Origin: Agrobacterium tumefaciens
GTDB lineage: Bacteria > Pseudomonadota > Alphaproteobacteria > Rhizobiales > Rhizobiaceae
Direction of reading: 5' to 3'
Assembly (NCBI RefSeq): GCF_013337285.1
Contig: NZ_SUPW01000007.1
Coordinates: 1-64,000, forward strand
Length of the DNA stretch: 64,000 bases
In this document: positions 1-64,000 of the stretch, piece after piece
How positions within the stretch are numbered: the first letter of the stretch is position 1
How the letters are laid out: the number at the start of each line of letters is the position of its first letter
Translations under genes and position numbers: made by a program
The notes under the pieces: model-generated
Databases searched by the model: none
Told to the model about the DNA's origin: nothing
What the model saw: the letters and a program-made list of their open reading frames with translations, nothing else

Positions 1-399
1 CGCCGCCCTCGTTCAGTGAGCGGACTTATAAGAGATCACCCGCAAACAAGTCAACAGCCCAAATCACAAAAAATAAGAAAATCAGGCAAACTATTGAATT
101 TAAAATATAATTTTCATTTTCAGTCACTACCCGATGCAAAAGGCGCCGCCGCGCTGCCGGTTTTGCACAGGAGAACAGAGCCCGCGACATCAAGGCGAGC
201 CCCGCGCCTTCTTTTGGCCCGGTTCCTCGCTAATTGCTTTGCCAACGAAGCGTTAATGCGGGCATGCGTGCGCGTGTCCTTATGTAGGCCGTTGCGACAT
301 ATCTTTCGATGCGTCGATCAATTTGACTCATGGCTTTGAAAGTTGCACACCTTCGCCTGAAGTTTCTGGAGAGCGCATGACCGACGGGGCACAGCTGGT
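1..399. other. Intergenic region upstream of the M23 peptidase gene
   Basis: Apart from the leftward promoter and its A/T-rich upstream tract, I see no gene here. The rightward half must carry the promoter of the peptidase gene. TTGACT at 319-324 is a possible -35 box, without a convincing -10. A short reading frame (377-403) overlaps the peptidase start. Confidence 0.5.
25..54 (-). promoter_or_regulatory. Strong sigma-70 promoter, stable-RNA type, firing leftward out of the window
   Basis: Read on the minus strand there is TTGACT (49-54) and a TATAAG/TTATAA -10 box (25-31) with 17-18 bp between them. Just upstream lies a long A/T-rich tract (about 64-125) that resembles an UP element. Transcription would start near position 15-20 and leave the window at once. 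Near-consensus boxes with an UP-like tract are typical of rRNA or tRNA operons in Rhizobiaceae, so a stable-RNA operon just beyond the left edge is the best guess. The RNA itself is not in view. Confidence 0.55.
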
Positions 400-403
400 A
401 TGA
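377..403 (+). CDS. Eight-codon upstream ORF overlapping the M23 peptidase start
   Basis: ATG at 377 opens an 8-codon frame (MTDGAQLV) whose TGA (401-403) overlaps the ATG at 400 of the peptidase gene (GTATGA). It is preceded by TGGAGAG about 5 bases away. That looks like a better ribosome-binding site than anything directly in front of the ATG at 400. It could couple peptidase translation to a short leader. Whether it is translated is unknown. Confidence 0.3.
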   Translation: MTDGAQLV

Positions 404-2346
404 CTGCGGATCGTAATGTGATCCGGTCGCTAGGCACGGAACCGCCAATTCTGGCGGAAGGGCGCCGTGCACCCGATCGTCGCGAAATTTCGCTGCGATG
501 GCTCTCCGGTACATTCCTGACCGGCATCACTTCTTCCATATTGATGGGTGTGGCTCTTTTTGCAGCCCTGGACGGTCGCCAGCAGCTCGCCATTCCCGCC
601 GAGGCCTTCGCCAAGGCGGACATGGGTAACAATGCGACGGAAGCGGCGCGGCGCGGCACGCGCCTTATCGCCCCGAATATCGCGGCCCGGCCATCCGACC
701 GGTCGATCATGGAAGTCTCGACCGTCATCAATGAAGGCGACAAGGAAGTGGTCCGCAAGGTTCCCTTCTCTCACGTCAAAATTCCCCTGGCGGCGAATTA
801 CGCCAAGCAGGATGACTATCCCGCCTTCGATCCCCTGAACATTTTCGCGAGCAACGACGACAAGGACGCCGCGGCGCCGGCGCCGAGCCGTACGGGAACG
901 ATCTACGGCTCCGAGGTTGAATCCGAAGTCAGCCTGAAGACCGTGGCCTTTCCCGTCCAGCACTCCAAATACGCCTTTGCCGGCTCCTTGAGTTTCGACG
1001 AGGTCGAGGAAGCGGTACGCTCGAACGGCTCGATCCTGACGGATGGCAACGAGCAGCTTGCTGCGCTTTATTACATCGACCCGCGCCGCTTCGATAATGA
1101 TGAAGGCGATGTGGATATCACGGCCGGCCTCGCGGCCCGTGTCGTCGAGCAGAATATGTCGGTTTCAACCCCGCAATCCGCCTCAGTGCCGGTCAAGGAA
1201 TATGCCGACGACGTGATCCCTGCCCGCCAGACCGAGACAATCGAGGCCGCTTTGTTCGGTGCGGGTTACTCCAAGGCACAATCATCGGAGATCGCCGGGC
1301 TGCTGTCACCGCAACTCCAGTCGAACAATGTTGAAAGCGGCGACGTGCTGCGTGTCGGCATTATTCAGGAAGACGAAAAAAGCGATATCGTGCGCGTCAG
1401 CCTTTATCGCAAGGGCCGCCATATGGTCACCATGGCCGTCGATGACCGGAAAAACTTCATCAAGGCCAGCGAACCGCCGAAACTCGACGCGGTCGCGACT
1501 GCCTTTGACAGCACGCCTGCACCAGCGGCCGGTCGCGACCTGCCGAGCGTCTATGACGGTGTCTACCGCGCCGCTCTCGCTTATGGCATGAACCAGAGCA
1601 TGGTTTCGCAACTTATCAAGCTTCTGGCCAGCAGCGTCGATTTTCAGGCGCAGCTCAAACCGGCGGATACGCTGGAAGCCTTCTTCTCCGTGGAAGATGC
1701 CGACGGCAAGGCGACCGACAAGTCGGAACTGCTCTACGTCAATGCCAAGTTCGGCGACAACGAGACGCGTTTTTACCGGTTCCAGAACCCTGATGACAAC
1801 AGCATCGATTATTTCGACGAAAACGGTAAAAGCATCCGGCAATTCCTGTTGCGCAACCCTGTTCCGAACGGCCGCATGACATCCGGTTTCGGCATGCGCC
1901 GTCACCCGGTTCTAAAATTCAGCCGCATGCACACCGGCACCGACTGGGCCGCCGCCCGCGGCACGCCGATCATCGCGACCGGCAACGGCACTGTCGAGAA
2001 AGCAGGCTGGGCCTCCGGTTACGGCAACCAGACCCTGCTTCGCCACGCCAATGGCTATGTTTCCTCCTATAATCACCAGAGTGCCATCGCCAAGGGCGTC
2101 ACCGAGGGCTCCAAGGTCCGGCAGGGCCAGGTCATCGGTTATGTCGGATCTACCGGCCTTTCGACCGGCGCCCACCTGCATTACGAACTGATCGTCAACG
2201 GCACGAAAGTGGACGCGATGAAAGTGCGCCTGCCGGGCGGCAAGTCGCTTTCCGGCGATGCGCTCGCACGGTTCTCGGACGAGAGAAAGCGCATCGACAA
2301 TCTTCTCAACATCGAAGACAAGCCAAATCAGGTGGCGAGCCGGTAA
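400..2346 (+). CDS. M23 family metallopeptidase (cell-wall endopeptidase), membrane anchored
   Basis: This 648-residue protein has a short cytoplasmic N-terminus and one membrane segment at about residues 35-60. A long periplasmic linker follows, and a LytM/peptidase M23 domain fills roughly residues 490-610. The zinc ligands are visible as HTGTD and the HLHYE motif. M23 enzymes cut peptidoglycan cross-bridges or activate amidases, so a role in wall remodelling or cell division is expected. The N-terminal stretch with PPILAEGRRAPDRREISLRWL-like composition resembles other rhizobial envelope M23 proteins. It faces clpB across a shared terminator. The start at 400 is weakly supported by its own Shine-Dalgarno and overlaps a small upstream ORF. 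Confidence 0.85.
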   Translation: MTADRNVIRSLGTEPPILAEGRRAPDRREISLRWLSGTFLTGITSSILMGVALFAALDGRQQLAIPAEAFAKADMGNNATEAARRGTRLIAPNIAARPSDRSIMEVSTVINEGDKEVVRKVPFSHVKIPLAANYAKQDDYPAFDPLNIFASNDDKDAAAPAPSRTGTIYGSEVESEVSLKTVAFPVQHSKYAFAGSLSFDEVEEAVRSNGSILTDGNEQLAALYYIDPRRFDNDEGDVDITAGLAARVVEQNMSVSTPQSASVPVKEYADDVIPARQTETIEAALFGAGYSKAQSSEIAGLLSPQLQSNNVESGDVLRVGIIQEDEKSDIVRVSLYRKGRHMVTMAVDDRKNFIKASEPPKLDAVATAFDSTPAPAAGRDLPSVYDGVYRAALAYGMNQSMVSQLIKLLASSVDFQAQLKPADTLEAFFSVEDADGKATDKSELLYVNAKFGDNETRFYRFQNPDDNSIDYFDENGKSIRQFLLRNPVPNGRMTSGFGMRRHPVLKFSRMHTGTDWAAARGTPIIATGNGTVEKAGWASGYGNQTLLRHANGYVSSYNHQSAIAKGVTEGSKVRQGQVIGYVGSTGLSTGAHLHYELIVNGTKVDAMKVRLPGGKSLSGDALARFSDERKRIDNLLNIEDKPNQVASR

Positions 2347-2383
2347 CTCACCTGACGTCGTAGCCTGAAAAATCGGTCAAATA

Positions 2384-2411
2384 AAAAGGGCTCCGTTTCC
2401 GGAGCCCTTTT
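2384..2411. terminator. Bidirectional terminator between M23 peptidase and clpB
   Basis: GGGCTCC and GGAGCCC form a hairpin flanked by an A-run on the left and a T-run on the right. It can therefore serve both convergent genes. Confidence 0.85.
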
Positions 2412-2414
2412 GCT

Positions 2415-5039
2415 TTATGCCGCATCTGCCGTTTCCGTTTCGGCCTCGCTCTTCGGAGGCTTGACCTTGAACAGCAGCCGATCGGTGCCAGACGTCACTT
2501 TGACCCGCGAACCATCGGGGATTTCGCCGCCGAGGATCATTTCGGCAAGCCTGTCCTCAACCGACTTCTGGATCACCCGCTTCAGCGGACGTGCGCCGTA
2601 AGCGGGATCATAGCCCTTGTTGGCGAGCCAGCTGCGGGCATCCTCATCCAGTTCGAGCGAGATCTTGCGATCGCCGAGAAGCGAGACAAGCCGCTTGAGC
2701 TGGATTTCCACGATCGCACCCATCTCGTCGCGCCGCAGGCGGTGGAAGAGGATGATATCGTCGATACGGTTGAGGAATTCCGGCCGGAAGTGCGACCGGA
2801 CCCGCTCCATCACCAACTCGCGAACCGAATCCACATCGTCATTGTCGCCCATCTGCGTCATGAATTCCGAACCGAGGTTCGAGGTCATGATGATGATGGT
2901 GTTCTTGAAATCGACGGTGCGGCCCTGGCCATCCGTCAGGCGGCCATCATCCAGCACCTGCAACAGGACGTTGAAGACGTCCGGATGCGCTTTCTCGATC
3001 TCGTCAAACAGCACCACCTGATAGGGCCGGCGGCGAACGGCTTCGGTCAGGGCACCACCCTCTTCGTAACCGACATAACCCGGAGGTGCACCGATGAGCC
3101 GGGCAACGGAGTGTTTCTCCATATATTCCGACATATCGAGGCGAACCATCGCAGTTTCGTCGTCGAACAGGAAGCGGGCGAGCGACTTCGTCAGCTCGGT
3201 TTTGCCCACACCGGTCGGGCCGAGGAAGATGAACGAGCCGATCGGCCGGTTGGGATCCTGGAGACCGGCACGCGAGCGGCGAACCGCCTTGGACACAGCC
3301 TGTACGGCCTCACCCTGTCCGACAACGGACTTGGCAAGCTCGTCTTCCATGCGCAGCAGCTTTTCGCGCTGACCTTCCAGCATCTTGTCGACGGGAATGC
3401 CGGTCCAGCGAGAAACGATATGGGCGATATTATCAGGCGTCACCACTTCCTGAACCATCGAGCCGCCGCCGCTGCTGTCGCGCGCTTCCGCCGCAGCCAG
3501 TTCCTTTTCAAGGCCCGGAATGATGCCATAGGTCAATTCGCCGGCGCGCTGGAACTGGCCGTTGCGCTGGGCAATCGCCAGTTCGTTGCGGGCGTCGTCC
3601 AGCTGCTTCTTGAGGTCTGCGGCATGGCCAAGCTTCTGCTTTTCTGATTGCCAGCGGGCCGTCAGCGCATCTGCTTTTTCTTCCGTATCGGCCAGCTCAT
3701 CTTCGAGCTTTTTCAGCCGGTCGGCGGAAGACTGGTCAGTCTCCTGCTTGAGGGCCTCGCGCTCGATCTTGAGCTGAATGATGCGGCGGTCCAGTTCGTC
3801 CAGTTCTTCCGGCTTGGAATCCACCTGCATGCGAAGACGCGAAGCGGCCTCGTCCATCAGGTCGATTGCCTTGTCGGGCAGGAACCGGTCGGTAATGTAA
3901 CGGTTGGAAAGCGTCGCAGCCGCAACCAGCGCCGAATCCGAGATGCGGACCTTGTGGTGCTGTTCGTATTTTTCCTTCAGACCGCGCAGGATCGAGATCG
4001 TGTCTTCAACGGTCGGTTCATCCACCAGCACGGGCTGGAAACGGCGGGCAAGGGCCGGATCCTTTTCCACGTGTTTGCGATATTCATCGAGCGTGGTGGC
4101 GCCAACGCAATGAAGTTCGCCGCGGGCAAGTGCTGGCTTCAGCAGATTGGAGGCGTCCATCGCCCCATCGGCCTTGCCGGCACCGACCAGCGTGTGCATC
4201 TCATCGATGAACAGGATGATGCCGCCATTTTCGGCCTGCACCTCATTGAGTACGGCCTTCAGACGTTCTTCGAATTCACCGCGATATTTTGCACCGGCAA
4301 TCAGCGCGCCCATATCGAGCGCCATCAGCTTCTTGTCCTTGAGGCTTTCCGGCACATCGCCATTGACGATGCGCAGCGCAAGCCCTTCGGCAATCGCCGT
4401 TTTACCGACGCCGGGTTCGCCGATTAGCACCGGGTTGTTCTTGGTGCGGCGTGACAGCACCTGAATGGTACGGCGGATTTCGTCGTCACGACCGATGACA
4501 GGGTCGAGCCTGCCCTCGCGGGCCTCTTCCGTCAGATCGCGCGCGAATTTCTTCAGCGCGTCAAAACCCTGTTCGGCATTGGAGCTATCGGCCGTACGGC
4601 CCTTGCGGATTTCATTGATGACCTGATTGAGGCCCTGCGCCGTCACGCCCGCCTTCTTCAGCGAAGCCGAAGTGGAAGCAGAGCTTTCAATCGCCAGAGC
4701 CTGCAAAAGGCGCTCGACAGTCACGAAGCTGTCGCCCGCCTTTTTTGCGAGATCTTCAGCAGTCGAGAAAACCTTGGCGAGCGGAGCGGTCAGCGAAAGA
4801 CCACCATTGCCGCCGGAAACCTTGGGCAATTTCGCCAGTGCCGCGTCATTGGCAAGACGCGCTTCTTTCGCGTTGCCACCGGCACGCTCAATCAGCGATG
4901 CTGCCATGCCCTGCTCGTCATCGAGCAAAACCTTGAGAACATGTTCGGCAGAAAACTGCTGGTGATTTTCCGCAAGCGCAAAGGTCTGCGCCGATTGCAG
5001 AAAACCGCGAACACGTTCGGAGTATTTTTCAATATTCAT
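2415..5039 (-). CDS. clpB: ATP-dependent disaggregase ClpB
   Basis: This 874-residue Hsp100 protein resolubilises aggregated proteins together with DnaK. The domain order is standard: Clp N-domain (about 1-150), AAA1 with Walker A GEPGVGKT, a long coiled-coil middle domain (about 410-530), then AAA2 with Walker A GPTGVGKT and a C-terminal ClpB domain. The frame is open 26 codons further upstream, but the start is placed at the ATG (5037-5039) before [14 protein letters not shown] lies at the right distance there, and other ClpB proteins begin the same way. A possible heat-shock (RpoH) promoter lies about 50-80 bases upstream. Confidence 0.97.
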
Positions 5040-5089
5040 AGTCGAACCTCCATTGACCGGCCCGCCCGCTTTCGGCACGGCTCCGGGTG

Positions 5090-5118
5090 TTAGGGTTGAG
5101 GCTCCCTCAAAAGGCAAG
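5090..5118 (-). promoter_or_regulatory. Candidate RpoH (heat-shock) promoter of clpB
   Basis: On the minus strand CTTGCC (5113-5118) is followed after 17 bases by CCCTAA (5090-5095), about 50 bases before the clpB start. The CTTG -35 core fits alphaproteobacterial RpoH promoters, and clpB is a classic RpoH target. The -10 match is only partial. Confidence 0.4.
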
Positions 5119-5352
5119 CCCCGCTACGACAGCCGTGTTTAAAGGATTTCACGATCGCCGCCTCTCGAAGGTCGGTTGCCGGCGAATGCGGCTTCCGTCC
5201 TTCCTGCACGAATATGGGAGGCATTTTCATCGGTTTAAAGGGGCGTAAAACCGCCGTTCGGGAAATTTTCGCCTGTTTTGACAGACATCAGCTTCGTGTC
5301 ACGCATCCGCCCTCTTCGCCGACGGGTTCCTCCCCATATGAACGCCAAAAAC
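5119..5352. other. Intergenic region between clpB and the DUF4167 gene
   Basis: No gene is supported here. It lies upstream of the clpB promoter candidate and downstream of the DUF4167 gene. Reading frames crossing it lack ribosome-binding sites and resemble no known protein. Confidence 0.5.
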
Positions 5353-5380
5353 AAAAAACTCCGGCAAGCCGGAGTTTTTC
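5353..5380 (-). terminator. Terminator of the DUF4167 gene
   Basis: ACTCCGG-CAAG-CCGGAGT hairpin flanked by A and T runs, about 50 bases past the DUF4167 stop codon. The T-run exists on both strands, but only the minus-strand gene ends here. Confidence 0.75.
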
Positions 5381-5429
5381 AATCGCGTGTTCGGCCGCGT
5401 GTTTGGCGCGGTCTGTTTGAAATCCCTGC

Positions 5430-6233
5430 TTATTCAGCAGCGTTTTCAAGGGGGGCCGGTGTTGCGTCTTCGCCGGCTGGCGCTTCTTCACCTTCGGCAC
5501 CTTCCGCCGCTGCGGCACGGCGCGGGCGACGCGGGCGCGGGGTCGTGGCACGACGGGGCTTTGGCGCACGTTCGGTCGCGGGCGCTTCCGACTGCTGCTG
5601 CTCTTCCTCGACGGCCACTTCCATGGGCGTACCTTCGATGACGGGCTGCGGCGCCTGGCTGGCGTCGTAAACCGGCGGCTGCTGTTCGGACGAGACCTGC
5701 GGCTGGCGCGGCTGACGTTCCTGCCGCTCACGGCGGTCCGGACGTTCGCGACGTTCCTGGCGTGGCTCGCTCCGTTCAGGGCGCTCCTGGCGCTCCGGCT
5801 GCTGGACGCGCTCTACCTGTTCGGAATGCTGCTGCGGTGCAACGAAGCCGTCGTCGCCATCGTTTCCATCCATATCGTCGGCATCCGCGTCGGCGGCATT
5901 GTATTCACCGCGATCGTCGCGCTGGAACCGTTCCTGCATCTGGGCCTGAGCCGTGGCAATGATGCGGTTGTAATGCTCCGCGTGCTGCAGATAGTTTTCC
6001 GCGATCACACGGTCACCGGAACTCTGCGCGTCCCGGGCAAGGGCAGCGTATTTTTCCGCTATATGCTGGGCTGTACCGCGAATCTTAACATCGGGGCCGG
6101 AACTGTCATAAGTCCTGGTGAGCGGGTTACCGCCCTTGCGGTTAAAGTTGTTGTTACCGCCACCATTGTTATTGTTGTTATTATTGTTGCTTCCACGCCC
6201 CCGGCCGCGCTTGTTTTGCTGTCCTGGCCTCAT
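5430..6233 (-). CDS. DUF4167 domain-containing protein
   Basis: This 267-residue protein starts with a basic, glycine/arginine-rich stretch and a run of asparagines. A short conserved helical domain follows (about residues 40-110, containing RGTAQHIAEKYAALARDA and ENYLQHAEHYNRI). The rest is a long disordered tail rich in Arg, Glu and Gln. This is the layout of DUF4167 proteins, which are widespread in Rhizobiales next to prfA/prmC; their function is not established. Basic disordered ends around a small helical core suggest RNA or ribosome association, which is inference. The ATG at 6233 is preferred over one 16 codons upstream because AGGTGAG lies in front of it. Confidence 0.85.
   Translation of the reverse strand: MRPGQQNKRGRGRGSNNNNNNNNGGGNNNFNRKGGNPLTRTYDSSGPDVKIRGTAQHIAEKYAALARDAQSSGDRVIAENYLQHAEHYNRIIATAQAQMQERFQRDDRGEYNAADADADDMDGNDGDDGFVAPQQHSEQVERVQQPERQERPERSEPRQERRERPDRRERQERQPRQPQVSSEQQPPVYDASQAPQPVIEGTPMEVAVEEEQQQSEAPATERAPKPRRATTPRPRRPRRAAAAEGAEGEEAPAGEDATPAPLENAAE
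6165..6189 (-). repeat. Low-complexity asparagine-codon run in the DUF4167 gene
   Basis: A mix of AAT and AAC codons encodes eight consecutive asparagines near the N-terminus. Such a tract is prone to length change between strains. Confidence 0.8.
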
Positions 6234-6628
6234 CAATTGCTCACCTGAATTCTGTTTTGCTGACAATCTGGTTATTTTCATGCAATTCCGGACGGAAAAC
6301 CGCTGGAAATTTTTCCTGAAATTGTTCCGTCACGCGTCCCGCCGAAGATAACCCCGGACAAAACCTCGCGTGTGACGACCGGTCGCGCAAATGCTGCACC
6401 GAGCCGCCTGCGAACAAAGTTTACTGATTCACATGCCGGAAACGCCCAGCCTTTCAGGGCTCTCAAAAGAACCCGCTTCGGGACTGACCCATACCCTGAC
6501 GAATCTGCGTTCGTCCTCAGCCACCCTGCATGTGGCCGCAAACTATCCCGCTTCCCGCGGAAATCCAAGCCTTTTCTTTTGCTGTGCAAAATATCCTTGC
6601 AAAAAATCCGCCGCCATATCGCGAAGAA
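6234..6628. other. 395-bp intergenic region between prmC and the DUF4167 gene
   Basis: A 103-codon minus-strand frame (6278-6589) exists, but it has no good ribosome-binding site and resembles no protein I know. The stretch may be a long 5' leader of the DUF4167 mRNA. Several GC-rich inverted segments could fold, but I recognise no known RNA family. Confidence 0.4.
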
Positions 6629-7491
6629 CTATCTCCGGAAGATCAAAACTCTGTCGTTGCCGCCATAATCCTTCACGGCGTCTACAAGAGAGAAACCGTT
6701 GGAAGCAAATATGTCGGAAACATCAAGCCTTTGATCGAAACCGATCTCTACACCAACGATCCCGTTTTCCACAAGAAATCGGCCTGCGTCGGCAGCAATA
6801 AGGCGGTACGGTGCAAGGCCGTCCTGACCTCCGTCCAGCGCCGCCATCGGATCGTGATGACGAACCTCTCGGTCGAGCGTTGTAACGATATCGCTTCTTA
6901 TATAAGGCGGATTCGACACAATTATGTCAAAGCGGCCGGAGATTTTCTCAAACCAGTCGCTATGCCTGATCTCGAAACGCGCTTCGAGCCCGTTTCGGGA
7001 CGCGTTTCTGGCAGCTGTCTCCAGCGCATCAGCGGAAATATCACTGCCGACACCCGTCACCTCCGGGCATTCCTTCAAAAGCGCCAGACAGATCGCACCC
7101 GTGCCCGTGCCTAAATCCAGAATGCGGGCGCTACCCTTTTGGGAAACCGCCTCTTTTAACGCCGGCAAAAGCGTGTCGACGAGAACCTCCGTATCCGGGC
7201 GGGGTTCGAGCGTCTCCTTCGACAACAGAAGATCGAGGCCATGAAACTCCCGGTGACCGAGGATGCGATGGACCGGCTCTCCCCCCGCCCGCCTTTCGAT
7301 CATGACGGCGATGCGGGCCTGCTCTTCCTGCGTAATGGGCCTGTCAGGCTTCATCACGAAATCGGTCAGTGAAAAGGCGATAACCTCTGCGATCAACAGG
7401 CGCGCATCGAGAAGCGGATCGGCAACACCGGCCGCCTGCAGCCGTTTGCGGGCGGCGGCAAGTTCTACCGAAACGGTTCCCTCAGCGCCGC

Positions 7492-7495
<4 letters not shown>
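6629..7495 (-). CDS. prmC: Peptide chain release factor N5-glutamine methyltransferase PrmC
   Basis: This 288-residue SAM-dependent enzyme methylates the glutamine of the GGQ loop in release factors, raising termination efficiency. It has an N-terminal helical domain that docks the release factor. The methyltransferase fold follows, with the glycine motif [13 protein letters not shown] and the catalytic NPPY motif ([10 protein letters not shown]). Its start overlaps the prfA stop by four bases, so enzyme and substrate are translationally coupled. Confidence 0.96.
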
Positions 7496-8574
<1,079 letters not shown>

Positions 8575-8602
8575 CAGTCACTCCGATAATGAAATAAGTC
8601 TT

Positions 8603-10870
8603 TTAAATGGGAATGGAATGCGCTGCAGCAAAGCGTAACAACACCTCGCGCCCGCTTTCCAGCGAATTATGATCGTCAAGCGCAGCATTCAGCTCGTCGG
8701 CAAGGCGCGCGGCGTCCAGCCCGAGCAGCATGGCCTTGACCGGACCGATTGCCGTCGGCGACATGGAGATCGACCGGAAACCGAGACCGATCAGCGCCAT
8801 GGCAGTCAGCGGCTTGCCCGCCATCTCACCGCATAGCGTGACCGATGTGTGGTGCTTTTCGCCGGCGCGAACAATATCACGCAGAATGCGCAGGAACGGC
8901 TTGCCGAGATTGTCGAAACGATCCGAAACCCGGGCATTGCCACGATCGACCGCCATGGAAAACTGGAACAGGTCGTTTGACCCCACGGAAACGAAATCCA
9001 CCTCCTGCATCAGCTCGTCGAGCTGCCACATCAAGGACGGCACTTCCAGCATCGCGCCGAATTGCAGCTTTTTCGGCAGCGCATGGCTGAATTTCGAAAG
9101 ATGCTGCACTTCCTTCTGCAGAAGATCGCGTGCGGCCCGGATTTCGGATACCTCGGTCACCATCGGCAACATCATGCGCAGTTCCGCTCCGGACGCGGCG
9201 CGCAGCAGCGCGCGCATCTGTGTGCGCATCAGGCCCGGCCGGTCGAGCGACAGGCGGATCGCCCGCCAGCCCAGCGCCGGGTTTTCCTCTTCCTGGCCCC
9301 GCATATAGGAGACGACCTTGTCGCCGCCGATATCGAGCGTGCGGAAGGTGACGCTCTTGCCCTTGGCCTGCCGCAGAACCGAGCGGTAGAAAGCCTCCTG
9401 CTCCTCGCCCTTCGGCATGTTGGACGCGATCATGAATTGCAGCTCGGTGCGGAACAGGCCGATGCCATCGGCACCGGATTCCTCGAGCTGCGGCAGATCG
9501 ACCAAGAGGCCCGCATTCATCTTGAGGTTGACCTTCTGGCCATCCTTGGTAATCGGCTCGACATTGCGCAGCGCGCGGAACTGCTCCTGCCGCTTGGCAC
9601 GCAGGCGAACTTTTTCCTCATAGGCGCGCTGCAAATCCGACATCGGCCGCAGATGCACCTGGCCGTCATCACCATCGATGATGATCGGATCGTTATTTTC
9701 CGCCAGCGCGACGATACCGGCCGCCTGGCCGATGATCGGAATACCCATGGCGCGCGCCACGATGACGACGTGACTCGTCACCGCCCCGTCTTCGAGCACC
9801 AGACCGCGCAGTTTCTCACGCGGGTAATCCAGTAATTCGGCAGCACCCATGGCGCGTGCCAGAACGATGGCGTCCAGCGGAAAATCCAGCTCCGGGCTGC
9901 GACCGCCGAAACCGATCAGCTGGCGCAGCAGCCGGTTGGCGAGATCGTCGAAATCATGCATGCGCTCGCGCAGATAAGGATCGGTCAGGCGCATCATGCG
10001 CGCCTTGGTGTCGCTCTGCACCTTCTCGACCGCCGCTTCGGCCGTCAGGCCGTTGCGGATCGCCTCTTCCATGCGCCGCACCCACCCCTGATCGTGGGCG
10101 AACATGCGATAGGTTTCCAGAACCTCGCGGTGCTCACCTTCAGTCGGCACGTCGCGGCGCTGCAACATGTCATCGATCGACAGGCGCAGCGAACCGATGG
10201 CGTCGGCAAGACGCAGGATTTCCGTATCCGCGTCCTCGTTCAAGAGATTGGTGACGACAATGCGGGGATCGTGCAGCACGACGTGGCCAAGACCGATGCC
10301 TTCACCGTAACCGTCGCCATCGATGGAGACGGCACGCGTCAGGTCCAGCTCCACGCCGGGGCGGGTGATCTTTTTCAACTCGCCGCTCGCCACTATTTCA
10401 GCGATAAGCATCGCGGTTGTCTCAAGCGCTTCAACTTCATCCTCCCGGTATGTTCGGCTGACCTTGTTCTGAACCACAAGAACGCCAAGAGTGCGACCGG
10501 AACGCAAAATCGGCACGCCGAGGAAGGAATGATAAATTTCCTCACCGGTTTCAGGAAGATAGCGGAAAGCAGGATGCGCCTGTGCATCGGAAAGATTGAG
10601 CGGCTGAGCGGAAGCGGCGATGGTGCCGACAAGACCCTGCCCCATTTTCAACTGGGCAAGATGCACGGCATCCTTGTTAAGACCTTCGGTGGCATAAAGT
10701 TCCAGCACGCTGTCGGAACGCAGCACGTAGACCGAGCAAACCTCTGCCACCATGTTGCTGGCTATCTGACGGACGATCTGGTCCAGGCGGTCCTGCGGCT
10801 CAAGGTGCTCCGCCATCATTTCGCGCAGCCGCTTGAGCAGGACGCGCGGACCTGCAGAAAGGTCTCTCAT
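8603..10870 (-). CDS. ptsP: Phosphoenolpyruvate-protein phosphotransferase PtsP (EI-Ntr)
   Basis: EI-Ntr starts the nitrogen phosphotransferase relay by taking phosphate from PEP and passing it to NPr and then EIIA-Ntr. The 755-residue protein has the EI-Ntr layout: an N-terminal GAF domain (about 20-160), a phosphohistidine domain with the swivelling His at about residue 367 (TSHVVIVAR), and a C-terminal PEP-binding barrel containing VTLCGEMAG. In alphaproteobacteria the relay controls potassium uptake, carbon storage and stringent signalling. It lies downstream of lysC in the usual rhizobial order. Confidence 0.95.
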   Translation of the reverse strand: MRDLSAGPRVLLKRLREMMAEHLEPQDRLDQIVRQIASNMVAEVCSVYVLRSDSVLELYATEGLNKDAVHLAQLKMGQGLVGTIAASAQPLNLSDAQAHPAFRYLPETGEEIYHSFLGVPILRSGRTLGVLVVQNKVSRTYREDEVEALETTAMLIAEIVASGELKKITRPGVELDLTRAVSIDGDGYGEGIGLGHVVLHDPRIVVTNLLNEDADTEILRLADAIGSLRLSIDDMLQRRDVPTEGEHREVLETYRMFAHDQGWVRRMEEAIRNGLTAEAAVEKVQSDTKARMMRLTDPYLRERMHDFDDLANRLLRQLIGFGGRSPELDFPLDAIVLARAMGAAELLDYPREKLRGLVLEDGAVTSHVVIVARAMGIPIIGQAAGIVALAENNDPIIIDGDDGQVHLRPMSDLQRAYEEKVRLRAKRQEQFRALRNVEPITKDGQKVNLKMNAGLLVDLPQLEESGADGIGLFRTELQFMIASNMPKGEEQEAFYRSVLRQAKGKSVTFRTLDIGGDKVVSYMRGQEEENPALGWRAIRLSLDRPGLMRTQMRALLRAASGAELRMMLPMVTEVSEIRAARDLLQKEVQHLSKFSHALPKKLQFGAMLEVPSLMWQLDELMQEVDFVSVGSNDLFQFSMAVDRGNARVSDRFDNLGKPFLRILRDIVRAGEKHHTSVTLCGEMAGKPLTAMALIGLGFRSISMSPTAIGPVKAMLLGLDAARLADELNAALDDHNSLESGREVLLRFAAAHSIPI

Positions 10871-11046
10871 CGCGTTTGCTCCCCGACGCTTCCGATCCGA
10901 ATGTCATAATATTCGAGAATCAAAACGTCATTTAAAAAATTTATAGCGCGAGAAGCGCGTCCCGCAAGGGACACGCTTTCAAGAAACGCCACATCGGAAG
11001 AACGCAACCCCGAAGAATCGGAGCATCGGGAACCGATGTCTCGGGT

Positions 11047-12324
11047 TCAAGCCTTATCGAGACCGTAGGCGGAATGCAAAGTGCGAACGGCAAGTTCGGC
11101 GTAGGCGCCATCGATCAGGATCGAAATCTTGATCTCTGACGTGGTGATGGCCTTGATGTTGATGTTCTTCTCGGCAAGCGCCTTGAAGGCGCTCGCGGCA
11201 ACGCCGGCGTGGCTGCGCATGCCGATACCGATGACCGAAACCTTGGCGAGACCCGTCTCGTTCTGGGCAACGTCGAAGCCGATCTGGGCCTTGTTCTCGT
11301 CGAGAACCTTGAGAGCCTTGGCAACGTCACCCGAAGGAACGGTGAAAGTCATGTCGGTGCGCGAGCCATCTTCGGAGATGTTCTGCACGATCATGTCAAC
11401 ATTGATATGCGCTTCTGCGAGCGGACCGAAGATCGCGGCGGAAACGCCCGGACGGTCGGCCACGCGGCGCAGCGAAATCTGTGCTTCATCCTTGGCATAG
11501 GCGATGCCGGTTACGACTTCCTGTTCCACGATTTCATCCTCGTCACAAATCAAAGTACCGGGCGGGTTGATGAGGTCGCCCATGCCCGGCGCATCGGGAT
11601 CCTCGAAACTGGAGCGAACGAAGGTGCGCACCTTGTGTACCATGGCAAGCTCGACGGAGCGAACCTGCAGAACCTTCGCGCCGAGAGACGCCATTTCAAG
11701 CATTTCCTCGAAGGCGATCTTCTTCATGCGGCGAGCCTTGGGCTCGATGCGGGGATCGGTGGTGTAGACGCCATCGACATCGGTATAGATATCGCAACGA
11801 TCCGCCTTCACGGCCGCAGCAATAGCCACAGCCGACGTGTCCGATCCGCCGCGACCGAGCGTCGCGATGCGGTTATCCGGACCGATGCCCTGGAAACCGG
11901 CAACGACGGCAACCTGACCTTCGCCCATGCGGTGAACGATATCCGAACCGTCAATCTCGAGGATGCGGGCGGCGCCATGCGCATTATCGGTGCGGATAGG
12001 GATCTGCCAGCCCTGCCATGAGCGCGCGTTGATGCCCATGGACTGCAGCGTAATCGCCAGCAGACCTGACGTCACCTGCTCGCCGGATGCGACGACCGCA
12101 TCATATTCGCGCGCATCATAGAAGGAGGCGGCGTTGGTGCCGGCCACCTTCGCAGCATTCTGCACCCAGTCCACCAATTCGTTGGTTTTGCCGGACATGG
12201 CGGAAACGACCACGGCCACTTCATGGCCGGCATCCACTTCGCGTTTCACATGCCGTGCGACATTGTGAATGCGTTCGAGGTTCGCGACGGACGTGCCGCC
12301 GAATTTCATGACAATGCGAGCCAT
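11047..12324 (-). CDS. lysC: Aspartate kinase
   Basis: The enzyme phosphorylates aspartate, the first step toward lysine, threonine, methionine and diaminopimelate. The 425-residue protein opens with the kinase motif KFGGTSV and carries two ACT domains in the C-terminal third (about 265-420) for feedback inhibition. The ATG at 12322-12324 was chosen over a frame extending 32 codons further, because homologues begin ARIVMKFGG. ubiG, often the neighbour of lysC in rhizobia, is not seen here; a DEAD-box helicase gene lies on the other side. Confidence 0.95.
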   Translation of the reverse strand: MARIVMKFGGTSVANLERIHNVARHVKREVDAGHEVAVVVSAMSGKTNELVDWVQNAAKVAGTNAASFYDAREYDAVVASGEQVTSGLLAITLQSMGINARSWQGWQIPIRTDNAHGAARILEIDGSDIVHRMGEGQVAVVAGFQGIGPDNRIATLGRGGSDTSAVAIAAAVKADRCDIYTDVDGVYTTDPRIEPKARRMKKIAFEEMLEMASLGAKVLQVRSVELAMVHKVRTFVRSSFEDPDAPGMGDLINPPGTLICDEDEIVEQEVVTGIAYAKDEAQISLRRVADRPGVSAAIFGPLAEAHINVDMIVQNISEDGSRTDMTFTVPSGDVAKALKVLDENKAQIGFDVAQNETGLAKVSVIGIGMRSHAGVAASAFKALAEKNINIKAITTSEIKISILIDGAYAELAVRTLHSAYGLDKA

Positions 12325-12714
12325 AGCCTTGACCAGTACATCCCTTTTTTCCGCCAGCCGGTTTTCACCCGGTGTGGACAAGAACAAACCCAGTCGGCCC
12401 TTCCTGACAAAGAGCCTCAAGTTGCGGGTCTCTTAGCGAAAAGGCGGGGGGCACGCAATGCCGTTTATGAACCATGCGGTACGCCTTTTGGCCGACCTTC
12501 GCGACGGACGGTGACGGGCTGGAACAGAAGGCGGGAGAAAGTACCCGTAAAAGAGCGTACCGCAGTGCACTGTACAAACGGGCCTATTCGCAGTATGAGC
12601 GCGGGCAATGCAACCGGCCAGATGGCCGAAATGGCCAGTATCGGCTGCCCCGGAGACTTTAGAACCTATTGGTTTCGGGCGGATGCGGGCAGCTTCATAT
12701 CCGAAAGACGGTAG
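12325..12714. other. 390-bp divergent intergenic region between lysC and the RNA helicase gene
   Basis: It holds the divergent promoters of lysC and the helicase, but no gene I can support. About 100-200 bases probably form the helicase 5' leader, which contains a repeated GGCC-rich motif near 12613-12636. Long leaders are common for cold-induced helicases. That role is inference. Confidence 0.4.
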
Positions 12715-14562
12715 ATGACAGACACCCAGGGTATCGCCCCGGCGATCGCGCAGGCGTTGGAAAAACGCGGTTACAAAGACTTGACCCCCGTACAGGAGGC
12801 GATGCTTTCGCCTGAACTCGCCGACAAGGATGCGCTGGTTTCCGCGCAGACCGGCTCCGGCAAGACGGTTGCCTTCGGCATTGCGCTTGCAACCACGCTG
12901 CTGCGTGACACAAATCGTTTCGGTCAGGCCTCCGCACCCCTGGCGCTTGCCATTGCGCCAACCCGCGAACTGGCCATGCAGGTCAAGCGCGAGCTGGAAT
13001 GGCTTTATGAATTCACCGGCGTCTCGATTGCATCCTGCGTCGGCGGCATGGATATCCGCAGCGAGCGCCGGGCGCTGGAACGCGGCGCTCATATCGTTGT
13101 CGGCACACCTGGCCGTCTCTGCGATCATATCAAGCGCAACGCGCTCGATCTGTCCTCGCTGCGCGCCGTGGTGCTGGACGAAGCCGACGAGATGCTCGAT
13201 CTCGGTTTCCGTGAAGATCTGGAATTCATTCTGGAAGAATCGCCCGCCGATCGCCGCACGCTGATGTTCTCGGCCACCGTTCCGCGCAGCATCGCCAAGC
13301 TTGCCGAAAGCTACCAGAAGAACGCCGTGCGCATCGCCACCGCTTCCGAGCAGAAGCAGCATGTGGATATTGAATATCGCGCCCTGCTGGTGTCGCCTTC
13401 CGATCGTGAGAACGCCATCATCAACGCGCTGCGCTTTTACGAAGCCCGCAACGCCATCGTGTTCTGCTCCACCCGCGCCGCCGTCAACCACCTGACGGCC
13501 CGCCTGAACAATCGCGGCTTCTCCGTCGTGGCTCTCTCCGGCGAACTGACACAGAACGAGCGCACCCACGCCCTGCAGGCCATGCGTGACGGCCGCGCCC
13601 GCGTTTGCGTGGCGACCGACGTTGCCGCCCGCGGCATCGACCTGCCGGGTCTGGAACTCGTCATCCATGCCGACCTGCCGACCAATTCGGAAACGCTTCT
13701 GCACCGTTCGGGCCGCACCGGCCGCGCCGGTCAGAAGGGCGTCAGCGCCATCATTGTGCCGGTAAGCCAGCGCCGCAAGGCCGAACGCCTTCTCGAAGGC
13801 GCCAAGGTCAGCCCGGCATGGGTTCGTCCGCCCTCCGTCGAAGAGATCGTCGAGCGCGACGGCGCAAGGCTTCTGGCCGATCCGACACTCAGCGAAGCGG
13901 TGGCTGAGGACGAACGCGATTTCGTCAACCAGCTGCTCGAACAGCATGGCGCGGAAAAAGTCGCCGCCGCCTTCGTGCGCCTTTATCATGCGGGACGCTC
14001 GGCCCCCGAAGACATCTTCGAAGTCGCGCTCGACAACACCCGCAAGCCGCGCCGCGACAGTTTCGAAACGGTCGAAAACAACGCGCCGCGCCGCGAACGG
14101 TCCGACTTCTCCGACAGCGCGTGGTTCTCGCTGTCCGTCGGCCGCAAGCAGAGCGCCGAGCCGCGCTGGCTTATCCCGATGCTGTGCCGTTTCGGCAAGA
14201 TCACCCGCCAGGATATCGGCGCGATCCGCATGCAGCAGACGGAAACCTTCGTGGAACTGGCGGCCGACGCCGTCGACCGTTTCACCTCCGCCATCGGCAA
14301 GGACATGATGCTCGAAAAGGGCATTCGCCTGAAGCAGATGGAAGGCAAGCCGGAAATGACCGGCAACGCCCGTGAAGACACAAGGCCCGCCACAGCGCAG
14401 CGCAAATTCACGAAATCCGACAATGCGAGCGCGCCGCGCGACGACCGCAAGGGTGATGACAAGCCCTGGAAGAAGAAAAAGGCATTCGGCGACAAGCCTA
14501 AATACGAAGGCAAGAAGGACAAGCCGTTCGAAAAGCGTGGGCCGAAGCCGACGAAGGGCTAA
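12715..14562 (+). CDS. DEAD-box ATP-dependent RNA helicase (CsdA/DbpA type)
   Basis: This 615-residue helicase has the full motif set: Q-motif region DLTPVQ, motif I AQTGSGKT, Ia PTRELA, II DEAD, III SAT and VI HRSGRTGRAG. The helicase core covers about 1-370. A DbpA-like RNA-binding domain follows (about 460-535, WFSLSVGRKQ and FVELAADAVDRF). The tail is lysine-rich and disordered. Proteins of this kind remodel ribosomal precursors or assist RNA decay, often in the cold. It is a single-gene unit with an intergenic hairpin and a strong terminator behind it. Confidence 0.93.
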   Translation: MTDTQGIAPAIAQALEKRGYKDLTPVQEAMLSPELADKDALVSAQTGSGKTVAFGIALATTLLRDTNRFGQASAPLALAIAPTRELAMQVKRELEWLYEFTGVSIASCVGGMDIRSERRALERGAHIVVGTPGRLCDHIKRNALDLSSLRAVVLDEADEMLDLGFREDLEFILEESPADRRTLMFSATVPRSIAKLAESYQKNAVRIATASEQKQHVDIEYRALLVSPSDRENAIINALRFYEARNAIVFCSTRAAVNHLTARLNNRGFSVVALSGELTQNERTHALQAMRDGRARVCVATDVAARGIDLPGLELVIHADLPTNSETLLHRSGRTGRAGQKGVSAIIVPVSQRRKAERLLEGAKVSPAWVRPPSVEEIVERDGARLLADPTLSEAVAEDERDFVNQLLEQHGAEKVAAAFVRLYHAGRSAPEDIFEVALDNTRKPRRDSFETVENNAPRRERSDFSDSAWFSLSVGRKQSAEPRWLIPMLCRFGKITRQDIGAIRMQQTETFVELAADAVDRFTSAIGKDMMLEKGIRLKQMEGKPEMTGNAREDTRPATAQRKFTKSDNASAPRDDRKGDDKPWKKKKAFGDKPKYEGKKDKPFEKRGPKPTKG

Positions 14563-14576
14563 GCCTACTTTATTGG

Positions 14577-14603
14577 TAATCCTCGGTTCAAGGCCGAGGA
14601 TTA
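14577..14603 (+). other. Perfect 10-bp inverted repeat after the helicase gene
   Basis: TAATCCTCGG and CCGAGGATTA enclose a 7-base loop. No T-run follows, so it is more likely an mRNA 3'-end stabiliser than an intrinsic terminator. A proper terminator comes about 30 bases later. Confidence 0.6.
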
Positions 14604-14628
14604 CGTCCGGTCAGAGACAATGCACCAC

Positions 14629-14660
14629 AAAAAAGCCCCGCGTCTGCGGGGCTTTTCTTT
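14629..14660. terminator. Bidirectional terminator between helicase and dehydrogenase genes
   Basis: AAAAGCCCCG and CGGGGCTTTT form a hairpin with flanking A and T runs. It serves the convergent genes on both sides. Confidence 0.85.
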
Positions 14661-14680
14661 TGTCTACAGAACGCCGTCAC

Positions 14681-15919
14681 TCAGAACTCAAGCGCGCGAT
14701 CGCCGTTTTCATCCTTGATGCGGTTCGGCAGACCAATCTTGTTCAGGATGTTCAGGAACGGCTTCGGCGGCAGTTCTTCCACATTGGCCATCTGCTTCAC
14801 ATCCCATTCGCCGGTGGCGATGAGCATGGCAGCGGCGACCGGGGGAACGCCGGCGGTGTAGGAAATGCCCTGCGAGCCAACTTCTTCGTAAGCTTCCTTG
14901 TGGTCGGCCACGTTGTAGATGAAGACTTCGCGTTCCTTGCCATCCTTGATGCCCTTGACGATATCGCCAATGCAGGTCTTGCCGACATAGTCAGGCGCCA
15001 GCGAGGACGGATCGGGCAGGACGGCCTTGACCAGCTTGAGCGGCACGACTTCCAGACCTTCTGCCGTCTTGACCGGCTTTTCGGACAGGAGACCGAGGTT
15101 CTTCAGCACGGTGAAGACGTTGATATAGTGATCGCCGAAGCCCATCCAGAAGCGCACATCGGCACCGTCCATATTTTTGGAAAGCGAATGCACTTCGTCA
15201 TGGCCGGTCATGTAGGCCTTCTGCTTGCCGACGACAGGCAGATCGAATTCCTGGCCGACTTCGAACATCTGGTTCGTCTGCCACTCACCCTTCTGCCAGG
15301 AATAGACAACGCCGGTGAATTCGCGGAAGTTGATTTCCGGATCGAAATTGGTCGAGAACCAGCGGCCATGGCTGCCGGCATTGATGTCGACGATATCGAC
15401 CGAGGTGACCTTGTCGAAATATTCATCCTTGGCAAGGCGGGCATAGGCATTGACCACGCCGGGGTCGAAACCGACGCCGAGAATGGCGGTGACGCCCTTT
15501 TCCTTGCACTCAGCGGCGCGCTTCCACTCGTAGTTTCCATACCACGGCGGCGCCTCGCAAATCTTGGTCGGATCCTCATGGATCGCCGTGTCCATATAGG
15601 CAACACCTGCGTCCATGCAGGCACGAAGAACGGACATATTAACGAAAGACGAACCGACATTGATGACGATTTCCACGCCGGTCTGTTTAATCAAGGCTTT
15701 CGTCGCCTCGATATCCATAGCGTCAAGCGCATGGGCCTCAAGTTTCACATCTGTCTTGAGGCTGTTCTTTTCGCGTACGGACTCGACAATCTTGCGGCAC
15801 TTTTCCAAAGTCCGTGACGCAATATGAATGTCTCCCAATACATCGCTGTTCTGGGCGCATTTATGCGCCACGACCTGTGCTACGCCACCGGCGCCGATGA
15901 TCAGAACGTTCTTCTTCAT
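14681..15919 (-). CDS. Carboxyspermidine/carboxynorspermidine dehydrogenase (saccharopine dehydrogenase family)
   Basis: This NADPH enzyme condenses putrescine (or diaminopropane) with aspartate semialdehyde to give carboxyspermidine. The 412-residue protein opens with a Rossmann glycine motif (VLIIGAGGVAQVVAHK) and belongs to the saccharopine dehydrogenase-like family. The decarboxylase that completes the route is encoded just upstream on the same strand, 60 bases away, which makes this assignment far likelier than lysine metabolism. In Agrobacterium this pathway replaces the SAM-dependent spermidine synthase route and is needed for growth (established knowledge). The start has an upstream GGAGGCATCACCTGAA. 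Confidence 0.9.
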   Translation of the reverse strand: MKKNVLIIGAGGVAQVVAHKCAQNSDVLGDIHIASRTLEKCRKIVESVREKNSLKTDVKLEAHALDAMDIEATKALIKQTGVEIVINVGSSFVNMSVLRACMDAGVAYMDTAIHEDPTKICEAPPWYGNYEWKRAAECKEKGVTAILGVGFDPGVVNAYARLAKDEYFDKVTSVDIVDINAGSHGRWFSTNFDPEINFREFTGVVYSWQKGEWQTNQMFEVGQEFDLPVVGKQKAYMTGHDEVHSLSKNMDGADVRFWMGFGDHYINVFTVLKNLGLLSEKPVKTAEGLEVVPLKLVKAVLPDPSSLAPDYVGKTCIGDIVKGIKDGKEREVFIYNVADHKEAYEEVGSQGISYTAGVPPVAAAMLIATGEWDVKQMANVEELPPKPFLNILNKIGLPNRIKDENGDRALEF

Positions 15920-15979
15920 TTCAGGTGATGCCTCCTTTTCCCCGCAGGGATAAGCTTCGTTTGATGTTGAAACAGGGTT

Positions 15980-17077
15980 TTAAGACAGGCTTTGCTCGAA
16001 ATCGGCAAAGTCGAATTCACGAACGGCGCGCACGGTGCCGTCCAGTTCCTTGATGGCGATCGCCGGCATCTTCACGCCGTTGAACCAGTTCTTCTTGACC
16101 ATGGTGTAACCGGCCGCGTCCTGGAAGGAGATGCGGTCACCGACCCTCAGCTCCTTGTCAAAGCGGAAATCGCCGAAAATATCACCGGCCAGGCAGGACT
16201 TGCCGCAGACCATATAGGGATGTTCGCCCTCGTTCGGCGAAACCTTCGCGGTTTCGCGATAGATCAGCAGATCGAGCATGTGGGCTTCGATGGAGCTGTC
16301 GACGATGGCGAGATTCTTGCCATTGAACAGCGTGTCGAGAACCGTCACCTCAAGTGTGGTGCTTTTGGTAATCGAAGCTTCGCCGGGTTCCAGATAGACC
16401 TGCACGCCATATTTTTCCGAGAACGCCCGCAGGCGGTCGCAGAACTGATCAAGCGGGTAATTGTCGCCGGTGAAATGAATGCCGCCGCCGAGGCTGACCC
16501 ATTCGGCACGTGACAGCAGCGATCCGAACTTCTCCTCGATCTGCGCCAACATACGATCGAAGAGTTCGAAATCGCCGTTTTCGCAATTGTTGTGGATCAT
16601 GAAACCGGAAATGCGGTCCATGACCTTGTCGACCTTGGCGACGTCCCATTCACCAAGACGGCTGAAAGGACGCGCGGGATCGGCAAGATCGAAACTGGAG
16701 GAGCTGACCTGCGGATTGAGACGCAGGCCACGCGTGATGCCGGCGGCCTTGTCGGCGAAACGCTCCAGCTGACCGATCGAATTGAAGATGATCTTGTCGG
16801 CGTTTGATATCACCTCGTCGATTTCGTAGTCGGCATAGGCAACGGAATAGGCGTGGGTTTCGCCACCGAATTTTTCGCGGCCAAGGCGCACCTCATAAAG
16901 CGAGGACGAGGTGGTGCCGTCCATATATTGCGACATGAAATCGAACACCGACCATGTGGCGAAGCATTTCAGCGCCAGAAGCGCCTTGGCCCCGGATTTT
17001 TCCCGCACATAAGCAATCTTCTCCATGTTTTGGAGAAGTTTTGTCTTGTCGATGAGGTAATAAGGCGTCTGAAGCAT
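15980..17077 (-). CDS. nspC: Carboxynorspermidine/carboxyspermidine decarboxylase
   Basis: This PLP-dependent fold-III (alanine racemase/ornithine decarboxylase-like) enzyme removes the carboxyl group of carboxyspermidine to give spermidine. In the 365-residue protein the PLP lysine lies near residue 43 in LLALKCFATWSVF. Glycine-rich SLGGGIHFTGDNYPLD and LEPGEA motifs follow, and VCGKSCLAGDIFGDF near the C-terminus supplies an active-site Cys. It is the first gene of a two-gene operon with the dehydrogenase. The small size and CxAGD motif set it apart from diaminopimelate decarboxylase. Confidence 0.93.
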   Translation of the reverse strand: MLQTPYYLIDKTKLLQNMEKIAYVREKSGAKALLALKCFATWSVFDFMSQYMDGTTSSSLYEVRLGREKFGGETHAYSVAYADYEIDEVISNADKIIFNSIGQLERFADKAAGITRGLRLNPQVSSSSFDLADPARPFSRLGEWDVAKVDKVMDRISGFMIHNNCENGDFELFDRMLAQIEEKFGSLLSRAEWVSLGGGIHFTGDNYPLDQFCDRLRAFSEKYGVQVYLEPGEASITKSTTLEVTVLDTLFNGKNLAIVDSSIEAHMLDLLIYRETAKVSPNEGEHPYMVCGKSCLAGDIFGDFRFDKELRVGDRISFQDAAGYTMVKKNWFNGVKMPAIAIKELDGTVRAVREFDFADFEQSLS

Positions 17078-17223
17078 GGCGTTTCACATATTGATTGAAG
17101 TCAAGGTACGTCTCGATGATGGGCCTTATATGATGCTTGTGACAGGAAAACAAATGTCCGGCACTTAATTCCCGGAAAATCGCCCCCGGCCCGGAAAGTG
17201 CTGAAAGAAACACGTCACGTTAC

Positions 17224-17248
17224 GGAACCAAGGCCGCACCGGCGCGTT
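17224..17248 (+). promoter_or_regulatory. EcfG (general stress) promoter of the DUF883/holin-X unit
   Basis: GGAAC (17224-17228), 16 bases, CGTT (17245-17248): an exact match to the alphaproteobacterial EcfG promoter. It lies about 110 bases before the DUF883 start. Confidence 0.75.
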
Positions 17249-17358
17249 TGAATGGCGGACAGGCGGGTGTTTCTTCCGCCGAAATGAAGGTTCGTGCGTG
17301 GCAGCAGTCGGTAAACATGCCGCCATCCCGTCAACGATGTTCAGGAAGGACTCCACCT

Positions 17359-17703
17359 ATGGCAAGCGTGCGTAGCAGCGTTAATGACAAGATCCAGCAA
17401 TCCCTCGAAAACGGTGATGCCGCCGACGTGGCAGCGCAGCTCGCCCAGCTTCGCGAAGATCTGGCAAATCTTGCCAAGAGTGTGAAAGCGCTCGGCGTCG
17501 GTGCCTCGCATGAGCTGAAGGCGCAGGCCGCCCGCGTGGCTGATGACGCGCTCACCGCCTCTGGCGAAATGGCCGACAGTGTGCGTAGCGAAATTTCGTC
17601 GCTGAACGATAATCTGACCGATCAGGTCCAGAGAAACCCGCTCCAGTCCCTCGGCATCGCCGTTGGCGTCGGCTTCGTGCTCGCTCTCCTCACACGTCGA
17701 TAA
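17359..17703 (+). CDS. DUF883 (YqjD/ElaB-like) membrane-anchored protein
   Basis: This small protein (114 residues) has an amphipathic, Ala/Asp-rich helical body, a predicted coiled coil with LREDLANLAKSVKAL heptads, and one C-terminal membrane helix ending in arginines (GIAVGVGFVLALLTRR). This is the layout of DUF883 proteins such as YqjD, which is reported to tie ribosomes to the inner membrane in stationary phase. The ATG at 17359 has AGGAAGGA 8 bases upstream; an upstream in-frame start lacks this. It sits 9 bases before a holin-X-like gene and carries an exact EcfG promoter, so it is a probable general stress gene. Confidence 0.85.
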   Translation: MASVRSSVNDKIQQSLENGDAADVAAQLAQLREDLANLAKSVKALGVGASHELKAQAARVADDALTASGEMADSVRSEISSLNDNLTDQVQRNPLQSLGIAVGVGFVLALLTRR

Positions 17704-17712
17704 GGCCGCATC

Positions 17713-18147
17713 ATGCTTGAGGCATTGCTGGTCTATCTGGGAGACACCCAGCGCGAAGGACGCGTGGTGACGCGGCGTCTGCGTGCCACCATAATCCTGT
17801 GGGTGCTGACCGGTGTCTTTTTCCTGATTGCCTTCGTCGCCGCCGTGGTTGCAGGGTCGATCTATCTTGCCCGGCATGTCGGCGCGGGTCCCGCCGCGCT
17901 CGTCGTCGCGGGCACCGCGTTTCTGCTCGGCGTCATCATGCTGGTAGCGCTGGCAATCGTAAAAAGGCCCAGAGCCTATGCCGCACGGCCGGTAGCACCT
18001 TTGACGGCTGCTCCGCTGACGGCAGCCCCCCTCGCCTTGCAGTCACTGTTGACGCTGGCGATCCAGGCGCGGCCCTATGCGACGCTCGCTGTTGCCATGG
18101 CCGCCGGTTTCTTGGCGACAAGGGCCAATACGAGGAAAAAGAAATAA
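17713..18147 (+). CDS. Phage holin family (holin superfamily III / holin-X-like) membrane protein
   Basis: This 144-residue protein has two strong hydrophobic helices (about 27-51 and 57-80) after a basic N-terminus. An Ala/Pro-rich segment, a third weaker hydrophobic stretch and a basic C-terminal tail follow. The pattern matches the holin-X/YqjE family found beside DUF883 genes (the yqjD-yqjE arrangement). Despite the family name no phage genes are near, so it is likely a chromosomal envelope stress protein. Co-transcription with the DUF883 gene is expected from the 9-bp gap. Confidence 0.8.
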   Translation: MLEALLVYLGDTQREGRVVTRRLRATIILWVLTGVFFLIAFVAAVVAGSIYLARHVGAGPAALVVAGTAFLLGVIMLVALAIVKRPRAYAARPVAPLTAAPLTAAPLALQSLLTLAIQARPYATLAVAMAAGFLATRANTRKKK

Positions 18148-18169
18148 ACACGCCTTCGGGCGTGTTTTA
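18146..18169 (+). terminator. UUCG-loop terminator of the holin-X-like gene
   Basis: AAACACGCC-TTCG-GGCGTGTTT hairpin directly after the stop codon, followed by T-rich sequence. Confidence 0.8.
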
Positions 18170-18194
18170 TGCACTTCCGCAGACCCTCATAAAA

Positions 18195-18231
18195 GCTGTG
18201 CATCCAGATGATGGATGCGCAGTTTTTTTTA
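18195..18231 (+). terminator. Second terminator before galE
   Basis: CTGTGCATCC and GGATGCGCAG pair around a 7-base loop and are followed by eight T residues. It insulates galE from the stress operon upstream. Confidence 0.8.
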
Positions 18232-18340
18232 TGTTACGCGCAATGGATAGACTGGCAAATGGCGTCCCGCGCCACGCCGCCCTTATTTGAACAAAGTGAC
18301 ATACAGTCTCGGCGCGTCCGTATTTATTGAAAGGCGTTTG

Positions 18341-19324
18341 ATGAAGAAGAAAGTCCTTGTCGTTGGCGGTGCCGGTTATATCGGTTCGCACACCTGCCTT
18401 CTCCTCTCTGAGCGAGGATATGAACCGGTTGTTTTCGACAATCTGTCCAATGGACATGAGGAATTCGTCCGCTGGGGGCCCTTCGAACAGGGTGATATTC
18501 GCGACCGGGCGCGGCTGGACGAAGTCTTCGCCAAACACCAGCCGGAAGCCGTTCTGCATTTTGCGGCGCTGATCGAAGTCGGCGAATCGGTGAAGCAGCC
18601 CGTCGCCTTTTACGATAATAACGTCATCGGCTCGCTCAACCTTCTGTCCGCCGCGATTGATGCCGGCGTCACCGCCTTCGTCTTTTCCTCCACCTGCGCC
18701 ACTTACGGATTGCCGGAGCAGGTGCCGATCGACGAGACGCACCGGCAGGCGCCGATCAACCCCTATGGCCGCACCAAATGGGTGGTGGAGCAGGCGCTGA
18801 AGGATTACAGCACCTATAAGGGCCTGCGCTCGGTCATGCTGCGCTACTTCAATGCCGCGGGCGCGGATTTCGAGGGCCGTATCGGCGAGTGGCACAAGCC
18901 GGAAACCCACGCCATCCCGCTCGCCATCGAGGCCGCACTCGGACGACGTCAGGGCTTCAAGGTGTTCGGCACGGATTACGACACCCGGGACGGCACCTGC
19001 GTGCGCGATTACATTCACATCCTCGATCTCGCTGACGCACATGTGCGGGCGGTGGATTATCTGCTGGCCGGCGGCGAAACCGTCGAACTCAACCTCGGCA
19101 CCGGCACCGGCACCACGGTAAAGGAACTGCTGGCGGCAATTTCCGAGGTGTCGGGCCGCCCCTTCCCGGTCGAATATACCGGCCGGCGCGACGGCGACTC
19201 CACCACACTCGTGGCCAATAACGACAAGGCTAAAGAGGTTCTGGGCTGGGAACCGCGTTATTCCCTGTCGGATATCATCAAATCCGCCTGGGCATGGCAT
19301 TCATCCCGCAACGCCGGCGATTAA
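18341..19324 (+). CDS. exoB: UDP-glucose 4-epimerase (GalE/ExoB)
   Basis: The enzyme interconverts UDP-glucose and UDP-galactose; in rhizobia and Agrobacterium this copy is usually called exoB and feeds succinoglycan and LPS synthesis. The 327-residue extended-SDR protein has the NAD motif GGAGYIGSH, catalytic Ser/Thr in SSTCATYG, and the Tyr-x-x-x-Lys pair in NPYGRTKW. The start at 18341 follows GAAAGG at 7 bases; an 18-codon upstream extension is open but lacks support. The name exoB relies on my recollection of the Agrobacterium gene, so galE is an equally valid label. Confidence 0.92.
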   Translation: MKKKVLVVGGAGYIGSHTCLLLSERGYEPVVFDNLSNGHEEFVRWGPFEQGDIRDRARLDEVFAKHQPEAVLHFAALIEVGESVKQPVAFYDNNVIGSLNLLSAAIDAGVTAFVFSSTCATYGLPEQVPIDETHRQAPINPYGRTKWVVEQALKDYSTYKGLRSVMLRYFNAAGADFEGRIGEWHKPETHAIPLAIEAALGRRQGFKVFGTDYDTRDGTCVRDYIHILDLADAHVRAVDYLLAGGETVELNLGTGTGTTVKELLAAISEVSGRPFPVEYTGRRDGDSTTLVANNDKAKEVLGWEPRYSLSDIIKSAWAWHSSRNAGD

Positions 19325-19340
19325 GCGGCCCGTGGGCCAA

Positions 19341-19373
19341 AACAAAAAAGACACCGGCCACTGGCCGGTGTCT
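19341..19373 (-). terminator. Terminator of the PRC-barrel gene
   Basis: GACACCGGCCA and TGGCCGGTGTC form a hairpin. On the minus strand it is followed by a T-run (plus-strand AACAAAAAAG). It lies between convergent galE and the PRC-barrel gene and is oriented for the latter. Confidence 0.8.
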
Positions 19374-19423
19374 CTCGCGGGACGGCTGAAGCCAACTCCC
19401 GCTCCTGCCTCCCAGGTATGGAA

Positions 19424-19999
19424 TTAAGGCTTGGTGGCGGATGTGGTCGTGCTGTCAGGTGCCGCCGGGGTTGCCGCGTTCTTCTCGCTGGTCTTCTGTT
19501 CCAGCGTCTTGAACTCAGGTGCACTCTTTAGGGTTTCCGCCGTTTCGGTCGTCGTCAGGCGGATGGTGCCATCCTGCGCATTGCGCGTCATCGTCACCTT
19601 GTCCATGGGCACGGCTACATCCTTGGCGCCGATGCCGAGGAAACCGCCAACGCCGATCACGGCTGCGACCAGACCGCCATCTTCTTCCATGATGAGGTTG
19701 GTGACGTTACCGATGCTTTCATCGGCTGCGGTGTAGACCGACTTACCAATATAGTCATTGGCGCTGATCTGCGTTTCACCCTGCTCGGTGATGTAAGCGC
19801 CACCCGTCGTTGTGGCCGCGCTGTCATTAGCAGCAGGAGCCGCAGGCGTCATCGGAGTGGCAGGCGGCGTTGCCGGCTCTGTCTGCGCACCCGGATTTGC
19901 CGGAGCAGGCTGGGTGGTGCCCTGAGCGATGGCAAGCGGCGCGAAAGCCGTCGTGCCCATCAGGGCTGCGGTGACGAGTATCGTAAGTTTCTGTGCCAT
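19424..19999 (-). CDS. Secreted PRC-barrel domain protein
   Basis: This 191-residue protein has a Sec signal peptide (MAQKLTILVTAALMGTTAFA...IAQ), then a Pro/Ala/Thr-rich linker. A PRC-barrel domain covers about 75-150 (ISANDYIGKSVYTAADESIG, VIGVGGFLGIGAKDVAVP). A polar tail ends the protein. Periplasmic PRC-barrel proteins of this type are common in rhizobia and often stress-induced; their binding partners are not known. The start at 19999 is supported by GAAAGGAAGG. An exact EcfG promoter lies about 80 bases upstream. Confidence 0.87.
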   Translation of the reverse strand: MAQKLTILVTAALMGTTAFAPLAIAQGTTQPAPANPGAQTEPATPPATPMTPAAPAANDSAATTTGGAYITEQGETQISANDYIGKSVYTAADESIGNVTNLIMEEDGGLVAAVIGVGGFLGIGAKDVAVPMDKVTMTRNAQDGTIRLTTTETAETLKSAPEFKTLEQKTSEKNAATPAAPDSTTTSATKP

Positions 20000-20079
20000 T
20001 TCGTACCTTCCTTTCATCGTTCTCAACTGGCCGAGCGGGAATGAATTTCGCTTCCGCTCGCTGGCCGGTTCGTCTTGCA

Positions 20080-20105
20080 AACGGGCTGGTCGTTGAAATA
20101 GTTCC
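20080..20105 (-). promoter_or_regulatory. EcfG promoter of the PRC-barrel gene
   Basis: Minus strand GGAAC (20101-20105), 17 bases, CGTT (20080-20083); exact match, about 80 bases before the ATG at 19999. Confidence 0.75.
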
Positions 20106-20236
20106 GATTTTTTCGGTCAAACCGGTTCATTTGCCGCATGTCGCGACAACCGAAGGTAAAAATCAGGCATTGCTAACGGGGGACAGCGCGGTATTATCCT
20201 TGCCGTAACAATGCCATAACTGCCGGAGTTTTTTAT

Positions 20237-21955
20237 ATGCCTCAACCCGGCAACAGACTGAAAGACATGATCTCGGCTTTACGGCGGCGCAGCGCGAATT
20301 TCTTTCCGACCGCCTCCATCGGCACTTATCTGGTGGTGATGGCAACCGTCATCACCCTGCCGCTGATCCTTTTTGTCGGCTATCTGATGCTGCGCCTCGA
20401 AGCCGAAAAACGCGACGACCTGCAAAGGGAGACCATCGAGGATGTCCGGGTCGTCAGCCGCAACATCGACCGTCGCCTGCAGGAAATCGCCACCTCGCTC
20501 AATCTGCTGTCGCAGTTTCCCGAGCTTGAGAGTGGCAATCTTGCAGCTTTTCAGGGACGCGTCGCCGAAAGCCTGAAAAGGGAGGGCCTCTACGCCCTGC
20601 TCGCCGCCAAGGATGGCCAGCAGCGTCTCAACACCCGGGTGCCCTATGGCCAGCCTCTCGGCAAGGTGCCGGCGGAGGCCAATCTGGCGAAGGCGATAGA
20701 ATCCCGCCGTATCACCGTCTCTGATCTGTTTTTCGGCTCCACCAGCAATGAGTGGGTGTTCAACGTCACCATGCCGCTCGACCCGGAACTGAGCCTGGCC
20801 GGAGATGCCCTGATCCTGACGCAGAATGCCAGCGATCTGAGCCGGCTTATTCCCACGGAAAACCTGCCGCGCAACTGGGCGGTCGCCATCATCGACGGCA
20901 CCAACCGGGTTGTCGTTTCCAGCGCGCAGGATGAGGCGGCAGTCGGAAAACCCTTTGTCACCCCCGAAATATTGTCGGAAATGCAGGCCTTCAGTGGCAA
21001 TTTCTTCGACGGCAAGGGCAATCTCTATGCCTATGCGCAATTGCCGGGCTGGCAGTGGAAAACCGTGATGTGGGGACCGCTTGCCGCAAGCCAGGCAGCA
21101 CTGATCGACACATGGCGACAGATGATGATCGGCAGCCTCGTGCTGGTACTGATCGCCATCGGCGGCGCCTATCTGGTCGGCCGGCAATTGCGCAGCTCCA
21201 TTCGCGATCTGACCCATATGGCGGAGCGCATCGGCGAAGGCGAGATCGTTGCGCCTGTCGATACCAAGATAAAGGAAGCCAATCAGGTCGCCATCGCGCT
21301 CTCCAACGCTTCCTTTGACAGAAGCCAGTCGGAAGAGCGGCTGCAATTGCTGCTGCATGAACTGGTTCACCGCTCCAAGAATATTCTGACGCTGGTTCAG
21401 GCGATGATACGGCAATTGGGGCGGGAAAATAAAAGCATCCCGGAATTCCAGAAAGAAGTCGACCATCGCCTGCGCGGTCTCGGCATGTCGATCCGGGCAC
21501 TGGCGGAGGTTCAGTGGCAGGGGTTGCCGATCCACAAGCTGATCGAGACCCACCTCGAAGTTTTCGGCACCGTTTCGGAACGTGTCGTGCTGGCGGGAGA
21601 CGATTTCATGCTTTCTCCGGAAGCGGCGCAGAATTTCGGGCTTGTGGTGCACGAGCTGACCACCAATTCCATTAAATATGGCGCGCTTTCGGCGCCGCTC
21701 GGGAAAATCACCGTGAGTTGGAAGCCGCTCGAAAAAGACGGTCGGCAGATGCTCCATCTTCTCTGGACCGAGACGGGCGGACCACCGGCTAGAGAGCCGA
21801 GCCGCAAAGGTTTCGGCACCACGGTCATCAAAAGACATGCGGAAGGCGCATTCGGCGGACATGTGACGACGGAATACCGCGAAACCGGCTTCGAATGGTC
21901 TCTGGAAGCGCCTATCCGCTATTTTACGCCGAAGCGACCGGACCCGGCGCACTGA
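20237..21955 (+). CDS. Membrane sensor histidine kinase, HWE/HisKA_2 type
   Basis: This 572-residue kinase has a membrane helix at about 29-51, a periplasmic sensor of about 240 residues (Cache-like), a second helix at about 294-315 and a HAMP linker. The kinase core has the H-box LLHELVHRSKNILTLV, with phosphoacceptor His near residue 378, and the N-box VVHELTTNSIKYGA. It lacks classical HisKA features and ends with WTETGGPP, as in the HWE family that controls general stress signalling. No cognate response regulator is adjacent. It lies about 1.3 kb from phyK and faces it. GGAG lies 8 bases before the ATG. It may be a second input to PhyR; that is inference. Confidence 0.88.
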   Translation: MPQPGNRLKDMISALRRRSANFFPTASIGTYLVVMATVITLPLILFVGYLMLRLEAEKRDDLQRETIEDVRVVSRNIDRRLQEIATSLNLLSQFPELESGNLAAFQGRVAESLKREGLYALLAAKDGQQRLNTRVPYGQPLGKVPAEANLAKAIESRRITVSDLFFGSTSNEWVFNVTMPLDPELSLAGDALILTQNASDLSRLIPTENLPRNWAVAIIDGTNRVVVSSAQDEAAVGKPFVTPEILSEMQAFSGNFFDGKGNLYAYAQLPGWQWKTVMWGPLAASQAALIDTWRQMMIGSLVLVLIAIGGAYLVGRQLRSSIRDLTHMAERIGEGEIVAPVDTKIKEANQVAIALSNASFDRSQSEERLQLLLHELVHRSKNILTLVQAMIRQLGRENKSIPEFQKEVDHRLRGLGMSIRALAEVQWQGLPIHKLIETHLEVFGTVSERVVLAGDDFMLSPEAAQNFGLVVHELTTNSIKYGALSAPLGKITVSWKPLEKDGRQMLHLLWTETGGPPAREPSRKGFGTTVIKRHAEGAFGGHVTTEYRETGFEWSLEAPIRYFTPKRPDPAH

Positions 21956-22095
21956 AGCGCAACGGCGGTGAGAATGGCAGAAAATCTGCCCATTGCTAAA
22001 AAAATGCATTTTCCGGGAACCGAATGCGGTTGCATGCATTATTACTGCAGGCCAAGCAATTCCCCCGTCCCCGCCTGAAGCTTGGCTGACTATAA

Positions 22096-22120
22096 ACGGG
22101 TTTCGCCCCTGAAAACCCGT
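22096..22120 (+). terminator. Hairpin after the membrane kinase gene
   Basis: ACGGGTTT and AAACCCGT pair around an 9-base loop, about 140 bases past the stop codon. Only a weak T-run follows, so this is a modest terminator candidate. Confidence 0.4.
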
Positions 22121-22127
22121 CATAAAA

Positions 22128-22160
22128 ATAGCACGGCTCTCCTATGGGCCGTGCTTTTTT
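22128..22160. terminator. Bidirectional terminator between the membrane kinase and phyK
   Basis: AGCACGGCTC and GGGCCGTGCT pair around a short loop, with a T-run on the right and an A-run on the left. Confidence 0.8.
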
Positions 22161-22218
22161 ATTGCGCCTTCGCAGATTGAAACAGGCTTTCGGCCTGACC
22201 TGAGGTCCGACAACTTTC

Positions 22219-23202
22219 TCAGGAATCCGTGCTATCGCCTGAAGGGAATTTCAACCGGTAAACGATGCGCTCCGGCGTCAGCTGGTATTCGGCACTTCCT
22301 CCAAGAGCGGAAGGAACCACCTTTTCCAGCACGACGCTGCCAAAACTGCCGCGCCTTGCCTCTGCAGGCTCCTTCGACGGCATCATCGGCTCGTTCCATT
22401 CGACGATATAAAAATCACCGTCCTGGCGACATTGCAGGGATATAGGCGGGTGATAGGCAAGATTGCCGCTGTGGCTCACCGTGTTGACGACCAGCTCATG
22501 GAAGGCCAGCCCGATATAAAGCGCACCATTCGGATTAAGCAGCAGGTTTTCCCCTTCCATGTGGATGAGGTTCGGATATTCCGGCACATAGAGATCGAAT
22601 TGCTGGCGGAGAAGCTCGAATATGCGCGCGCCCCGCCAGTCCGAATCCGTGATGAGATCCTGGCTCTGGGCAAGCGCGTGCAGCCGCCCACGGAACTTGC
22701 GCAGAAAGTCATCTTTGGTGAGGCTGAAACGGGCTGTCTGGCCCGCAAGGCTCTGGATGATCGCCAGCAGGTTTTTGGAGCGATGGCTAACTTCTCGCAG
22801 CAGCGAGCGCAGAAGCTGCTCGCGCCGCCGTTCCGCCGTTACCTCCCGAATGGTGGTTTTCATCACCATCTGTTTGGCCTGGTTGACGGTGGAATGGACC
22901 TGAAACTGGAAAACGCGGTCCTTGCCCGCACTGACTTCCAGCATGCCCCGGCTACCAGCCGTGTTCATGTCCTTTTTGAGGTTCTCGAGCCGCACCGAGA
23001 GATCATTGCCGAACAGATTTTCATCGGTTGGATGGGAATCGGCCGGCAATTTCCAGACATCCGGCAGATTAGCCACGAATATGTAATCGCGCTTCCAGTC
23101 CTGCAGCATGACTGTCTCACCCGAATCGAGCAAGGCGAGAACGAGCGAATCATGAAGCTCACTCTCGTCCCTCTCCGCGTTATGCCATGCCAGCCGATGC
23201 AA
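22219..23202 (-). CDS. phyK: Cytosolic sensor histidine kinase of the general stress response (PhyK-like, HWE/HisKA_2)
   Basis: This 327-residue kinase has no membrane segment. An N-terminal PAS-like region (about 25-120) precedes the H-box LLREVSHRSKNLLAIIQ (His about 140) and an HWE-type ATPase domain with FHELVVNTVSHSG. Its position beside phyR-nepR-ecfG indicates that it phosphorylates PhyR. The start is TTG at 23202, supported by AAGGAGACG 6 bases upstream; no better ATG fits. An exact EcfG promoter about 50 bases upstream implies positive feedback. A rare TTG start may hold its level low. Confidence 0.87.
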   Translation of the reverse strand: MHRLAWHNAERDESELHDSLVLALLDSGETVMLQDWKRDYIFVANLPDVWKLPADSHPTDENLFGNDLSVRLENLKKDMNTAGSRGMLEVSAGKDRVFQFQVHSTVNQAKQMVMKTTIREVTAERRREQLLRSLLREVSHRSKNLLAIIQSLAGQTARFSLTKDDFLRKFRGRLHALAQSQDLITDSDWRGARIFELLRQQFDLYVPEYPNLIHMEGENLLLNPNGALYIGLAFHELVVNTVSHSGNLAYHPPISLQCRQDGDFYIVEWNEPMMPSKEPAEARRGSFGSVVLEKVVPSALGGSAEYQLTPERIVYRLKFPSGDSTDS

Positions 23203-23252
23203 ATTCGTCTCCTTGCAGAAAGCCGCGGGTCAACGCCACGACTGTAACCGCC

Positions 23253-23277
23253 AACGCCCGGGCACCACACTGGTTCC
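23253..23277 (-). promoter_or_regulatory. EcfG promoter of phyK
   Basis: Minus strand GGAAC (23273-23277), 16 bases, CGTT (23253-23256); exact match about 50 bases before the TTG start. Confidence 0.78.
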
Positions 23278-23303
23278 CGGCCCGTCTGCGATTTCGGCAA
23301 ATT

Positions 23304-24098
23304 TCACGCCGCGACGCGAGAGCTTTCGTTGAAAAACAGGGCCTGGCTGATAAGCGCTTTCACCATGTCCGGGTTGAAAGGTTTCGTCACAAGGAACGTC
23401 GGCTCAGGCCGCTCGCCCGTCAAAAGACGCTCGGGGAAAGCCGTGATGAAGATCACCGGGAGGGTGGTCATCTGCAGGATGTCCTTCATCGCATCGAGAC
23501 CGGAACTGCCGTCGGCAAGCTGAATATCGGCAAGGATCATTTTCGGCTGCGTGCGATGGAAAAGGTCAAGCGCCTCGGTATGCGTGCGGGCGATACCCGT
23601 GACGCGGTGACCGAGATCGGTGACCATCTGTTCGATATCCATGGCGATCAGAGGTTCGTCCTCGATGATCATGATATCGGTTGCGACCTGCCGGGCGATT
23701 TCGGAAGCCGCCTCATCGATCAGCCTGCCGACCTGGTCTTCCGACACTTTCAGAACCTCTGCGGCTTCCGAAGGCGAGAACTCTTCGACCGTCGTCAACA
23801 GGAAAGCCTGACGTGCAAGCGGCGGGACGGCGGAGAGGTTCGCAGAAGCGCGCTTTTCCCATCCCGAAAGGTTTTCATCGGCCTTAATATTGATCGTGAC
23901 GGAACTAAAGATCGATACGAACAATTGATAAAGCGAAACGCGATCGCTGCTTGTCTGCGGGAAGATGCTGATATCGGCGATCAGAGCTTCGAGTGTTGCC
24001 GCAACATAGGCATCGCCCGTGGATTGTGAGCCGCAAACGGCACGCGCGAACCTGCGCAGATATGGCAGGTGCGGTGCGATGCGTGTAGAAACTGACAT
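23304..24098 (-). CDS. phyR: Anti-anti-sigma response regulator PhyR
   Basis: PhyR is the switch of the alphaproteobacterial general stress response: when phosphorylated, its sigma-like domain binds NepR and frees EcfG. The 264-residue protein has an N-terminal ECF-sigma-like domain (about 1-135) lacking DNA-binding function. The C-terminal receiver domain (about 141-262) shows the acidic pair in MIIEDEPL, phosphoacceptor Asp near 191 in LADIQLADG, and Lys in VTKPF near 239. The ATG at 24098 follows GGGGAGAATTCC. It is divergent from nepR-ecfG and has an exact EcfG promoter. Confidence 0.95.
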   Translation of the reverse strand: MSVSTRIAPHLPYLRRFARAVCGSQSTGDAYVAATLEALIADISIFPQTSSDRVSLYQLFVSIFSSVTINIKADENLSGWEKRASANLSAVPPLARQAFLLTTVEEFSPSEAAEVLKVSEDQVGRLIDEAASEIARQVATDIMIIEDEPLIAMDIEQMVTDLGHRVTGIARTHTEALDLFHRTQPKMILADIQLADGSSGLDAMKDILQMTTLPVIFITAFPERLLTGERPEPTFLVTKPFNPDMVKALISQALFFNESSRVAA

Positions 24099-24144
24099 GG
24101 AATTCTCCCCTTTCATGCGGTCTGCAACGCAAACCCAAGATAGC

Positions 24145-24170
24145 AACGTGCGTATCGCAAAAAAAGTTCC
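24145..24170 (-). promoter_or_regulatory. EcfG promoter of phyR
   Basis: Minus strand GGAAC (24166-24170), 17 bases, CGTT (24145-24148); exact match about 45 bases before the phyR start. Confidence 0.8.
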
Positions 24171-24178
24171 CGACTGCC

Positions 24179-24203
24179 GGAACTATTTTTTTCACCGCGC
24201 ATT
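24179..24203 (+). promoter_or_regulatory. EcfG-type promoter of nepR-ecfG
   Basis: GGAAC (24179-24183), 16 bases, CATT (24200-24203). It deviates from CGTT at one base but fits the looser GGAAC-N18-TT rule known for rhizobial RpoE2. It is back to back with the phyR promoter, with only 8 bases between the two -35 boxes. Confidence 0.6.
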
Positions 24204-24236
24204 ATTTGCCACGACACAAAAGGAATACCGGACGTT

Positions 24237-24443
24237 ATGAGCATGTTTCAATCGGACCAAGATTCGCCGGACAATTCGGCCGCCCCCCAGGTTCCACATT
24301 CCGGGCGGGCGGTGATTTCCCGCAAGCTTAGGGAGCTTTACGATGCCGTTCAGGATGAAGGCATCCCTGACAAATTCCTCGATCTTCTCGAAAAACTCGA
24401 TGAAGCCGAAAGCAAAGCCAAAACAAAGGCTTCGGAGGAATGA
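24237..24443 (+). CDS. nepR: Anti-sigma factor NepR
   Basis: This 68-residue protein sequesters EcfG until phosphorylated PhyR takes it away. The conserved NepR core is clear at residues 28-58 (ISRKLRELYDAVQDEGIPDKFLDLLEKLDEA), two short helices flanked by disordered ends. Its stop overlaps the ecfG start by four bases (ATGA), keeping anti-sigma and sigma in step. An alternative start two codons in (MFQSDQ) cannot be excluded. Confidence 0.95.
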   Translation: MSMFQSDQDSPDNSAAPQVPHSGRAVISRKLRELYDAVQDEGIPDKFLDLLEKLDEAESKAKTKASEE

Positions 24444-25009
24444 TGGCGAAAGAGCCGGAGCAGACAGAATATAATTTCAAGCGGGAAATGCTGGCGGCGC
24501 TGCCGAACCTGCGCGCCTTCGCAATTTCGCTCATCCGCTCGAGGGATCGTGCTGACGACCTCGTGCAGGACACGATCATGAAGGCCTGGGCGAAACAGGA
24601 GAGTTTCCAGCCGGGCACCAACATGCGCGCATGGCTGGTGACGATCCTGCGCAACGAGTTCTATAGCCAGATACGCAAATCCGGCCGCGAAGTGCAGGAT
24701 ACGGACGGTGTCTATACCTCGCGCCTTTCAGTGCCGCCCGAACAGCATGGTTCGGTAGACCTTCAGGATTTCCGTGCAGCACTGGAGAAACTGCCGGATG
24801 ACCAGCGTGAAGCCATCCTGCTGATCGGCGCGTCAGGCTTTGCCTATGAGGAAGCCGCCGAGATTTGCGGCTGCCCGGTCGGCACGATCAAGAGCCGTGT
24901 TAGCCGCGCAAGATTGCGCCTTCAGGAGCTGCTGGGTATCGAAAACGAAAACGAATTCGGTCCGGACGCGCAGATGAGCGCTGTCACAGCCGCCGCCACG
25001 GCGCGCTGA
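24440..25009 (+). CDS. ecfG: General stress ECF sigma factor EcfG (RpoE2-like)
   Basis: This 189-residue ECF15-type sigma factor directs RNA polymerase to GGAAC/CGTT promoters. The sigma-2 region includes DRADDLVQDTIMKAW (about 32-47). Sigma-4 with the helix-turn-helix GFAYEEAAEICGCPVGTIKSRVSRA lies at about 130-160. Two ATGs stand side by side (24440 and 24443); GGAGGA is better spaced for the second, which would shorten the protein by one residue. It is the second gene of nepR-ecfG. Confidence 0.95.
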   Translation: MMAKEPEQTEYNFKREMLAALPNLRAFAISLIRSRDRADDLVQDTIMKAWAKQESFQPGTNMRAWLVTILRNEFYSQIRKSGREVQDTDGVYTSRLSVPPEQHGSVDLQDFRAALEKLPDDQREAILLIGASGFAYEEAAEICGCPVGTIKSRVSRARLRLQELLGIENENEFGPDAQMSAVTAAATAR

Positions 25010-25033
25010 AAGACCTGAATTTTGACGGCAACG

Positions 25034-25062
25034 AACGGGCAGGCCTGCGCCTGCCCGTTTTT
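25034..25062 (+). terminator. Terminator of nepR-ecfG
   Basis: AACGGGCAGG and CCTGCCCGTT pair around a 6-base loop and are followed by T residues. Confidence 0.85.
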
Positions 25063-25122
25063 CATGTCTGCCGGTAACGTGCATTCCGGACGGACGACGA
25101 GGCCGTTTTTTCCTGGAATGCC

Positions 25123-25593
25123 CTAAATGCCGGTTTCCTTGACCGACTGCATGACCACGAAGGTCGAGGTATTGGCGACCGATGGCAGGCTCGAGATTTT
25201 CTCACCCAGCACCCGTCGATATTTGCGGATGTCGCTGGTGCGCACTTTCAGGAGATAATCGAAGGCGCCGGCGATCATGTGGCATTCCTCGACTTCCTTG
25301 ATCTTGCGAACCGCCGTGTTGAATTCCTCCAATGCCTTTTCCCGCGTATCGGAAAGTTTGACTTCGGCAAAGGCGATGTGATCGACGCCGAGTTTATGTG
25401 GATTGAGCACGGCCCGGAAGCCAAGAATATACCCCTCATCCACCAGCCGCTTCAGCCGCGTCTGGCATGGCGTCTTGGAAAGACCGACCCTTTTCGACAG
25501 TTGCAGCACCGACATGCGGCCGTCCTCGCTCAAGGCTTCCAGGATCTTGAGATCGAAGTGGTCCAGATCGTCTGTTTTGTGGCTATTTGCCAT
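25123..25593 (-). CDS. putR: Lrp/AsnC family regulator of proline use, PutR-like
   Basis: This 156-residue protein has an N-terminal winged helix (LDHFDLKILEALSEDGRMSV, LSKRVGLSKTPCQTRLKRL) and a C-terminal RAM ligand-binding domain. In Agrobacterium and Rhodobacter a Lrp-type PutR, encoded divergently from putA, activates putA when proline is present. The gene order and 175-bp divergent spacer here fit that arrangement. The gene has a poor Shine-Dalgarno. Confidence 0.9.
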   Translation of the reverse strand: MANSHKTDDLDHFDLKILEALSEDGRMSVLQLSKRVGLSKTPCQTRLKRLVDEGYILGFRAVLNPHKLGVDHIAFAEVKLSDTREKALEEFNTAVRKIKEVEECHMIAGAFDYLLKVRTSDIRKYRRVLGEKISSLPSVANTSTFVVMQSVKETGI

Positions 25594-25768
25594 GTTATTT
25601 CACGCCATTTGAAGAAAATAAAAGTTCATATGGCCTGTTTTATTCCAAAAATAGGGCCATAGCAATTTCTCCAGCGATGGTATTGTCAGCAGCAGGATGA
25701 AAAGCGGCGGGCGGAGGACACGCTGCCGCCGACGGCCTTTCTTCAACAGCTTTTTCAGGATTTTCAGA

Positions 25769-28700
25769 ATGGCCGATGGTGCAAGCAACGCCGGTGTAGC
25801 AGTGAACGGTATTTTCCAGAATTTTGCGCCGCCGGTGCGTGAGCAAAGCCCGCTGCGCAAGGCGATCACCGCCGCCTATCGCCGCCCCGAGGAAGAATGC
25901 CTGGCCCCATTGATCGAGGCGGCAACGGTGACGCCGGAACAGACGAAAGCCATCCGCACCACCGCCGGCAAGCTGATCGAAGCGCTGCGCGCCAAGACCA
26001 AGGGGACCGGCGTTGAAGGGCTGGTGCAGGAATATTCGCTCTCCAGCCATGAGGGCGTGGCGCTGATGTGCCTTGCCGAGGCACTGCTGCGCATTCCCGA
26101 CACCGCCACCCGCGACGCGCTGATCCGCGACAAGATCGCGCGTGGGGACTGGAAGTCCCATATTGGCGGCGGGCGCTCGCTCTTCGTCAACGCCGCCACC
26201 TGGGGTCTCGTCATCACCGGCAAGCTGACCTCGACGGTCAATGACAGCGGCCTTTCGGCAGCGCTGACCAAGCTGATTTCGCGCGCCGGCGAACCCGTCA
26301 TCCGCCGCGGCGTCGACATGGCGATGCGCATGATGGGCGAACAATTCGTGACCGGCGAAACGATCGGCGAAGCCATCAAGCGCTCCAGGCCGCTGGAGGA
26401 AAAGGGCTTCCAGTATTCCTACGACATGCTGGGCGAAGCCGCGACCACCGCCAGGGATGCCGAGCGTTATTACAAGGATTACGAAAACGCCATCCACGCC
26501 ATCGGCAAGGCCTCTGCCGGCCGCGGCATCTATGGTGGTCCGGGCATCTCCATCAAGCTTTCGGCGCTGCATCCGCGTTACGCCCGCGCGCAGGCCGAGC
26601 GGGTGATGGCCGAGCTTCTGCCGCGCGTCAAATCGCTGATGCTGCTCAGCAAGAAATACGACATCGGCCTCAATATCGACGCCGAGGAAGCAGACCGGCT
26701 GGAACTTTCGCTTGACCTTCTCGAAGAACTGGCGCTCGACAAGGACCTTGCCGGCTGGAACGGCCTCGGCTTCGTGGTGCAGGCCTATGGCCGCCGCTGC
26801 CCCTTCGTGCTGGATTATATCATCGATCTCGCCCGCCGTTCCGGCCGCCGCATCATGGTGCGCCTCGTCAAGGGCGCCTATTGGGATGCGGAGATCAAAC
26901 GCGCGCAGGTGGACGGGCTGGAGGACTTCCCGGTCTTCACCCGCAAGGTGCACACCGATGTCTCTTACATTGCCTGCGCCCGCAAGCTGCTCGACGCGCG
27001 CGACGTGATCTTCCCGCAGTTTGCGACCCACAATGCGCAGTCCATGGCGACGATCTATCATCTGGCTGGCCCCGAATTCAAACTTGGCGATTATGAATTC
27101 CAGTGCCTGCATGGCATGGGCGAACCGCTTTACAGCGAGGTCGTCGGCAAGAAGAAGCTCGACCGCCCCTGCCGCTTCTATGCCCCGGTCGGCACGCATG
27201 AGACGCTGCTTGCCTATCTGGTTCGCCGTCTTCTCGAAAACGGCGCGAACTCCTCTTTCGTCAACCGCATCGCCGATCCCGCCGTTCCGGTCGATTCCCT
27301 GCTGGACGACCCGGTCACAGTGGTCAAGGCTTATGCCGTTCCCGGCGCACGGCACGACCGTATCGCCGCGCCCGCAGGTCTCTTCGGCCCGGAACGCAAA
27401 AATTCCGCCGGCCTCGATCTTTCCAGTGAAACAACGCTCTCCGCACTCGACAGCACCTTGAAGGCAGCTGCGGCAACCGAGTGGAAAGCCGCAGCACCGC
27501 AGGTGAGCGGCCAGACACGGCCGGTGCTCAACCCCGGCGACCACACGGATGTTGTCGGCCATGTGACCGAACCGACCGAAGCCGATGCCGAAGCGGCGAT
27601 GCAGCGGGCGGCAGCCTCCACCTGGCCCTCCACCCCTGTTGAAGAGCGCGCCGCCTGCCTGGAGCGCGCCGCCGACGCAATGCAGGCCGAGATGCCCAAG
27701 TTGCTCGGCCTCATCATGCGCGAGGCGGGAAAATCCATGCCCAACGCCATTGCCGAAGTGCGCGAGGCGATCGACTTCCTGCGTTATTACGCGGCGGAAG
27801 CCCGCAAGAATTTCAAGGCCGGCGAGACACCGCTTGGCCCCGTCGTCTGCATCAGCCCGTGGAACTTCCCGCTCGCCATCTTCATCGGTCAGGTGGCGGC
27901 TGCACTGGTTGCCGGCAATCCGGTTCTGGCGAAACCCGCCGAAGAAACGCCTTTGATCGCCGCCCAGGGCGTTCGCCTGCTGCATGAAGCCGGCGTTCCG
28001 CAGGACGCCGTGCAGCTTATGCCGGGCGACGGCAAGACGGGCGCGGCACTTGTCGGCTCACCGCTGACGGCGGGGGTGATGTTCACCGGTTCGACAGAAG
28101 TGGCGCGGCTCATTCAGGGCCAGCTTGCCGGCCGGGTTCTGACTAACGGCCAGCCGGTTCCGCTGATTGCCGAAACCGGCGGCCAGAACGCCATGATTGT
28201 CGATTCCTCGGCGCTCGCCGAACAGGTGGTCGCCGATGTCATCGCATCGGCCTTCGACAGCGCCGGCCAGCGCTGCTCGGCGCTGCGCATTCTCTGCCTG
28301 CAGGAAGATGTGGCGGACCGCACGCTCACCATGCTCAAAGGCGCGCTGCATGAATTGCGGATCGGCCGCACCGACCGGCTTTCCGTCGATGTCGGCCCCG
28401 TCATCACCGCTGAGGCCAAGGGCATTATTGAAAAGCATGTTGACGACATGCGCGCGCTCGGCCACCGCATCGAACAGATCACGCTTGCGGGTGAAACCGG
28501 CAAGGGCACTTTCGTGCCGCCGACCATCATCGAGATGAAATCGCTTGCCGATCTGAAGCGGGAGGTTTTTGGCCCGGTGCTGCATGTCATCCGCTTCAAG
28601 CGCGACAATCTCGACCGGCTGATCGATGAGATCAACGCCACCGGTTACGGCCTGACCTTCGGCCTGCATACGCGCCTCGATGACACGATCCAGCATGTGC

Positions 28701-29443
28701 TGTCGCGCGTCGCGGCCGGCAATCTTTATGTGAACCGCAACATCATCGGCGCGGTTGTCGGCGTGCAGCCCTTTGGCGGACGCGGTCTTTCCGGCACCGG
28801 CCCCAAGGCCGGCGGCCCGCTCTATCTCGGCCGCATGACGCAGGCTGCGCCGAAGATTGACCGGGTCGCAAGCCAGCAGGATCAGGCCGCCATCGATCTT
28901 GCCCGCTGGCTGGATGAAAACGGCGAAACCGTTGCGGCTGAAGCCGCACGGCAGGCGGCAGCACTTTCCGGTCTCGGCTTCGAAACCGAGCTGGCAGGCC
29001 CCGTCGGCGAACGAAACGTGTATGCGCTGCATCCGCGCGGCAGGATCCTGCTGGTCCCGGCAACCGAACAGGGGCTTTACCGCCAGCTTGCGGCAGCGCT
29101 CGCCACCGGAAACACGGCCGTCATCGACAATGCCTCTGGTCTCGAAAAATCGATCTATGGACTGCCGGCAACCGTCACCTCGCGCATCGTCTGGGCGGAT
29201 GACTGGGCAAAATCCGGTCCCTTTGCGGGTGCCTTGGTCGAGGGTGACGCGGAGCGCATCGTGACGACCAACAAAAAAATCGCCACCCTGCCCGGCCCGC
29301 TGGTTCTCGTGCAGGCCGCGACCACGGAAGCGCTTTCCGGTGAAAGCCAGCCCTATAATCTCGACTGGCTGGTCGAAGAAGTCTCCGTCAGCGTCAACAC
29401 GACCGCGGCCGGCGGCAATGCAAGCCTGATGAGTATCGGCTGA
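25769..29443 (+). CDS. putA: Bifunctional proline dehydrogenase / delta-1-pyrroline-5-carboxylate dehydrogenase
   Basis: The enzyme oxidises proline to glutamate in two linked steps, the first passing electrons to quinone. The 1224-residue protein has a PRODH barrel (about 190-490, with VRLVKGAYWD and FATHN) and an ALDH domain (about 560-1010, with catalytic Cys in SAGQRCSALR and the FGGRGLSGTGPKAGG signature). A C-terminal domain of about 200 residues is typical of long type-B PutA. No ribbon-helix-helix domain is seen at the N-terminus, so it should not repress itself; regulation falls to PutR. The ATG at 25769 was chosen because the 24-codon upstream extension is basic and unlike any PutA. 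Confidence 0.95.
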   Translation: MADGASNAGVAVNGIFQNFAPPVREQSPLRKAITAAYRRPEEECLAPLIEAATVTPEQTKAIRTTAGKLIEALRAKTKGTGVEGLVQEYSLSSHEGVALMCLAEALLRIPDTATRDALIRDKIARGDWKSHIGGGRSLFVNAATWGLVITGKLTSTVNDSGLSAALTKLISRAGEPVIRRGVDMAMRMMGEQFVTGETIGEAIKRSRPLEEKGFQYSYDMLGEAATTARDAERYYKDYENAIHAIGKASAGRGIYGGPGISIKLSALHPRYARAQAERVMAELLPRVKSLMLLSKKYDIGLNIDAEEADRLELSLDLLEELALDKDLAGWNGLGFVVQAYGRRCPFVLDYIIDLARRSGRRIMVRLVKGAYWDAEIKRAQVDGLEDFPVFTRKVHTDVSYIACARKLLDARDVIFPQFATHNAQSMATIYHLAGPEFKLGDYEFQCLHGMGEPLYSEVVGKKKLDRPCRFYAPVGTHETLLAYLVRRLLENGANSSFVNRIADPAVPVDSLLDDPVTVVKAYAVPGARHDRIAAPAGLFGPERKNSAGLDLSSETTLSALDSTLKAAAATEWKAAAPQVSGQTRPVLNPGDHTDVVGHVTEPTEADAEAAMQRAAASTWPSTPVEERAACLERAADAMQAEMPKLLGLIMREAGKSMPNAIAEVREAIDFLRYYAAEARKNFKAGETPLGPVVCISPWNFPLAIFIGQVAAALVAGNPVLAKPAEETPLIAAQGVRLLHEAGVPQDAVQLMPGDGKTGAALVGSPLTAGVMFTGSTEVARLIQGQLAGRVLTNGQPVPLIAETGGQNAMIVDSSALAEQVVADVIASAFDSAGQRCSALRILCLQEDVADRTLTMLKGALHELRIGRTDRLSVDVGPVITAEAKGIIEKHVDDMRALGHRIEQITLAGETGKGTFVPPTIIEMKSLADLKREVFGPVLHVIRFKRDNLDRLIDEINATGYGLTFGLHTRLDDTIQHVLSRVAAGNLYVNRNIIGAVVGVQPFGGRGLSGTGPKAGGPLYLGRMTQAAPKIDRVASQQDQAAIDLARWLDENGETVAAEAARQAAALSGLGFETELAGPVGERNVYALHPRGRILLVPATEQGLYRQLAAALATGNTAVIDNASGLEKSIYGLPATVTSRIVWADDWAKSGPFAGALVEGDAERIVTTNKKIATLPGPLVLVQAATTEALSGESQPYNLDWLVEEVSVSVNTTAAGGNASLMSIG

Positions 29444-29466
29444 GCGGCACCATTGCCCAAAACAAA

Positions 29467-29496
29467 ATCGGCGCGGAAAAATCCGCGCCGATAAAA
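29467..29496. terminator. Bidirectional terminator between putA and the aldehyde dehydrogenase gene
   Basis: ATCGGCGCGGA and TCCGCGCCGAT pair around an AAAA loop, with short A runs on both sides. Confidence 0.7.
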
Positions 29497-29545
29497 GCAA
29501 TACCACAGATCATCATCGCTCCATACGAGCGACAGGTCGCAGATG

Positions 29546-31075
29546 TCATTCGATGTCGAAGGACACGCCCTGCGCCAGCGGCAGCGACTTCGAATAATTG
29601 ACCGTGTTGGTGGCGCGGCGCATATAGGCTTTCCACGCATCCGAACCAGATTCACGGCCGCCGCCGGTTTCCTTTTCACCACCGAAAGCGCCACCGATTT
29701 CCGCACCCGATGTGCCGATATTGACGTTGGCGATGCCGCAATCCGAGCCTTCCGACGACAGGAAACGTTCCGATTCCTGAATATCGCGGGTGAAGATCGA
29801 CGATGAAAGACCGGCGGCGACGGCGTTATGCGCGTCGATCGCCTGATCGAGATCGCTGTATTTCATGACATAGAGGATCGGCGCGAAGGTCTCTTCCAGC
29901 ACCGGGCCAACCTGTTGAGGCATTTCGACAAGCGCGGGCTTCACATAATAAGCATCCGCCGCACCCGTATCCACACGTCCGCCGCCATTCACCACGCCGT
30001 CATGGGCTTTCGCCGCCTCAAGCGCCTTCTGCATGCCGTCAAACGCCGCCTTGTCGACCAGCGGGCCGACGAGTGCCGAAGTTTCCAGCGGATTGCCGAC
30101 AGAGACGGAGGCATAAGCCTTTTTCAGGCGCGGCACGAGCTGATCGTAAACGCTGTCATGCACGAAGAGACGGCGAAGCGTGGTGCAGCGCTGGCCGGCC
30201 GTGCCCATGGCGCCAAAGGCAATGGCGCGGAGCGCCATGTCGAGATCGGCGGACGGGCACACGATGCCGGCATTGTTGCCGCCGAGTTCCAGAATGGCGC
30301 GGGCAAAGCGCTTTGCCAGACGCGGGCCGACATCACGGCCCATGCGGGTGGAGCCGGTGGCAGAGACCAGCGGCACCTTGGGATTATCCACCAATGCTTC
30401 ACCCACGGCGCGATCACCGATCAGAAGCTGCGAAAGACCGTCCGGCGCATCGCCGAAGCGGGCAGCGGCCCGTTCGAAGATGCCCTGAACGGCCAGCGCC
30501 GTCAGCGGCGTCTTTTCCGATGGCTTCCAGACCACCGAATTGCCGCAAACGATGGCGAGTGCTGCATTCCACGACCAGACGGCGACGGGGAAATTGAAGG
30601 CCGAGATGACGCCGACGACACCGAGCGGATGCCAGGTCTCCATCATGCGGTGGCCGGGACGTTCGGTGGCGATGGTGAGGCCATAAAGCTGGCGGGAAAG
30701 ACCGACGGCGAAATCGCAGATATCGATCATTTCCTGCACTTCGCCGAGACCTTCGGACGGGATCTTGCCCGCTTCCAATGACACGAGACGGCCGAGATCG
30801 GTCTTGAAGGCGCGCAGCTCTTCGCCAAGCAACCGGATCAGCTCGCCACGGCGCGGCGCCGGCACATTGCGCCACTGCTTGAAGGCGGCATCGGCCTTAT
30901 CGACCACGGCTGCCACGCCCTCGACCGAAACGGTCTTCAGGTTCGCGACCTGCTCACCCGTCACCGGGCTGAAGGACGCCATGGTGCCGCCGGTATAAAG
31001 ATCGCGGGCAACACCCATCCTGTCGAGCAAGGCGGCTGCTTCCTGTTTCACGTCAAGCTTCGTGGTCGCATCCAT
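29546..31075 (-). CDS. ALDH7-like aldehyde dehydrogenase (alpha-aminoadipic semialdehyde / piperideine-6-carboxylate dehydrogenase)
   Basis: This 509-residue NAD-dependent ALDH has the cofactor region SAFNFPVAVWSWNAALAI, catalytic Glu in LELGGNNAGIV and nucleophile Cys in TAGQRCTTLRR. The sequence resembles the ALDH7/AMADH branch (lysine breakdown to aminoadipate) more than betaine or succinate-semialdehyde enzymes. That substrate assignment is from family resemblance. The frame opens with TTG at 31081, but ATG at 31075 has AAAGGA at a better distance. A divergent LysR gene 202 bases away is the probable regulator. Confidence 0.85.
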   Translation of the reverse strand: MDATTKLDVKQEAAALLDRMGVARDLYTGGTMASFSPVTGEQVANLKTVSVEGVAAVVDKADAAFKQWRNVPAPRRGELIRLLGEELRAFKTDLGRLVSLEAGKIPSEGLGEVQEMIDICDFAVGLSRQLYGLTIATERPGHRMMETWHPLGVVGVISAFNFPVAVWSWNAALAIVCGNSVVWKPSEKTPLTALAVQGIFERAAARFGDAPDGLSQLLIGDRAVGEALVDNPKVPLVSATGSTRMGRDVGPRLAKRFARAILELGGNNAGIVCPSADLDMALRAIAFGAMGTAGQRCTTLRRLFVHDSVYDQLVPRLKKAYASVSVGNPLETSALVGPLVDKAAFDGMQKALEAAKAHDGVVNGGGRVDTGAADAYYVKPALVEMPQQVGPVLEETFAPILYVMKYSDLDQAIDAHNAVAAGLSSSIFTRDIQESERFLSSEGSDCGIANVNIGTSGAEIGGAFGGEKETGGGRESGSDAWKAYMRRATNTVNYSKSLPLAQGVSFDIE

Positions 31076-31277
31076 GTCCAATTATCCTTTTTGGCTGAAA
31101 GGGGAGGAAAGGCCGTTTTTGATACGGCGCTTTCAACTCCCGTCGCTCTTCTTTCCCCGAATTTGTCAACGGCGCCGCCAAGCCGGCAAAACACCATTCC
31201 ATTCTTTCCCGTAATCATATATGGGCATAACAACCCTTTTCCAATGAGGAAAGCGGGTAAGTTGATGCGAGAACGGA

Positions 31278-32180
31278 ATGGATCCACGCAGACGACTGGT
31301 CCCCGATATCGTCACCCTGCAGGCGTTTGAATGCGCGGCACGGCATGGCAATTTTACCCGTGCGGCGGAAGAACTCAACCTCACGCAGAGCGCGGTGAGC
31401 CGGCAGATCGGCGAACTGGAAGCGCAGACGGGAATGCAGCTTTTCGAGCGCATCCGCAGGCGTGTCGTGCTTTCGGAGGCGGGCCGCAAATTCCTGCCCG
31501 ATGTACGGCGCCTGTTGCAGCAATCCGAGCAGTTGATGGTGCGTGCGGTCTCGGCCGGAACATCGCACGCATCGCTTTCCGTCGCAACGTTACCAACCTT
31601 TGGCTCCCGCTGGCTGATGCCCCGCCTCTCCCGCTTCATCGATGCCAATCCGGATATGGCGATCACGATCGGCTCGCGCTCGCATCCCTTCGATTTCGAC
31701 GAGGAAGGGTTTGATCTCGCCATTCACTATGGCCAGCCGGTCTGGGCGCATGGAACCTGCACGTTTTTATGCAATGAGGTGATCGTGCCGGTCGCGAGCC
31801 CCGCCCTGCTCAGCCGCGCCAACGTGAACCGGGCGCAGGATTTGGCCGAACACCCATTGCTGCATGTGACGACGCGGCCCAAACTATGGACGGAATGGCT
31901 GGAGATGAACGGGGTGACGGCGGAAAATGCCTATCATGGCAGCCGTTTCGACCAGTTCTCGATGATCATCGAAGCCGCCGCAAGCGGCATCGGTTTTGCC
32001 CTTCTGCCGAAATATCTCATCGAGGCGGAACTAGCCTCCGGCCGCCTCGAAATCGTCTTCGACATCCCCTTGCAGACCGACAAGAGCTATTACGTCGCCC
32101 TGCCGGAAGGGCGGCAGGACAATGCGCTTGCCCGTGCCTTTCAGGCCTGGCTTCTCGATCAGGTAGGCAAGCCGGTCTGA
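31278..32180 (+). CDS. LysR family regulator (GcvA-like)
   Basis: This 300-residue regulator has the N-terminal winged helix (VTLQAFECAARHGNFTRAAEEL, LTQSAVSRQIGELEA) and a periplasmic-binding-like effector domain. The sequence is of the GcvA/AmpR-like subgroup, often amino-acid responsive. It is divergent from the ALDH7-like gene, so it probably controls that gene and itself from the shared 202-bp spacer. The effector is unknown. Confidence 0.88.
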   Translation: MDPRRRLVPDIVTLQAFECAARHGNFTRAAEELNLTQSAVSRQIGELEAQTGMQLFERIRRRVVLSEAGRKFLPDVRRLLQQSEQLMVRAVSAGTSHASLSVATLPTFGSRWLMPRLSRFIDANPDMAITIGSRSHPFDFDEEGFDLAIHYGQPVWAHGTCTFLCNEVIVPVASPALLSRANVNRAQDLAEHPLLHVTTRPKLWTEWLEMNGVTAENAYHGSRFDQFSMIIEAAASGIGFALLPKYLIEAELASGRLEIVFDIPLQTDKSYYVALPEGRQDNALARAFQAWLLDQVGKPV

Positions 32181-32200
32181 TTTTCACCGGCGACCAAACC

Positions 32201-33088
32201 TCAAAGGCGATTGCGGAAAAACGGGTTCCAGCGCACGGTGCCGAGCCTTACCTTTTCACGGATCATCGTAAGTAGTCCCGATCCAGCGATGACGGCGAGA
32301 CCCAGCACCGCAACGGCGTCAGGGTACTCGTGAAAGAAGGTCATGCCGATCGCCACCGCCCAGAGGATTTGCGAATAATGCGAAGGCGCGATCTGGCTTG
32401 CGGGCGCAATGCGGGTCGCAACCAGAAGGGTGATCTGTCCCGTTGCAGTGCAAAGGCCGATGAAGGCGAAGGCCAGAAGCTGGTGCAGGTTGGGCATGAC
32501 GAAATCGGGAATCGAGGCGATGCCATTAAAAGTCAGGCCGTAAATCAGCAGCACACCCATGATCGAGGTGCGCTTTTCCTTTCCCGCCAGCGAGCGCAGC
32601 AGCACGATGGTCATTGCCGCCAGGAACGCCACGCCGATGGCGGCAAAATGCCCGAGTTCCAGCGACTTGAAGCCCGGCCGCACAACGAGAATGACGCCGA
32701 CGATGCCGGCCAGAACCGCTGCCCAGCGCCACGGGCCGATATTCTCCTTCAGCACCACGGCGGAAAGGACGGTGACGAAAAGCGGCGACAGAAAGATCAG
32801 CGCATAGGCTTCCGCCAGCGGAATGGTGGTGAAGGCATAGATGCCGAAAATGCCGGCGAAGAGACCGGAAATCGCGCGCCCATGCACCGCGAAGGGCCGG
32901 CTCATGCGCCAGAATTCGCGCCACCTTTCCTCACGCGGCTTGCTGAAAAAGATGAAGATGCCGGAGAAGAGGATGCTGAAGAAGCCGATTTCGAAAACGC
33001 TGATCTGCGATCCAAGCGACTTGATGGTGGCATCGCCCATGGAAAAGGTCGCATAAGCGAACAGACCGAGCAGAAAACCCTTTTGCAT
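32201..33088 (-). CDS. EamA/DMT-family permease
   Basis: This 295-residue inner-membrane protein has ten predicted helices in two EamA repeats (about 5-135 and 150-280). Family members export amino acids, nucleotides or small metabolites; the substrate cannot be read from sequence. ATG at 33088 follows GGGGAAGTGAC; a 12-codon upstream extension lacks support. It is convergent with the LysR gene, 20 bases away, with no clear terminator between. Confidence 0.87.
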   Translation of the reverse strand: MQKGFLLGLFAYATFSMGDATIKSLGSQISVFEIGFFSILFSGIFIFFSKPREERWREFWRMSRPFAVHGRAISGLFAGIFGIYAFTTIPLAEAYALIFLSPLFVTVLSAVVLKENIGPWRWAAVLAGIVGVILVVRPGFKSLELGHFAAIGVAFLAAMTIVLLRSLAGKEKRTSIMGVLLIYGLTFNGIASIPDFVMPNLHQLLAFAFIGLCTATGQITLLVATRIAPASQIAPSHYSQILWAVAIGMTFFHEYPDAVAVLGLAVIAGSGLLTMIREKVRLGTVRWNPFFRNRL

Positions 33089-33469
33089 GTCACTTCCCCG
33101 AACACCGACCGCAATGCAAAGCATCCCCCGGCCGCGTGGAACGCGACCCGGACGCCCCTTAAAGGGACAGACAGTCTGGCAGATTTGATCCTCACCCTAT
33201 GGCTAGACCCGGCTACCTATGAGTGCAAGCCGCAAAAGAAGCAAAATTGCCCAATTGGACCCGGCCAGTGCAAATGGCTGCAAGGTGCGGCAAATTTGTC
33301 CCGCCGCCGCCATCACATCACCGTCATGGAAAGAGGTTAGCCGGTGTTGATCGTAGCGCTTGGCGACGGGCATGAAGGCGGCTAAATATTATCTTGTGAT
33401 TTTCGCCCGCCGATTTCCCCGGCTGGTATTACCGCGTTAACATGGCCTCGCTAACCGAAAGGAAAAAGA
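33089..33469. other. 381-bp divergent spacer between the EamA permease and ugd
   Basis: It must hold both promoters. I see no gene, tRNA or known operator. Short direct repeats of a GCAAA/GCAAG theme occur at 33226-33300 (GCAAGCCGCAAAAGAAGCAAAATT..., GTGCAAATGGCTGCAAGGTGCGGCAAATT). They could be a regulator site. Confidence 0.35.
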
Positions 33470-34801
33470 ATGCGGATTGTGATGATCGGTTCAGGTTATG
33501 TCGGCCTCGTGTCCGGCGCGTGTTTTGCAGATTTCGGTCACGATGTGGTCTGCGTCGACAAGATGCCGGAGAAGATCGAGGCCCTGAAAAAAGGCCAAAT
33601 TCCGATCTTCGAACCGGGTCTGGAGACGATCGTCGCCAACAACGCCAGGGCGGGCCGGTTGAGTTTCACCACCGATCTAACCGCTGCCGTCGCCAATGCC
33701 GAGGTCGTCTTCATCGCGGTCGGCACGCCCTCGCGACGCGGCGATGGCCATGCCGATCTCGGTTATGTCTATGCGGCAGCAAAAGAGATCGCCCATGCGC
33801 TGGATGGTTTCACCGTCATCGTCACCAAATCCACCGTTCCCGTCGGCACCGGCGATGAGGTGGAGCGTATCATTCGCGAGGAAAACCCTTCCGCCGATTT
33901 CGCCGTGGTGTCCAACCCGGAATTCCTGCGCGAAGGTGCAGCCATCGAGGATTTCAAGCGGCCGGACCGTATCGTCGTTGGCCTTTCGGACGAGCGCGCC
34001 CGCCCTGTCATGACGGAGGTTTACCGTCCGCTCTACCTCAACCAGTCGCCGCTGCTCTTCACCACGCGGCGCGCCTCGGAACTGATCAAATATGCCGCCA
34101 ACGCTTTTCTGGCGATGAAGATCACCTTCATCAACGAAATGGCCGACCTCTGCGAAAAGGTCGGCGCCAATGTGCAGGACGTGTCGCGCGGCATCGGTCT
34201 CGATGGCCGCATCGGCTCGAAGTTTCTGCATGCCGGCCCGGGATATGGCGGCTCCTGTTTCCCAAAGGATACGCTGGCGCTCGCCAAGACCGCGCAGGAT
34301 TATGATGCGCCGGTGCGGCTGATCGAAACCACCATCGCCATCAACGACAATCGCAAGCGCGCCATGGGCCGCAAGGTCATCAACGCCATGGGCGGCGACG
34401 TGCGCGGCAAGAAGATCGCCGTGCTTGGCCTTACCTTCAAGCCGAATACCGACGACATGCGCGACAGCCCGGCAATCGCCATCATCCAGACCCTGCAGGA
34501 TGGCGGTGCACGGGTTGTGGGCTACGACCCCGAAGGCATGGCGAATGCCCGCCATCTGATGGAGGATATCGAATACGCAACAGGTCCCTACGAGGCGGCG
34601 GAAGATGCCGATGCGGTGGTGATCGTGACGGAATGGAATCAGTTCCGCGCGCTTGATCTGCCGCGCCTGAAGGCGATCATGAAAAACCCTGTTCTGGTGG
34701 ACCTGCGCAATATTTACCGCACGGATGAAGTCGCCGCGCATGGCTTCATCTATGCTGCCGTCGGCCGCCCGCATGAGGGTGGCTCCGGCAAAGAACTTTA
34801 G
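33470..34801 (+). CDS. ugd: UDP-glucose 6-dehydrogenase (RkpK-like)
   Basis: This 443-residue enzyme oxidises UDP-glucose to UDP-glucuronate, using two NAD. It has the N-terminal Rossmann motif IGSGYVGLVSG, catalytic Cys in GPGYGGSCFPKDT (near residue 260), the Lys in VLGLTFKPNTDDMRDSP, and a C-terminal UDP-binding domain. It is 86 bases from the epimerase gene, so the pair makes UDP-glucuronate and UDP-galacturonate for LPS, capsule or membrane lipids. GAAAGGAAAAAG precedes the start. Confidence 0.95.
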   Translation: MRIVMIGSGYVGLVSGACFADFGHDVVCVDKMPEKIEALKKGQIPIFEPGLETIVANNARAGRLSFTTDLTAAVANAEVVFIAVGTPSRRGDGHADLGYVYAAAKEIAHALDGFTVIVTKSTVPVGTGDEVERIIREENPSADFAVVSNPEFLREGAAIEDFKRPDRIVVGLSDERARPVMTEVYRPLYLNQSPLLFTTRRASELIKYAANAFLAMKITFINEMADLCEKVGANVQDVSRGIGLDGRIGSKFLHAGPGYGGSCFPKDTLALAKTAQDYDAPVRLIETTIAINDNRKRAMGRKVINAMGGDVRGKKIAVLGLTFKPNTDDMRDSPAIAIIQTLQDGGARVVGYDPEGMANARHLMEDIEYATGPYEAAEDADAVVIVTEWNQFRALDLPRLKAIMKNPVLVDLRNIYRTDEVAAHGFIYAAVGRPHEGGSGKEL

Positions 34802-34887
34802 CGATCTGTCGTCTGGAATTTCACTGAAACAATTTTCGCGCTTCGGTTTAACCGCAAACGCACCAACAGATTCGGGATATAGTCATC

Positions 34888-35910
34888 ATGCGTTATCTGG
34901 TTACCGGCACGGCTGGCTTCATCGGCTTTTACGTCGCAAAGCGGCTGCTGGATGCCGGCCACTTCGTGACCGGCTTCGACGGCATGACGAAATATTATGA
35001 TGTCAGCCTGAAAGAAAAGCGCCACGCCATCCTTTCCCGCTCCAACGGCTTCCGGGCCGAAATCGGCATGCTGGAAGATACCGATGCGCTGAAGCGGGCG
35101 GCGGAGGCCGCAGAACCGGAAATCATCATCCATCTCGCCGCCCAGGCCGGTGTTCGTTACAGCCTTGAAAATCCGCGCGCCTATATCGATTCCAATCTCA
35201 TCGGCTCGTTCAACATGCTGGAGCTCGCGAGAAGCCTTGACGTCAAGCACCTGATGCTGGCATCGACCTCCTCCATCTACGGCGCCAACGAAAAAATCCC
35301 CTTTGCGGAGAGCGACAAGGCCGACGAGCCGATGACGCTTTATGCCGCCACCAAAAAATCGATGGAGCTGATGGCGCATAGCTATGCACATCTGCACAAA
35401 TTACCCACCACAGCATTCCGCTTCTTTACGGTCTACGGGCCATGGGGCCGGCCGGACATGGCGCCGATCAAATTCGTCGATGCCGTCTCCAACGGCCGGC
35501 CGATCGATATTTACGGCCAAGGCAATATGAGCCGCGACTTCACCTATATCGACGATCTGGTCGAAGGCATCGTCCGGTTGAGCCAGATCATCCCGTCGGA
35601 AGAAAACCGGGTTACGCAGGAAGGTGTCACCGACACACTCTCGCACCACGCGCCCTTCCGCGTCGTCAATATTGGCGGCGGCCAGCCGGTGGAGCTGATG
35701 CAATTCGTCGAAACGATCGAAAAGGCAGTCGGCAAGCCGGCAATCCGCAACATGCTGCCGATGCAGCAGGGCGACGTTCCGCGCACCTTTGCCTCACCCG
35801 ATCTTCTGAGGGCATTGACCGGTTATGTGCCACAAACCCCGGTCGAGGAGGGCATCAAGGCCCTCGTCGCCTGGTATGGGCAAATGCAATCATCCGAACT
35901 GCGGGAGTAG
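34888..35910 (+). CDS. lpsL: UDP-glucuronate 4-epimerase (LpsL-like)
   Basis: This 340-residue extended SDR has the NAD motif [14 protein letters not shown], catalytic STSSIYG, and the Tyr-Lys pair in [10 protein letters not shown]. The [10 protein letters not shown] and [11 protein letters not shown] stretches are typical of UDP-glucuronate epimerases. It follows the UDP-glucose dehydrogenase, whose product is its substrate. It ends one base before the stop codon of the convergent ATP-grasp gene, with no terminator in the gap. Confidence 0.92.
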
Positions 35911-35911
35911 T

Positions 35912-36958
35912 TCAGAGCGTTGCGAGCAACCGGTTGGAGAGCGCGCCACCCGATGCGGCCTGCATGGAGACTTTGGTTTCCACTGCTTCGATGATCGTAT
36001 CGCTGAAATCAACATTGGTGAGTTCGAGGATATTCGATAACCCACCGGGCGAAAACACGTTCACCTCCAGTATCTTGTCGCCAACAATATCAAGCCCCAC
36101 GAGGAACATGCCGTCCTCCACCAGCTTCGGCCGCATCATTTCAGCCAGCGCCACGATGTCGTCCGTCACCTTCACCGCTTCCGCCGTGCCTTTGGCGTGG
36201 ATGTTGGAGCGAAGATCGCCTTTGGCCGGCACGCGACGAAGCGCTGCATATTGGCCGTCCCGCATCAGCGGCCGGCCATTCATCATGAAGAAGCGAATAT
36301 CGCCGTCCTTGGCGGCCGGCAGATAGGCCTGCGCGATCAGATAACCCTCAAGGCTGACCGCCTCGAAAATCTGGTTGAGGTTGGCTTCCTTGCTGGAGCC
36401 GATCTTGAAGACATTCTTGCCGCCGGAGCCCTGCAGCGGCTTGACGATGACGCCCTTGGGATGGGCATCGGCAAAGGCCCGGATTTCCTCGACATTACGC
36501 GAAATGATCGTGGTCGGCCGGACGATTTCGGGAAAGCTCTGGAAATAGAGCTTGTTCTGCGCCAGCGCCAGACCTTCCGGATCGTTCAGCACCACAACGC
36601 CGCGCTGTTCGGCAAGCCGCCCGAACAGAATGCCGGCATGCACGGCCCATGGCCGTGTCGTCTGGTCGAGCGACGGGTCGTTGCGCAGCATCAGCGCGTC
36701 GATTTCCTCGATATCCATGGTCCGCCGCTCCAGCGCCTTATCCTGAAGCGTGGTGTGGAATGTCTCGCCCTTCTTGATTTTCGCCTTCGGCAGTACGGTG
36801 GCATGGATGGTCAGGCTGTCATCCGACCGCAAGGTGAAGTCGCCGGGTGTGAGATAAACCACCTCATGGCCGCGATTGAGCGCCGCCCTGGCCAGCAGGC
36901 CGGTAGCGTAATTTGGTCCCTCGGTCTCGATGGAATTGACGAAAAATGCAATACGCAT
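35912..36958 (-). CDS. Glutathione synthetase-like ATP-grasp ligase
   Basis: This 348-residue ATP-grasp protein resembles prokaryotic glutathione synthetase: N-terminal domain (FFVNSIETEGPNYATG, LMLRNDPS), then the ATP-grasp fold with VIVKPLQGSGGKNVFKI, DIRFFMMNG and metal-binding VGLDIVGDKILEVNVFSPGG. Genuine gshB normally sits elsewhere in rhizobial genomes with other neighbours. It is the last gene of an operon with a QEGLA-type peptidase and an N-formylglutamate amidohydrolase-like protein, so it more likely ligates another carboxylate-amine pair. The ATG at 36958 has AGGAGGGGC in front and lies 10 bases after the QEGLA gene. Confidence 0.85.
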   Translation of the reverse strand: MRIAFFVNSIETEGPNYATGLLARAALNRGHEVVYLTPGDFTLRSDDSLTIHATVLPKAKIKKGETFHTTLQDKALERRTMDIEEIDALMLRNDPSLDQTTRPWAVHAGILFGRLAEQRGVVVLNDPEGLALAQNKLYFQSFPEIVRPTTIISRNVEEIRAFADAHPKGVIVKPLQGSGGKNVFKIGSSKEANLNQIFEAVSLEGYLIAQAYLPAAKDGDIRFFMMNGRPLMRDGQYAALRRVPAKGDLRSNIHAKGTAEAVKVTDDIVALAEMMRPKLVEDGMFLVGLDIVGDKILEVNVFSPGGLSNILELTNVDFSDTIIEAVETKVSMQAASGGALSNRLLATL

Positions 36959-36968
36959 GAAGCCCCTC

Positions 36969-38846
36969 CTATAATGTCGCCAGTTCGGCAATGGATAATC
37001 CCGCCCGTATTTTTTCGAGCCGCTCATTGGCCTTAGCGGGCAGTAAGAAAGCGGGCCTGACACCCGGCGGTCGCAAGAGACCGCGCAGGGCAAGCTCCTG
37101 CATGACAGGGAAATGGGCGGCAGCGATCTTGCCCATCCAGAATGGATCGAGCGCCCCGCCCCTGCGCAAATGCTCCAGCACCTCGGCCAGCCCACGCAGA
37201 TAAATCGCATCCTTCGATAGGCCGCCGCCGCGATAGATGCGCAGCACCATGTTGAAAGCGCCGGCCTCGTCGAAACCGTGATCGCGGGTCATGATGCGGA
37301 AGGTCTCAACGAAAGTCGCGCCATCAAGCATGGTGGCGCAGCCGACGACGCGCCCGGCAATCAGCCGCAGGCGCTCGCGCGTCATGCCACCGGCCAGATG
37401 TTCCGCCAGCACCGCCAGCCCCTCCTGCACGCCCTCATAACCGGAAAGGCCGGTGCGGAAGAGCCGCAGGCCCTGAGACGAGCCGTTGAAATAGGTGAGA
37501 AGATGCACGCCGATCTCATGCGACAGCAGTGCCTCGACGCGGCGCTGTTCCATGACGGTGTGGCGGGAAATCAAAAGCTTCTCGCCCGTCACCATCAGGC
37601 CGGGCGGCAGGTCGTCGCGGATTTCAACGCGGGCCTTGAATTCCGGTTCTTCCGCCAGATAGGTCTCGACCATCTCGCGCGATTTCCTGGCGACCGCGTA
37701 ACAATCGACCATGGCGATTTCGCCGCTTTCCTGGGCGCGTGGGCAGTCCTCAAGCACACGAAGCGCCAGCGTGAGAAGGGCGGGTTCGACTGCGCCATAG
37801 AGGGCGCGCGAAAAATCGGTGAAGGTTCGGTGATGCAGGTTCGCAAGCATCGTTAGCTGCAGATCGATCTCCTGCTGTTTCTCCCGGTAGAGATGATAGA
37901 GCACCGGGTCTTCCAGATGATCGAAGACGACGGAATAGAGCCTGCGTTTCTGCTCCTCGACATCAACGCCGAGCGGCCGATAAAGCAGGCGTGGCGCAAA
38001 TTGAAAGCTGCCATCGCGAAACTCCTCAAACGCCCGGCGGGCATTGATCGGTGTAACGGACAGAAGAAAATCGAAGGATGAAACGATCTCATCCACTGAG
38101 CGATCGGCGCGCCGGACGGCATCGACAAAGGCCTTACGGCCAAGCGCCCGGTGGCTGGTGACTTTCAGCGCATCCATGCCGGAAGCAAATGACGAGAAGG
38201 CTTGCAGACCAGCATCGAAAAGATCGGCGATCATCGTCTCACGCAGGCCGGGATAATCGGCGCCGGATTCCGGCTGTCGATAGATCGGCGCGAAGCGCAC
38301 ACTGATGCAGGGAAAATCCAGACCGGCATTCTGAAACCTGAGGATCGGATCGGCATCCAGCTCCGGCCGGGTGATGCGCGGCGTGCGAAACCGCACTTCG
38401 GCATCACAGACCGCCTTGATGAAGACCCGGCGGGCTTTCTGCGTTTCCGGTTCGGAGGTCGCTGAAACGGAAACCTCATAATGCGGCAGGAAGGGGGAAT
38501 CGTCGGCCAGCAGAATATCGTGTTCCAGCTCGCCTATATCGATTACCAAGAAAGCGCCGAAGCGCTGCCGCATGGCCATGCCAACAGCCTCGATCAGCGG
38601 CGCAGCCTCCTGAATGTTCGACGCTATGAGATAGGATGCGTGGGCGGCGGCGATATCCCGCGCAGCGAGGTCTTTCGTGCCGCCCGTCAGATGCAGGCAG
38701 AGGAACGGCAGCGGCCGGTCGATGTGCAGCCTGCCGTTTTTTCCGACATCCCGGCGGATAGCCTTGCCGGCCTCCAGGCAGGAGACGACATCATCCACCA
38801 GATCGGCGATGGGGGAAGGCTCGCTGCGGGCGGAGGAAACACTCAT
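36969..38846 (-). CDS. QEGLA-motif (DUF1704) protein, zinc peptidase-like
   Basis: This 625-residue protein has the family-naming QEGLA motif (EGVQEGLAVLAEH, about residues 472-484). The metal site HEIGVH (about 443-448) lies some 30 residues before it. HExxxH with a downstream Glu is the gluzincin-like arrangement of the DUF1704/KIAA0895 family, whose animal members are tubulin carboxypeptidases. The bacterial family is described as flavohemoglobin expression-modulating, but no mechanism is known to me. The start at 38846 overlaps the amidohydrolase stop as ATGA; a 6-codon longer form is possible. Placed between an amidohydrolase and an ATP-grasp ligase, it may trim or recycle a ligated peptide tail. 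Confidence 0.87.
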   Translation of the reverse strand: MSVSSARSEPSPIADLVDDVVSCLEAGKAIRRDVGKNGRLHIDRPLPFLCLHLTGGTKDLAARDIAAAHASYLIASNIQEAAPLIEAVGMAMRQRFGAFLVIDIGELEHDILLADDSPFLPHYEVSVSATSEPETQKARRVFIKAVCDAEVRFRTPRITRPELDADPILRFQNAGLDFPCISVRFAPIYRQPESGADYPGLRETMIADLFDAGLQAFSSFASGMDALKVTSHRALGRKAFVDAVRRADRSVDEIVSSFDFLLSVTPINARRAFEEFRDGSFQFAPRLLYRPLGVDVEEQKRRLYSVVFDHLEDPVLYHLYREKQQEIDLQLTMLANLHHRTFTDFSRALYGAVEPALLTLALRVLEDCPRAQESGEIAMVDCYAVARKSREMVETYLAEEPEFKARVEIRDDLPPGLMVTGEKLLISRHTVMEQRRVEALLSHEIGVHLLTYFNGSSQGLRLFRTGLSGYEGVQEGLAVLAEHLAGGMTRERLRLIAGRVVGCATMLDGATFVETFRIMTRDHGFDEAGAFNMVLRIYRGGGLSKDAIYLRGLAEVLEHLRRGGALDPFWMGKIAAAHFPVMQELALRGLLRPPGVRPAFLLPAKANERLEKIRAGLSIAELATL

Positions 38847-39673
38847 CGCCGCGACCCCAGGCATTTCTCAAGAACCGGCTGAAGGGCGGCGATCGTATCA
38901 CGGATATCCGAGATCACCCGTGTGTCCGGCTTTCCCGTCCATTCATCCATGAAGAATTTCTTGAACTCGATTGCAATCGCGCAGCCGTTTTCGGCAAATC
39001 TTTCGTGGATGAAGCGGGTCTGCTCCCCTTTGCCCTGAAACGCCACATTCTCTCGCACATCAAGGCGTCGACCACCAATGGTCGCTGACGCGAAATGATG
39101 ACCGACGGCGCTGACCACATCGCTCCAGCGGCTGCGATCCATGGAAAATGTACCGATATTGATATCGGGCGCTTCCACCTGCGCCGTCGCAGGCGCGGCA
39201 GCGCCCTGCCGGCGATGATTGTAGCTGTGCGTATCCAGCACCACGAAAGCTCCGTACCGCCGTTCCACCGCGGACAGAACCGTCTCCAGCATCGCATAAT
39301 AATCGGCGTGGAAGTGGAGCGATTGCCGAAGCGCTTCCTCTGTCGGCTCCTCGTTCCAGACCTCAAGCCCCCAGGATTGCTCGGGCTTCAGGTAGATCGC
39401 CTGATCGGCAGCGCGGTTGAGATCGATTTCGAAGCGAGAATGATGAACGACGAGACGATTAGTCAGCCCCGAAATCATCTCGCCGGTGAAGGGATCTTCC
39501 TCGCGCAGCCTCTGTTCGGCTGAAAGGGCCATGAACTCCGCCACCTCCGGGCGAATGAAATGGCCGTCATGAATGGCCGTGCCGACAACAGGGGAATTGC
39601 CGAAGTCGATCGACCAGAAACCGCTGTTTTTGTTGTGACCGTAATGTTCGCCGTCGCTATGTCTGGCTGCCAT
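38843..39673 (-). CDS. N-formylglutamate amidohydrolase-like protein
   Basis: This 276-residue protein is of the HutG/N-formylglutamate amidohydrolase fold. Metal and substrate motifs are visible as AIHDGHF near the start, SRFEIDLNR, DTHSYNHRR and EFKKFFMDEW. No histidine-degradation genes are nearby, so a role in the Hut pathway is doubtful. It is the first gene of the operon with the QEGLA and ATP-grasp genes. The ATG at 39673 follows GGGGAGG; a longer frame has no such site. It may hydrolyse an N-acyl-glutamate or gamma-glutamyl compound made by the ligase (inference). Confidence 0.85.
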   Translation of the reverse strand: MAARHSDGEHYGHNKNSGFWSIDFGNSPVVGTAIHDGHFIRPEVAEFMALSAEQRLREEDPFTGEMISGLTNRLVVHHSRFEIDLNRAADQAIYLKPEQSWGLEVWNEEPTEEALRQSLHFHADYYAMLETVLSAVERRYGAFVVLDTHSYNHRRQGAAAPATAQVEAPDINIGTFSMDRSRWSDVVSAVGHHFASATIGGRRLDVRENVAFQGKGEQTRFIHERFAENGCAIAIEFKKFFMDEWTGKPDTRVISDIRDTIAALQPVLEKCLGSRR

Positions 39674-39781
39674 GCTGCCTCCCCTGCATCGGGTGTAAAA
39701 CAACGCGACTTGCCCGTTTGTTCCGGGAAAAATTGCGCACGATACATTTGCCCCCTGTACAGACACCGCCCGAAAAACTGC

Positions 39782-39806
39782 GGAACCATACCGGAAAGCT
39801 CACGTT
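39782..39806 (+). promoter_or_regulatory. EcfG promoter of the 73-aa protein / PfpI unit
   Basis: GGAAC (39782-39786), 16 bases, CGTT (39803-39806); exact match about 160 bases before the ATG at 39964. Confidence 0.72.
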
Positions 39807-39963
39807 GTTCTGACAGGAGGGCCGCCGTGTCAAACGGACGTGATGGTGCCGAAGAACATCGGGATTTTTCCGTTTTCTCCCGGTGGCCAACGAAGCGGCA
39901 GTCGAGCTTCTTACCCATCCGGCGTCCCTCCGTCCCCACTTTCCGCGCACAAGGAGCTGCGAC

Positions 39964-40185
39964 ATGGAAAAGACCGAAACGCGCAAACTTGCGGAAGAAT
40001 ACCTGCGGCTCGGCGGCACACGTCAGGTGATGATCGACGACAACAAGACCTTCGTGCGCCAATGGGAAAACGAACCGGCAGAGGCCGAGACATTCTGGCA
40101 AACGCACATCGAAAATCTCGAGGCCGAACGCCGCAAGGACGTGGAATTTTTCCTGCCCTCCGTGAATTCGGACAAGGACGACTGA
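39964..40185 (+). CDS. Small acidic hypothetical protein (73 aa)
   Basis: I do not recognise the family. The product is a soluble, highly charged 73-residue protein (KTETRKLAEEYLRLGGTR, then VRQWENEPAEAETFWQTHIE) with helix-rich composition, no Cys, no signal and no membrane segment. AAGGAG is well placed for ATG 39964. It lies 18 bases before the PfpI gene and under an exact EcfG promoter, so it is a likely stress-induced protein co-expressed with PfpI. Confidence 0.75.
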   Translation: MEKTETRKLAEEYLRLGGTRQVMIDDNKTFVRQWENEPAEAETFWQTHIENLEAERRKDVEFFLPSVNSDKDD

Positions 40186-40203
40186 ACACAGAAGGAGACA
40201 GAC

Positions 40204-40764
40204 ATGACTTCAATCAACGCTGCAAAAATCGTCATTCTCGCAACCGACGGCTATGAACGCTCGGAACTCAGGGTGCCCTACGATCAGCTGAAGGCCAAAG
40301 GTGCCGATGTAAAGATCGCCTCGATCAAAACAGGCGAAATCAAGAGCTGGGATGAAAAGAACTGGGGCGACAGCATCGCCGTCGATCTTTCCGCCAAGAA
40401 CGTCAAATCGGATGATTTTGACGCGCTGGTTCTTCCGGGTGGCCAGATCAACCCGGATATTCTGCGCCATGATGAGGATGCGATGCGCGTGGTGCGCGAT
40501 TTCGTCAAATCCGGCAAGGTGGTGGCCGCCATCTGCCATGCGCCATGGCTGCTGGTGGAAGCGGATGCCCTGCGCGGTCGTGACGCCACCTCTTATTGGT
40601 CGATCAAGACAGACCTGAAAAACGCCGGCGCCAACTGGAAGGACGAAAAGGTGGTGACGGACAAGGGCATCATCACCTCTCGCAGTCCCGAGGACCTGGA
40701 CGCCTTCGTCGCCAAGATCGTCGAAGAGATCGAGGAAGGCCGCCACGAGCGCCGCGCCGCCTGA
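40204..40764 (+). CDS. DJ-1/PfpI family protein (type 1 glutamine amidotransferase-like)
   Basis: This 186-residue protein of the PfpI/YhbO/YraA group has the nucleophile elbow AICHAPWLL (Cys about 111, His 112) and a conserved Glu near residue 18 (GYERSEL). Family members are described as glyoxalase III/protein deglycase or chaperone-like stress proteins, and the exact activity is debated. AGAAGGAGACAG precedes the start. It is part of a probable EcfG-controlled unit with the small protein upstream. A hairpin follows the stop codon. Confidence 0.9.
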   Translation: MTSINAAKIVILATDGYERSELRVPYDQLKAKGADVKIASIKTGEIKSWDEKNWGDSIAVDLSAKNVKSDDFDALVLPGGQINPDILRHDEDAMRVVRDFVKSGKVVAAICHAPWLLVEADALRGRDATSYWSIKTDLKNAGANWKDEKVVTDKGIITSRSPEDLDAFVAKIVEEIEEGRHERRAA

Positions 40765-40779
40765 GGACCATACAAACCT

Positions 40780-40808
40780 GTGCCGCCGGTTTCTCCGGCG
40801 GCACTCTT
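40780..40808 (+). terminator. Probable terminator after the PfpI gene
   Basis: GTGCCGCCGG and CCGGCGGCAC pair around a TTTCT loop and are followed by TCTTAA. The T-run is short, so read-through to the next gene is possible. Confidence 0.55.
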
Positions 40809-40822
40809 AATGGGAGACATCC

Positions 40823-41263
40823 ATGAAAAGCAGATTGCTTTCAGGTGGTGCTGAGCGCACTTTCATTCTCATCATCGAGCCGGAGGAAGAAGCCTTCGAG
40901 GCCATCCGGCGTTTTGCGGGCACGGAAAACATCAACGCTGCATCAGTGACGGCCATCGGTGCCTTTGCAACGGCAACCCTCGCCTTTTTCGATCTTTCGA
41001 CGCGGGAGTACAAGGAAATACCGGTTGCCGAGCAGAGCGAGGTTCTGAGCCTGCTCGGCGATATTACCCTAGATGAAAACGATGACCCCAATCCGCATCT
41101 GCATGTGGTGCTGGGCTTTGCGGATGGGTCCACCAGGGGCGGCCATTTTCTGAAGGGAGTGGTACGACCGACCCTGGAAGTGGTCATCCGCGAAACACCC
41201 GCGGAATTGCGGCGCAGCTATCGCCCGGAATTCGGCATCGCCCTTATCGATCCCGCGAAATAA
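40823..41263 (+). CDS. PPC/DUF296 domain protein
   Basis: This 146-residue protein consists of one PPC (DUF296) domain, the fold also found fused to AT-hooks in plants. The conserved histidines PHLHVVLG and GGHFL (about 92-113) form a possible metal site. FILIIEPEEEAFEAI and VTAIGAFATATLAFFD fit the family. Bacterial members lack a DNA-binding tail, and their role is unknown. GGGAGACATCC precedes the start. It lies between the PfpI gene and the TIGR02587 operon. Confidence 0.87.
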   Translation: MKSRLLSGGAERTFILIIEPEEEAFEAIRRFAGTENINAASVTAIGAFATATLAFFDLSTREYKEIPVAEQSEVLSLLGDITLDENDDPNPHLHVVLGFADGSTRGGHFLKGVVRPTLEVVIRETPAELRRSYRPEFGIALIDPAK

Positions 41264-41268
41264 ACGGC

Positions 41269-41293
41269 GGAACCGGAAAAACACCATTGCGTT
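41269..41293 (+). promoter_or_regulatory. EcfG promoter of the TIGR02587-TIGR02588 unit
   Basis: GGAAC (41269-41273), 16 bases, CGTT (41290-41293); exact match. Expected transcription start about 41300, leaving a short leader with GAGGGG before ATG 41316. Confidence 0.78.
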
Positions 41294-41315
41294 ATTCCCC
41301 CATGTGAGGGGCGGC

Positions 41316-42176
41316 ATGGCGGCAGCAATCAATCGACAAGACACCGGTGACGATGAGGTCAGACAGTTTCTGACCGGTCTGGCACGCGGCACGGCGGGTG
41401 CTCTGCTGTTTGCACTGCCGATGCTGATGACCATGGAAATGTGGTTTCTCGGTCTTTACATCAATCCGTGGCGGCTGCTGCTCCTCTGCATCCTCAACCT
41501 GCCGCTGCTGCTGCTTCTCGCCCGCCGCATCGGCTTTGAGAATATTCATTCCTGGGGCCCGGCGCTGCGCGACGCGATCACGGCTTATGGGCTCGGCATA
41601 GCCGTCAGCGCCGCTGTGCTGCTGCTGTTCGGTATCCTGAACGACCAGATGACCGTCTCCACCATCATCACCAAGATTGCGCTGCAATCCGTGCCGGCGA
41701 GCATCGGCGCGCTGCTCGGCCGCAGTCAGCTCGGCCAGCATTCGGATGCGCAGGACGAAGAAGAAGGCGAATATTCCGGCGAGACCGGTTATCTGCACGA
41801 GCTGTTCATGATGATGGTCGGCGCGCTGTTTCTGAGCCTCAATGTCGCGCCGACGGAAGAGATGATCCTGATCGCCTATAAGGTGACGCCCTATCACATT
41901 CTGGCGCTCTGCCTGCTGTCGATCGCCATCATGCATGGCTTCGTTTACGCGCTTCATTTCAAGGGCTCTCACCAGCTGCATGAGGGGCAGCAATGGTGGC
42001 AGTCCTTCATCCGTTTTACCCTGCCGGGCTATGTCATCGCCATCGCCATCAGCATCTACACGCTCTGGACCTTCGAGCGTCTCGACCATACGTCGCTGTC
42101 GCAGATCATGAGCGCCGCCGTCATTCTCGGCGTTCCGGCTTCGATCGGCGCGGCCTCTGCCCGATTGATCCTGTGA
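41316..42176 (+). CDS. TIGR02587 family integral membrane protein
   Basis: This 286-residue protein has about seven predicted membrane helices. It includes ALLFALPMLMTMEMWFLGL near the start and a conserved motif around FLSLNVAPTEEMILIAYKV in the middle. It matches my knowledge of the TIGR02587 family, of unknown function. It is always seen with a TIGR02588 partner, as here, 7 bases downstream. The ATG at 41316 is preferred over GTG 41304 because GAGGGG lies 5 bases upstream and the inferred mRNA start is near 41300. Confidence 0.82.
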   Translation: MAAAINRQDTGDDEVRQFLTGLARGTAGALLFALPMLMTMEMWFLGLYINPWRLLLLCILNLPLLLLLARRIGFENIHSWGPALRDAITAYGLGIAVSAAVLLLFGILNDQMTVSTIITKIALQSVPASIGALLGRSQLGQHSDAQDEEEGEYSGETGYLHELFMMMVGALFLSLNVAPTEEMILIAYKVTPYHILALCLLSIAIMHGFVYALHFKGSHQLHEGQQWWQSFIRFTLPGYVIAIAISIYTLWTFERLDHTSLSQIMSAAVILGVPASIGAASARLIL

Positions 42177-42183
42177 GGACAAG

Positions 42184-42594
42184 ATGACGACATCGAAGGG
42201 TAACAAACACACCGAAAGTTCCGATCCCCACTGGATAGAATGGGTGACAGGCGCGATCTGCACGCTTCTCGTTACGGCCATGCTCGGCTGGATAGCCTAC
42301 GACATCTATCGTTACCAGCCGGAGGATGCCCGTTTCGAAATAGCCGTCACCAGCGTGGAGGGGCAATCCGGTTCGTACCGCGTGAAGTTCGATATCCGCA
42401 ATCTCTCGATGACGACGGCGGCGCAGGTGCAGGTGCGCGGCGACCTGGAGCAAGACGGCGCGATGCAGGAAAGCGCTGATGTGACATTCGATTATGTCGC
42501 CTCGGAATCAAAGGATGCCGGCACGCTTTTCTTCCGCAACGACCCCCGCCGCGGCACACTCAATCTCAACGTCTCCGGCTATACCGAGCCGTGA
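42184..42594 (+). CDS. TIGR02588 family single-pass protein
   Basis: This 136-residue protein has a charged N-terminus, one membrane helix (about 18-40, WVTGAICTLLVTAMLGWIAYDIY) and a periplasmic beta-rich domain of about 90 residues (FEIAVTSVEGQSGSYRVKFDIRN). It partners the TIGR02587 membrane protein in the same order as in other alphaproteobacteria. Function unknown. GAGGACAAG precedes the start. Confidence 0.82.
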   Translation: MTTSKGNKHTESSDPHWIEWVTGAICTLLVTAMLGWIAYDIYRYQPEDARFEIAVTSVEGQSGSYRVKFDIRNLSMTTAAQVQVRGDLEQDGAMQESADVTFDYVASESKDAGTLFFRNDPRRGTLNLNVSGYTEP

Positions 42595-42613
42595 GACCTT
42601 TCAGGACTATTTC

Positions 42614-43840
42614 ATGCCAACATCCAAACTGACGAAAGAACGCGATCTCAGGGATTCAAAGCCGCTCTGGGCCGATAGCCCGCGCATCGGCATCCGCAGC
42701 GGAAAGACGCCAAAAGCCGACCGTTACGACACGATCGTCGTCGGCGCCGGCATCAGCGGCGCGCTGGTGTCGCACGCGCTGCATCGCCCGGGGCAATCCA
42801 TGCTGATTATCGATAAAGGCGAACCGGTGATGGGCAGCAGCGTGGCCAGCACCGCGATGATCCAGCACGAGATCGACACACCGCTGACGGAACTCAGAAA
42901 GATGATCGGCAAGGATGCCGCCGACAGGGCATGGCAGCGCTCGGCCCGCGCCGTCTTGCGTCTCGAAGAAATCGTCACTTCGCTCGGCATCTCCTGCAGC
43001 ATGGCGCGCAAGCAGGCGCTTTACCTTGCCGGAGACGAAATGGGGTCTCGCGCGTTGAAGACGGAAGCAGCTGCGCGCGAGGAGGCTGGCATCGAGGCCA
43101 CGTTCCTCACTGCTGCGGAACTACAAGAACAATATGGCCTAGAGCGGACCGCCGCCATTCTCAGCGACATCTCGGCCTCCGCCAATCCCGCGCAGCTGAC
43201 AGCGGGCCTGTTGCGCCACACGGCGGGTGCAGGCGCTGAAATTGTCTCACAGCTTGAAATCACCGATCTTAGAAATCTCGGTGACGAGGTGGTCCTTGCG
43301 ACCGCTGAGGGCAAAATCCTCTCCGCCCGCAATGTCGTCTTCTGCACCGGATATCAATTTCTGAAGATGCTCGAAAGTCCGAAACACCAGATCATTTCCA
43401 CCTGGGCAATGGCGAGCAGGAAAGGACTTGAACTGCCGGACTGGCTGGAGAACCACATCGTCTGGGAGGCTTCCGACCCCTATCTTTATCTGCGCACCGA
43501 TCGAAACGGACGCATGATTGCCGGCGGCGAAGATGAGGAAAATCCCACCGCCTTCCAGTCGGAGCGCAAGCTGGCCACTAAAACGAAAATTATCCGCAGC
43601 AAGATCGAAAAACTGCTCGGCGTCGATATCGGCGAACCGGAATATCGCTGGGCAGCGGCGTTTGGCACCACCACCACCGGCCTGCCGCTGATCGGCACGG
43701 TTCCCGGCATGAAGAATGTCTATGCCGTCATGGGTTTCGGCGGCAACGGCATCACCTTCAGCCAGATCGCCGCCGAAATCGTCGCCGCCGCCGTTAATGG
43801 CGGCAAGGACCCAGACGCCGATCTTTTCCGCTTCGGTTGA
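42614..43840 (+). CDS. FAD-dependent oxidoreductase (DAO family)
   Basis: This 408-residue flavoprotein has the dinucleotide-binding motif VVGAGISGALVSHAL near residue 42, a DAO substrate domain, and a C-terminal glycine motif AVMGFGGNGITFSQIAAEI typical of glycine/sarcosine oxidase-like enzymes. No Rieske domain is present. The substrate is unknown. It begins 19 bases after the TIGR02588 gene and is probably in the same EcfG-driven unit. ATG 42614 follows TCAGGA; a 40-codon longer frame overlaps TIGR02588 and is unlikely. Confidence 0.87.
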   Translation: MPTSKLTKERDLRDSKPLWADSPRIGIRSGKTPKADRYDTIVVGAGISGALVSHALHRPGQSMLIIDKGEPVMGSSVASTAMIQHEIDTPLTELRKMIGKDAADRAWQRSARAVLRLEEIVTSLGISCSMARKQALYLAGDEMGSRALKTEAAAREEAGIEATFLTAAELQEQYGLERTAAILSDISASANPAQLTAGLLRHTAGAGAEIVSQLEITDLRNLGDEVVLATAEGKILSARNVVFCTGYQFLKMLESPKHQIISTWAMASRKGLELPDWLENHIVWEASDPYLYLRTDRNGRMIAGGEDEENPTAFQSERKLATKTKIIRSKIEKLLGVDIGEPEYRWAAAFGTTTTGLPLIGTVPGMKNVYAVMGFGGNGITFSQIAAEIVAAAVNGGKDPDADLFRFG

Positions 43841-43847
43841 TGCCCGA

Positions 43848-44333
43848 TCAGTCTTCCTTGATGCCGGCGGCCACCTGCATGCGGCGAAGCGTCCAGAGAA
43901 CGATAATCCCGACGCCGGAGGCTAACAGCGCGAGCGGCCACATGCCGAGCCCGGCAGAGAGGCCGATCGCGGCCGAAAGCCACATGCTGGCCCCCGTCGT
44001 CAGGCCTTTGACGTCACCTTTGGTATAAACGACCACGCCCGCGGCTAGAAAGGCGATGCCGGCCGTCACGGCCTCCACCAGCCGGATGGGATCGAGCCGC
44101 GCCGCCTCATGGCCTTCCGCCATCGTCTCCATCATGTGGATGGTGATGACACAGAAGGTGACGGCGGCAAGGCCGATCAGCATGTTGGTGCGCAGACCGG
44201 CGGTGTTCTTGTGAAACTCCCGCTCCAGCCCGATCAGGCCGCACAGGATGACCGCGCCGAACACGCGCACCAGCAGCACCTCGAAAGGCATGGAAACATT
44301 CATGGAAAATTCTTCTGCAAGGCTCTGGGGCAC
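43848..44333 (-). CDS. MgtC/SapB family membrane protein
   Basis: The protein has about 150-161 residues and four predicted helices. It shows the MgtC signature RVFGAVILCGLIGLEREF with conserved acidic residues, then RTNMLIGLAAVTFCVI. MgtC members modulate the F1Fo ATPase or potassium balance under low Mg or acid stress. GTG at 44333 has a strong GGGAGGAG site and is my choice. ATG at 44303, ten codons on, has no clear ribosome-binding site. It converges on the FAD oxidoreductase gene, 7 bases away. Confidence 0.82.
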   Translation of the reverse strand: MPQSLAEEFSMNVSMPFEVLLVRVFGAVILCGLIGLEREFHKNTAGLRTNMLIGLAAVTFCVITIHMMETMAEGHEAARLDPIRLVEAVTAGIAFLAAGVVVYTKGDVKGLTTGASMWLSAAIGLSAGLGMWPLALLASGVGIIVLWTLRRMQVAAGIKED

Positions 44334-44425
44334 TATCGCGTCTCCTCCCGAAATTTCATCACCAGTAAGTTCGGGAAGGCCGGTTGGTTCCGCGCGGCAA
44401 TATAAACGTTGCGCGCAACGGAGCC

Positions 44426-44450
44426 GGAACCATAGGGACTGCGAAGGGTT
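44426..44450 (+). promoter_or_regulatory. EcfG-like promoter of the DUF892 gene
   Basis: GGAAC (44426-44430), 16 bases, GGTT (44447-44450). One base off CGTT but consistent with GGAAC-N18-TT, about 60 bases before the ATG at 44508. Confidence 0.5.
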
Positions 44451-44507
44451 TGTCTCCCGTGCGCATAAGCGCACATCGTGAATTTTCACACCATGGGAGA
44501 AGGAACA

Positions 44508-45008
44508 ATGGCCGAGAAGAAACTCGACGACCTGTTTTATGATACGCTGAAGGATATCTATTACGCCGAAAGGCAGATTCTGAAAGCCCTGCCGAAAATG
44601 GCCCGGGCAGCGACCGACCCGAAGCTGAAACAGGCGTTTGAAAAACACAAGGAAGAGACGCAGGGTCACGTGGAGCGCCTGCAGGAAGTATTCGAAGTCA
44701 TCGGCAAGCGGGCGCAGGGCAAGACCTGTGAAGCGATCCAGGGCATCATCGCCGAGGGCGAAGAGATCATTGATGAGTTCAAGGGCACTGCGGCGCTCGA
44801 TGCCGGTCTCATTTCGTCGGCCCAGGCCGTCGAGCATTATGAAATCGCCCGTTACGGCACGCTGAAAGCCTGGGCGGAAAAGCTTGGGCACACAAAGGCG
44901 GTTTCGCTGCTGGACGCCACGCTCAAGGAAGAAACCAAGACCGACGATGCGCTGACCTCGCTCGCCAAGACCTCGATCAATGCTGCGGCTCAGAAAAAGG
45001 CGGCATGA
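44508..45008 (+). CDS. DUF892 (YciF-like) ferritin-fold protein
   Basis: This 166-residue four-helix bundle of the DUF892/YciE-YciF family has conserved acidic and His residues in FYDTLKDIYYAERQILKALP, HKEETQGHVERLQEVFE and VEHYEIARYGTLKAWA. These would form a di-iron-like site. E. coli YciF is a stress-induced protein of unknown activity. GAGAAGGAAC precedes ATG 44508; the upstream in-frame ATG (44478) lacks support. It has an EcfG-like promoter and its own strong terminator. Confidence 0.9.
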   Translation: MAEKKLDDLFYDTLKDIYYAERQILKALPKMARAATDPKLKQAFEKHKEETQGHVERLQEVFEVIGKRAQGKTCEAIQGIIAEGEEIIDEFKGTAALDAGLISSAQAVEHYEIARYGTLKAWAEKLGHTKAVSLLDATLKEETKTDDALTSLAKTSINAAAQKKAA

Positions 45009-45029
45009 TCACCTCTTCAACCGCACAAG

Positions 45030-45062
45030 CAAAAACCGGAATGGTCTCCCATTCCGGTTTTT
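45030..45062 (+). terminator. Terminator of the DUF892 gene
   Basis: CCGGAATGG and CCATTCCGG around TCTC, with A-rich left arm and T-run on the right. It can also act on the opposite strand for gcd. Confidence 0.85.
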
Positions 45063-45085
45063 TATTTATCTGAAGCTGCCGCGTT

Positions 45086-47422
45086 TTACGGCAGCGTATA
45101 AGCGATCACATAGTCGCCCGGTTTGGTGCCGACGGAACCATGACCACCCGCAACCATCACCACATATTGCTTGCCGCCTTCCAGCGCATAGGTCATGGGC
45201 GTTGCCTGACCACCGGCCGGCAGGCGCGCTTCCCAGAGCTGTTTGCCGGTTGTGAGGTCGTAAGCGCGCAGAAAATTATCCACAGCAGCACCGAGGAAGG
45301 CCACGCCGCCCTTGGTGATCATCGGCCCGCCAATGCCCGGCACGCCCACCTTGAAGGGCAACGGCAGCGGCGTCATGTCATAGACCGTGCCGTTCTTGTG
45401 CTTGTAGGCGATATCGCCGGTGCGCAGATCAGCACCCGCGACATAACCCCATGGCGGCGCCTGGCAGGGGATTTTCAACGGACCGAGGAACGGTCCCATG
45501 AACACGCCATAAGGCGCGCCGTCATTGCGGTTCAGACCTTGCTCGCTACCCTTCTCATCCTGTCCCTTCGGGGGGATGTCGGCGCGCGGAACGAGCTTGG
45601 AGGTAAAGGCAAGATATGTCGGCATGCCGAACATGACCTGCCGCTCGGGATCTACCGCTACGCTGCCCCAGTTGAAGGTGCCGAAATTGCCCGGATAGAT
45701 GATCGAGCCATTAAGCGAGGGCGGCGTATAACGGCCCTTGTAGTCCAGCTGATGGAAGCGGATGCGGCAGGCGAGCTGATCGAACATGGAGACGCCCCAC
45801 ATGTCCTTTTCCTTCAGCGGCTCCGGCTTGAAAGACAGGGCCGTCGTCGGCTGCGTCGGCGAGGTGAAGTCTTCAGGGATCGCTCCGCCCGGTGCCGGTT
45901 CTTCCGTAATCGGCAGAAGCGGCTCGCCGGTGCGCCGGTCGAGAACATAGATATCGCCCTGTTTGGTCGGACCGACAAGGGCAGGCACGCTCTGGCCGTC
46001 CTTCGTAATGTCGAGCAGCACAGGCTGTGCGGGAACGTCCATGTCCCAGAGATCGTGATGGACCGTCTGGCGCACCCAGCGGTCCTTGCCGGTATTGATA
46101 TCGAGCGCAACAATGGAGGAGGAATATTTCTCCACATTCTCGCTGCGGCCCATGCCAAGCTGGTCCGGCACCTGATTGCCGAGCGGGACATAAACCAGGC
46201 CGAGGCCCTCGTCATAGCTCAGTACCGACCAGCTGTTCGGCGAGTTGGTCGTATAGGTCTCGCCCGCCGCAATCGGCTCGGTCTTTTCCGGATTGCCGGA
46301 ATCCCAGTTCCAGATCAGGGCACCGCTGTTCACATCGAAAGCACGGATGACGCCGGACTGTTCCTGCGTGGAATAATTGTCATTCACCGCACCGCCGATG
46401 ATGATCTTGCCCGCCGCGATGACGGGCGGCGAGGTCGAATAATAATAACCGGCAGGATTGTATTTCATGCCCTGCTCGAGATGCAGGACACCCTGATCGG
46501 CAAAGGAGGTGCAGACCTGACCGGTCGCAGCATCAAGCGCGATCAGCCGCGCATCCGAAGTCGGCAGGTAGACGCGCTCGGCGCATGCCGTGCCTTGAGC
46601 GGCATTCGGCTCGGCATAATAGGAAACGCCACGGCACGTCTGGTGCTGGCGGTCCGGATTGAGACCGACATTCGGGTCGTATTTCCACTTTTCCTTGCCG
46701 GTTGCCGCATCGATGGCGATCGCCCAATTATGCGGCGTGCAGATGTAAAGTGAATTGCCAACCTTGAGCGGCGTCACCTGATAGGTGGTTTCACCCACGT
46801 CGTCAGGCAGTTTCACGTCGCCCGTCTGGTAACGCCAGGCTTCCTTCAGCTGCGAGACATTGTCGACATTGACCTGCGTGAGTGGCGAATAACGCTGGCC
46901 ATAAGGCGTGCGGCCATATTGGTGCCATTCGCTATCCGGCACGTTCCCGCCATAGGCGGGCGTCGCAGACACTGTCTCCTGCGACAATGAACCGGACTTG
47001 CCGTGCGGATCCTGCGTCATGGAATATCCGGCGACCACGATCGAAGCGAGAACGGACAAGGCGAGCGGCCAAGCGTTCGGGCCGTAGTTAAGCCCCGTTG
47101 GGCTGGAAAACCCGAGCGGCTTTCTGACCCAGGGCACAAGCAGCCACAGACCGATGAGAATGACGATGCCGCCACGCGGACCAAGCTGCCACCAGTCGAA
47201 ACCCACTTCCCAGATTGCCCAGGCGAGCGTTGCGACAATGAAAACAGCATAAACATGGAGTGCGGCGCGATTGCGCTTGAAGAGCAGAGTGGCCGTCAAC
47301 AGGAAGGCCAAACCAGAAAGGACATAATAAAAACTGCCGCCCAGCATTACGAGCTGGGAGCCGAAACCAAACAGCGCAAGGCCGATCAGCGTGAGAACAA
47401 CCGCAGTGACGGTGACTGCCAT
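45086..47422 (-). CDS. gcd: Membrane-bound PQQ-dependent glucose dehydrogenase
   Basis: This 778-residue quinoprotein has five predicted N-terminal helices (about 1-140) and a large periplasmic beta-propeller. The propeller carries DSEWHQYGRTPYGQRYSPL, the metal/PQQ-contacting RGVSYY region, and GGPMITKGGVAFLGAA repeats. It oxidises glucose (or a related sugar such as quinate) to the lactone, feeding electrons to ubiquinone. No pqq biosynthesis genes are in the window. Upstream GGAAC-N17-CATT at 47457-47482 might be a weak EcfG-type promoter. Confidence 0.93.
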   Translation of the reverse strand: MAVTVTAVVLTLIGLALFGFGSQLVMLGGSFYYVLSGLAFLLTATLLFKRNRAALHVYAVFIVATLAWAIWEVGFDWWQLGPRGGIVILIGLWLLVPWVRKPLGFSSPTGLNYGPNAWPLALSVLASIVVAGYSMTQDPHGKSGSLSQETVSATPAYGGNVPDSEWHQYGRTPYGQRYSPLTQVNVDNVSQLKEAWRYQTGDVKLPDDVGETTYQVTPLKVGNSLYICTPHNWAIAIDAATGKEKWKYDPNVGLNPDRQHQTCRGVSYYAEPNAAQGTACAERVYLPTSDARLIALDAATGQVCTSFADQGVLHLEQGMKYNPAGYYYSTSPPVIAAGKIIIGGAVNDNYSTQEQSGVIRAFDVNSGALIWNWDSGNPEKTEPIAAGETYTTNSPNSWSVLSYDEGLGLVYVPLGNQVPDQLGMGRSENVEKYSSSIVALDINTGKDRWVRQTVHHDLWDMDVPAQPVLLDITKDGQSVPALVGPTKQGDIYVLDRRTGEPLLPITEEPAPGGAIPEDFTSPTQPTTALSFKPEPLKEKDMWGVSMFDQLACRIRFHQLDYKGRYTPPSLNGSIIYPGNFGTFNWGSVAVDPERQVMFGMPTYLAFTSKLVPRADIPPKGQDEKGSEQGLNRNDGAPYGVFMGPFLGPLKIPCQAPPWGYVAGADLRTGDIAYKHKNGTVYDMTPLPLPFKVGVPGIGGPMITKGGVAFLGAAVDNFLRAYDLTTGKQLWEARLPAGGQATPMTYALEGGKQYVVMVAGGHGSVGTKPGDYVIAYTLP

Positions 47423-47526
47423 GAATGAAACCCCCGATTCCTGTCACTTTGGGTGAAATGAAATCGGGGCCAATCTGGTTCCACACAAACTATTCATTTG
47501 TCATGAAAAATTTCACGTCATGGTCG

Positions 47527-47868
47527 TTAAGGGTTTTGCGGCGCCCCCGTCGAATCCTGTCGTGAGGGATTTGTATCGGTGGAAGCTGGCGGCGCTACAC
47601 GGCCATTTGCAGGGTTGTTGTCGAAGCTTCCGGAGCCGGAAGGTTGCTGCGGCACAGGTGCCGTCTCGGTCTGCGTGCTTTGCGGACGATTTTCATCCGG
47701 CTCAAAAACCGAATATTCAACGACCGCCCAGACGACCAGCGCAAGAAAAAAGCTGACAATCAGAATGACAAGAACCGGCCGTCCTCTGGATCCCTGCCGC
47801 GCCCGGGTTGCCGTCTCCGTTTTCGGAGCGTCCCGACCGTGGAGATAGCTGGCATTTTCTCTGGCCAT
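47527..47868 (-). CDS. Small single-pass membrane protein, disordered tail
   Basis: I do not recognise the family. The 113-residue product has a basic N-terminus, one membrane helix (about 32-52, VLVILIVSFFLALVVWAVVEY) and a long Pro/Ser/Thr/Asn-rich tail that is probably periplasmic. AGGGAG about 8 bases before the ATG supports translation. It lies between gcd and an uncertain small gene. A loose GGAAC-N17-GATT lies upstream at 47899-47923. Confidence 0.7.
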   Translation of the reverse strand: MARENASYLHGRDAPKTETATRARQGSRGRPVLVILIVSFFLALVVWAVVEYSVFEPDENRPQSTQTETAPVPQQPSGSGSFDNNPANGRVAPPASTDTNPSRQDSTGAPQNP

Positions 47869-47941
47869 ATCTTTTACTCCCTGTAACCTGCCAATTTAAT
47901 CCGCAGGGTCAGGGTTTTGTTCCAGATAGAAGAGAGAGCCT

Positions 47942-48247
47942 TCAGGCACACTCGGCCGCACGGGGCATATCCAGATAAGGATCAGCAGGCGTCTCCAGCG
48001 CGCTGAAGCTTTGCCTGAGCCCCAGCCAAGATGTTGTTCGCCGGGCATCGGCATCCGCCGTTTCGCACGGCTTATCCGGGAAGGTTCCAGTGCTCGCGGC
48101 GGGAGCAGGGGTTTGGTTCAACCGCACAGGCGCTCGCATGCCACCAAATTCGGAATGACCGCCGGCAGCCCGATATTTTTTTGCCTCAAGGCGACGGCTG
48201 CGCCATACCGGCAGAATCTCCAGAAAAGTAAAAATTTTCAACATCAT
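47942..48247 (-). CDS. Small hypothetical protein (uncertain)
   Basis: A 101-codon frame gives MLKIFTFLEILPVWRSRRLEAKKYRAAGG and a neutral tail ending in MPRAAECA. There is no clear Shine-Dalgarno before the ATGATG start and no known domain. The frame may be real because it spans most of the gap, but it could be chance. Confidence 0.35.
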   Translation of the reverse strand: MMLKIFTFLEILPVWRSRRLEAKKYRAAGGHSEFGGMRAPVRLNQTPAPAASTGTFPDKPCETADADARRTTSWLGLRQSFSALETPADPYLDMPRAAECA

Positions 48248-48489
48248 GATTATCAGAAAAATAGATCAATTAAAAACAATGTCCCACTGTGGCATGTTCG
48301 CCGGCAATGTGCACCCCCTATTGCGACACAACCACAGCGAATAGTCAGATTGTGCTAATAATACGTCATAAAGCGTCAGATCAGCAGCCTACATCTTCGC
48401 GTTTCAGCGCCCCGACAAAGCTACACAATGGAAAATCGCAGAATAATGCCGGAAGCAAGCGACGGCTTCGCAAGGCACGCCGGCAGAAA

Positions 48490-49275
48490 TTACTTTGCGG
48501 TCCAGCCACCGTCGATGGAGATAGTCGTTCCTGTGATGGATCGCGCCATGTCACCCGCGAGATAAAGCGCCATCTCCGCCACTTCTTCCGGTTGCACAAA
48601 TTGTCTGGTCGGCTGCGGCGCAAGCATCACCTTCTTCACCACATCCTCCTCGCTCATGCCATGCACCCGCGCCTGATCCGCGACCTGTGCGGCAACGAGC
48701 GGGGTCCAGACATAACCAGGGCAGATCGCATTGCAGGTGATGCCGAGTTCGGCCACCTCCAGCGCCACGCTTTTCGTCAGCCCCACCACCGCATGTTTAG
48801 TCGCCACATAAGGCCCCTTGAAGGGCGAGGCACGCAGGCCGTGGGCGGAGGCGATGTTGACGATGCGGCCCCAGCCCCTTTCCTTCATGCCCGGCAGGGC
48901 CGCGTGGATGGTGTGAAAAGCGCTGTCGAGCGAGATGGCGACGATGCGGGAAAAATCGGCGAAATCGAACTCGTCGATCGGCGCGACCTTCTGGATGCCG
49001 GCATTGTTGACCAGCACGTCGATGTGGCCGAACTCGGCAATGACCGTTTCCGGCAGATGCGCGCTCTCGTCATAGTGGGCGAGATTAGCCGAAAAATAGA
49101 CCGGCCTGTGCCGCGCCACCTGCGCAACCATCTCCAGGGCCTGCGTCGCCTCTTCCGTCGTCTCTATGCCATGCACCGCGACCAGATACCCCGCCTCGGC
49201 AAAACGTTTGGCGATGGCGAGCCCGATGCCGCTGGTGGAACCCGTGACGAGCACGGTTTTCGGTTGGTCCTCCAT
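48490..49275 (-). CDS. bdhA: 3-hydroxybutyrate dehydrogenase
   Basis: This 261-residue short-chain dehydrogenase converts 3-hydroxybutyrate to acetoacetate with NAD. The NAD motif GSTSGIGLAIAKRF and the catalytic YVATK are visible, and the C-terminus is typical for BdhA (ARSITGTTISIDGGW). It is the distal gene of a ketone-body pair: acetoacetyl-CoA synthetase is 4 bases upstream, so 3-hydroxybutyrate from PHB or outside can enter acetyl-CoA metabolism. Confidence 0.93.
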   Translation of the reverse strand: MEDQPKTVLVTGSTSGIGLAIAKRFAEAGYLVAVHGIETTEEATQALEMVAQVARHRPVYFSANLAHYDESAHLPETVIAEFGHIDVLVNNAGIQKVAPIDEFDFADFSRIVAISLDSAFHTIHAALPGMKERGWGRIVNIASAHGLRASPFKGPYVATKHAVVGLTKSVALEVAELGITCNAICPGYVWTPLVAAQVADQARVHGMSEEDVVKKVMLAPQPTRQFVQPEEVAEMALYLAGDMARSITGTTISIDGGWTAK

Positions 49276-49279
49276 CGGC

Positions 49280-51231
<1,952 letters not shown>

Positions 51232-51235
<4 letters not shown>

Positions 51236-52116
51236 GCTTCGCTCCCGCGCAGCATCTCGACGATGGCGGAAAAATCACGCCCGCCGCCGCCCTCGCCGAC
51301 GAAGTTCTCGTAAAGCGCCGATGCCGCTGCACCAAGCGGGGTGGAGGCCCCGGCTCCATTGGCGGCCTCCTGCGAAAGCTTCAGATCCTTGAGCATCAGG
51401 GCCGCCGCAAATCCGGGCTGGTACTCCTTGTTGGCGGGCGATGTCGGCACCGGCCCCGGCACCGGGCAATAGGTGGTGAGCGACCAGCATTGCCCCGAGG
51501 AGGTGGACGCGACATCGAACAGCGCCTGATGCGAAAGACCGAGTTTTTCGCCGAGCACGAAGGCTTCAGAGACCGCAATCATGGAAATGCCGAGGATCAT
51601 GTTGTTGCAGATCTTCGCCGCCTGGCCGTTGCCGCCCTTGCCGCAATGGACGATCTTCTTGCCCATCGCCTCCAGCACCGGCCTTGCCGCCGAAAAGGCG
51701 TCGGCCTCGCCGCCGCACATGAAGGTCAAGGTGCCTGCTGCCGCCCCACCCGTGCCGCCGGAGACAGGCGCATCGACCGAGGGGCAACCGGCGGAAGCGG
51801 CCAGCTCATGCGCCTTCAGGGCGCTTTCCATATCCACCGTCGAACAATCGATGAGCAGCGTGCCCGCAGATACCTTTCGAACCAGATCGCCATAGACCGA
51901 AACCACATGTTCGCCCTTGGGCAGCATGGTGATGATCACATCAGCCGCTGCCGTCGCCTCGGCGGAATCCGCAGCAACGGGAATGCCGGCTTCCCTCGCC
52001 GCCGCGCGGCAGGTTTCAGAAAGGTCAAAACCCCTCACGGTATAACCCGCCCTGACGAGATTGGCGGCCATCGGCAGGCCCATATGTCCAAGTCCGATAA
52101 AAGCGACGGTCTTCAT
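51232..52116 (-). CDS. 3-hydroxyisobutyrate dehydrogenase-like NAD(P) oxidoreductase
   Basis: This 294-residue beta-hydroxyacid dehydrogenase has the N-terminal Rossmann motif FIGLGHMGLPMAANLV, substrate motif DAPVSGGTGGAAAGTL, and catalytic Lys in GNGQAAKICNNM. The neighbours (acetoacetyl-CoA synthetase and BdhA downstream, Liv-type transporter upstream) suggest valine or short branched-acid breakdown, but tartronate-semialdehyde reductase cannot be excluded. ATG 52116 follows AAGGAACGCTCCC; the 10-codon upstream extension is unsupported. Confidence 0.85.
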
Positions 52117-52129
52117 GGGAGCGTTCCTT

Positions 52130-53725
52130 TCAGCGATTATCCGCAAGGATCATGTCGGCAGCCTTTTCGGCAATCATGATCGTCGGCGAATTGGTATTTC
52201 CGGATGTGATCCGCGGCATGATGGATGCATCCGCGACACGCAGCCCCGCAAGCCTGCGGAACTTCAGCCTGTTATCGACAACACTTTCCGTATCCGATCC
52301 CATGCGCAACGTGCCGACGGGATGAAAAATGGTTGTGCCGATATCGCCCGCCGCCCTGGCGAGATCATTGTCGTTTTCGAAGGAGGGGCCGGGTCGGTAT
52401 TCCTGTGGCTTGAACCGGGCAAAGGCTGGCTGGGCGACGATGCGGCGCGTCAGTCGCATGGAATCGATGGCCACCTGGCGGTCGCCTTCCGTGGAAAGAT
52501 AGTTCGGGCGGATTTCCGGCTGCATGGCGAAATCCGGTCCTTTCACATGCACTGAGCCGCGGCTTTCCGGCCGCAGATTGCAGACACTTGCGGTAATGGC
52601 CGGAAAAGTGTGAACCGGATCACCAAACTTGTCGAGTGAAACCGGCTGAACATGATATTCCAGATCGGCGGTTTCCTTTTCCGGCGAAGAACGGGTGAAG
52701 ACGCCGAGCTGGCTGGGCGCCATCGACATCGGCCCGGAGCGGGTCAGCGCATATTCAAGACCGATCCGCGCCTTGCCGAACAGGGTGGAGGCCCTCTCAT
52801 TCAGCGTCAGAACACCGGAAACCTTATAGACCATGCGCAATTGCAGGTGATCCTGCAGGTTTTCGCCCACGCCCTGAACCTCCGCTACGGTATCGATGCC
52901 GGCGGCCTGAAGCACATCACCCCGGCCGACACCGGAAAGCTCCAGAATATGCGGCGAGCCGATTGCCCCCGCGGAAAGCACCGTCTCGCGCCGCGCCCGC
53001 ATCTTTTTCAAGACACCGTCATGGTGAAACTCCACGCCCGTGACCCGGCCTTCTTCGATGATCAGCCGCTTGACATGCGCCTTGGTGAGGACCGTGAGGT
53101 TCTTGCGACCAAGCGCCGGCTTCAGAAATGCCTTGGCCGTGTTCCAGCGCCAGCCAGAGCGCTGGTTCACATCGAAATAACCGGCACCCTCATTGTCGCC
53201 GCGGTTGAAATCCTCGGTCGCGGGAATACCCGCTTCACCCGCCGCCTTCTGGAAGGCATCAAGCACATCCCAGCGCACACGGGCTTTTTCCACGCGCCAC
53301 TCGCCACCGGCGGAATGCAGGTCGCTCTTGCCGCGATAAAAATCCTCCGACTTCAAGAAATAGGGCAGGATGTCGTTCCAGCCCCAGCCCTCGCAGCCGA
53401 GCTGACGCCAGACGTCATAGTCCCGCGCCTGACCGCGCATATAGATCATGCCGTTGATGGAGGAGCAGCCGCCCAGAACCTTGCCACGCGGATAGATCAG
53501 CGCGCGACCGTTAAGGCCCGGCTCTTCCGCCGTCTTGAAACACCAGTCGGTGCGCGGGTTGTTGATGCAATAGAGATAACCGACCGGAATATGGATCCAG
53601 TGGTAATTGTCGTTGCCGCCCGCTTCCAAGAGCAGCACGCGGTTGTTCGGATCTTTCGAAAGGCGGTTGGCGAGAACGCATCCGGCACTCCCCGCTCCGA
53701 TGACAATATAGTCATATTCGCCCAT
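52130..53725 (-). CDS. GMC family FAD-dependent alcohol/choline dehydrogenase
   Basis: This 531-residue flavoprotein has the FAD motif [18 protein letters not shown] signature 1 ([15 protein letters not shown]) and signature 2 ([15 protein letters not shown]). The catalytic His-Asn/His pair is in [10 protein letters not shown] and [10 protein letters not shown]. Without bet genes beside it, choline is only one candidate; many rhizobial GMC enzymes act on alcohols or polyols. ATG 53725 follows GGAGAAGAGC. It is 13 bases from the HIBADH-like gene and 75 from livM, so the whole run may be one transcript. Confidence 0.87.
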
Positions 53726-53800
53726 GCTCTTCTCCATGCGCCGCCCTTGCCGTGTCGTCCCGGACGCGGGGGAGGCCTTTTCCAGTGTTTTCAAAAATGT

Positions 53801-54808
53801 CTAACCGCGGTGCTGGAAGCCGAGTTTTCTCCCCAGACGCGACGCATAAAACTCGCCGATCAAACCGCGCCGGAACACCAGAACGCAAGCCATGAACACA
53901 AGGCCGGTGATGATGGTGACCGGGAAATCCGATGTCGCGAGATAGTTCTGCAAGGTGACCACGAGGCCCGCGCCAAAAATCGGGCCGATCATGGTGCCGA
54001 TGCCACCGAGCAACGTCATCAGGATCACTTCGCCGGACATTTGCCAGGTGACGTCGGTCAGCGTCGCGAACTGGAAGACCAGCGCTTTCAGACCGCCCGC
54101 AAGCCCGGCAAGCGCCGCCGACATGACGAAGGCGCCGAGCTTGTAACGCTGCACGCTGTAGCCAAGCGAAATGGCGCGCTGCTCGTTTTCGCGGATGGAT
54201 TTCAGGATCATGCCGAAGGGCGAATTGACGAAACGCCAGATGACCAGAAGCGCCAGCACAAAGGCGGCCAGCACCGTGTAATAGATGTTGAGCGGCGCGT
54301 TGAGATCAAGAAGGCCGAAGAGATGGCCGCGCGGCACGCCCTGCAAGCCGTCCTCACCATGGGTAAACGGAGCCTGAAGACAGAAGAAATAAAACATCTG
54401 CGATAGCGCCAGCGTGATCATGGCGAAATAGATGCCCTGGCGGCGGATGGCGAAAAAGCCGATGACGAGGCCGAGAAGGGCAGCGCCGGCCATGCCGATG
54501 ACAAGGCCGATTTCCGGTGTCACGCCCCATTCCTTCACCGAATAGGCGGTGAAATAGGCCGCACCGCCGAAAAACGCCGCATGGCCGAAGGACAACAGTC
54601 CCGTGTAACCGATGAGCAGATTGAAGGCGCAGGCAAACAGCGCAAAGCACAGGAGCTTCATCAGAAAGATCGGATAGACAAACATCGGCGCGGCGATGAG
54701 CAGGGCAAGCCCCGCCAGAATGAGCACGGTCTTGATGGTTCCCGCAGTCGTCGAAACTTCGGCCTGCGGCATCGCACCGGCAGTGGGGTTATGGGTGGCT
54801 TTGGACAT
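53801..54808 (-). CDS. livM: Branched-chain amino acid-type ABC permease (LivM)
   Basis: This 335-residue permease has about ten helices. The conserved loop with GYTGLLSFGHAAFFGGAAY near residue 85 matches LivM. A cytoplasmic N-terminal extension (about 25 residues) is present. ATG 54808 follows AAAGGACGCCTGAT. Together with LivH it forms the transmembrane channel; the livH stop lies one base upstream. Confidence 0.92.
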   Translation of the reverse strand: MSKATHNPTAGAMPQAEVSTTAGTIKTVLILAGLALLIAAPMFVYPIFLMKLLCFALFACAFNLLIGYTGLLSFGHAAFFGGAAYFTAYSVKEWGVTPEIGLVIGMAGAALLGLVIGFFAIRRQGIYFAMITLALSQMFYFFCLQAPFTHGEDGLQGVPRGHLFGLLDLNAPLNIYYTVLAAFVLALLVIWRFVNSPFGMILKSIRENEQRAISLGYSVQRYKLGAFVMSAALAGLAGGLKALVFQFATLTDVTWQMSGEVILMTLLGGIGTMIGPIFGAGLVVTLQNYLATSDFPVTIITGLVFMACVLVFRRGLIGEFYASRLGRKLGFQHRG

Positions 54809-54809
54809 A

Positions 54810-55697
54810 TCAGGCGTCCTTTCCGAAAAGTCCGGCGGGGCGGATGAGCAGCACAAAGGCCATGATGACGAAAATGACGATGTTGGAGGCCTCCGGGTAA
54901 AACACCTTGGTCAGTCCTTCGGCGATGCCGAGCATGTAACCGGTGACAATGGCCCCCATGATCGACCCCATGCCACCGACGACGACCACGGCGAAGACGA
55001 CGATGATGAGGTTGGTGCCCATCAGCGGCGAGACCTGATAGATGGGCGCCGCCAGCACGCCGGTGAAGCCTGCAAGGCCCGCCCCCAGCGCGTAAGTCAG
55101 CGTCAAGAGCACCGGCACGTTGATGCCGAAGGCCTGCACCAGCGTCGGGTTTTCCGTCGCGGCTCGCAGATAGGAGCCAAGCCTCGTTTTTTCGATCAGC
55201 GCCCAGGTGGCAAGGCAGGCGACCATTGAGATGACGACGACGAAGGCGCGGTAATTCGGCAGGAACATGAAGCCGAGATTGGTGCCACCGGCAAGCTCAC
55301 GCGGCACCGAATAGGGCTGGCCCGCCGCACCGTAGAGCCAGCGGAACGTGCCTTCCACCACCAGCGCCAAACCGAAAGTGAAGAGCAGCCCGTAAAGTGG
55401 ATCGAGATCATATAGCCGCGACAGCATGAGACGCTCAACGATCGCGCCGAAAAGCGCAACGACCAGTGGCGTCACCACCAGCGCCACCCAGAAATTGATG
55501 CCGAAATATTGCAGGCCTAGAAAAGCGACGAAAGCGCCGAGCATATATTGCGCCCCATGGGCGAAATTGATGACGCGCAGCAGGCCGAAAATGACGGCAA
55601 GGCCCAAAGACAGCAGGGCATAAAACGAGCCGTTGATGAGGCCGATCAGCAATTGCCCGAGCAGGGCCTGAACCGGAATGCCGAAGATCATCGTCAT
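54810..55697 (-). CDS. livH: Branched-chain amino acid-type ABC permease (LivH)
   Basis: This 295-residue permease has about eight helices and the LivH signatures GLINGSFYALLSLGLAVIFGL and INFAHGAQYMLGAF near the N-terminus. The EAA-like loop region is AFGINVPVLLTLTYALGAGLAGFTG. It is translationally close to livM (one base apart) and to livF (about 2 bases). Confidence 0.93.
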   Translation of the reverse strand: MTMIFGIPVQALLGQLLIGLINGSFYALLSLGLAVIFGLLRVINFAHGAQYMLGAFVAFLGLQYFGINFWVALVVTPLVVALFGAIVERLMLSRLYDLDPLYGLLFTFGLALVVEGTFRWLYGAAGQPYSVPRELAGGTNLGFMFLPNYRAFVVVISMVACLATWALIEKTRLGSYLRAATENPTLVQAFGINVPVLLTLTYALGAGLAGFTGVLAAPIYQVSPLMGTNLIIVVFAVVVVGGMGSIMGAIVTGYMLGIAEGLTKVFYPEASNIVIFVIMAFVLLIRPAGLFGKDA

Positions 55698-55699
55698 CG

Positions 55700-56401
55700 T
55701 TAAACCCCCAGCACTTTATTGAGTTCGCCCATGCGGGCGGAAAGCTCACCCACCGGAAAACTGCTGACCATCTGGCCATGATCCATCAGGTAGAAACGGT
55801 CGGCAATGCGGCTGGCAAAACGGAAATTCTGCTCGACCAGAACAACGGTCATGCCGCGGCTCTTCAGCTTTTGCAGCACTTCGCCGATGCGCTGCACGAT
55901 AACAGGAGCAAGTCCCTCGGTCGGTTCGTCAAGCAGCAGCACCTTCACTCCGGTGCGCAGGATGCGCGCCATGGCCAGCATCTGCTGCTCGCCACCGGAA
56001 AGCTTGGTGCCGGGGCTGGTGCGGCGTTCGTAAAGGTTTGGAAACAGTTCGTATATTTCATCGAGCGTCATGCCGCCGGGTGCAACGACGGGCGGCAGCT
56101 TCAGATTTTCCTCGACACTCAGCGTTGCGAAGATACCGCGCTCTTCCGGTACGAACCCGATGCCATATTTCGCCGTGCGATGCAGCGGCACCGGCATCAT
56201 GTCCTTGCCGCCAAGCGTGATGACGCCCTTGCGGTTGCGGATGATGCCCATGATGGTGCGCAGCGTCGTGGTTTTACCTACACCGTTACGGCCGAGAATG
56301 GTGATGGTTTCACCCTCGCCGACGGTCAGATCGACGCCGTGCAGGGCCTGGCTTTCGCCATACCAGGATTTCAGGTTGGAGACTTCGAGCATTGCCGCCA
56401 T
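55700..56401 (-). CDS. livF: ABC transporter ATP-binding protein (LivF)
   Basis: This 233-residue ATPase has Walker A GRNGVGKTT, the ABC signature LSGGEQQMLAMARIL and Walker B VLLLDEPTEGLAP. ATG 56401 is chosen because GGAGG lies 6 bases upstream; a frame 29 codons longer overlaps livG. Length is normal for LivF. Confidence 0.93.
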   Translation of the reverse strand: MAAMLEVSNLKSWYGESQALHGVDLTVGEGETITILGRNGVGKTTTLRTIMGIIRNRKGVITLGGKDMMPVPLHRTAKYGIGFVPEERGIFATLSVEENLKLPPVVAPGGMTLDEIYELFPNLYERRTSPGTKLSGGEQQMLAMARILRTGVKVLLLDEPTEGLAPVIVQRIGEVLQKLKSRGMTVVLVEQNFRFASRIADRFYLMDHGQMVSSFPVGELSARMGELNKVLGV

Positions 56402-56402
56402 A

Positions 56403-57188
56403 TCAAGCCTCCTCCGTGCCCATATAGGCCGTTCGCACACGCGGATCAGCGGAAACGGCGGCATAATCGCCCTCCGCCAGAATTTCACCGCGCTGCAGAA
56501 CCGTGACGTGGTGGCAGATATCCGCCACGACTTTCAGATTATGTTCGACCATCAGCACCGCGCGCGTCTTTGCCACCTCGCGGATGAGTTCGGCGACATG
56601 AGAGACATCTTCACCACCCATGCCGGCCATCGGCTCGTCCAGCAGCAGAACCTTGGGATCGAGCGCCAGCGTGGTGGCGATTTCGAGAACCCGCTTGCGG
56701 CCATAGGAAAGATCGGCCGCAAGCGCATGTTTTTCCCTTGTCAGGCCAACCGTTGCGATCAGCTCCTCGGCACGGGCATTCAGCCTGTCGAGCGAGGACA
56801 GCGGCAGCCAGAATTGCGTTGCAAGGCCATTCGGCCTTTGCAATGCCACCCGTACATTTTCCAGAACCGTCAGATGCGGAAACACCGCCGATATCTGGAA
56901 AGACCTGACGAGGCCGAGCCGCGCCACCTTGTCCGGCGGCGTCTTTGTTATGTCCGTTCCCATGAAGGTGATCGCCCCGCCTGTCGGCTGGAGAAACTTG
57001 GTCAACAGGTTGAAGACCGTGGTTTTGCCGGCGCCGTTCGGACCGATCAGTGCATGCACGCGGGCATGGTGAACATCGAGATCGACATTCTTCACGGCCG
57101 CGAATGCGCCGAAGGTCTTGGAGAGACCGCGCGCCGACAGCACGACGCGAGGTTCCGCCTGCCCGGCAAGGGCGGGAGCGATCGTCAT
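56403..57188 (-). CDS. livG: ABC transporter ATP-binding protein (LivG)
   Basis: This 261-residue ATPase has Walker A GPNGAGKTT, a degenerate signature LSYGRKRVLEIATTLAL (as in LivG proteins) and Walker B VLLLDEPMAGMGGED. It heads the ATPase pair, one base before livF. GGGGAAAGTTTC precedes the start. Confidence 0.93.
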   Translation of the reverse strand: MTIAPALAGQAEPRVVLSARGLSKTFGAFAAVKNVDLDVHHARVHALIGPNGAGKTTVFNLLTKFLQPTGGAITFMGTDITKTPPDKVARLGLVRSFQISAVFPHLTVLENVRVALQRPNGLATQFWLPLSSLDRLNARAEELIATVGLTREKHALAADLSYGRKRVLEIATTLALDPKVLLLDEPMAGMGGEDVSHVAELIREVAKTRAVLMVEHNLKVVADICHHVTVLQRGEILAEGDYAAVSADPRVRTAYMGTEEA

Positions 57189-57217
57189 GAAACTTTCCCC
57201 TTTATTGCGTCAGTCTT

Positions 57218-58426
57218 TTATTGCGTTACCAGCGGGCAACCGCTTTTTGCGGGGTCCATGAAGGCTTCCTTGCCGGGGATGGTGGCGAGCACCTTGTAAT
57301 AATCCCACGGCTGCTTGCTCTCATCCGGCTTCTTCACTTCCATGAGATACATGTCGTGGATCATACGGCCATTGGCGGCCACGTGACCGTCCTTGGAGAA
57401 CACGTCGTTGACGGGCATTTCCTTCATGGCCTTGGCGACGGCATCGGCATCGTCAGTGCCGGCCTTTTCGATGGCCTTCAGATAATGCAGCACGGCGGAA
57501 TAGGTGCCGGCATGCACCATGTTCGGCATGGCGCCGGTGCGTTCCTTGAACCGCTCGCCGAATTTGCGCGATTCATCATCACGGTCCCAATAAAAACCTT
57601 CCGTCAGCGTCAACCCTTGAGCCGCTTCGAGACCAAGCCCGTGCACTTCGGCAAGTGTGAAGAGAAGGGCGGCAAGCCGCTGGCCGCCGGCAACGATGCC
57701 GAATTCAGCCGCCTGCTTGATGGCGTTGGAGGTGTCGAGGCCGGCATTGGCAAGACCGATGACCTTCGCGCCCGAAGACTGCGCCTGCAGCAGGAAGGAG
57801 GAATAATCCGTTGTCGCCAGCGGATGCCGCACCGAACCCAGCACCTTACCGCCATTGGCTTTAACGAAATTGGCGGTGTTTTCTTCCAGCGAGTAACCGA
57901 AAGCATAGTCGGCAGTCAGGAAGAACCAGCTGTCGCCGCCCTGTTTCACCAGTGCGCCGCCGGTGCCGACCGCCAGCGAATAGGTGTCATAGGCCCAATG
58001 GAAACCATAGGGGCTGCACTGTTTGCCCGTCAGCTCGGTCGTTGCCGCACCCGTGTTGACGGTGATCTTCTTTTTGTCCTTGGAGAGCGCCTGTACGGCC
58101 AGGCCCACTGACGACGAGGTCAATTCCATGATCGAATCGACCTGTTCGGTGTCGTACCATTGTCTTGCGATGTTGGAGGCGACATCCGCCTTGTTCTGAT
58201 GGTCGGCGGTCACCACCTCGACCGGCGCACCCAGCACCTTGCCGCCGAAATCCTCAACCGCCATCTTCGCGGCCTCGTAAGAGTATTTGCCGCCAAAGTT
58301 GGCATAGACACCCGACTGGTCGTTCAGGATGCCGATCTTGACCTTGCCGTCGGAAACATCGGCAGCATAGGCGGCGGTGCCAGCGGCCAGTGCCATGGCC
58401 GTGGATAAAACGATACTCTTGCGCAT
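57218..58426 (-). CDS. ABC transporter substrate-binding protein (Liv/amide-urea type)
   Basis: This 402-residue periplasmic protein has a signal peptide (MRKSIVLSTAMALAAGTAAYA) and a type I binding-protein fold. GILNDQSGVYANFGG opens the mature part, as in HAAT-family binders. It is first in the transporter operon, 29 bases before livG, with GGGAGGAGAAG before its ATG. The ligand may be a branched-chain amino acid, amide or aromatic acid; sequence alone does not tell. Confidence 0.9.
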   Translation of the reverse strand: MRKSIVLSTAMALAAGTAAYAADVSDGKVKIGILNDQSGVYANFGGKYSYEAAKMAVEDFGGKVLGAPVEVVTADHQNKADVASNIARQWYDTEQVDSIMELTSSSVGLAVQALSKDKKKITVNTGAATTELTGKQCSPYGFHWAYDTYSLAVGTGGALVKQGGDSWFFLTADYAFGYSLEENTANFVKANGGKVLGSVRHPLATTDYSSFLLQAQSSGAKVIGLANAGLDTSNAIKQAAEFGIVAGGQRLAALLFTLAEVHGLGLEAAQGLTLTEGFYWDRDDESRKFGERFKERTGAMPNMVHAGTYSAVLHYLKAIEKAGTDDADAVAKAMKEMPVNDVFSKDGHVAANGRMIHDMYLMEVKKPDESKQPWDYYKVLATIPGKEAFMDPAKSGCPLVTQ

Positions 58427-58611
58427 GACTTCTCCTCCCAGAGATGATTGCGAGCCTCAGATGGTTCTGTGCAACGGTGAACGAAGCAGTGCGGCGCACT
58501 TCTCCGGCGTTGCACTCGAATGGTCACGCCGCCCTCCTCAAAGCGGCGCATCCTGAGCCTAGACTTCTCGAATTCGTCCGTTGACACAAGAGCCGGGCAT
58601 CATCAAATTGC

Positions 58612-58637
58612 GAACAGGGACTGTTCATTTTTGAACA
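58612..58637. promoter_or_regulatory. Three-half-site inverted repeat in the transporter/LysR spacer
   Basis: GAACA-N5-TGTTC-N6-GAACA. The alternating half-sites match the T-N11-A style of LysR operators and lie 23 bases before the LysR start, in the divergent spacer. Confidence 0.6.
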
Positions 58638-58659
58638 GAACTCGTGATGGGAGACGAAA

Positions 58660-59577
58660 ATGGCCACGCCTTTTACCTGGGACGATCTGCAATATTTTCT
58701 GGCCGTGGCCCGCACCGGACAACTCTCGTCGGCTGCCCGCAGCCTGCGCACCAGCCACGCGACCGTCTCCCGCCACATCGACCGGCTGGAATTCTCCCTA
58801 AAAACCAAGCTCTTCGAGCGAAACCCGCGTGGTTACGAACTGACGACGGTGGGGCGGCGGCTGGTCGATACGGTCGAGCGTATAGAAGCGGAAGCGGAAA
58901 GACTGCAATCGGATATTTCCGAAAGCGGCAGCCTGCTGCGCGGCGTGGTGCGCTTAAGCGCCCCTGAAGGTTTTTCCAATTTTTTCTTCGTGGAGAGGCT
59001 GAAAGATTTCGCCGCCACCCATCCCCACATCATGGTGGAGATGGTGACGATCCAACAGATCATGGCGCTTTCCAGAAAGGAAGCGGATGTGGCCGTCACG
59101 CTCGATCCGCCGAAAGCCGGTCCTTACATCAACGAACAGATCATCGATTACACGCTGCATATCTATGCCTCGCGTTCCTATCTCGCCGGCCATCCGAAAA
59201 TCACGCGGCGTGAGGATTTGCCCGACCATTTTTTCATCGGTTACGTGCAGGACCTGATTTTTTCGCCGGGTCTCGATTATATGCGCGACGTGATGCCCGG
59301 CCTGCGCCCCAACTTTCAGTCATCGAGCATTTTCGCCCAGCTAACCGCCACGCTAAGCGGCCGTGGCCTGTGTATATTACCGAACTTCATCGCCGCCCGT
59401 TTTCCGGACTTGCAGATGGTTCTTGCCGATGAAGTGGAATTGCGGCGAGGCTATTGGCTGACCAGCCATCAGGACCTTGCCAACGTGCCGCGCGTGCGCT
59501 CGCTGATGGATTTCATTCTGACGACTGCGCGCGCGCATGAAAATCTCTTCATCCTCAACCGCAGGACGATTGCCTGA
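58660..59577 (+). CDS. LysR family regulator
   Basis: This 305-residue regulator has an N-terminal winged helix (WDDLQYFLAVARTGQLSSAARSL, TSHATVSRHIDRLE) and an effector domain. It is divergent from the Liv-type binding protein gene and has a three-half-site repeat just upstream of its start, so it probably controls the transporter/catabolic run and itself. GGGAGACG precedes the ATG. The effector is unknown. Confidence 0.88.
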   Translation: MATPFTWDDLQYFLAVARTGQLSSAARSLRTSHATVSRHIDRLEFSLKTKLFERNPRGYELTTVGRRLVDTVERIEAEAERLQSDISESGSLLRGVVRLSAPEGFSNFFFVERLKDFAATHPHIMVEMVTIQQIMALSRKEADVAVTLDPPKAGPYINEQIIDYTLHIYASRSYLAGHPKITRREDLPDHFFIGYVQDLIFSPGLDYMRDVMPGLRPNFQSSSIFAQLTATLSGRGLCILPNFIAARFPDLQMVLADEVELRRGYWLTSHQDLANVPRVRSLMDFILTTARAHENLFILNRRTIA

Positions 59578-59713
59578 AACGGCCATCGTTCACATTTCGG
59601 CGACACCGTGTTTACGGATGGCGGATTGGAGGATGTGCGCGGTTGCTTATATGACTGACAACAACGAAGCCGGTTTGTGAAAGCCGGCATCCTCCGAAAT
59701 CTGAAAGGTCATC

Positions 59714-60736
59714 ATGAAAAAGATCGGATTTTTATCCTTCGGCCACTGGACACCCTCACCCCAGTCGCAGACCCGCTCGGGCGCAGACACGCTGCTGCAA
59801 TCGATAGACCTTGCCGTCGCAGCAGAAGAACTGGGCGCCGACGGCGCCTATTTTCGCGTCCACCATTTCGCCCGCCAGCTTGCCTCGCCTTTTCCGCTTC
59901 TGGCCGCCGTCGGCGCCAGAACGAAAAATATAGAAATCGGCACCGGCGTTATCGACATGCGTTATGAAAACCCGTTCTACATGACGGAAGACGCCGGTTC
60001 GGCCGACCTCATCGCCGGCGGACGCCTGCAACTCGGCATCAGCCGTGGCTCACCGGAACAGGTGATCGACGGCTGGCGTTATTTCGGCTTCCGCCCCGCC
60101 GAGGGCGAAACTGAAGAAGATATGGCGCGGCAACATACCGAGGTCTTCCTTGAACTTCTCAAGGGCGAAGGTTTTGCCCAACCGAACCCGAGACCGATGT
60201 TCCCGAACCCGCCCGGCCTTCTGCGGCTGGAGCCGCATTCCGAAGGGCTGCGCGAGCGCATCTGGTGGGGTTCGAGTTCCAACGCGACGGCGGTTTGGGC
60301 GGCCAAGCTTGGCATGAACTTGCAAAGCTCCACCCTGAAGACGGATGAAACGGGCGAACCTTTCCACGTCCAGCAGGCGCAGCAGATCCGCACCTTCCGG
60401 GAAGCCTGGAAGGAAGCCGGACATGCCCGTGAGCCCCGTGTTTCGGTCAGCCGCAGCATCTTCGCCCTCGTCAGCGACCGTGACCGGGCCTACTTCGGTT
60501 ACGGCAATGAAGGCGACGACAAGATCGGTTATATCGACGACAAGACGCGTGCGATCTTCGGGCGCAGCTATGCCGCCGAGCCTGAAGCGCTGATCGAACA
60601 GCTGAAAGCCGATGAAGCCATCGCCGAGGCCGACACGCTGCTCCTGACCGTGCCGAACCAGCTGGGCGTCGACTACAACGCCCATGTGATCGAGACGATC
60701 CTGAAGCATGTAGCCCCGGCTCTTGGCTGGCGCTAA
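59714..60736 (+). CDS. LLM class flavin-dependent oxidoreductase
   Basis: This 340-residue luciferase-like (bacterial luciferase/alkanal monooxygenase fold) protein begins KKIGFLSFGHWTPSP. It contains ARTKNIEIGTGVIDMRYENP and a GRLQLGISRGS motif that fits FMN-dependent members. The substrate is unknown. GAAAGGTCATC precedes the start. It stands alone between the LysR gene and a convergent dehydratase gene. Confidence 0.85.
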   Translation: MKKIGFLSFGHWTPSPQSQTRSGADTLLQSIDLAVAAEELGADGAYFRVHHFARQLASPFPLLAAVGARTKNIEIGTGVIDMRYENPFYMTEDAGSADLIAGGRLQLGISRGSPEQVIDGWRYFGFRPAEGETEEDMARQHTEVFLELLKGEGFAQPNPRPMFPNPPGLLRLEPHSEGLRERIWWGSSSNATAVWAAKLGMNLQSSTLKTDETGEPFHVQQAQQIRTFREAWKEAGHAREPRVSVSRSIFALVSDRDRAYFGYGNEGDDKIGYIDDKTRAIFGRSYAAEPEALIEQLKADEAIAEADTLLLTVPNQLGVDYNAHVIETILKHVAPALGWR

Positions 60737-60757
60737 CGGCTGTTCCTGAAAATGAGC

Positions 60758-60787
60758 AAGGCGGCGCATTCCCATGCGCCGCCTTTA
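60758..60787. terminator. Bidirectional terminator between the LLM oxidoreductase and dehydratase genes
   Basis: AAGGCGGCGCAT and ATGCGCCGCCTT pair around TCCC and are followed by TATT. Confidence 0.75.
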
Positions 60788-60788
60788 T

Positions 60789-61913
<1,125 letters not shown>

Positions 61914-62112
61914 TCATTCCTCGATGCTTGAACGCTTCTGGGGAGGAAAGGCGGAAGTCCCTTTTCTGAGCGACGCTTCACCGATTGGCTGGTGAAGTCA
62001 CGTCATTGTCCCGCAGCTAGTGGCTGCGGGAATTGAACCGTCAGGGGATTGCCGAACCACCCTCCTCCGGCAGCCAGCTTCCGATGGCAGATAGAGCTAA
62101 CGGAAAAACGGA

Positions 62113-62146
62113 TTTTGTAAAATAAAAAATTTTTTATTTTTAATAT
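62113..62146. other. A/T-rich near-palindrome upstream of the GntR gene
   Basis: A run of about 34 A/T-only bases (AAAATAAAAAATTTTTTATTTTTAAT) in the 281-bp divergent spacer. It could be an UP element or bent promoter DNA, or part of a GntR site. Confidence 0.4.
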
Positions 62147-62188
62147 TTGATTGTTGCCTGTCCCTCAAAGCTGGGCAATGATGCGGCC

Positions 62189-62863
62189 ATGAACACACTC
62201 GTCAAAGTCACGCTCGCCGAACAGGCGCACCGGGAACTGCGCGCGCGCATCGTCAGTGGCAAATTGCGCGGCGGCGAACGCCTGCTGCCCAACGAGCTTG
62301 CCGCCGATCTCGGCATCAGCCCCACGCCGGTCAAAGAAGCCTGCGTGAAACTCGAGGCCGACGGGCTGGTGGTCAACTCTTCAAGGCGCGGCATGGTGGT
62401 GCGCGATTTCACCGTGGAAGATGTGGAAGAGCTCTACGCCGCCAGAATGCTGCTTGAAAAAGGCGCCGTCGAAGTGGCTTTCGGTGCCGGGCAACTGGAC
62501 GGGACGCTGCATGCGCAGCTGCTGGAAAGCCTTGCCAAACATCGTGAATTCGCCAAAGGCCCGACGCTTGATGAATTGTCGAAGGCGCTTTTTTACGACC
62601 GCAGCTTTCATACCACCCTCGTTTCAGCCGCCCGCATTCCCGTCATCTCCGGCTCGCATGAGCGCATTCTCGACCAGACCCACACGGTTTTCGTCTCGAT
62701 CCTCGGGGATTACGCCCGTTCGGTGGAAGAGCACCAGAATATCGCCGACGCCATCGCCGCCGGCAGCAAGGCCCAGATCGTCGATGCCCTGTGGCGGCAT
62801 CTCGAGCGCAGCCGCCAGAATACGCTGCGCCAGGTCCGGCTGCTCAAAGAGGCTCGGGCCTGA
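62189..62863 (+). CDS. GntR family regulator (FadR/FCD subfamily)
   Basis: This 224-residue regulator has an N-terminal winged helix (LRARIVSGKLRGGERLLPNELAADLGISPTPVKEAC) and a C-terminal all-helical FCD ligand-binding domain. FCD-type GntR proteins usually repress uptake or catabolism of sugar acids. It lies upstream of the fructuronate reductase-like gene on the same strand, divergent from the dehydratase. ATG 62189 was chosen over TTG 62147; its Shine-Dalgarno is weak. Confidence 0.85.
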   Translation: MNTLVKVTLAEQAHRELRARIVSGKLRGGERLLPNELAADLGISPTPVKEACVKLEADGLVVNSSRRGMVVRDFTVEDVEELYAARMLLEKGAVEVAFGAGQLDGTLHAQLLESLAKHREFAKGPTLDELSKALFYDRSFHTTLVSAARIPVISGSHERILDQTHTVFVSILGDYARSVEEHQNIADAIAAGSKAQIVDALWRHLERSRQNTLRQVRLLKEARA

Positions 62864-62908
62864 TCCATTCAAAATACGACCTATTCAGGGACAAATGGAG
62901 GAACTGAC

Positions 62909-62971
62909 ATGATGCGCGAATACCCGGATGCCGCCATTACCATCTTGCTCCGCATGAGGATTTCGCATTGA
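62909..62971 (+). CDS. Twenty-codon leader ORF before the fructuronate reductase-like gene
   Basis: ATGATG at 62909 opens a 20-codon frame ending in TGA (62969-62971) that overlaps the next ATG (TGATG). GGAGG sits 7 bases before it, stronger than the site in front of the downstream gene. It may be a coupling leader or the remnant of a lost gene. No database-style family is recognised. Confidence 0.35.
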   Translation: MMREYPDAAITILLRMRISH

Positions 62972-64000
62972 TGACGGATAGGCTTTCCGCTGCCACCCTT
63001 CCCTGCCTGCCGCAATCCGTGGCAACACCCGCCTATGATCGCCAGACGGTCACACCCGGCATCGTGCATCTTGGAGTGGGTGCGTTTCACCGGGCGCACC
63101 AGGCGGTTTTCATTGATGACTGCCTCAATCGTGGTGAGACACAATGGGGTATCGTCGCCGCATCGCTGCGCAGCCCGGACACACGCGACGCCATCGAACC
63201 GCAGGACAATCTCTACACATTCTGCTTACGCGACGGCCAGAGCGAGCACCTGCGCATCATCGGCTCCATCATGGAAACCATTGTTGCGCCGGAAGATCCC
63301 GAGAGGCTGGTGGAGCGGCTATCCGATCCGCGCGTGCCCATCGTCACTCTGACCGTGACGGAGAAGGGTTATCTCACCAATCTCGCTTCCCGCAGCCTGC
63401 TGCGTGACCATCCCGATATTCTCCACGACCTTGAAAACCCGAACCGGCCACGCTCCATCTTCGGGTTTATTCTCGCCGCTACACGACGCAGACGCAAAGA
63501 AGGCTCGCTGCCGCTAACGCTGCTTTCCTGCGATAACCTACCCGCCAACGGGCATGTGTTGCAAAAGCTGCTGCTGGAATTTGCGGAACTCGCCGACGCG
63601 GGACTGGCATCCTTCATCGAAGCCAATATTGCCTGCCCCTGCTCGATGGTAGACCGCATCGTTCCCGCCACCACCGACGCGGACCGGGATACGATATCGA
63701 CAGCACTTGGGGTGCGTGACGCCTGGCCGGTGGTGGCGGAGCCCTATTTCCGCTTCGTCATCGAGGACAATTTTCCGCATGGAAGGCCGGCGCTCGAAAG
63801 ATCGGGCGTGGAGTTCGTCAGCGATGTCGAGCCTTACGAACATATGAAGCTCAGAATGCTGAACGGTTCCCACAGCGCCATCGCCGCCATAGGCCAGATC
63901 ACCGGCCTTAAAACGGTTGCCGATGCATGGGGCGAAAAAACCGTGCGCGATTTCATCGACGCTTATTGGCGCGAAGTCGGCCGGACGTTGGACCCTGCCG
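62971..64000 (+). CDS. Mannitol dehydrogenase family protein, fructuronate reductase-like (3'-truncated by window)
   Basis: An open frame of 343 codons runs off the right edge. It has the long-chain polyol dehydrogenase features GIVHLGVGAFHRAHQAVF near the N-terminus (Rossmann), VTEKGYLTNLASR, CPCSMVDRIVPATT, and the catalytic region KLRMLNGSHSAIAAIG. This family includes mannitol dehydrogenase, tagaturonate reductase and fructuronate reductase (UxuB). The GntR and dehydratase neighbours favour hexuronate use. The start ATG overlaps a leader stop codon; GAGGA lies 11 bases before it. About 140 residues are expected beyond the window. Confidence 0.88.
   Translation, partial: MTDRLSAATLPCLPQSVATPAYDRQTVTPGIVHLGVGAFHRAHQAVFIDDCLNRGETQWGIVAASLRSPDTRDAIEPQDNLYTFCLRDGQSEHLRIIGSIMETIVAPEDPERLVERLSDPRVPIVTLTVTEKGYLTNLASRSLLRDHPDILHDLENPNRPRSIFGFILAATRRRRKEGSLPLTLLSCDNLPANGHVLQKLLLEFAELADAGLASFIEANIACPCSMVDRIVPATTDADRDTISTALGVRDAWPVVAEPYFRFVIEDNFPHGRPALERSGVEFVSDVEPYEHMKLRMLNGSHSAIAAIGQITGLKTVADAWGEKTVRDFIDAYWREVGRTLDPA

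Follow-up and report, generated by a model that had tools for sequence, protein, structure and literature searches.

Analysing a 64,000-nucleotide stretch of Agrobacterium tumefaciens DNA (the window), we found a ligase-peptidase operon on the minus strand (35912-39673) whose three genes, in the order A, B, C, encode an FGase-like amidohydrolase, a MATCAP/QEGLA metallopeptidase and a GshB-like ATP-grasp ligase. The trio occurs in Agrobacterium and in scattered other bacteria, nearly always side by side, and we tentatively read it, at somewhat less than even confidence, as an 'add and trim' module of three enzymes, induced by stress, that would act on a glutathione-like or glutamate-ending peptide.

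The tight packing described in an earlier note on this DNA was verified at both junctions. Gene A (38843..39673, minus strand, 276 aa) overlaps gene B (36969..38846, minus strand, 625 aa) through an ATGA at 38846-38843, and a gap of 10 bases (36968-36959) separates B from gene C (35912..36958, minus strand, 348 aa); an in-frame ATG at 38864, 18 bases upstream, offers an alternative start for B. A scan of eight neighbouring frames assigned a family to six and none to two, the flanking families being UDP-glucose dehydrogenase, epimerase, DJ-1/PfpI, PCC, DUF2391 and DAO oxidoreductase. As the same note had stated, no histidine-degradation or glutathione gene lies among these eight frames. Measured against eight Agrobacterium-like relatives, dN/dS was 0.06-0.10 for C, 0.05-0.11 for B and 0.09-0.17 for A (computable for seven of the eight), with several dS values above 1.5 and hence near saturation.

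Gene A encodes a member of the FGase family, scoring 96.3 bits on the Pfam model PF05013 (cut-off 28.9), in line with its earlier description as N-formylglutamate-amidohydrolase-like. The family motifs are intact (H35, EEDP with D60, SRFEIDLNR, DTHS with H149, and E236), as judged from invariant columns in ten A proteins and from comparison with the four other FGases encoded by the window's genome. Although A thus carries motifs of the family that includes the N-formylglutamate deformylase HutG, it reaches just 25.3 bits on the HutG model TIGR02017, far below the cut-off of 278.75; with this failure and no hut-type neighbours, histidine degradation was ruled out for the window strain. When the window's genome was searched with an A profile, only A itself reached 1e-15 (six of nine candidates scored), and neither this profile nor A as a single sequence retrieved a solved structure.

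Gene B scores 322.7 bits on PF08014 MATCAP (cut-off 27) and 455.5 bits on TIGR02421 QEGLA (cut-off 338.65), confirming its recognition as a DUF1704/QEGLA protein with an HExxxH motif. Its zinc motif, HEIGVH, spans residues 443-448 and is followed by the QEGLA motif with E475. The zinc-site His and Glu residues, whose conservation had been put in question, proved invariant: H443, E444, H448 and E475 are the same in all 27 aligned sequences, and align with MATCAP 7z5g. A profile of B and 26 relatives matched human MATCAP (7z5g) at E 1.5e-17; no solved structure was retrieved with the single sequence, and a single-protein scan of viral contigs returned no relative of B. Animal enzymes of the MATCAP family (TMCP) have carboxypeptidase activity, according to excerpts of PMC10499314, and homology with them suggests that B would act as a C-terminal carboxypeptidase. 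The HExxxH motif, the Glu of (Q/E)EG, KD-x-x-YL-x-G and GK of the tubulin carboxypeptidases MATCAP1/TMCP1 and TMCP2 all align with B; however, B is bacterial, carries a dead FGase domain ahead of its peptidase domain, and has its gene linked to those of a ligase and an amidohydrolase. The dead domain, which makes up the N-terminal third of B, is a degenerate version of the domain of A from which the catalytic stretches are gone, aligning with the fused FGase domain of other lineages (hhalign E 2.3e-11) and more weakly with A itself (probability 82, E 1e-5).

Solitary short QEGLA proteins (TIGR02421) have the catalytic domain in common with B, but 31 of the 34 solitary rows form a clade separate from linked B in a tree that omitted two fragments of less than 350 aa and in which L077, a solitary long B, was labelled as linked. 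The remaining three fall within the linked clade, where they seem to reflect later losses; short B proteins inside this clade, with neither A nor C nearby, are found at L087-L089.

The earlier assignment of gene C as a GSH-synthetase-like ATP-grasp ligase stands, with 487.8 bits on its own family model, NF009110/PRK12458 (cut-off 408), although the name of that subfamily, 'glutathione synthetase', claims a function that our tests on C do not support. Like prokaryotic GshB (TIGR01380), C has both GSH-S Pfam domains, and it aligns to residues 27-315 of E. coli 1gsa (E 1.5e-38). A residue-by-residue comparison with true GshB, of the kind that the earlier note had proposed for the ligase pocket, revealed a common catalytic core: at least 95% of 29 C proteins retain the ATP-grasp core residues, the active-site core is close to that of GshB, and R86, K125, K160, D208, R210, R225, R233, N235, D273, E281 and N283 (E. 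coli numbering) are common to C and GshB at a level of at least 95%. By contrast, C reaches 201.1 bits on the GshB model, below its cut-off of 299.05, forms its own clade in the tree, adjoins B, and departs from GshB at positions invariant in 13 of 13 sampled GshB proteins (a fourteenth, weaker GshB-like row, L210, was omitted). Near the N-terminus, an invariant Asp is replaced by Asn or Tyr in 29/29 C proteins and an invariant Ser by Thr in 23/29, and T288 is Gly in all 29; the altered positions include T288 and E124 (E. coli numbering) as well as D10 and S21 (numbered on the L199 GshB). RimK, the S6-glutamate ligase, is also an ATP-grasp relative, but on the S6-ligase model NF007764 the score of C is 36.4 against 331.

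A canonical gshB is located elsewhere in the window's own genome, answering the concern that C might be the strain's only one. We therefore discarded ordinary glutathione synthesis as its role in this strain, given also the score below the GshB cut-off and the lack of glutathione neighbours. A rather unlikely variant is that C provides the cell with a second glutathione synthetase, specific to stress, or makes gamma-Glu-Cys-X, and that B and A dismantle the product. The eleven conserved core residues speak for this, as does a gshA-type gene in 19/19 genomes with the trio or the pair (PF04107 in 14, PF04262 in five); moreover, six of these 19 encode no GshB-like protein above the GshB cut-off besides C, which could serve glutathione synthesis there. 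However, the other 13, the window's own included, do have a canonical GshB, and the altered invariant residues and low model score of C likewise count against a glutathione synthetase. A PF04107 match is also present in 19 of 22 genomes without C or GshB, among them relatives under the same genus label as C-bearing genomes (the 22 were hand-chosen for the lack of any match to NF009110 below E 1e-24), so PF04107 beside C proves little and we dropped the gshA-type gene as a sign of its role. The eukaryote-type GSH synthetase PF03917 gave no match anywhere, the controls being equally blank.

The linkage of the three genes is far beyond chance, since C adjoins B at 15 of the 16 places where it exceeds its cut-off in 398 Pseudomonadota genomes, and A-B-C is intact in every one of 80 loci from named records, which were the best 80 of the 544 C relatives retrieved. 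The neighbour search that the earlier note called for thus came out in favour of co-conservation. The sixteenth C gene starts 48 bases from a contig end. Of the 16 places with an A-type FGase, 11 have B fused to it or close by; at three of the five without B, the contig ends at most 543 bases away on B's side. In lineages other than that of Agrobacterium, FGase is fused to B beside C at 7/7 survey loci of the fused type, and the same arrangement is found in 2/2 Photobacterium plasmid records. The converse linkage fails, as 38 of 53 B places, mostly short solitary forms, have no C above cut-off alongside. Further exceptions are the solitary long B of L077, a B-C pair with no A nearby (L080), two loci where A is 1.4-2 kb away from B (L076, L079), and Vibrio HDW18, with a fused B and no C nearby.

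Upstream of A, at 39699..39724 on the minus strand, lies a candidate EcfG/RpoE2-type general-stress promoter (GGAAC-N19-TT), which reads from 39724, its first base 51 bases upstream of the gene; GGAAC-N18-19-TT is the consensus for such promoters. This pattern precedes A in 69 of the 80 loci and is absent from 11 (best 80 of 544), compared with 40/506 control upstreams. Within the same best 80 of 544, the 59 non-Agrobacterium loci have 48 sense versus 3 antisense matches, and antisense matches occur in 10 of the 21 Agrobacterium-like loci; a stricter form is present in only 36/81 loci. A general-stress (EcfG) promoter probably drives the operon in Rhizobiales, and it looks as if stress switches the three-gene set on. 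Sinorhizobium meliloti 1021 has its copy on pSymB (NC_003078, 1122942-1126743); four guessed pSymB tag prefixes were absent from the main text of PMC3616915. Elsewhere, control may lie with an HdfR-like LysR-type regulator, whose gene is upstream in 8/19 linked-type survey loci (divergent in seven) and absent from the 80 rhizobial loci (best 80 of 544), where the best other LysR scores 78 bits.

In the module that we tentatively favour, C, an ATP-grasp enzyme of the GshB lineage, would activate a carboxylate with ATP and add an amino acid or amine, its acceptor most likely being a gamma-glutamyl or glutamate-ending small peptide. B, as a MATCAP-type metallocarboxypeptidase, would take the C-terminal residue off the same kind of product, and A would hydrolyse a second amide next to glutamate. 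Because other lineages fuse a live FGase domain directly to the peptidase, the dead one in B probably serves to bind either A or the substrate. A ligase/hydrolase module apart from ordinary glutathione synthesis, as proposed in the earlier note, is well supported by co-conservation, a canonical gshB elsewhere and an invariant zinc site; that it targets protein or peptide C-termini, we only infer.

The same enzymes might instead serve a small peptide metabolite, such as an osmolyte or signal, made or broken down by a route in which C builds, A and B mature the product rather than erase it, and a LysR-type regulator acts as sensor in several lineages. The operon packing and small-molecule families fit such a route, as do the HdfR-like genes upstream of linked loci and the low-salt response of a likely Photobacterium pair: according to PMC10308900, two genes of Photobacterium damselae whose locus tags lie close together, named GshB and QEGLA, are up 38.4- and 27.5-fold in low salt. 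We nevertheless consider it unlikely, since the 60 largest neighbour clusters, inspected by eye and including many frames that are not genes, held no transporter or further enzyme with a fixed position across linked loci, and the regulator is missing from the rhizobial loci. Doubtful, too, is a protein-tail cycle like tubulin tyrosination or glutamylation, with C writing a C-terminal residue that B and A erase. In its favour, human MATCAP, to which the catalytic domain of B is homologous, acts on tubulin as a carboxypeptidase and deglutamylase (PMC10499314), and RimK, which takes its name from a ribosomal protein, is among the ATP-grasp relatives of C; but the operon encodes no candidate target protein, and GshB is a closer relative of C than RimK is. 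It would be a long shot that these genes are what bacteria have in place of the tubulin tail code, with an inducible writer (C) and two erasers (B, A) making reversible changes to the C-terminal end of some cellular protein during stress, the animal detyrosinase family perhaps having descended from bacterial relatives.

Our full-text literature searches turned up no description of the A-B-C module, nor any text combining formylglutamate amidohydrolase, or DUF1704, with ATP-grasp (the MATCAP literature was not screened for ATP-grasp). QEGLA and glutathione synthase co-occur there merely as listed genes, and PF08014 as a search term also matches malaria gene names, mostly noise. The comparative-genomics work mentioned in the earlier note may be an amidoligase survey from 2009. 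In public records, C is annotated as glutathione synthetase or synthase, and B as a flavohemoglobin-expression modulator, names that look misleading for this operon; 'flavohemoglobin expression-modulating' probably stems from work on a Pseudomonas aeruginosa gene. Our results suggest that the 'GshB' so strongly induced by low salt in Photobacterium damselae may be part of the A-B-C module, not of glutathione synthesis. More broadly, the animal enzyme family was discovered only recently, and its bacterial relatives are now placed in a genetic context, with a ligase as partner and stress as the likely trigger; their substrate can therefore be sought directly.

On the minus strand of the window, gene A (38843–39673) passes the Pfam FGase model, gene B (36969–38846) passes both PF08014 (MATCAP) and TIGR02421 (QEGLA), and gene C (35912–36958) passes the PRK12458 subfamily model NF009110 and fails the GshB glutathione synthase model TIGR01380. 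The tight same-strand packing claimed for the three genes in an earlier note was confirmed, with an ATGA overlap at the A/B junction and a 10-base gap between B and C. Among the matches listed by a tool that may omit very near records, the nearest named record is from Rhizobium rhizogenes GBBC3284, and Agrobacterium species come next (C identity 98%). Values of dN/dS of 0.05–0.17 show that A, B and C are under purifying selection.

We ran the three models on each of one set of 398 Pseudomonadota genomes. B was detected at 53 places in 47 genomes and C, above the NF009110 cut-off, at 16 places in 14 genomes; comparison of coordinates placed B next to C at 15 of these 16, and at the remaining one (genome G763) the contig stops 48 bases from the start of C, in the direction in which B would be expected. 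NF009110 scores drop from 436 to 241 bits, the lower value being where the GshB proteins start. The converse linkage is looser, with no above-cut-off C alongside B at 38 of 53 places. The A profile (E 1e-15) found 16 places in 13 genomes, 11 of them fused to B or within 2 kb of it; among the five without B, a contig ends within 543 bases on B's side in G766:C273, G827 and G981:C1, and no contig end is evident on that side in G709:C143 and G790. All of the best 80 of 544 C relatives among named records carry A-B-C in the same order and on the same strand, but these loci were picked by C similarity and 21 are Agrobacterium-like (at least 79% identity), so that they do not represent 80 independent cases. 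Rhizobial megaplasmids, including pSymB of Sinorhizobium meliloti 1021, also carry the module, with varying flanks. The A-B-C linkage is not due to chance. Apparently broken QEGLA genes were seen as two adjacent frames (loci L015 and L016, genome G082) and as a fragment with an inner stop (L117, G875).

A second arrangement was found in seven of the 55 survey loci whose flanks were read, where a single FGase-MATCAP fusion protein adjoins C; L068 belongs to the window's order, L069 to its class, and L071–L075 to other classes. This fused type also lies beside C on two Photobacterium plasmids, and Vibrio sp. HDW18 has the fusion with no C nearby. Five of the seven fused proteins retain the full set of FGase motifs (EEDP, SR-x5-NR and DxHS); L074 has EESP, and L072 has lost the motifs. 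Residues 17–225 of trio-type B match the fused FGase domain over 201 columns (hhalign probability 97, E 2.3e-11), and the N-terminal part of B matches A itself (probability 82, E 1e-5), with 0.1 and 0.2 for the MATCAP part as a control. The EEDP and SRFxIDxNR stretches are gaps in the alignment of B to the FGase domain, and the DxHS histidine is absent from all 12 aligned B proteins. Thus B bears a decayed copy of A's FGase domain.

The MATCAP tree, from which two fragments were omitted, separates a clade of all 20 linked-labelled rows (counting L077, a solitary long B) plus three short solitary rows from a clade of 31 solitary rows. Short QEGLA proteins with neither A nor C nearby (L087, L088, L089) lie within the linked clade, and probably lost these partners later. 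H443, E444, H448 and E475 are invariant in an alignment of 27 B relatives, whose profile matched human MATCAP (7z5g, E 1.5e-17) with HExxxH, the Glu of (Q/E)EG, KD-x-x-YL-x-G and GK aligned. PMC10499314 states that change of E281 or E316 strongly lowered TMCP1 activity, and that TMCP enzymes take off single C-terminal residues and glutamate chains.

Could C simply be the glutathione synthetase of its host? A canonical gshB (C14:239339–240262, 404 bits) lies elsewhere in the window genome, which also has a gshA-type gene. Among 19 trio- or pair-bearing genomes, 13 have GshB above cut-off and six have none, and all 19 have a gshA-type match; since PF04107 also matches 19 of 22 comparison genomes without an NF009110 match better than 1e-24, hand-picked from the 398-genome search for their missing matches, the gshA-type gene does not link C with glutathione. 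A 44-row tree splits C from GshB at one branch (100/98), and within C the trio and fused types stand on long stems of their own, of 1.65 and 1.77 changes per column. Both families have the ATP-grasp core with R86, R210, R225, R233 and N235. Of 29 C proteins, however, 22 have Asn and seven Tyr for GshB Asp10, 23 Thr for Ser21 (numbering of these two as in the L199 GshB), 25 Asn for E124 and all Gly for T288. C is not simply a GshB; common core residues with these changes fit a related yet different substrate, and are also compatible with glutathione. Weak ATP-grasp relatives of C, of RimK-like size and scoring 22–51 bits, are encoded near QEGLA genes on the opposite strand at three loci: next to the module at L072, separated by a few hundred bases from a solitary B at L095, and about 6 kb away at L097.

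In 69 of 80 loci (best 80 of 544), the 250 bases upstream of A's estimated start contain GGAAC-N18-19-TT, which we take to be the RpoE2/EcfG general-stress consensus (21/21 Agrobacterium-like, 48/59 others), compared with 40 of 506 other upstream regions of these loci, chosen mechanically by frame length and partly coding. Antisense matches (10/21 Agrobacterium-like, 3/59 others) may reflect a divergent promoter in the Agrobacterium-like loci. With the window added, 70 of 81 loci have the pattern within 350 bases (shuffled mean 2.2), and 36 have the stricter GGAAC-N16-17-[CT]GTT (0.24 shuffled). Of the six plasmid copies examined, the Mesorhizobium AR07 one is without the pattern, and the other five, including two from S. 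meliloti, carry it. RpoE2 is described as the general stress sigma factor in PMC3616915. By pattern match, a candidate stress-type promoter of A lies at 39724 on the minus strand. Two further strict plus-strand matches, at 39782 and 41269, are oriented toward DJ-1/PfpI and DUF2391 genes; preceding DJ-1/PfpI, PCC and DUF2391 genes in 39782–41300, these two suggest that a small general-stress island surrounds the trio in the window.

Eight of 19 linked survey loci (L069, L070, L073–L076, L078, L080) have a LysR-type gene no more than 2.5 kb upstream, divergent in seven; HdfR is its top-scoring NCBIfam model in all eight (113–225 bits, under the cut-off of 240). A profile of these eight gives 382–469 bits for its own rows, 334 at L117, beside the QEGLA fragment, 255 for a second copy at L069, and no more than 78 anywhere else in the 55 survey loci or the 80 rhizobial loci (best 80 of 544); as it was made from the same rows, only the score gap below them is informative. 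The HdfR-like gene is a possible fourth partner of the module. E. coli HdfR acts on glutamate synthase genes; as no more than a hint, this would fit a glutamate theme.

A logic of ligase, carboxypeptidase and amidohydrolase fits best, with reactions and substrate that we infer: C would add to a carboxyl end, B would strip the C-terminal residue off again, and A would cut a neighbouring glutamate amide. The FGase-MATCAP fusion and the decayed domain in B suggest that A and B share one substrate or one complex. We favour a small glutathione-like peptide rather than a protein tail, given that C lies nearest to GshB and that the operon is not accompanied by a gene for a target protein. The component families are already known; full-text searches of an open-access library found no description of the operon, of the fused or decayed domains, or of the promoter link, and a 2009 amidoligase survey may mention part of the module.

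In Photobacterium damselae at low salt, PMC10308900 reports 38.4-fold induction of a gene named GshB (A0J47_RS17020), taken by its authors as glutathione synthetase, and 27.5-fold induction of one named QEGLA (A0J47_RS17025). From these locus tags and the two Photobacterium plasmids, we infer that the former is a C-type ligase and the latter a fused B. If this 'GshB' is indeed C-type beside QEGLA, its reading as glutathione synthesis at low salinity may be wrong.
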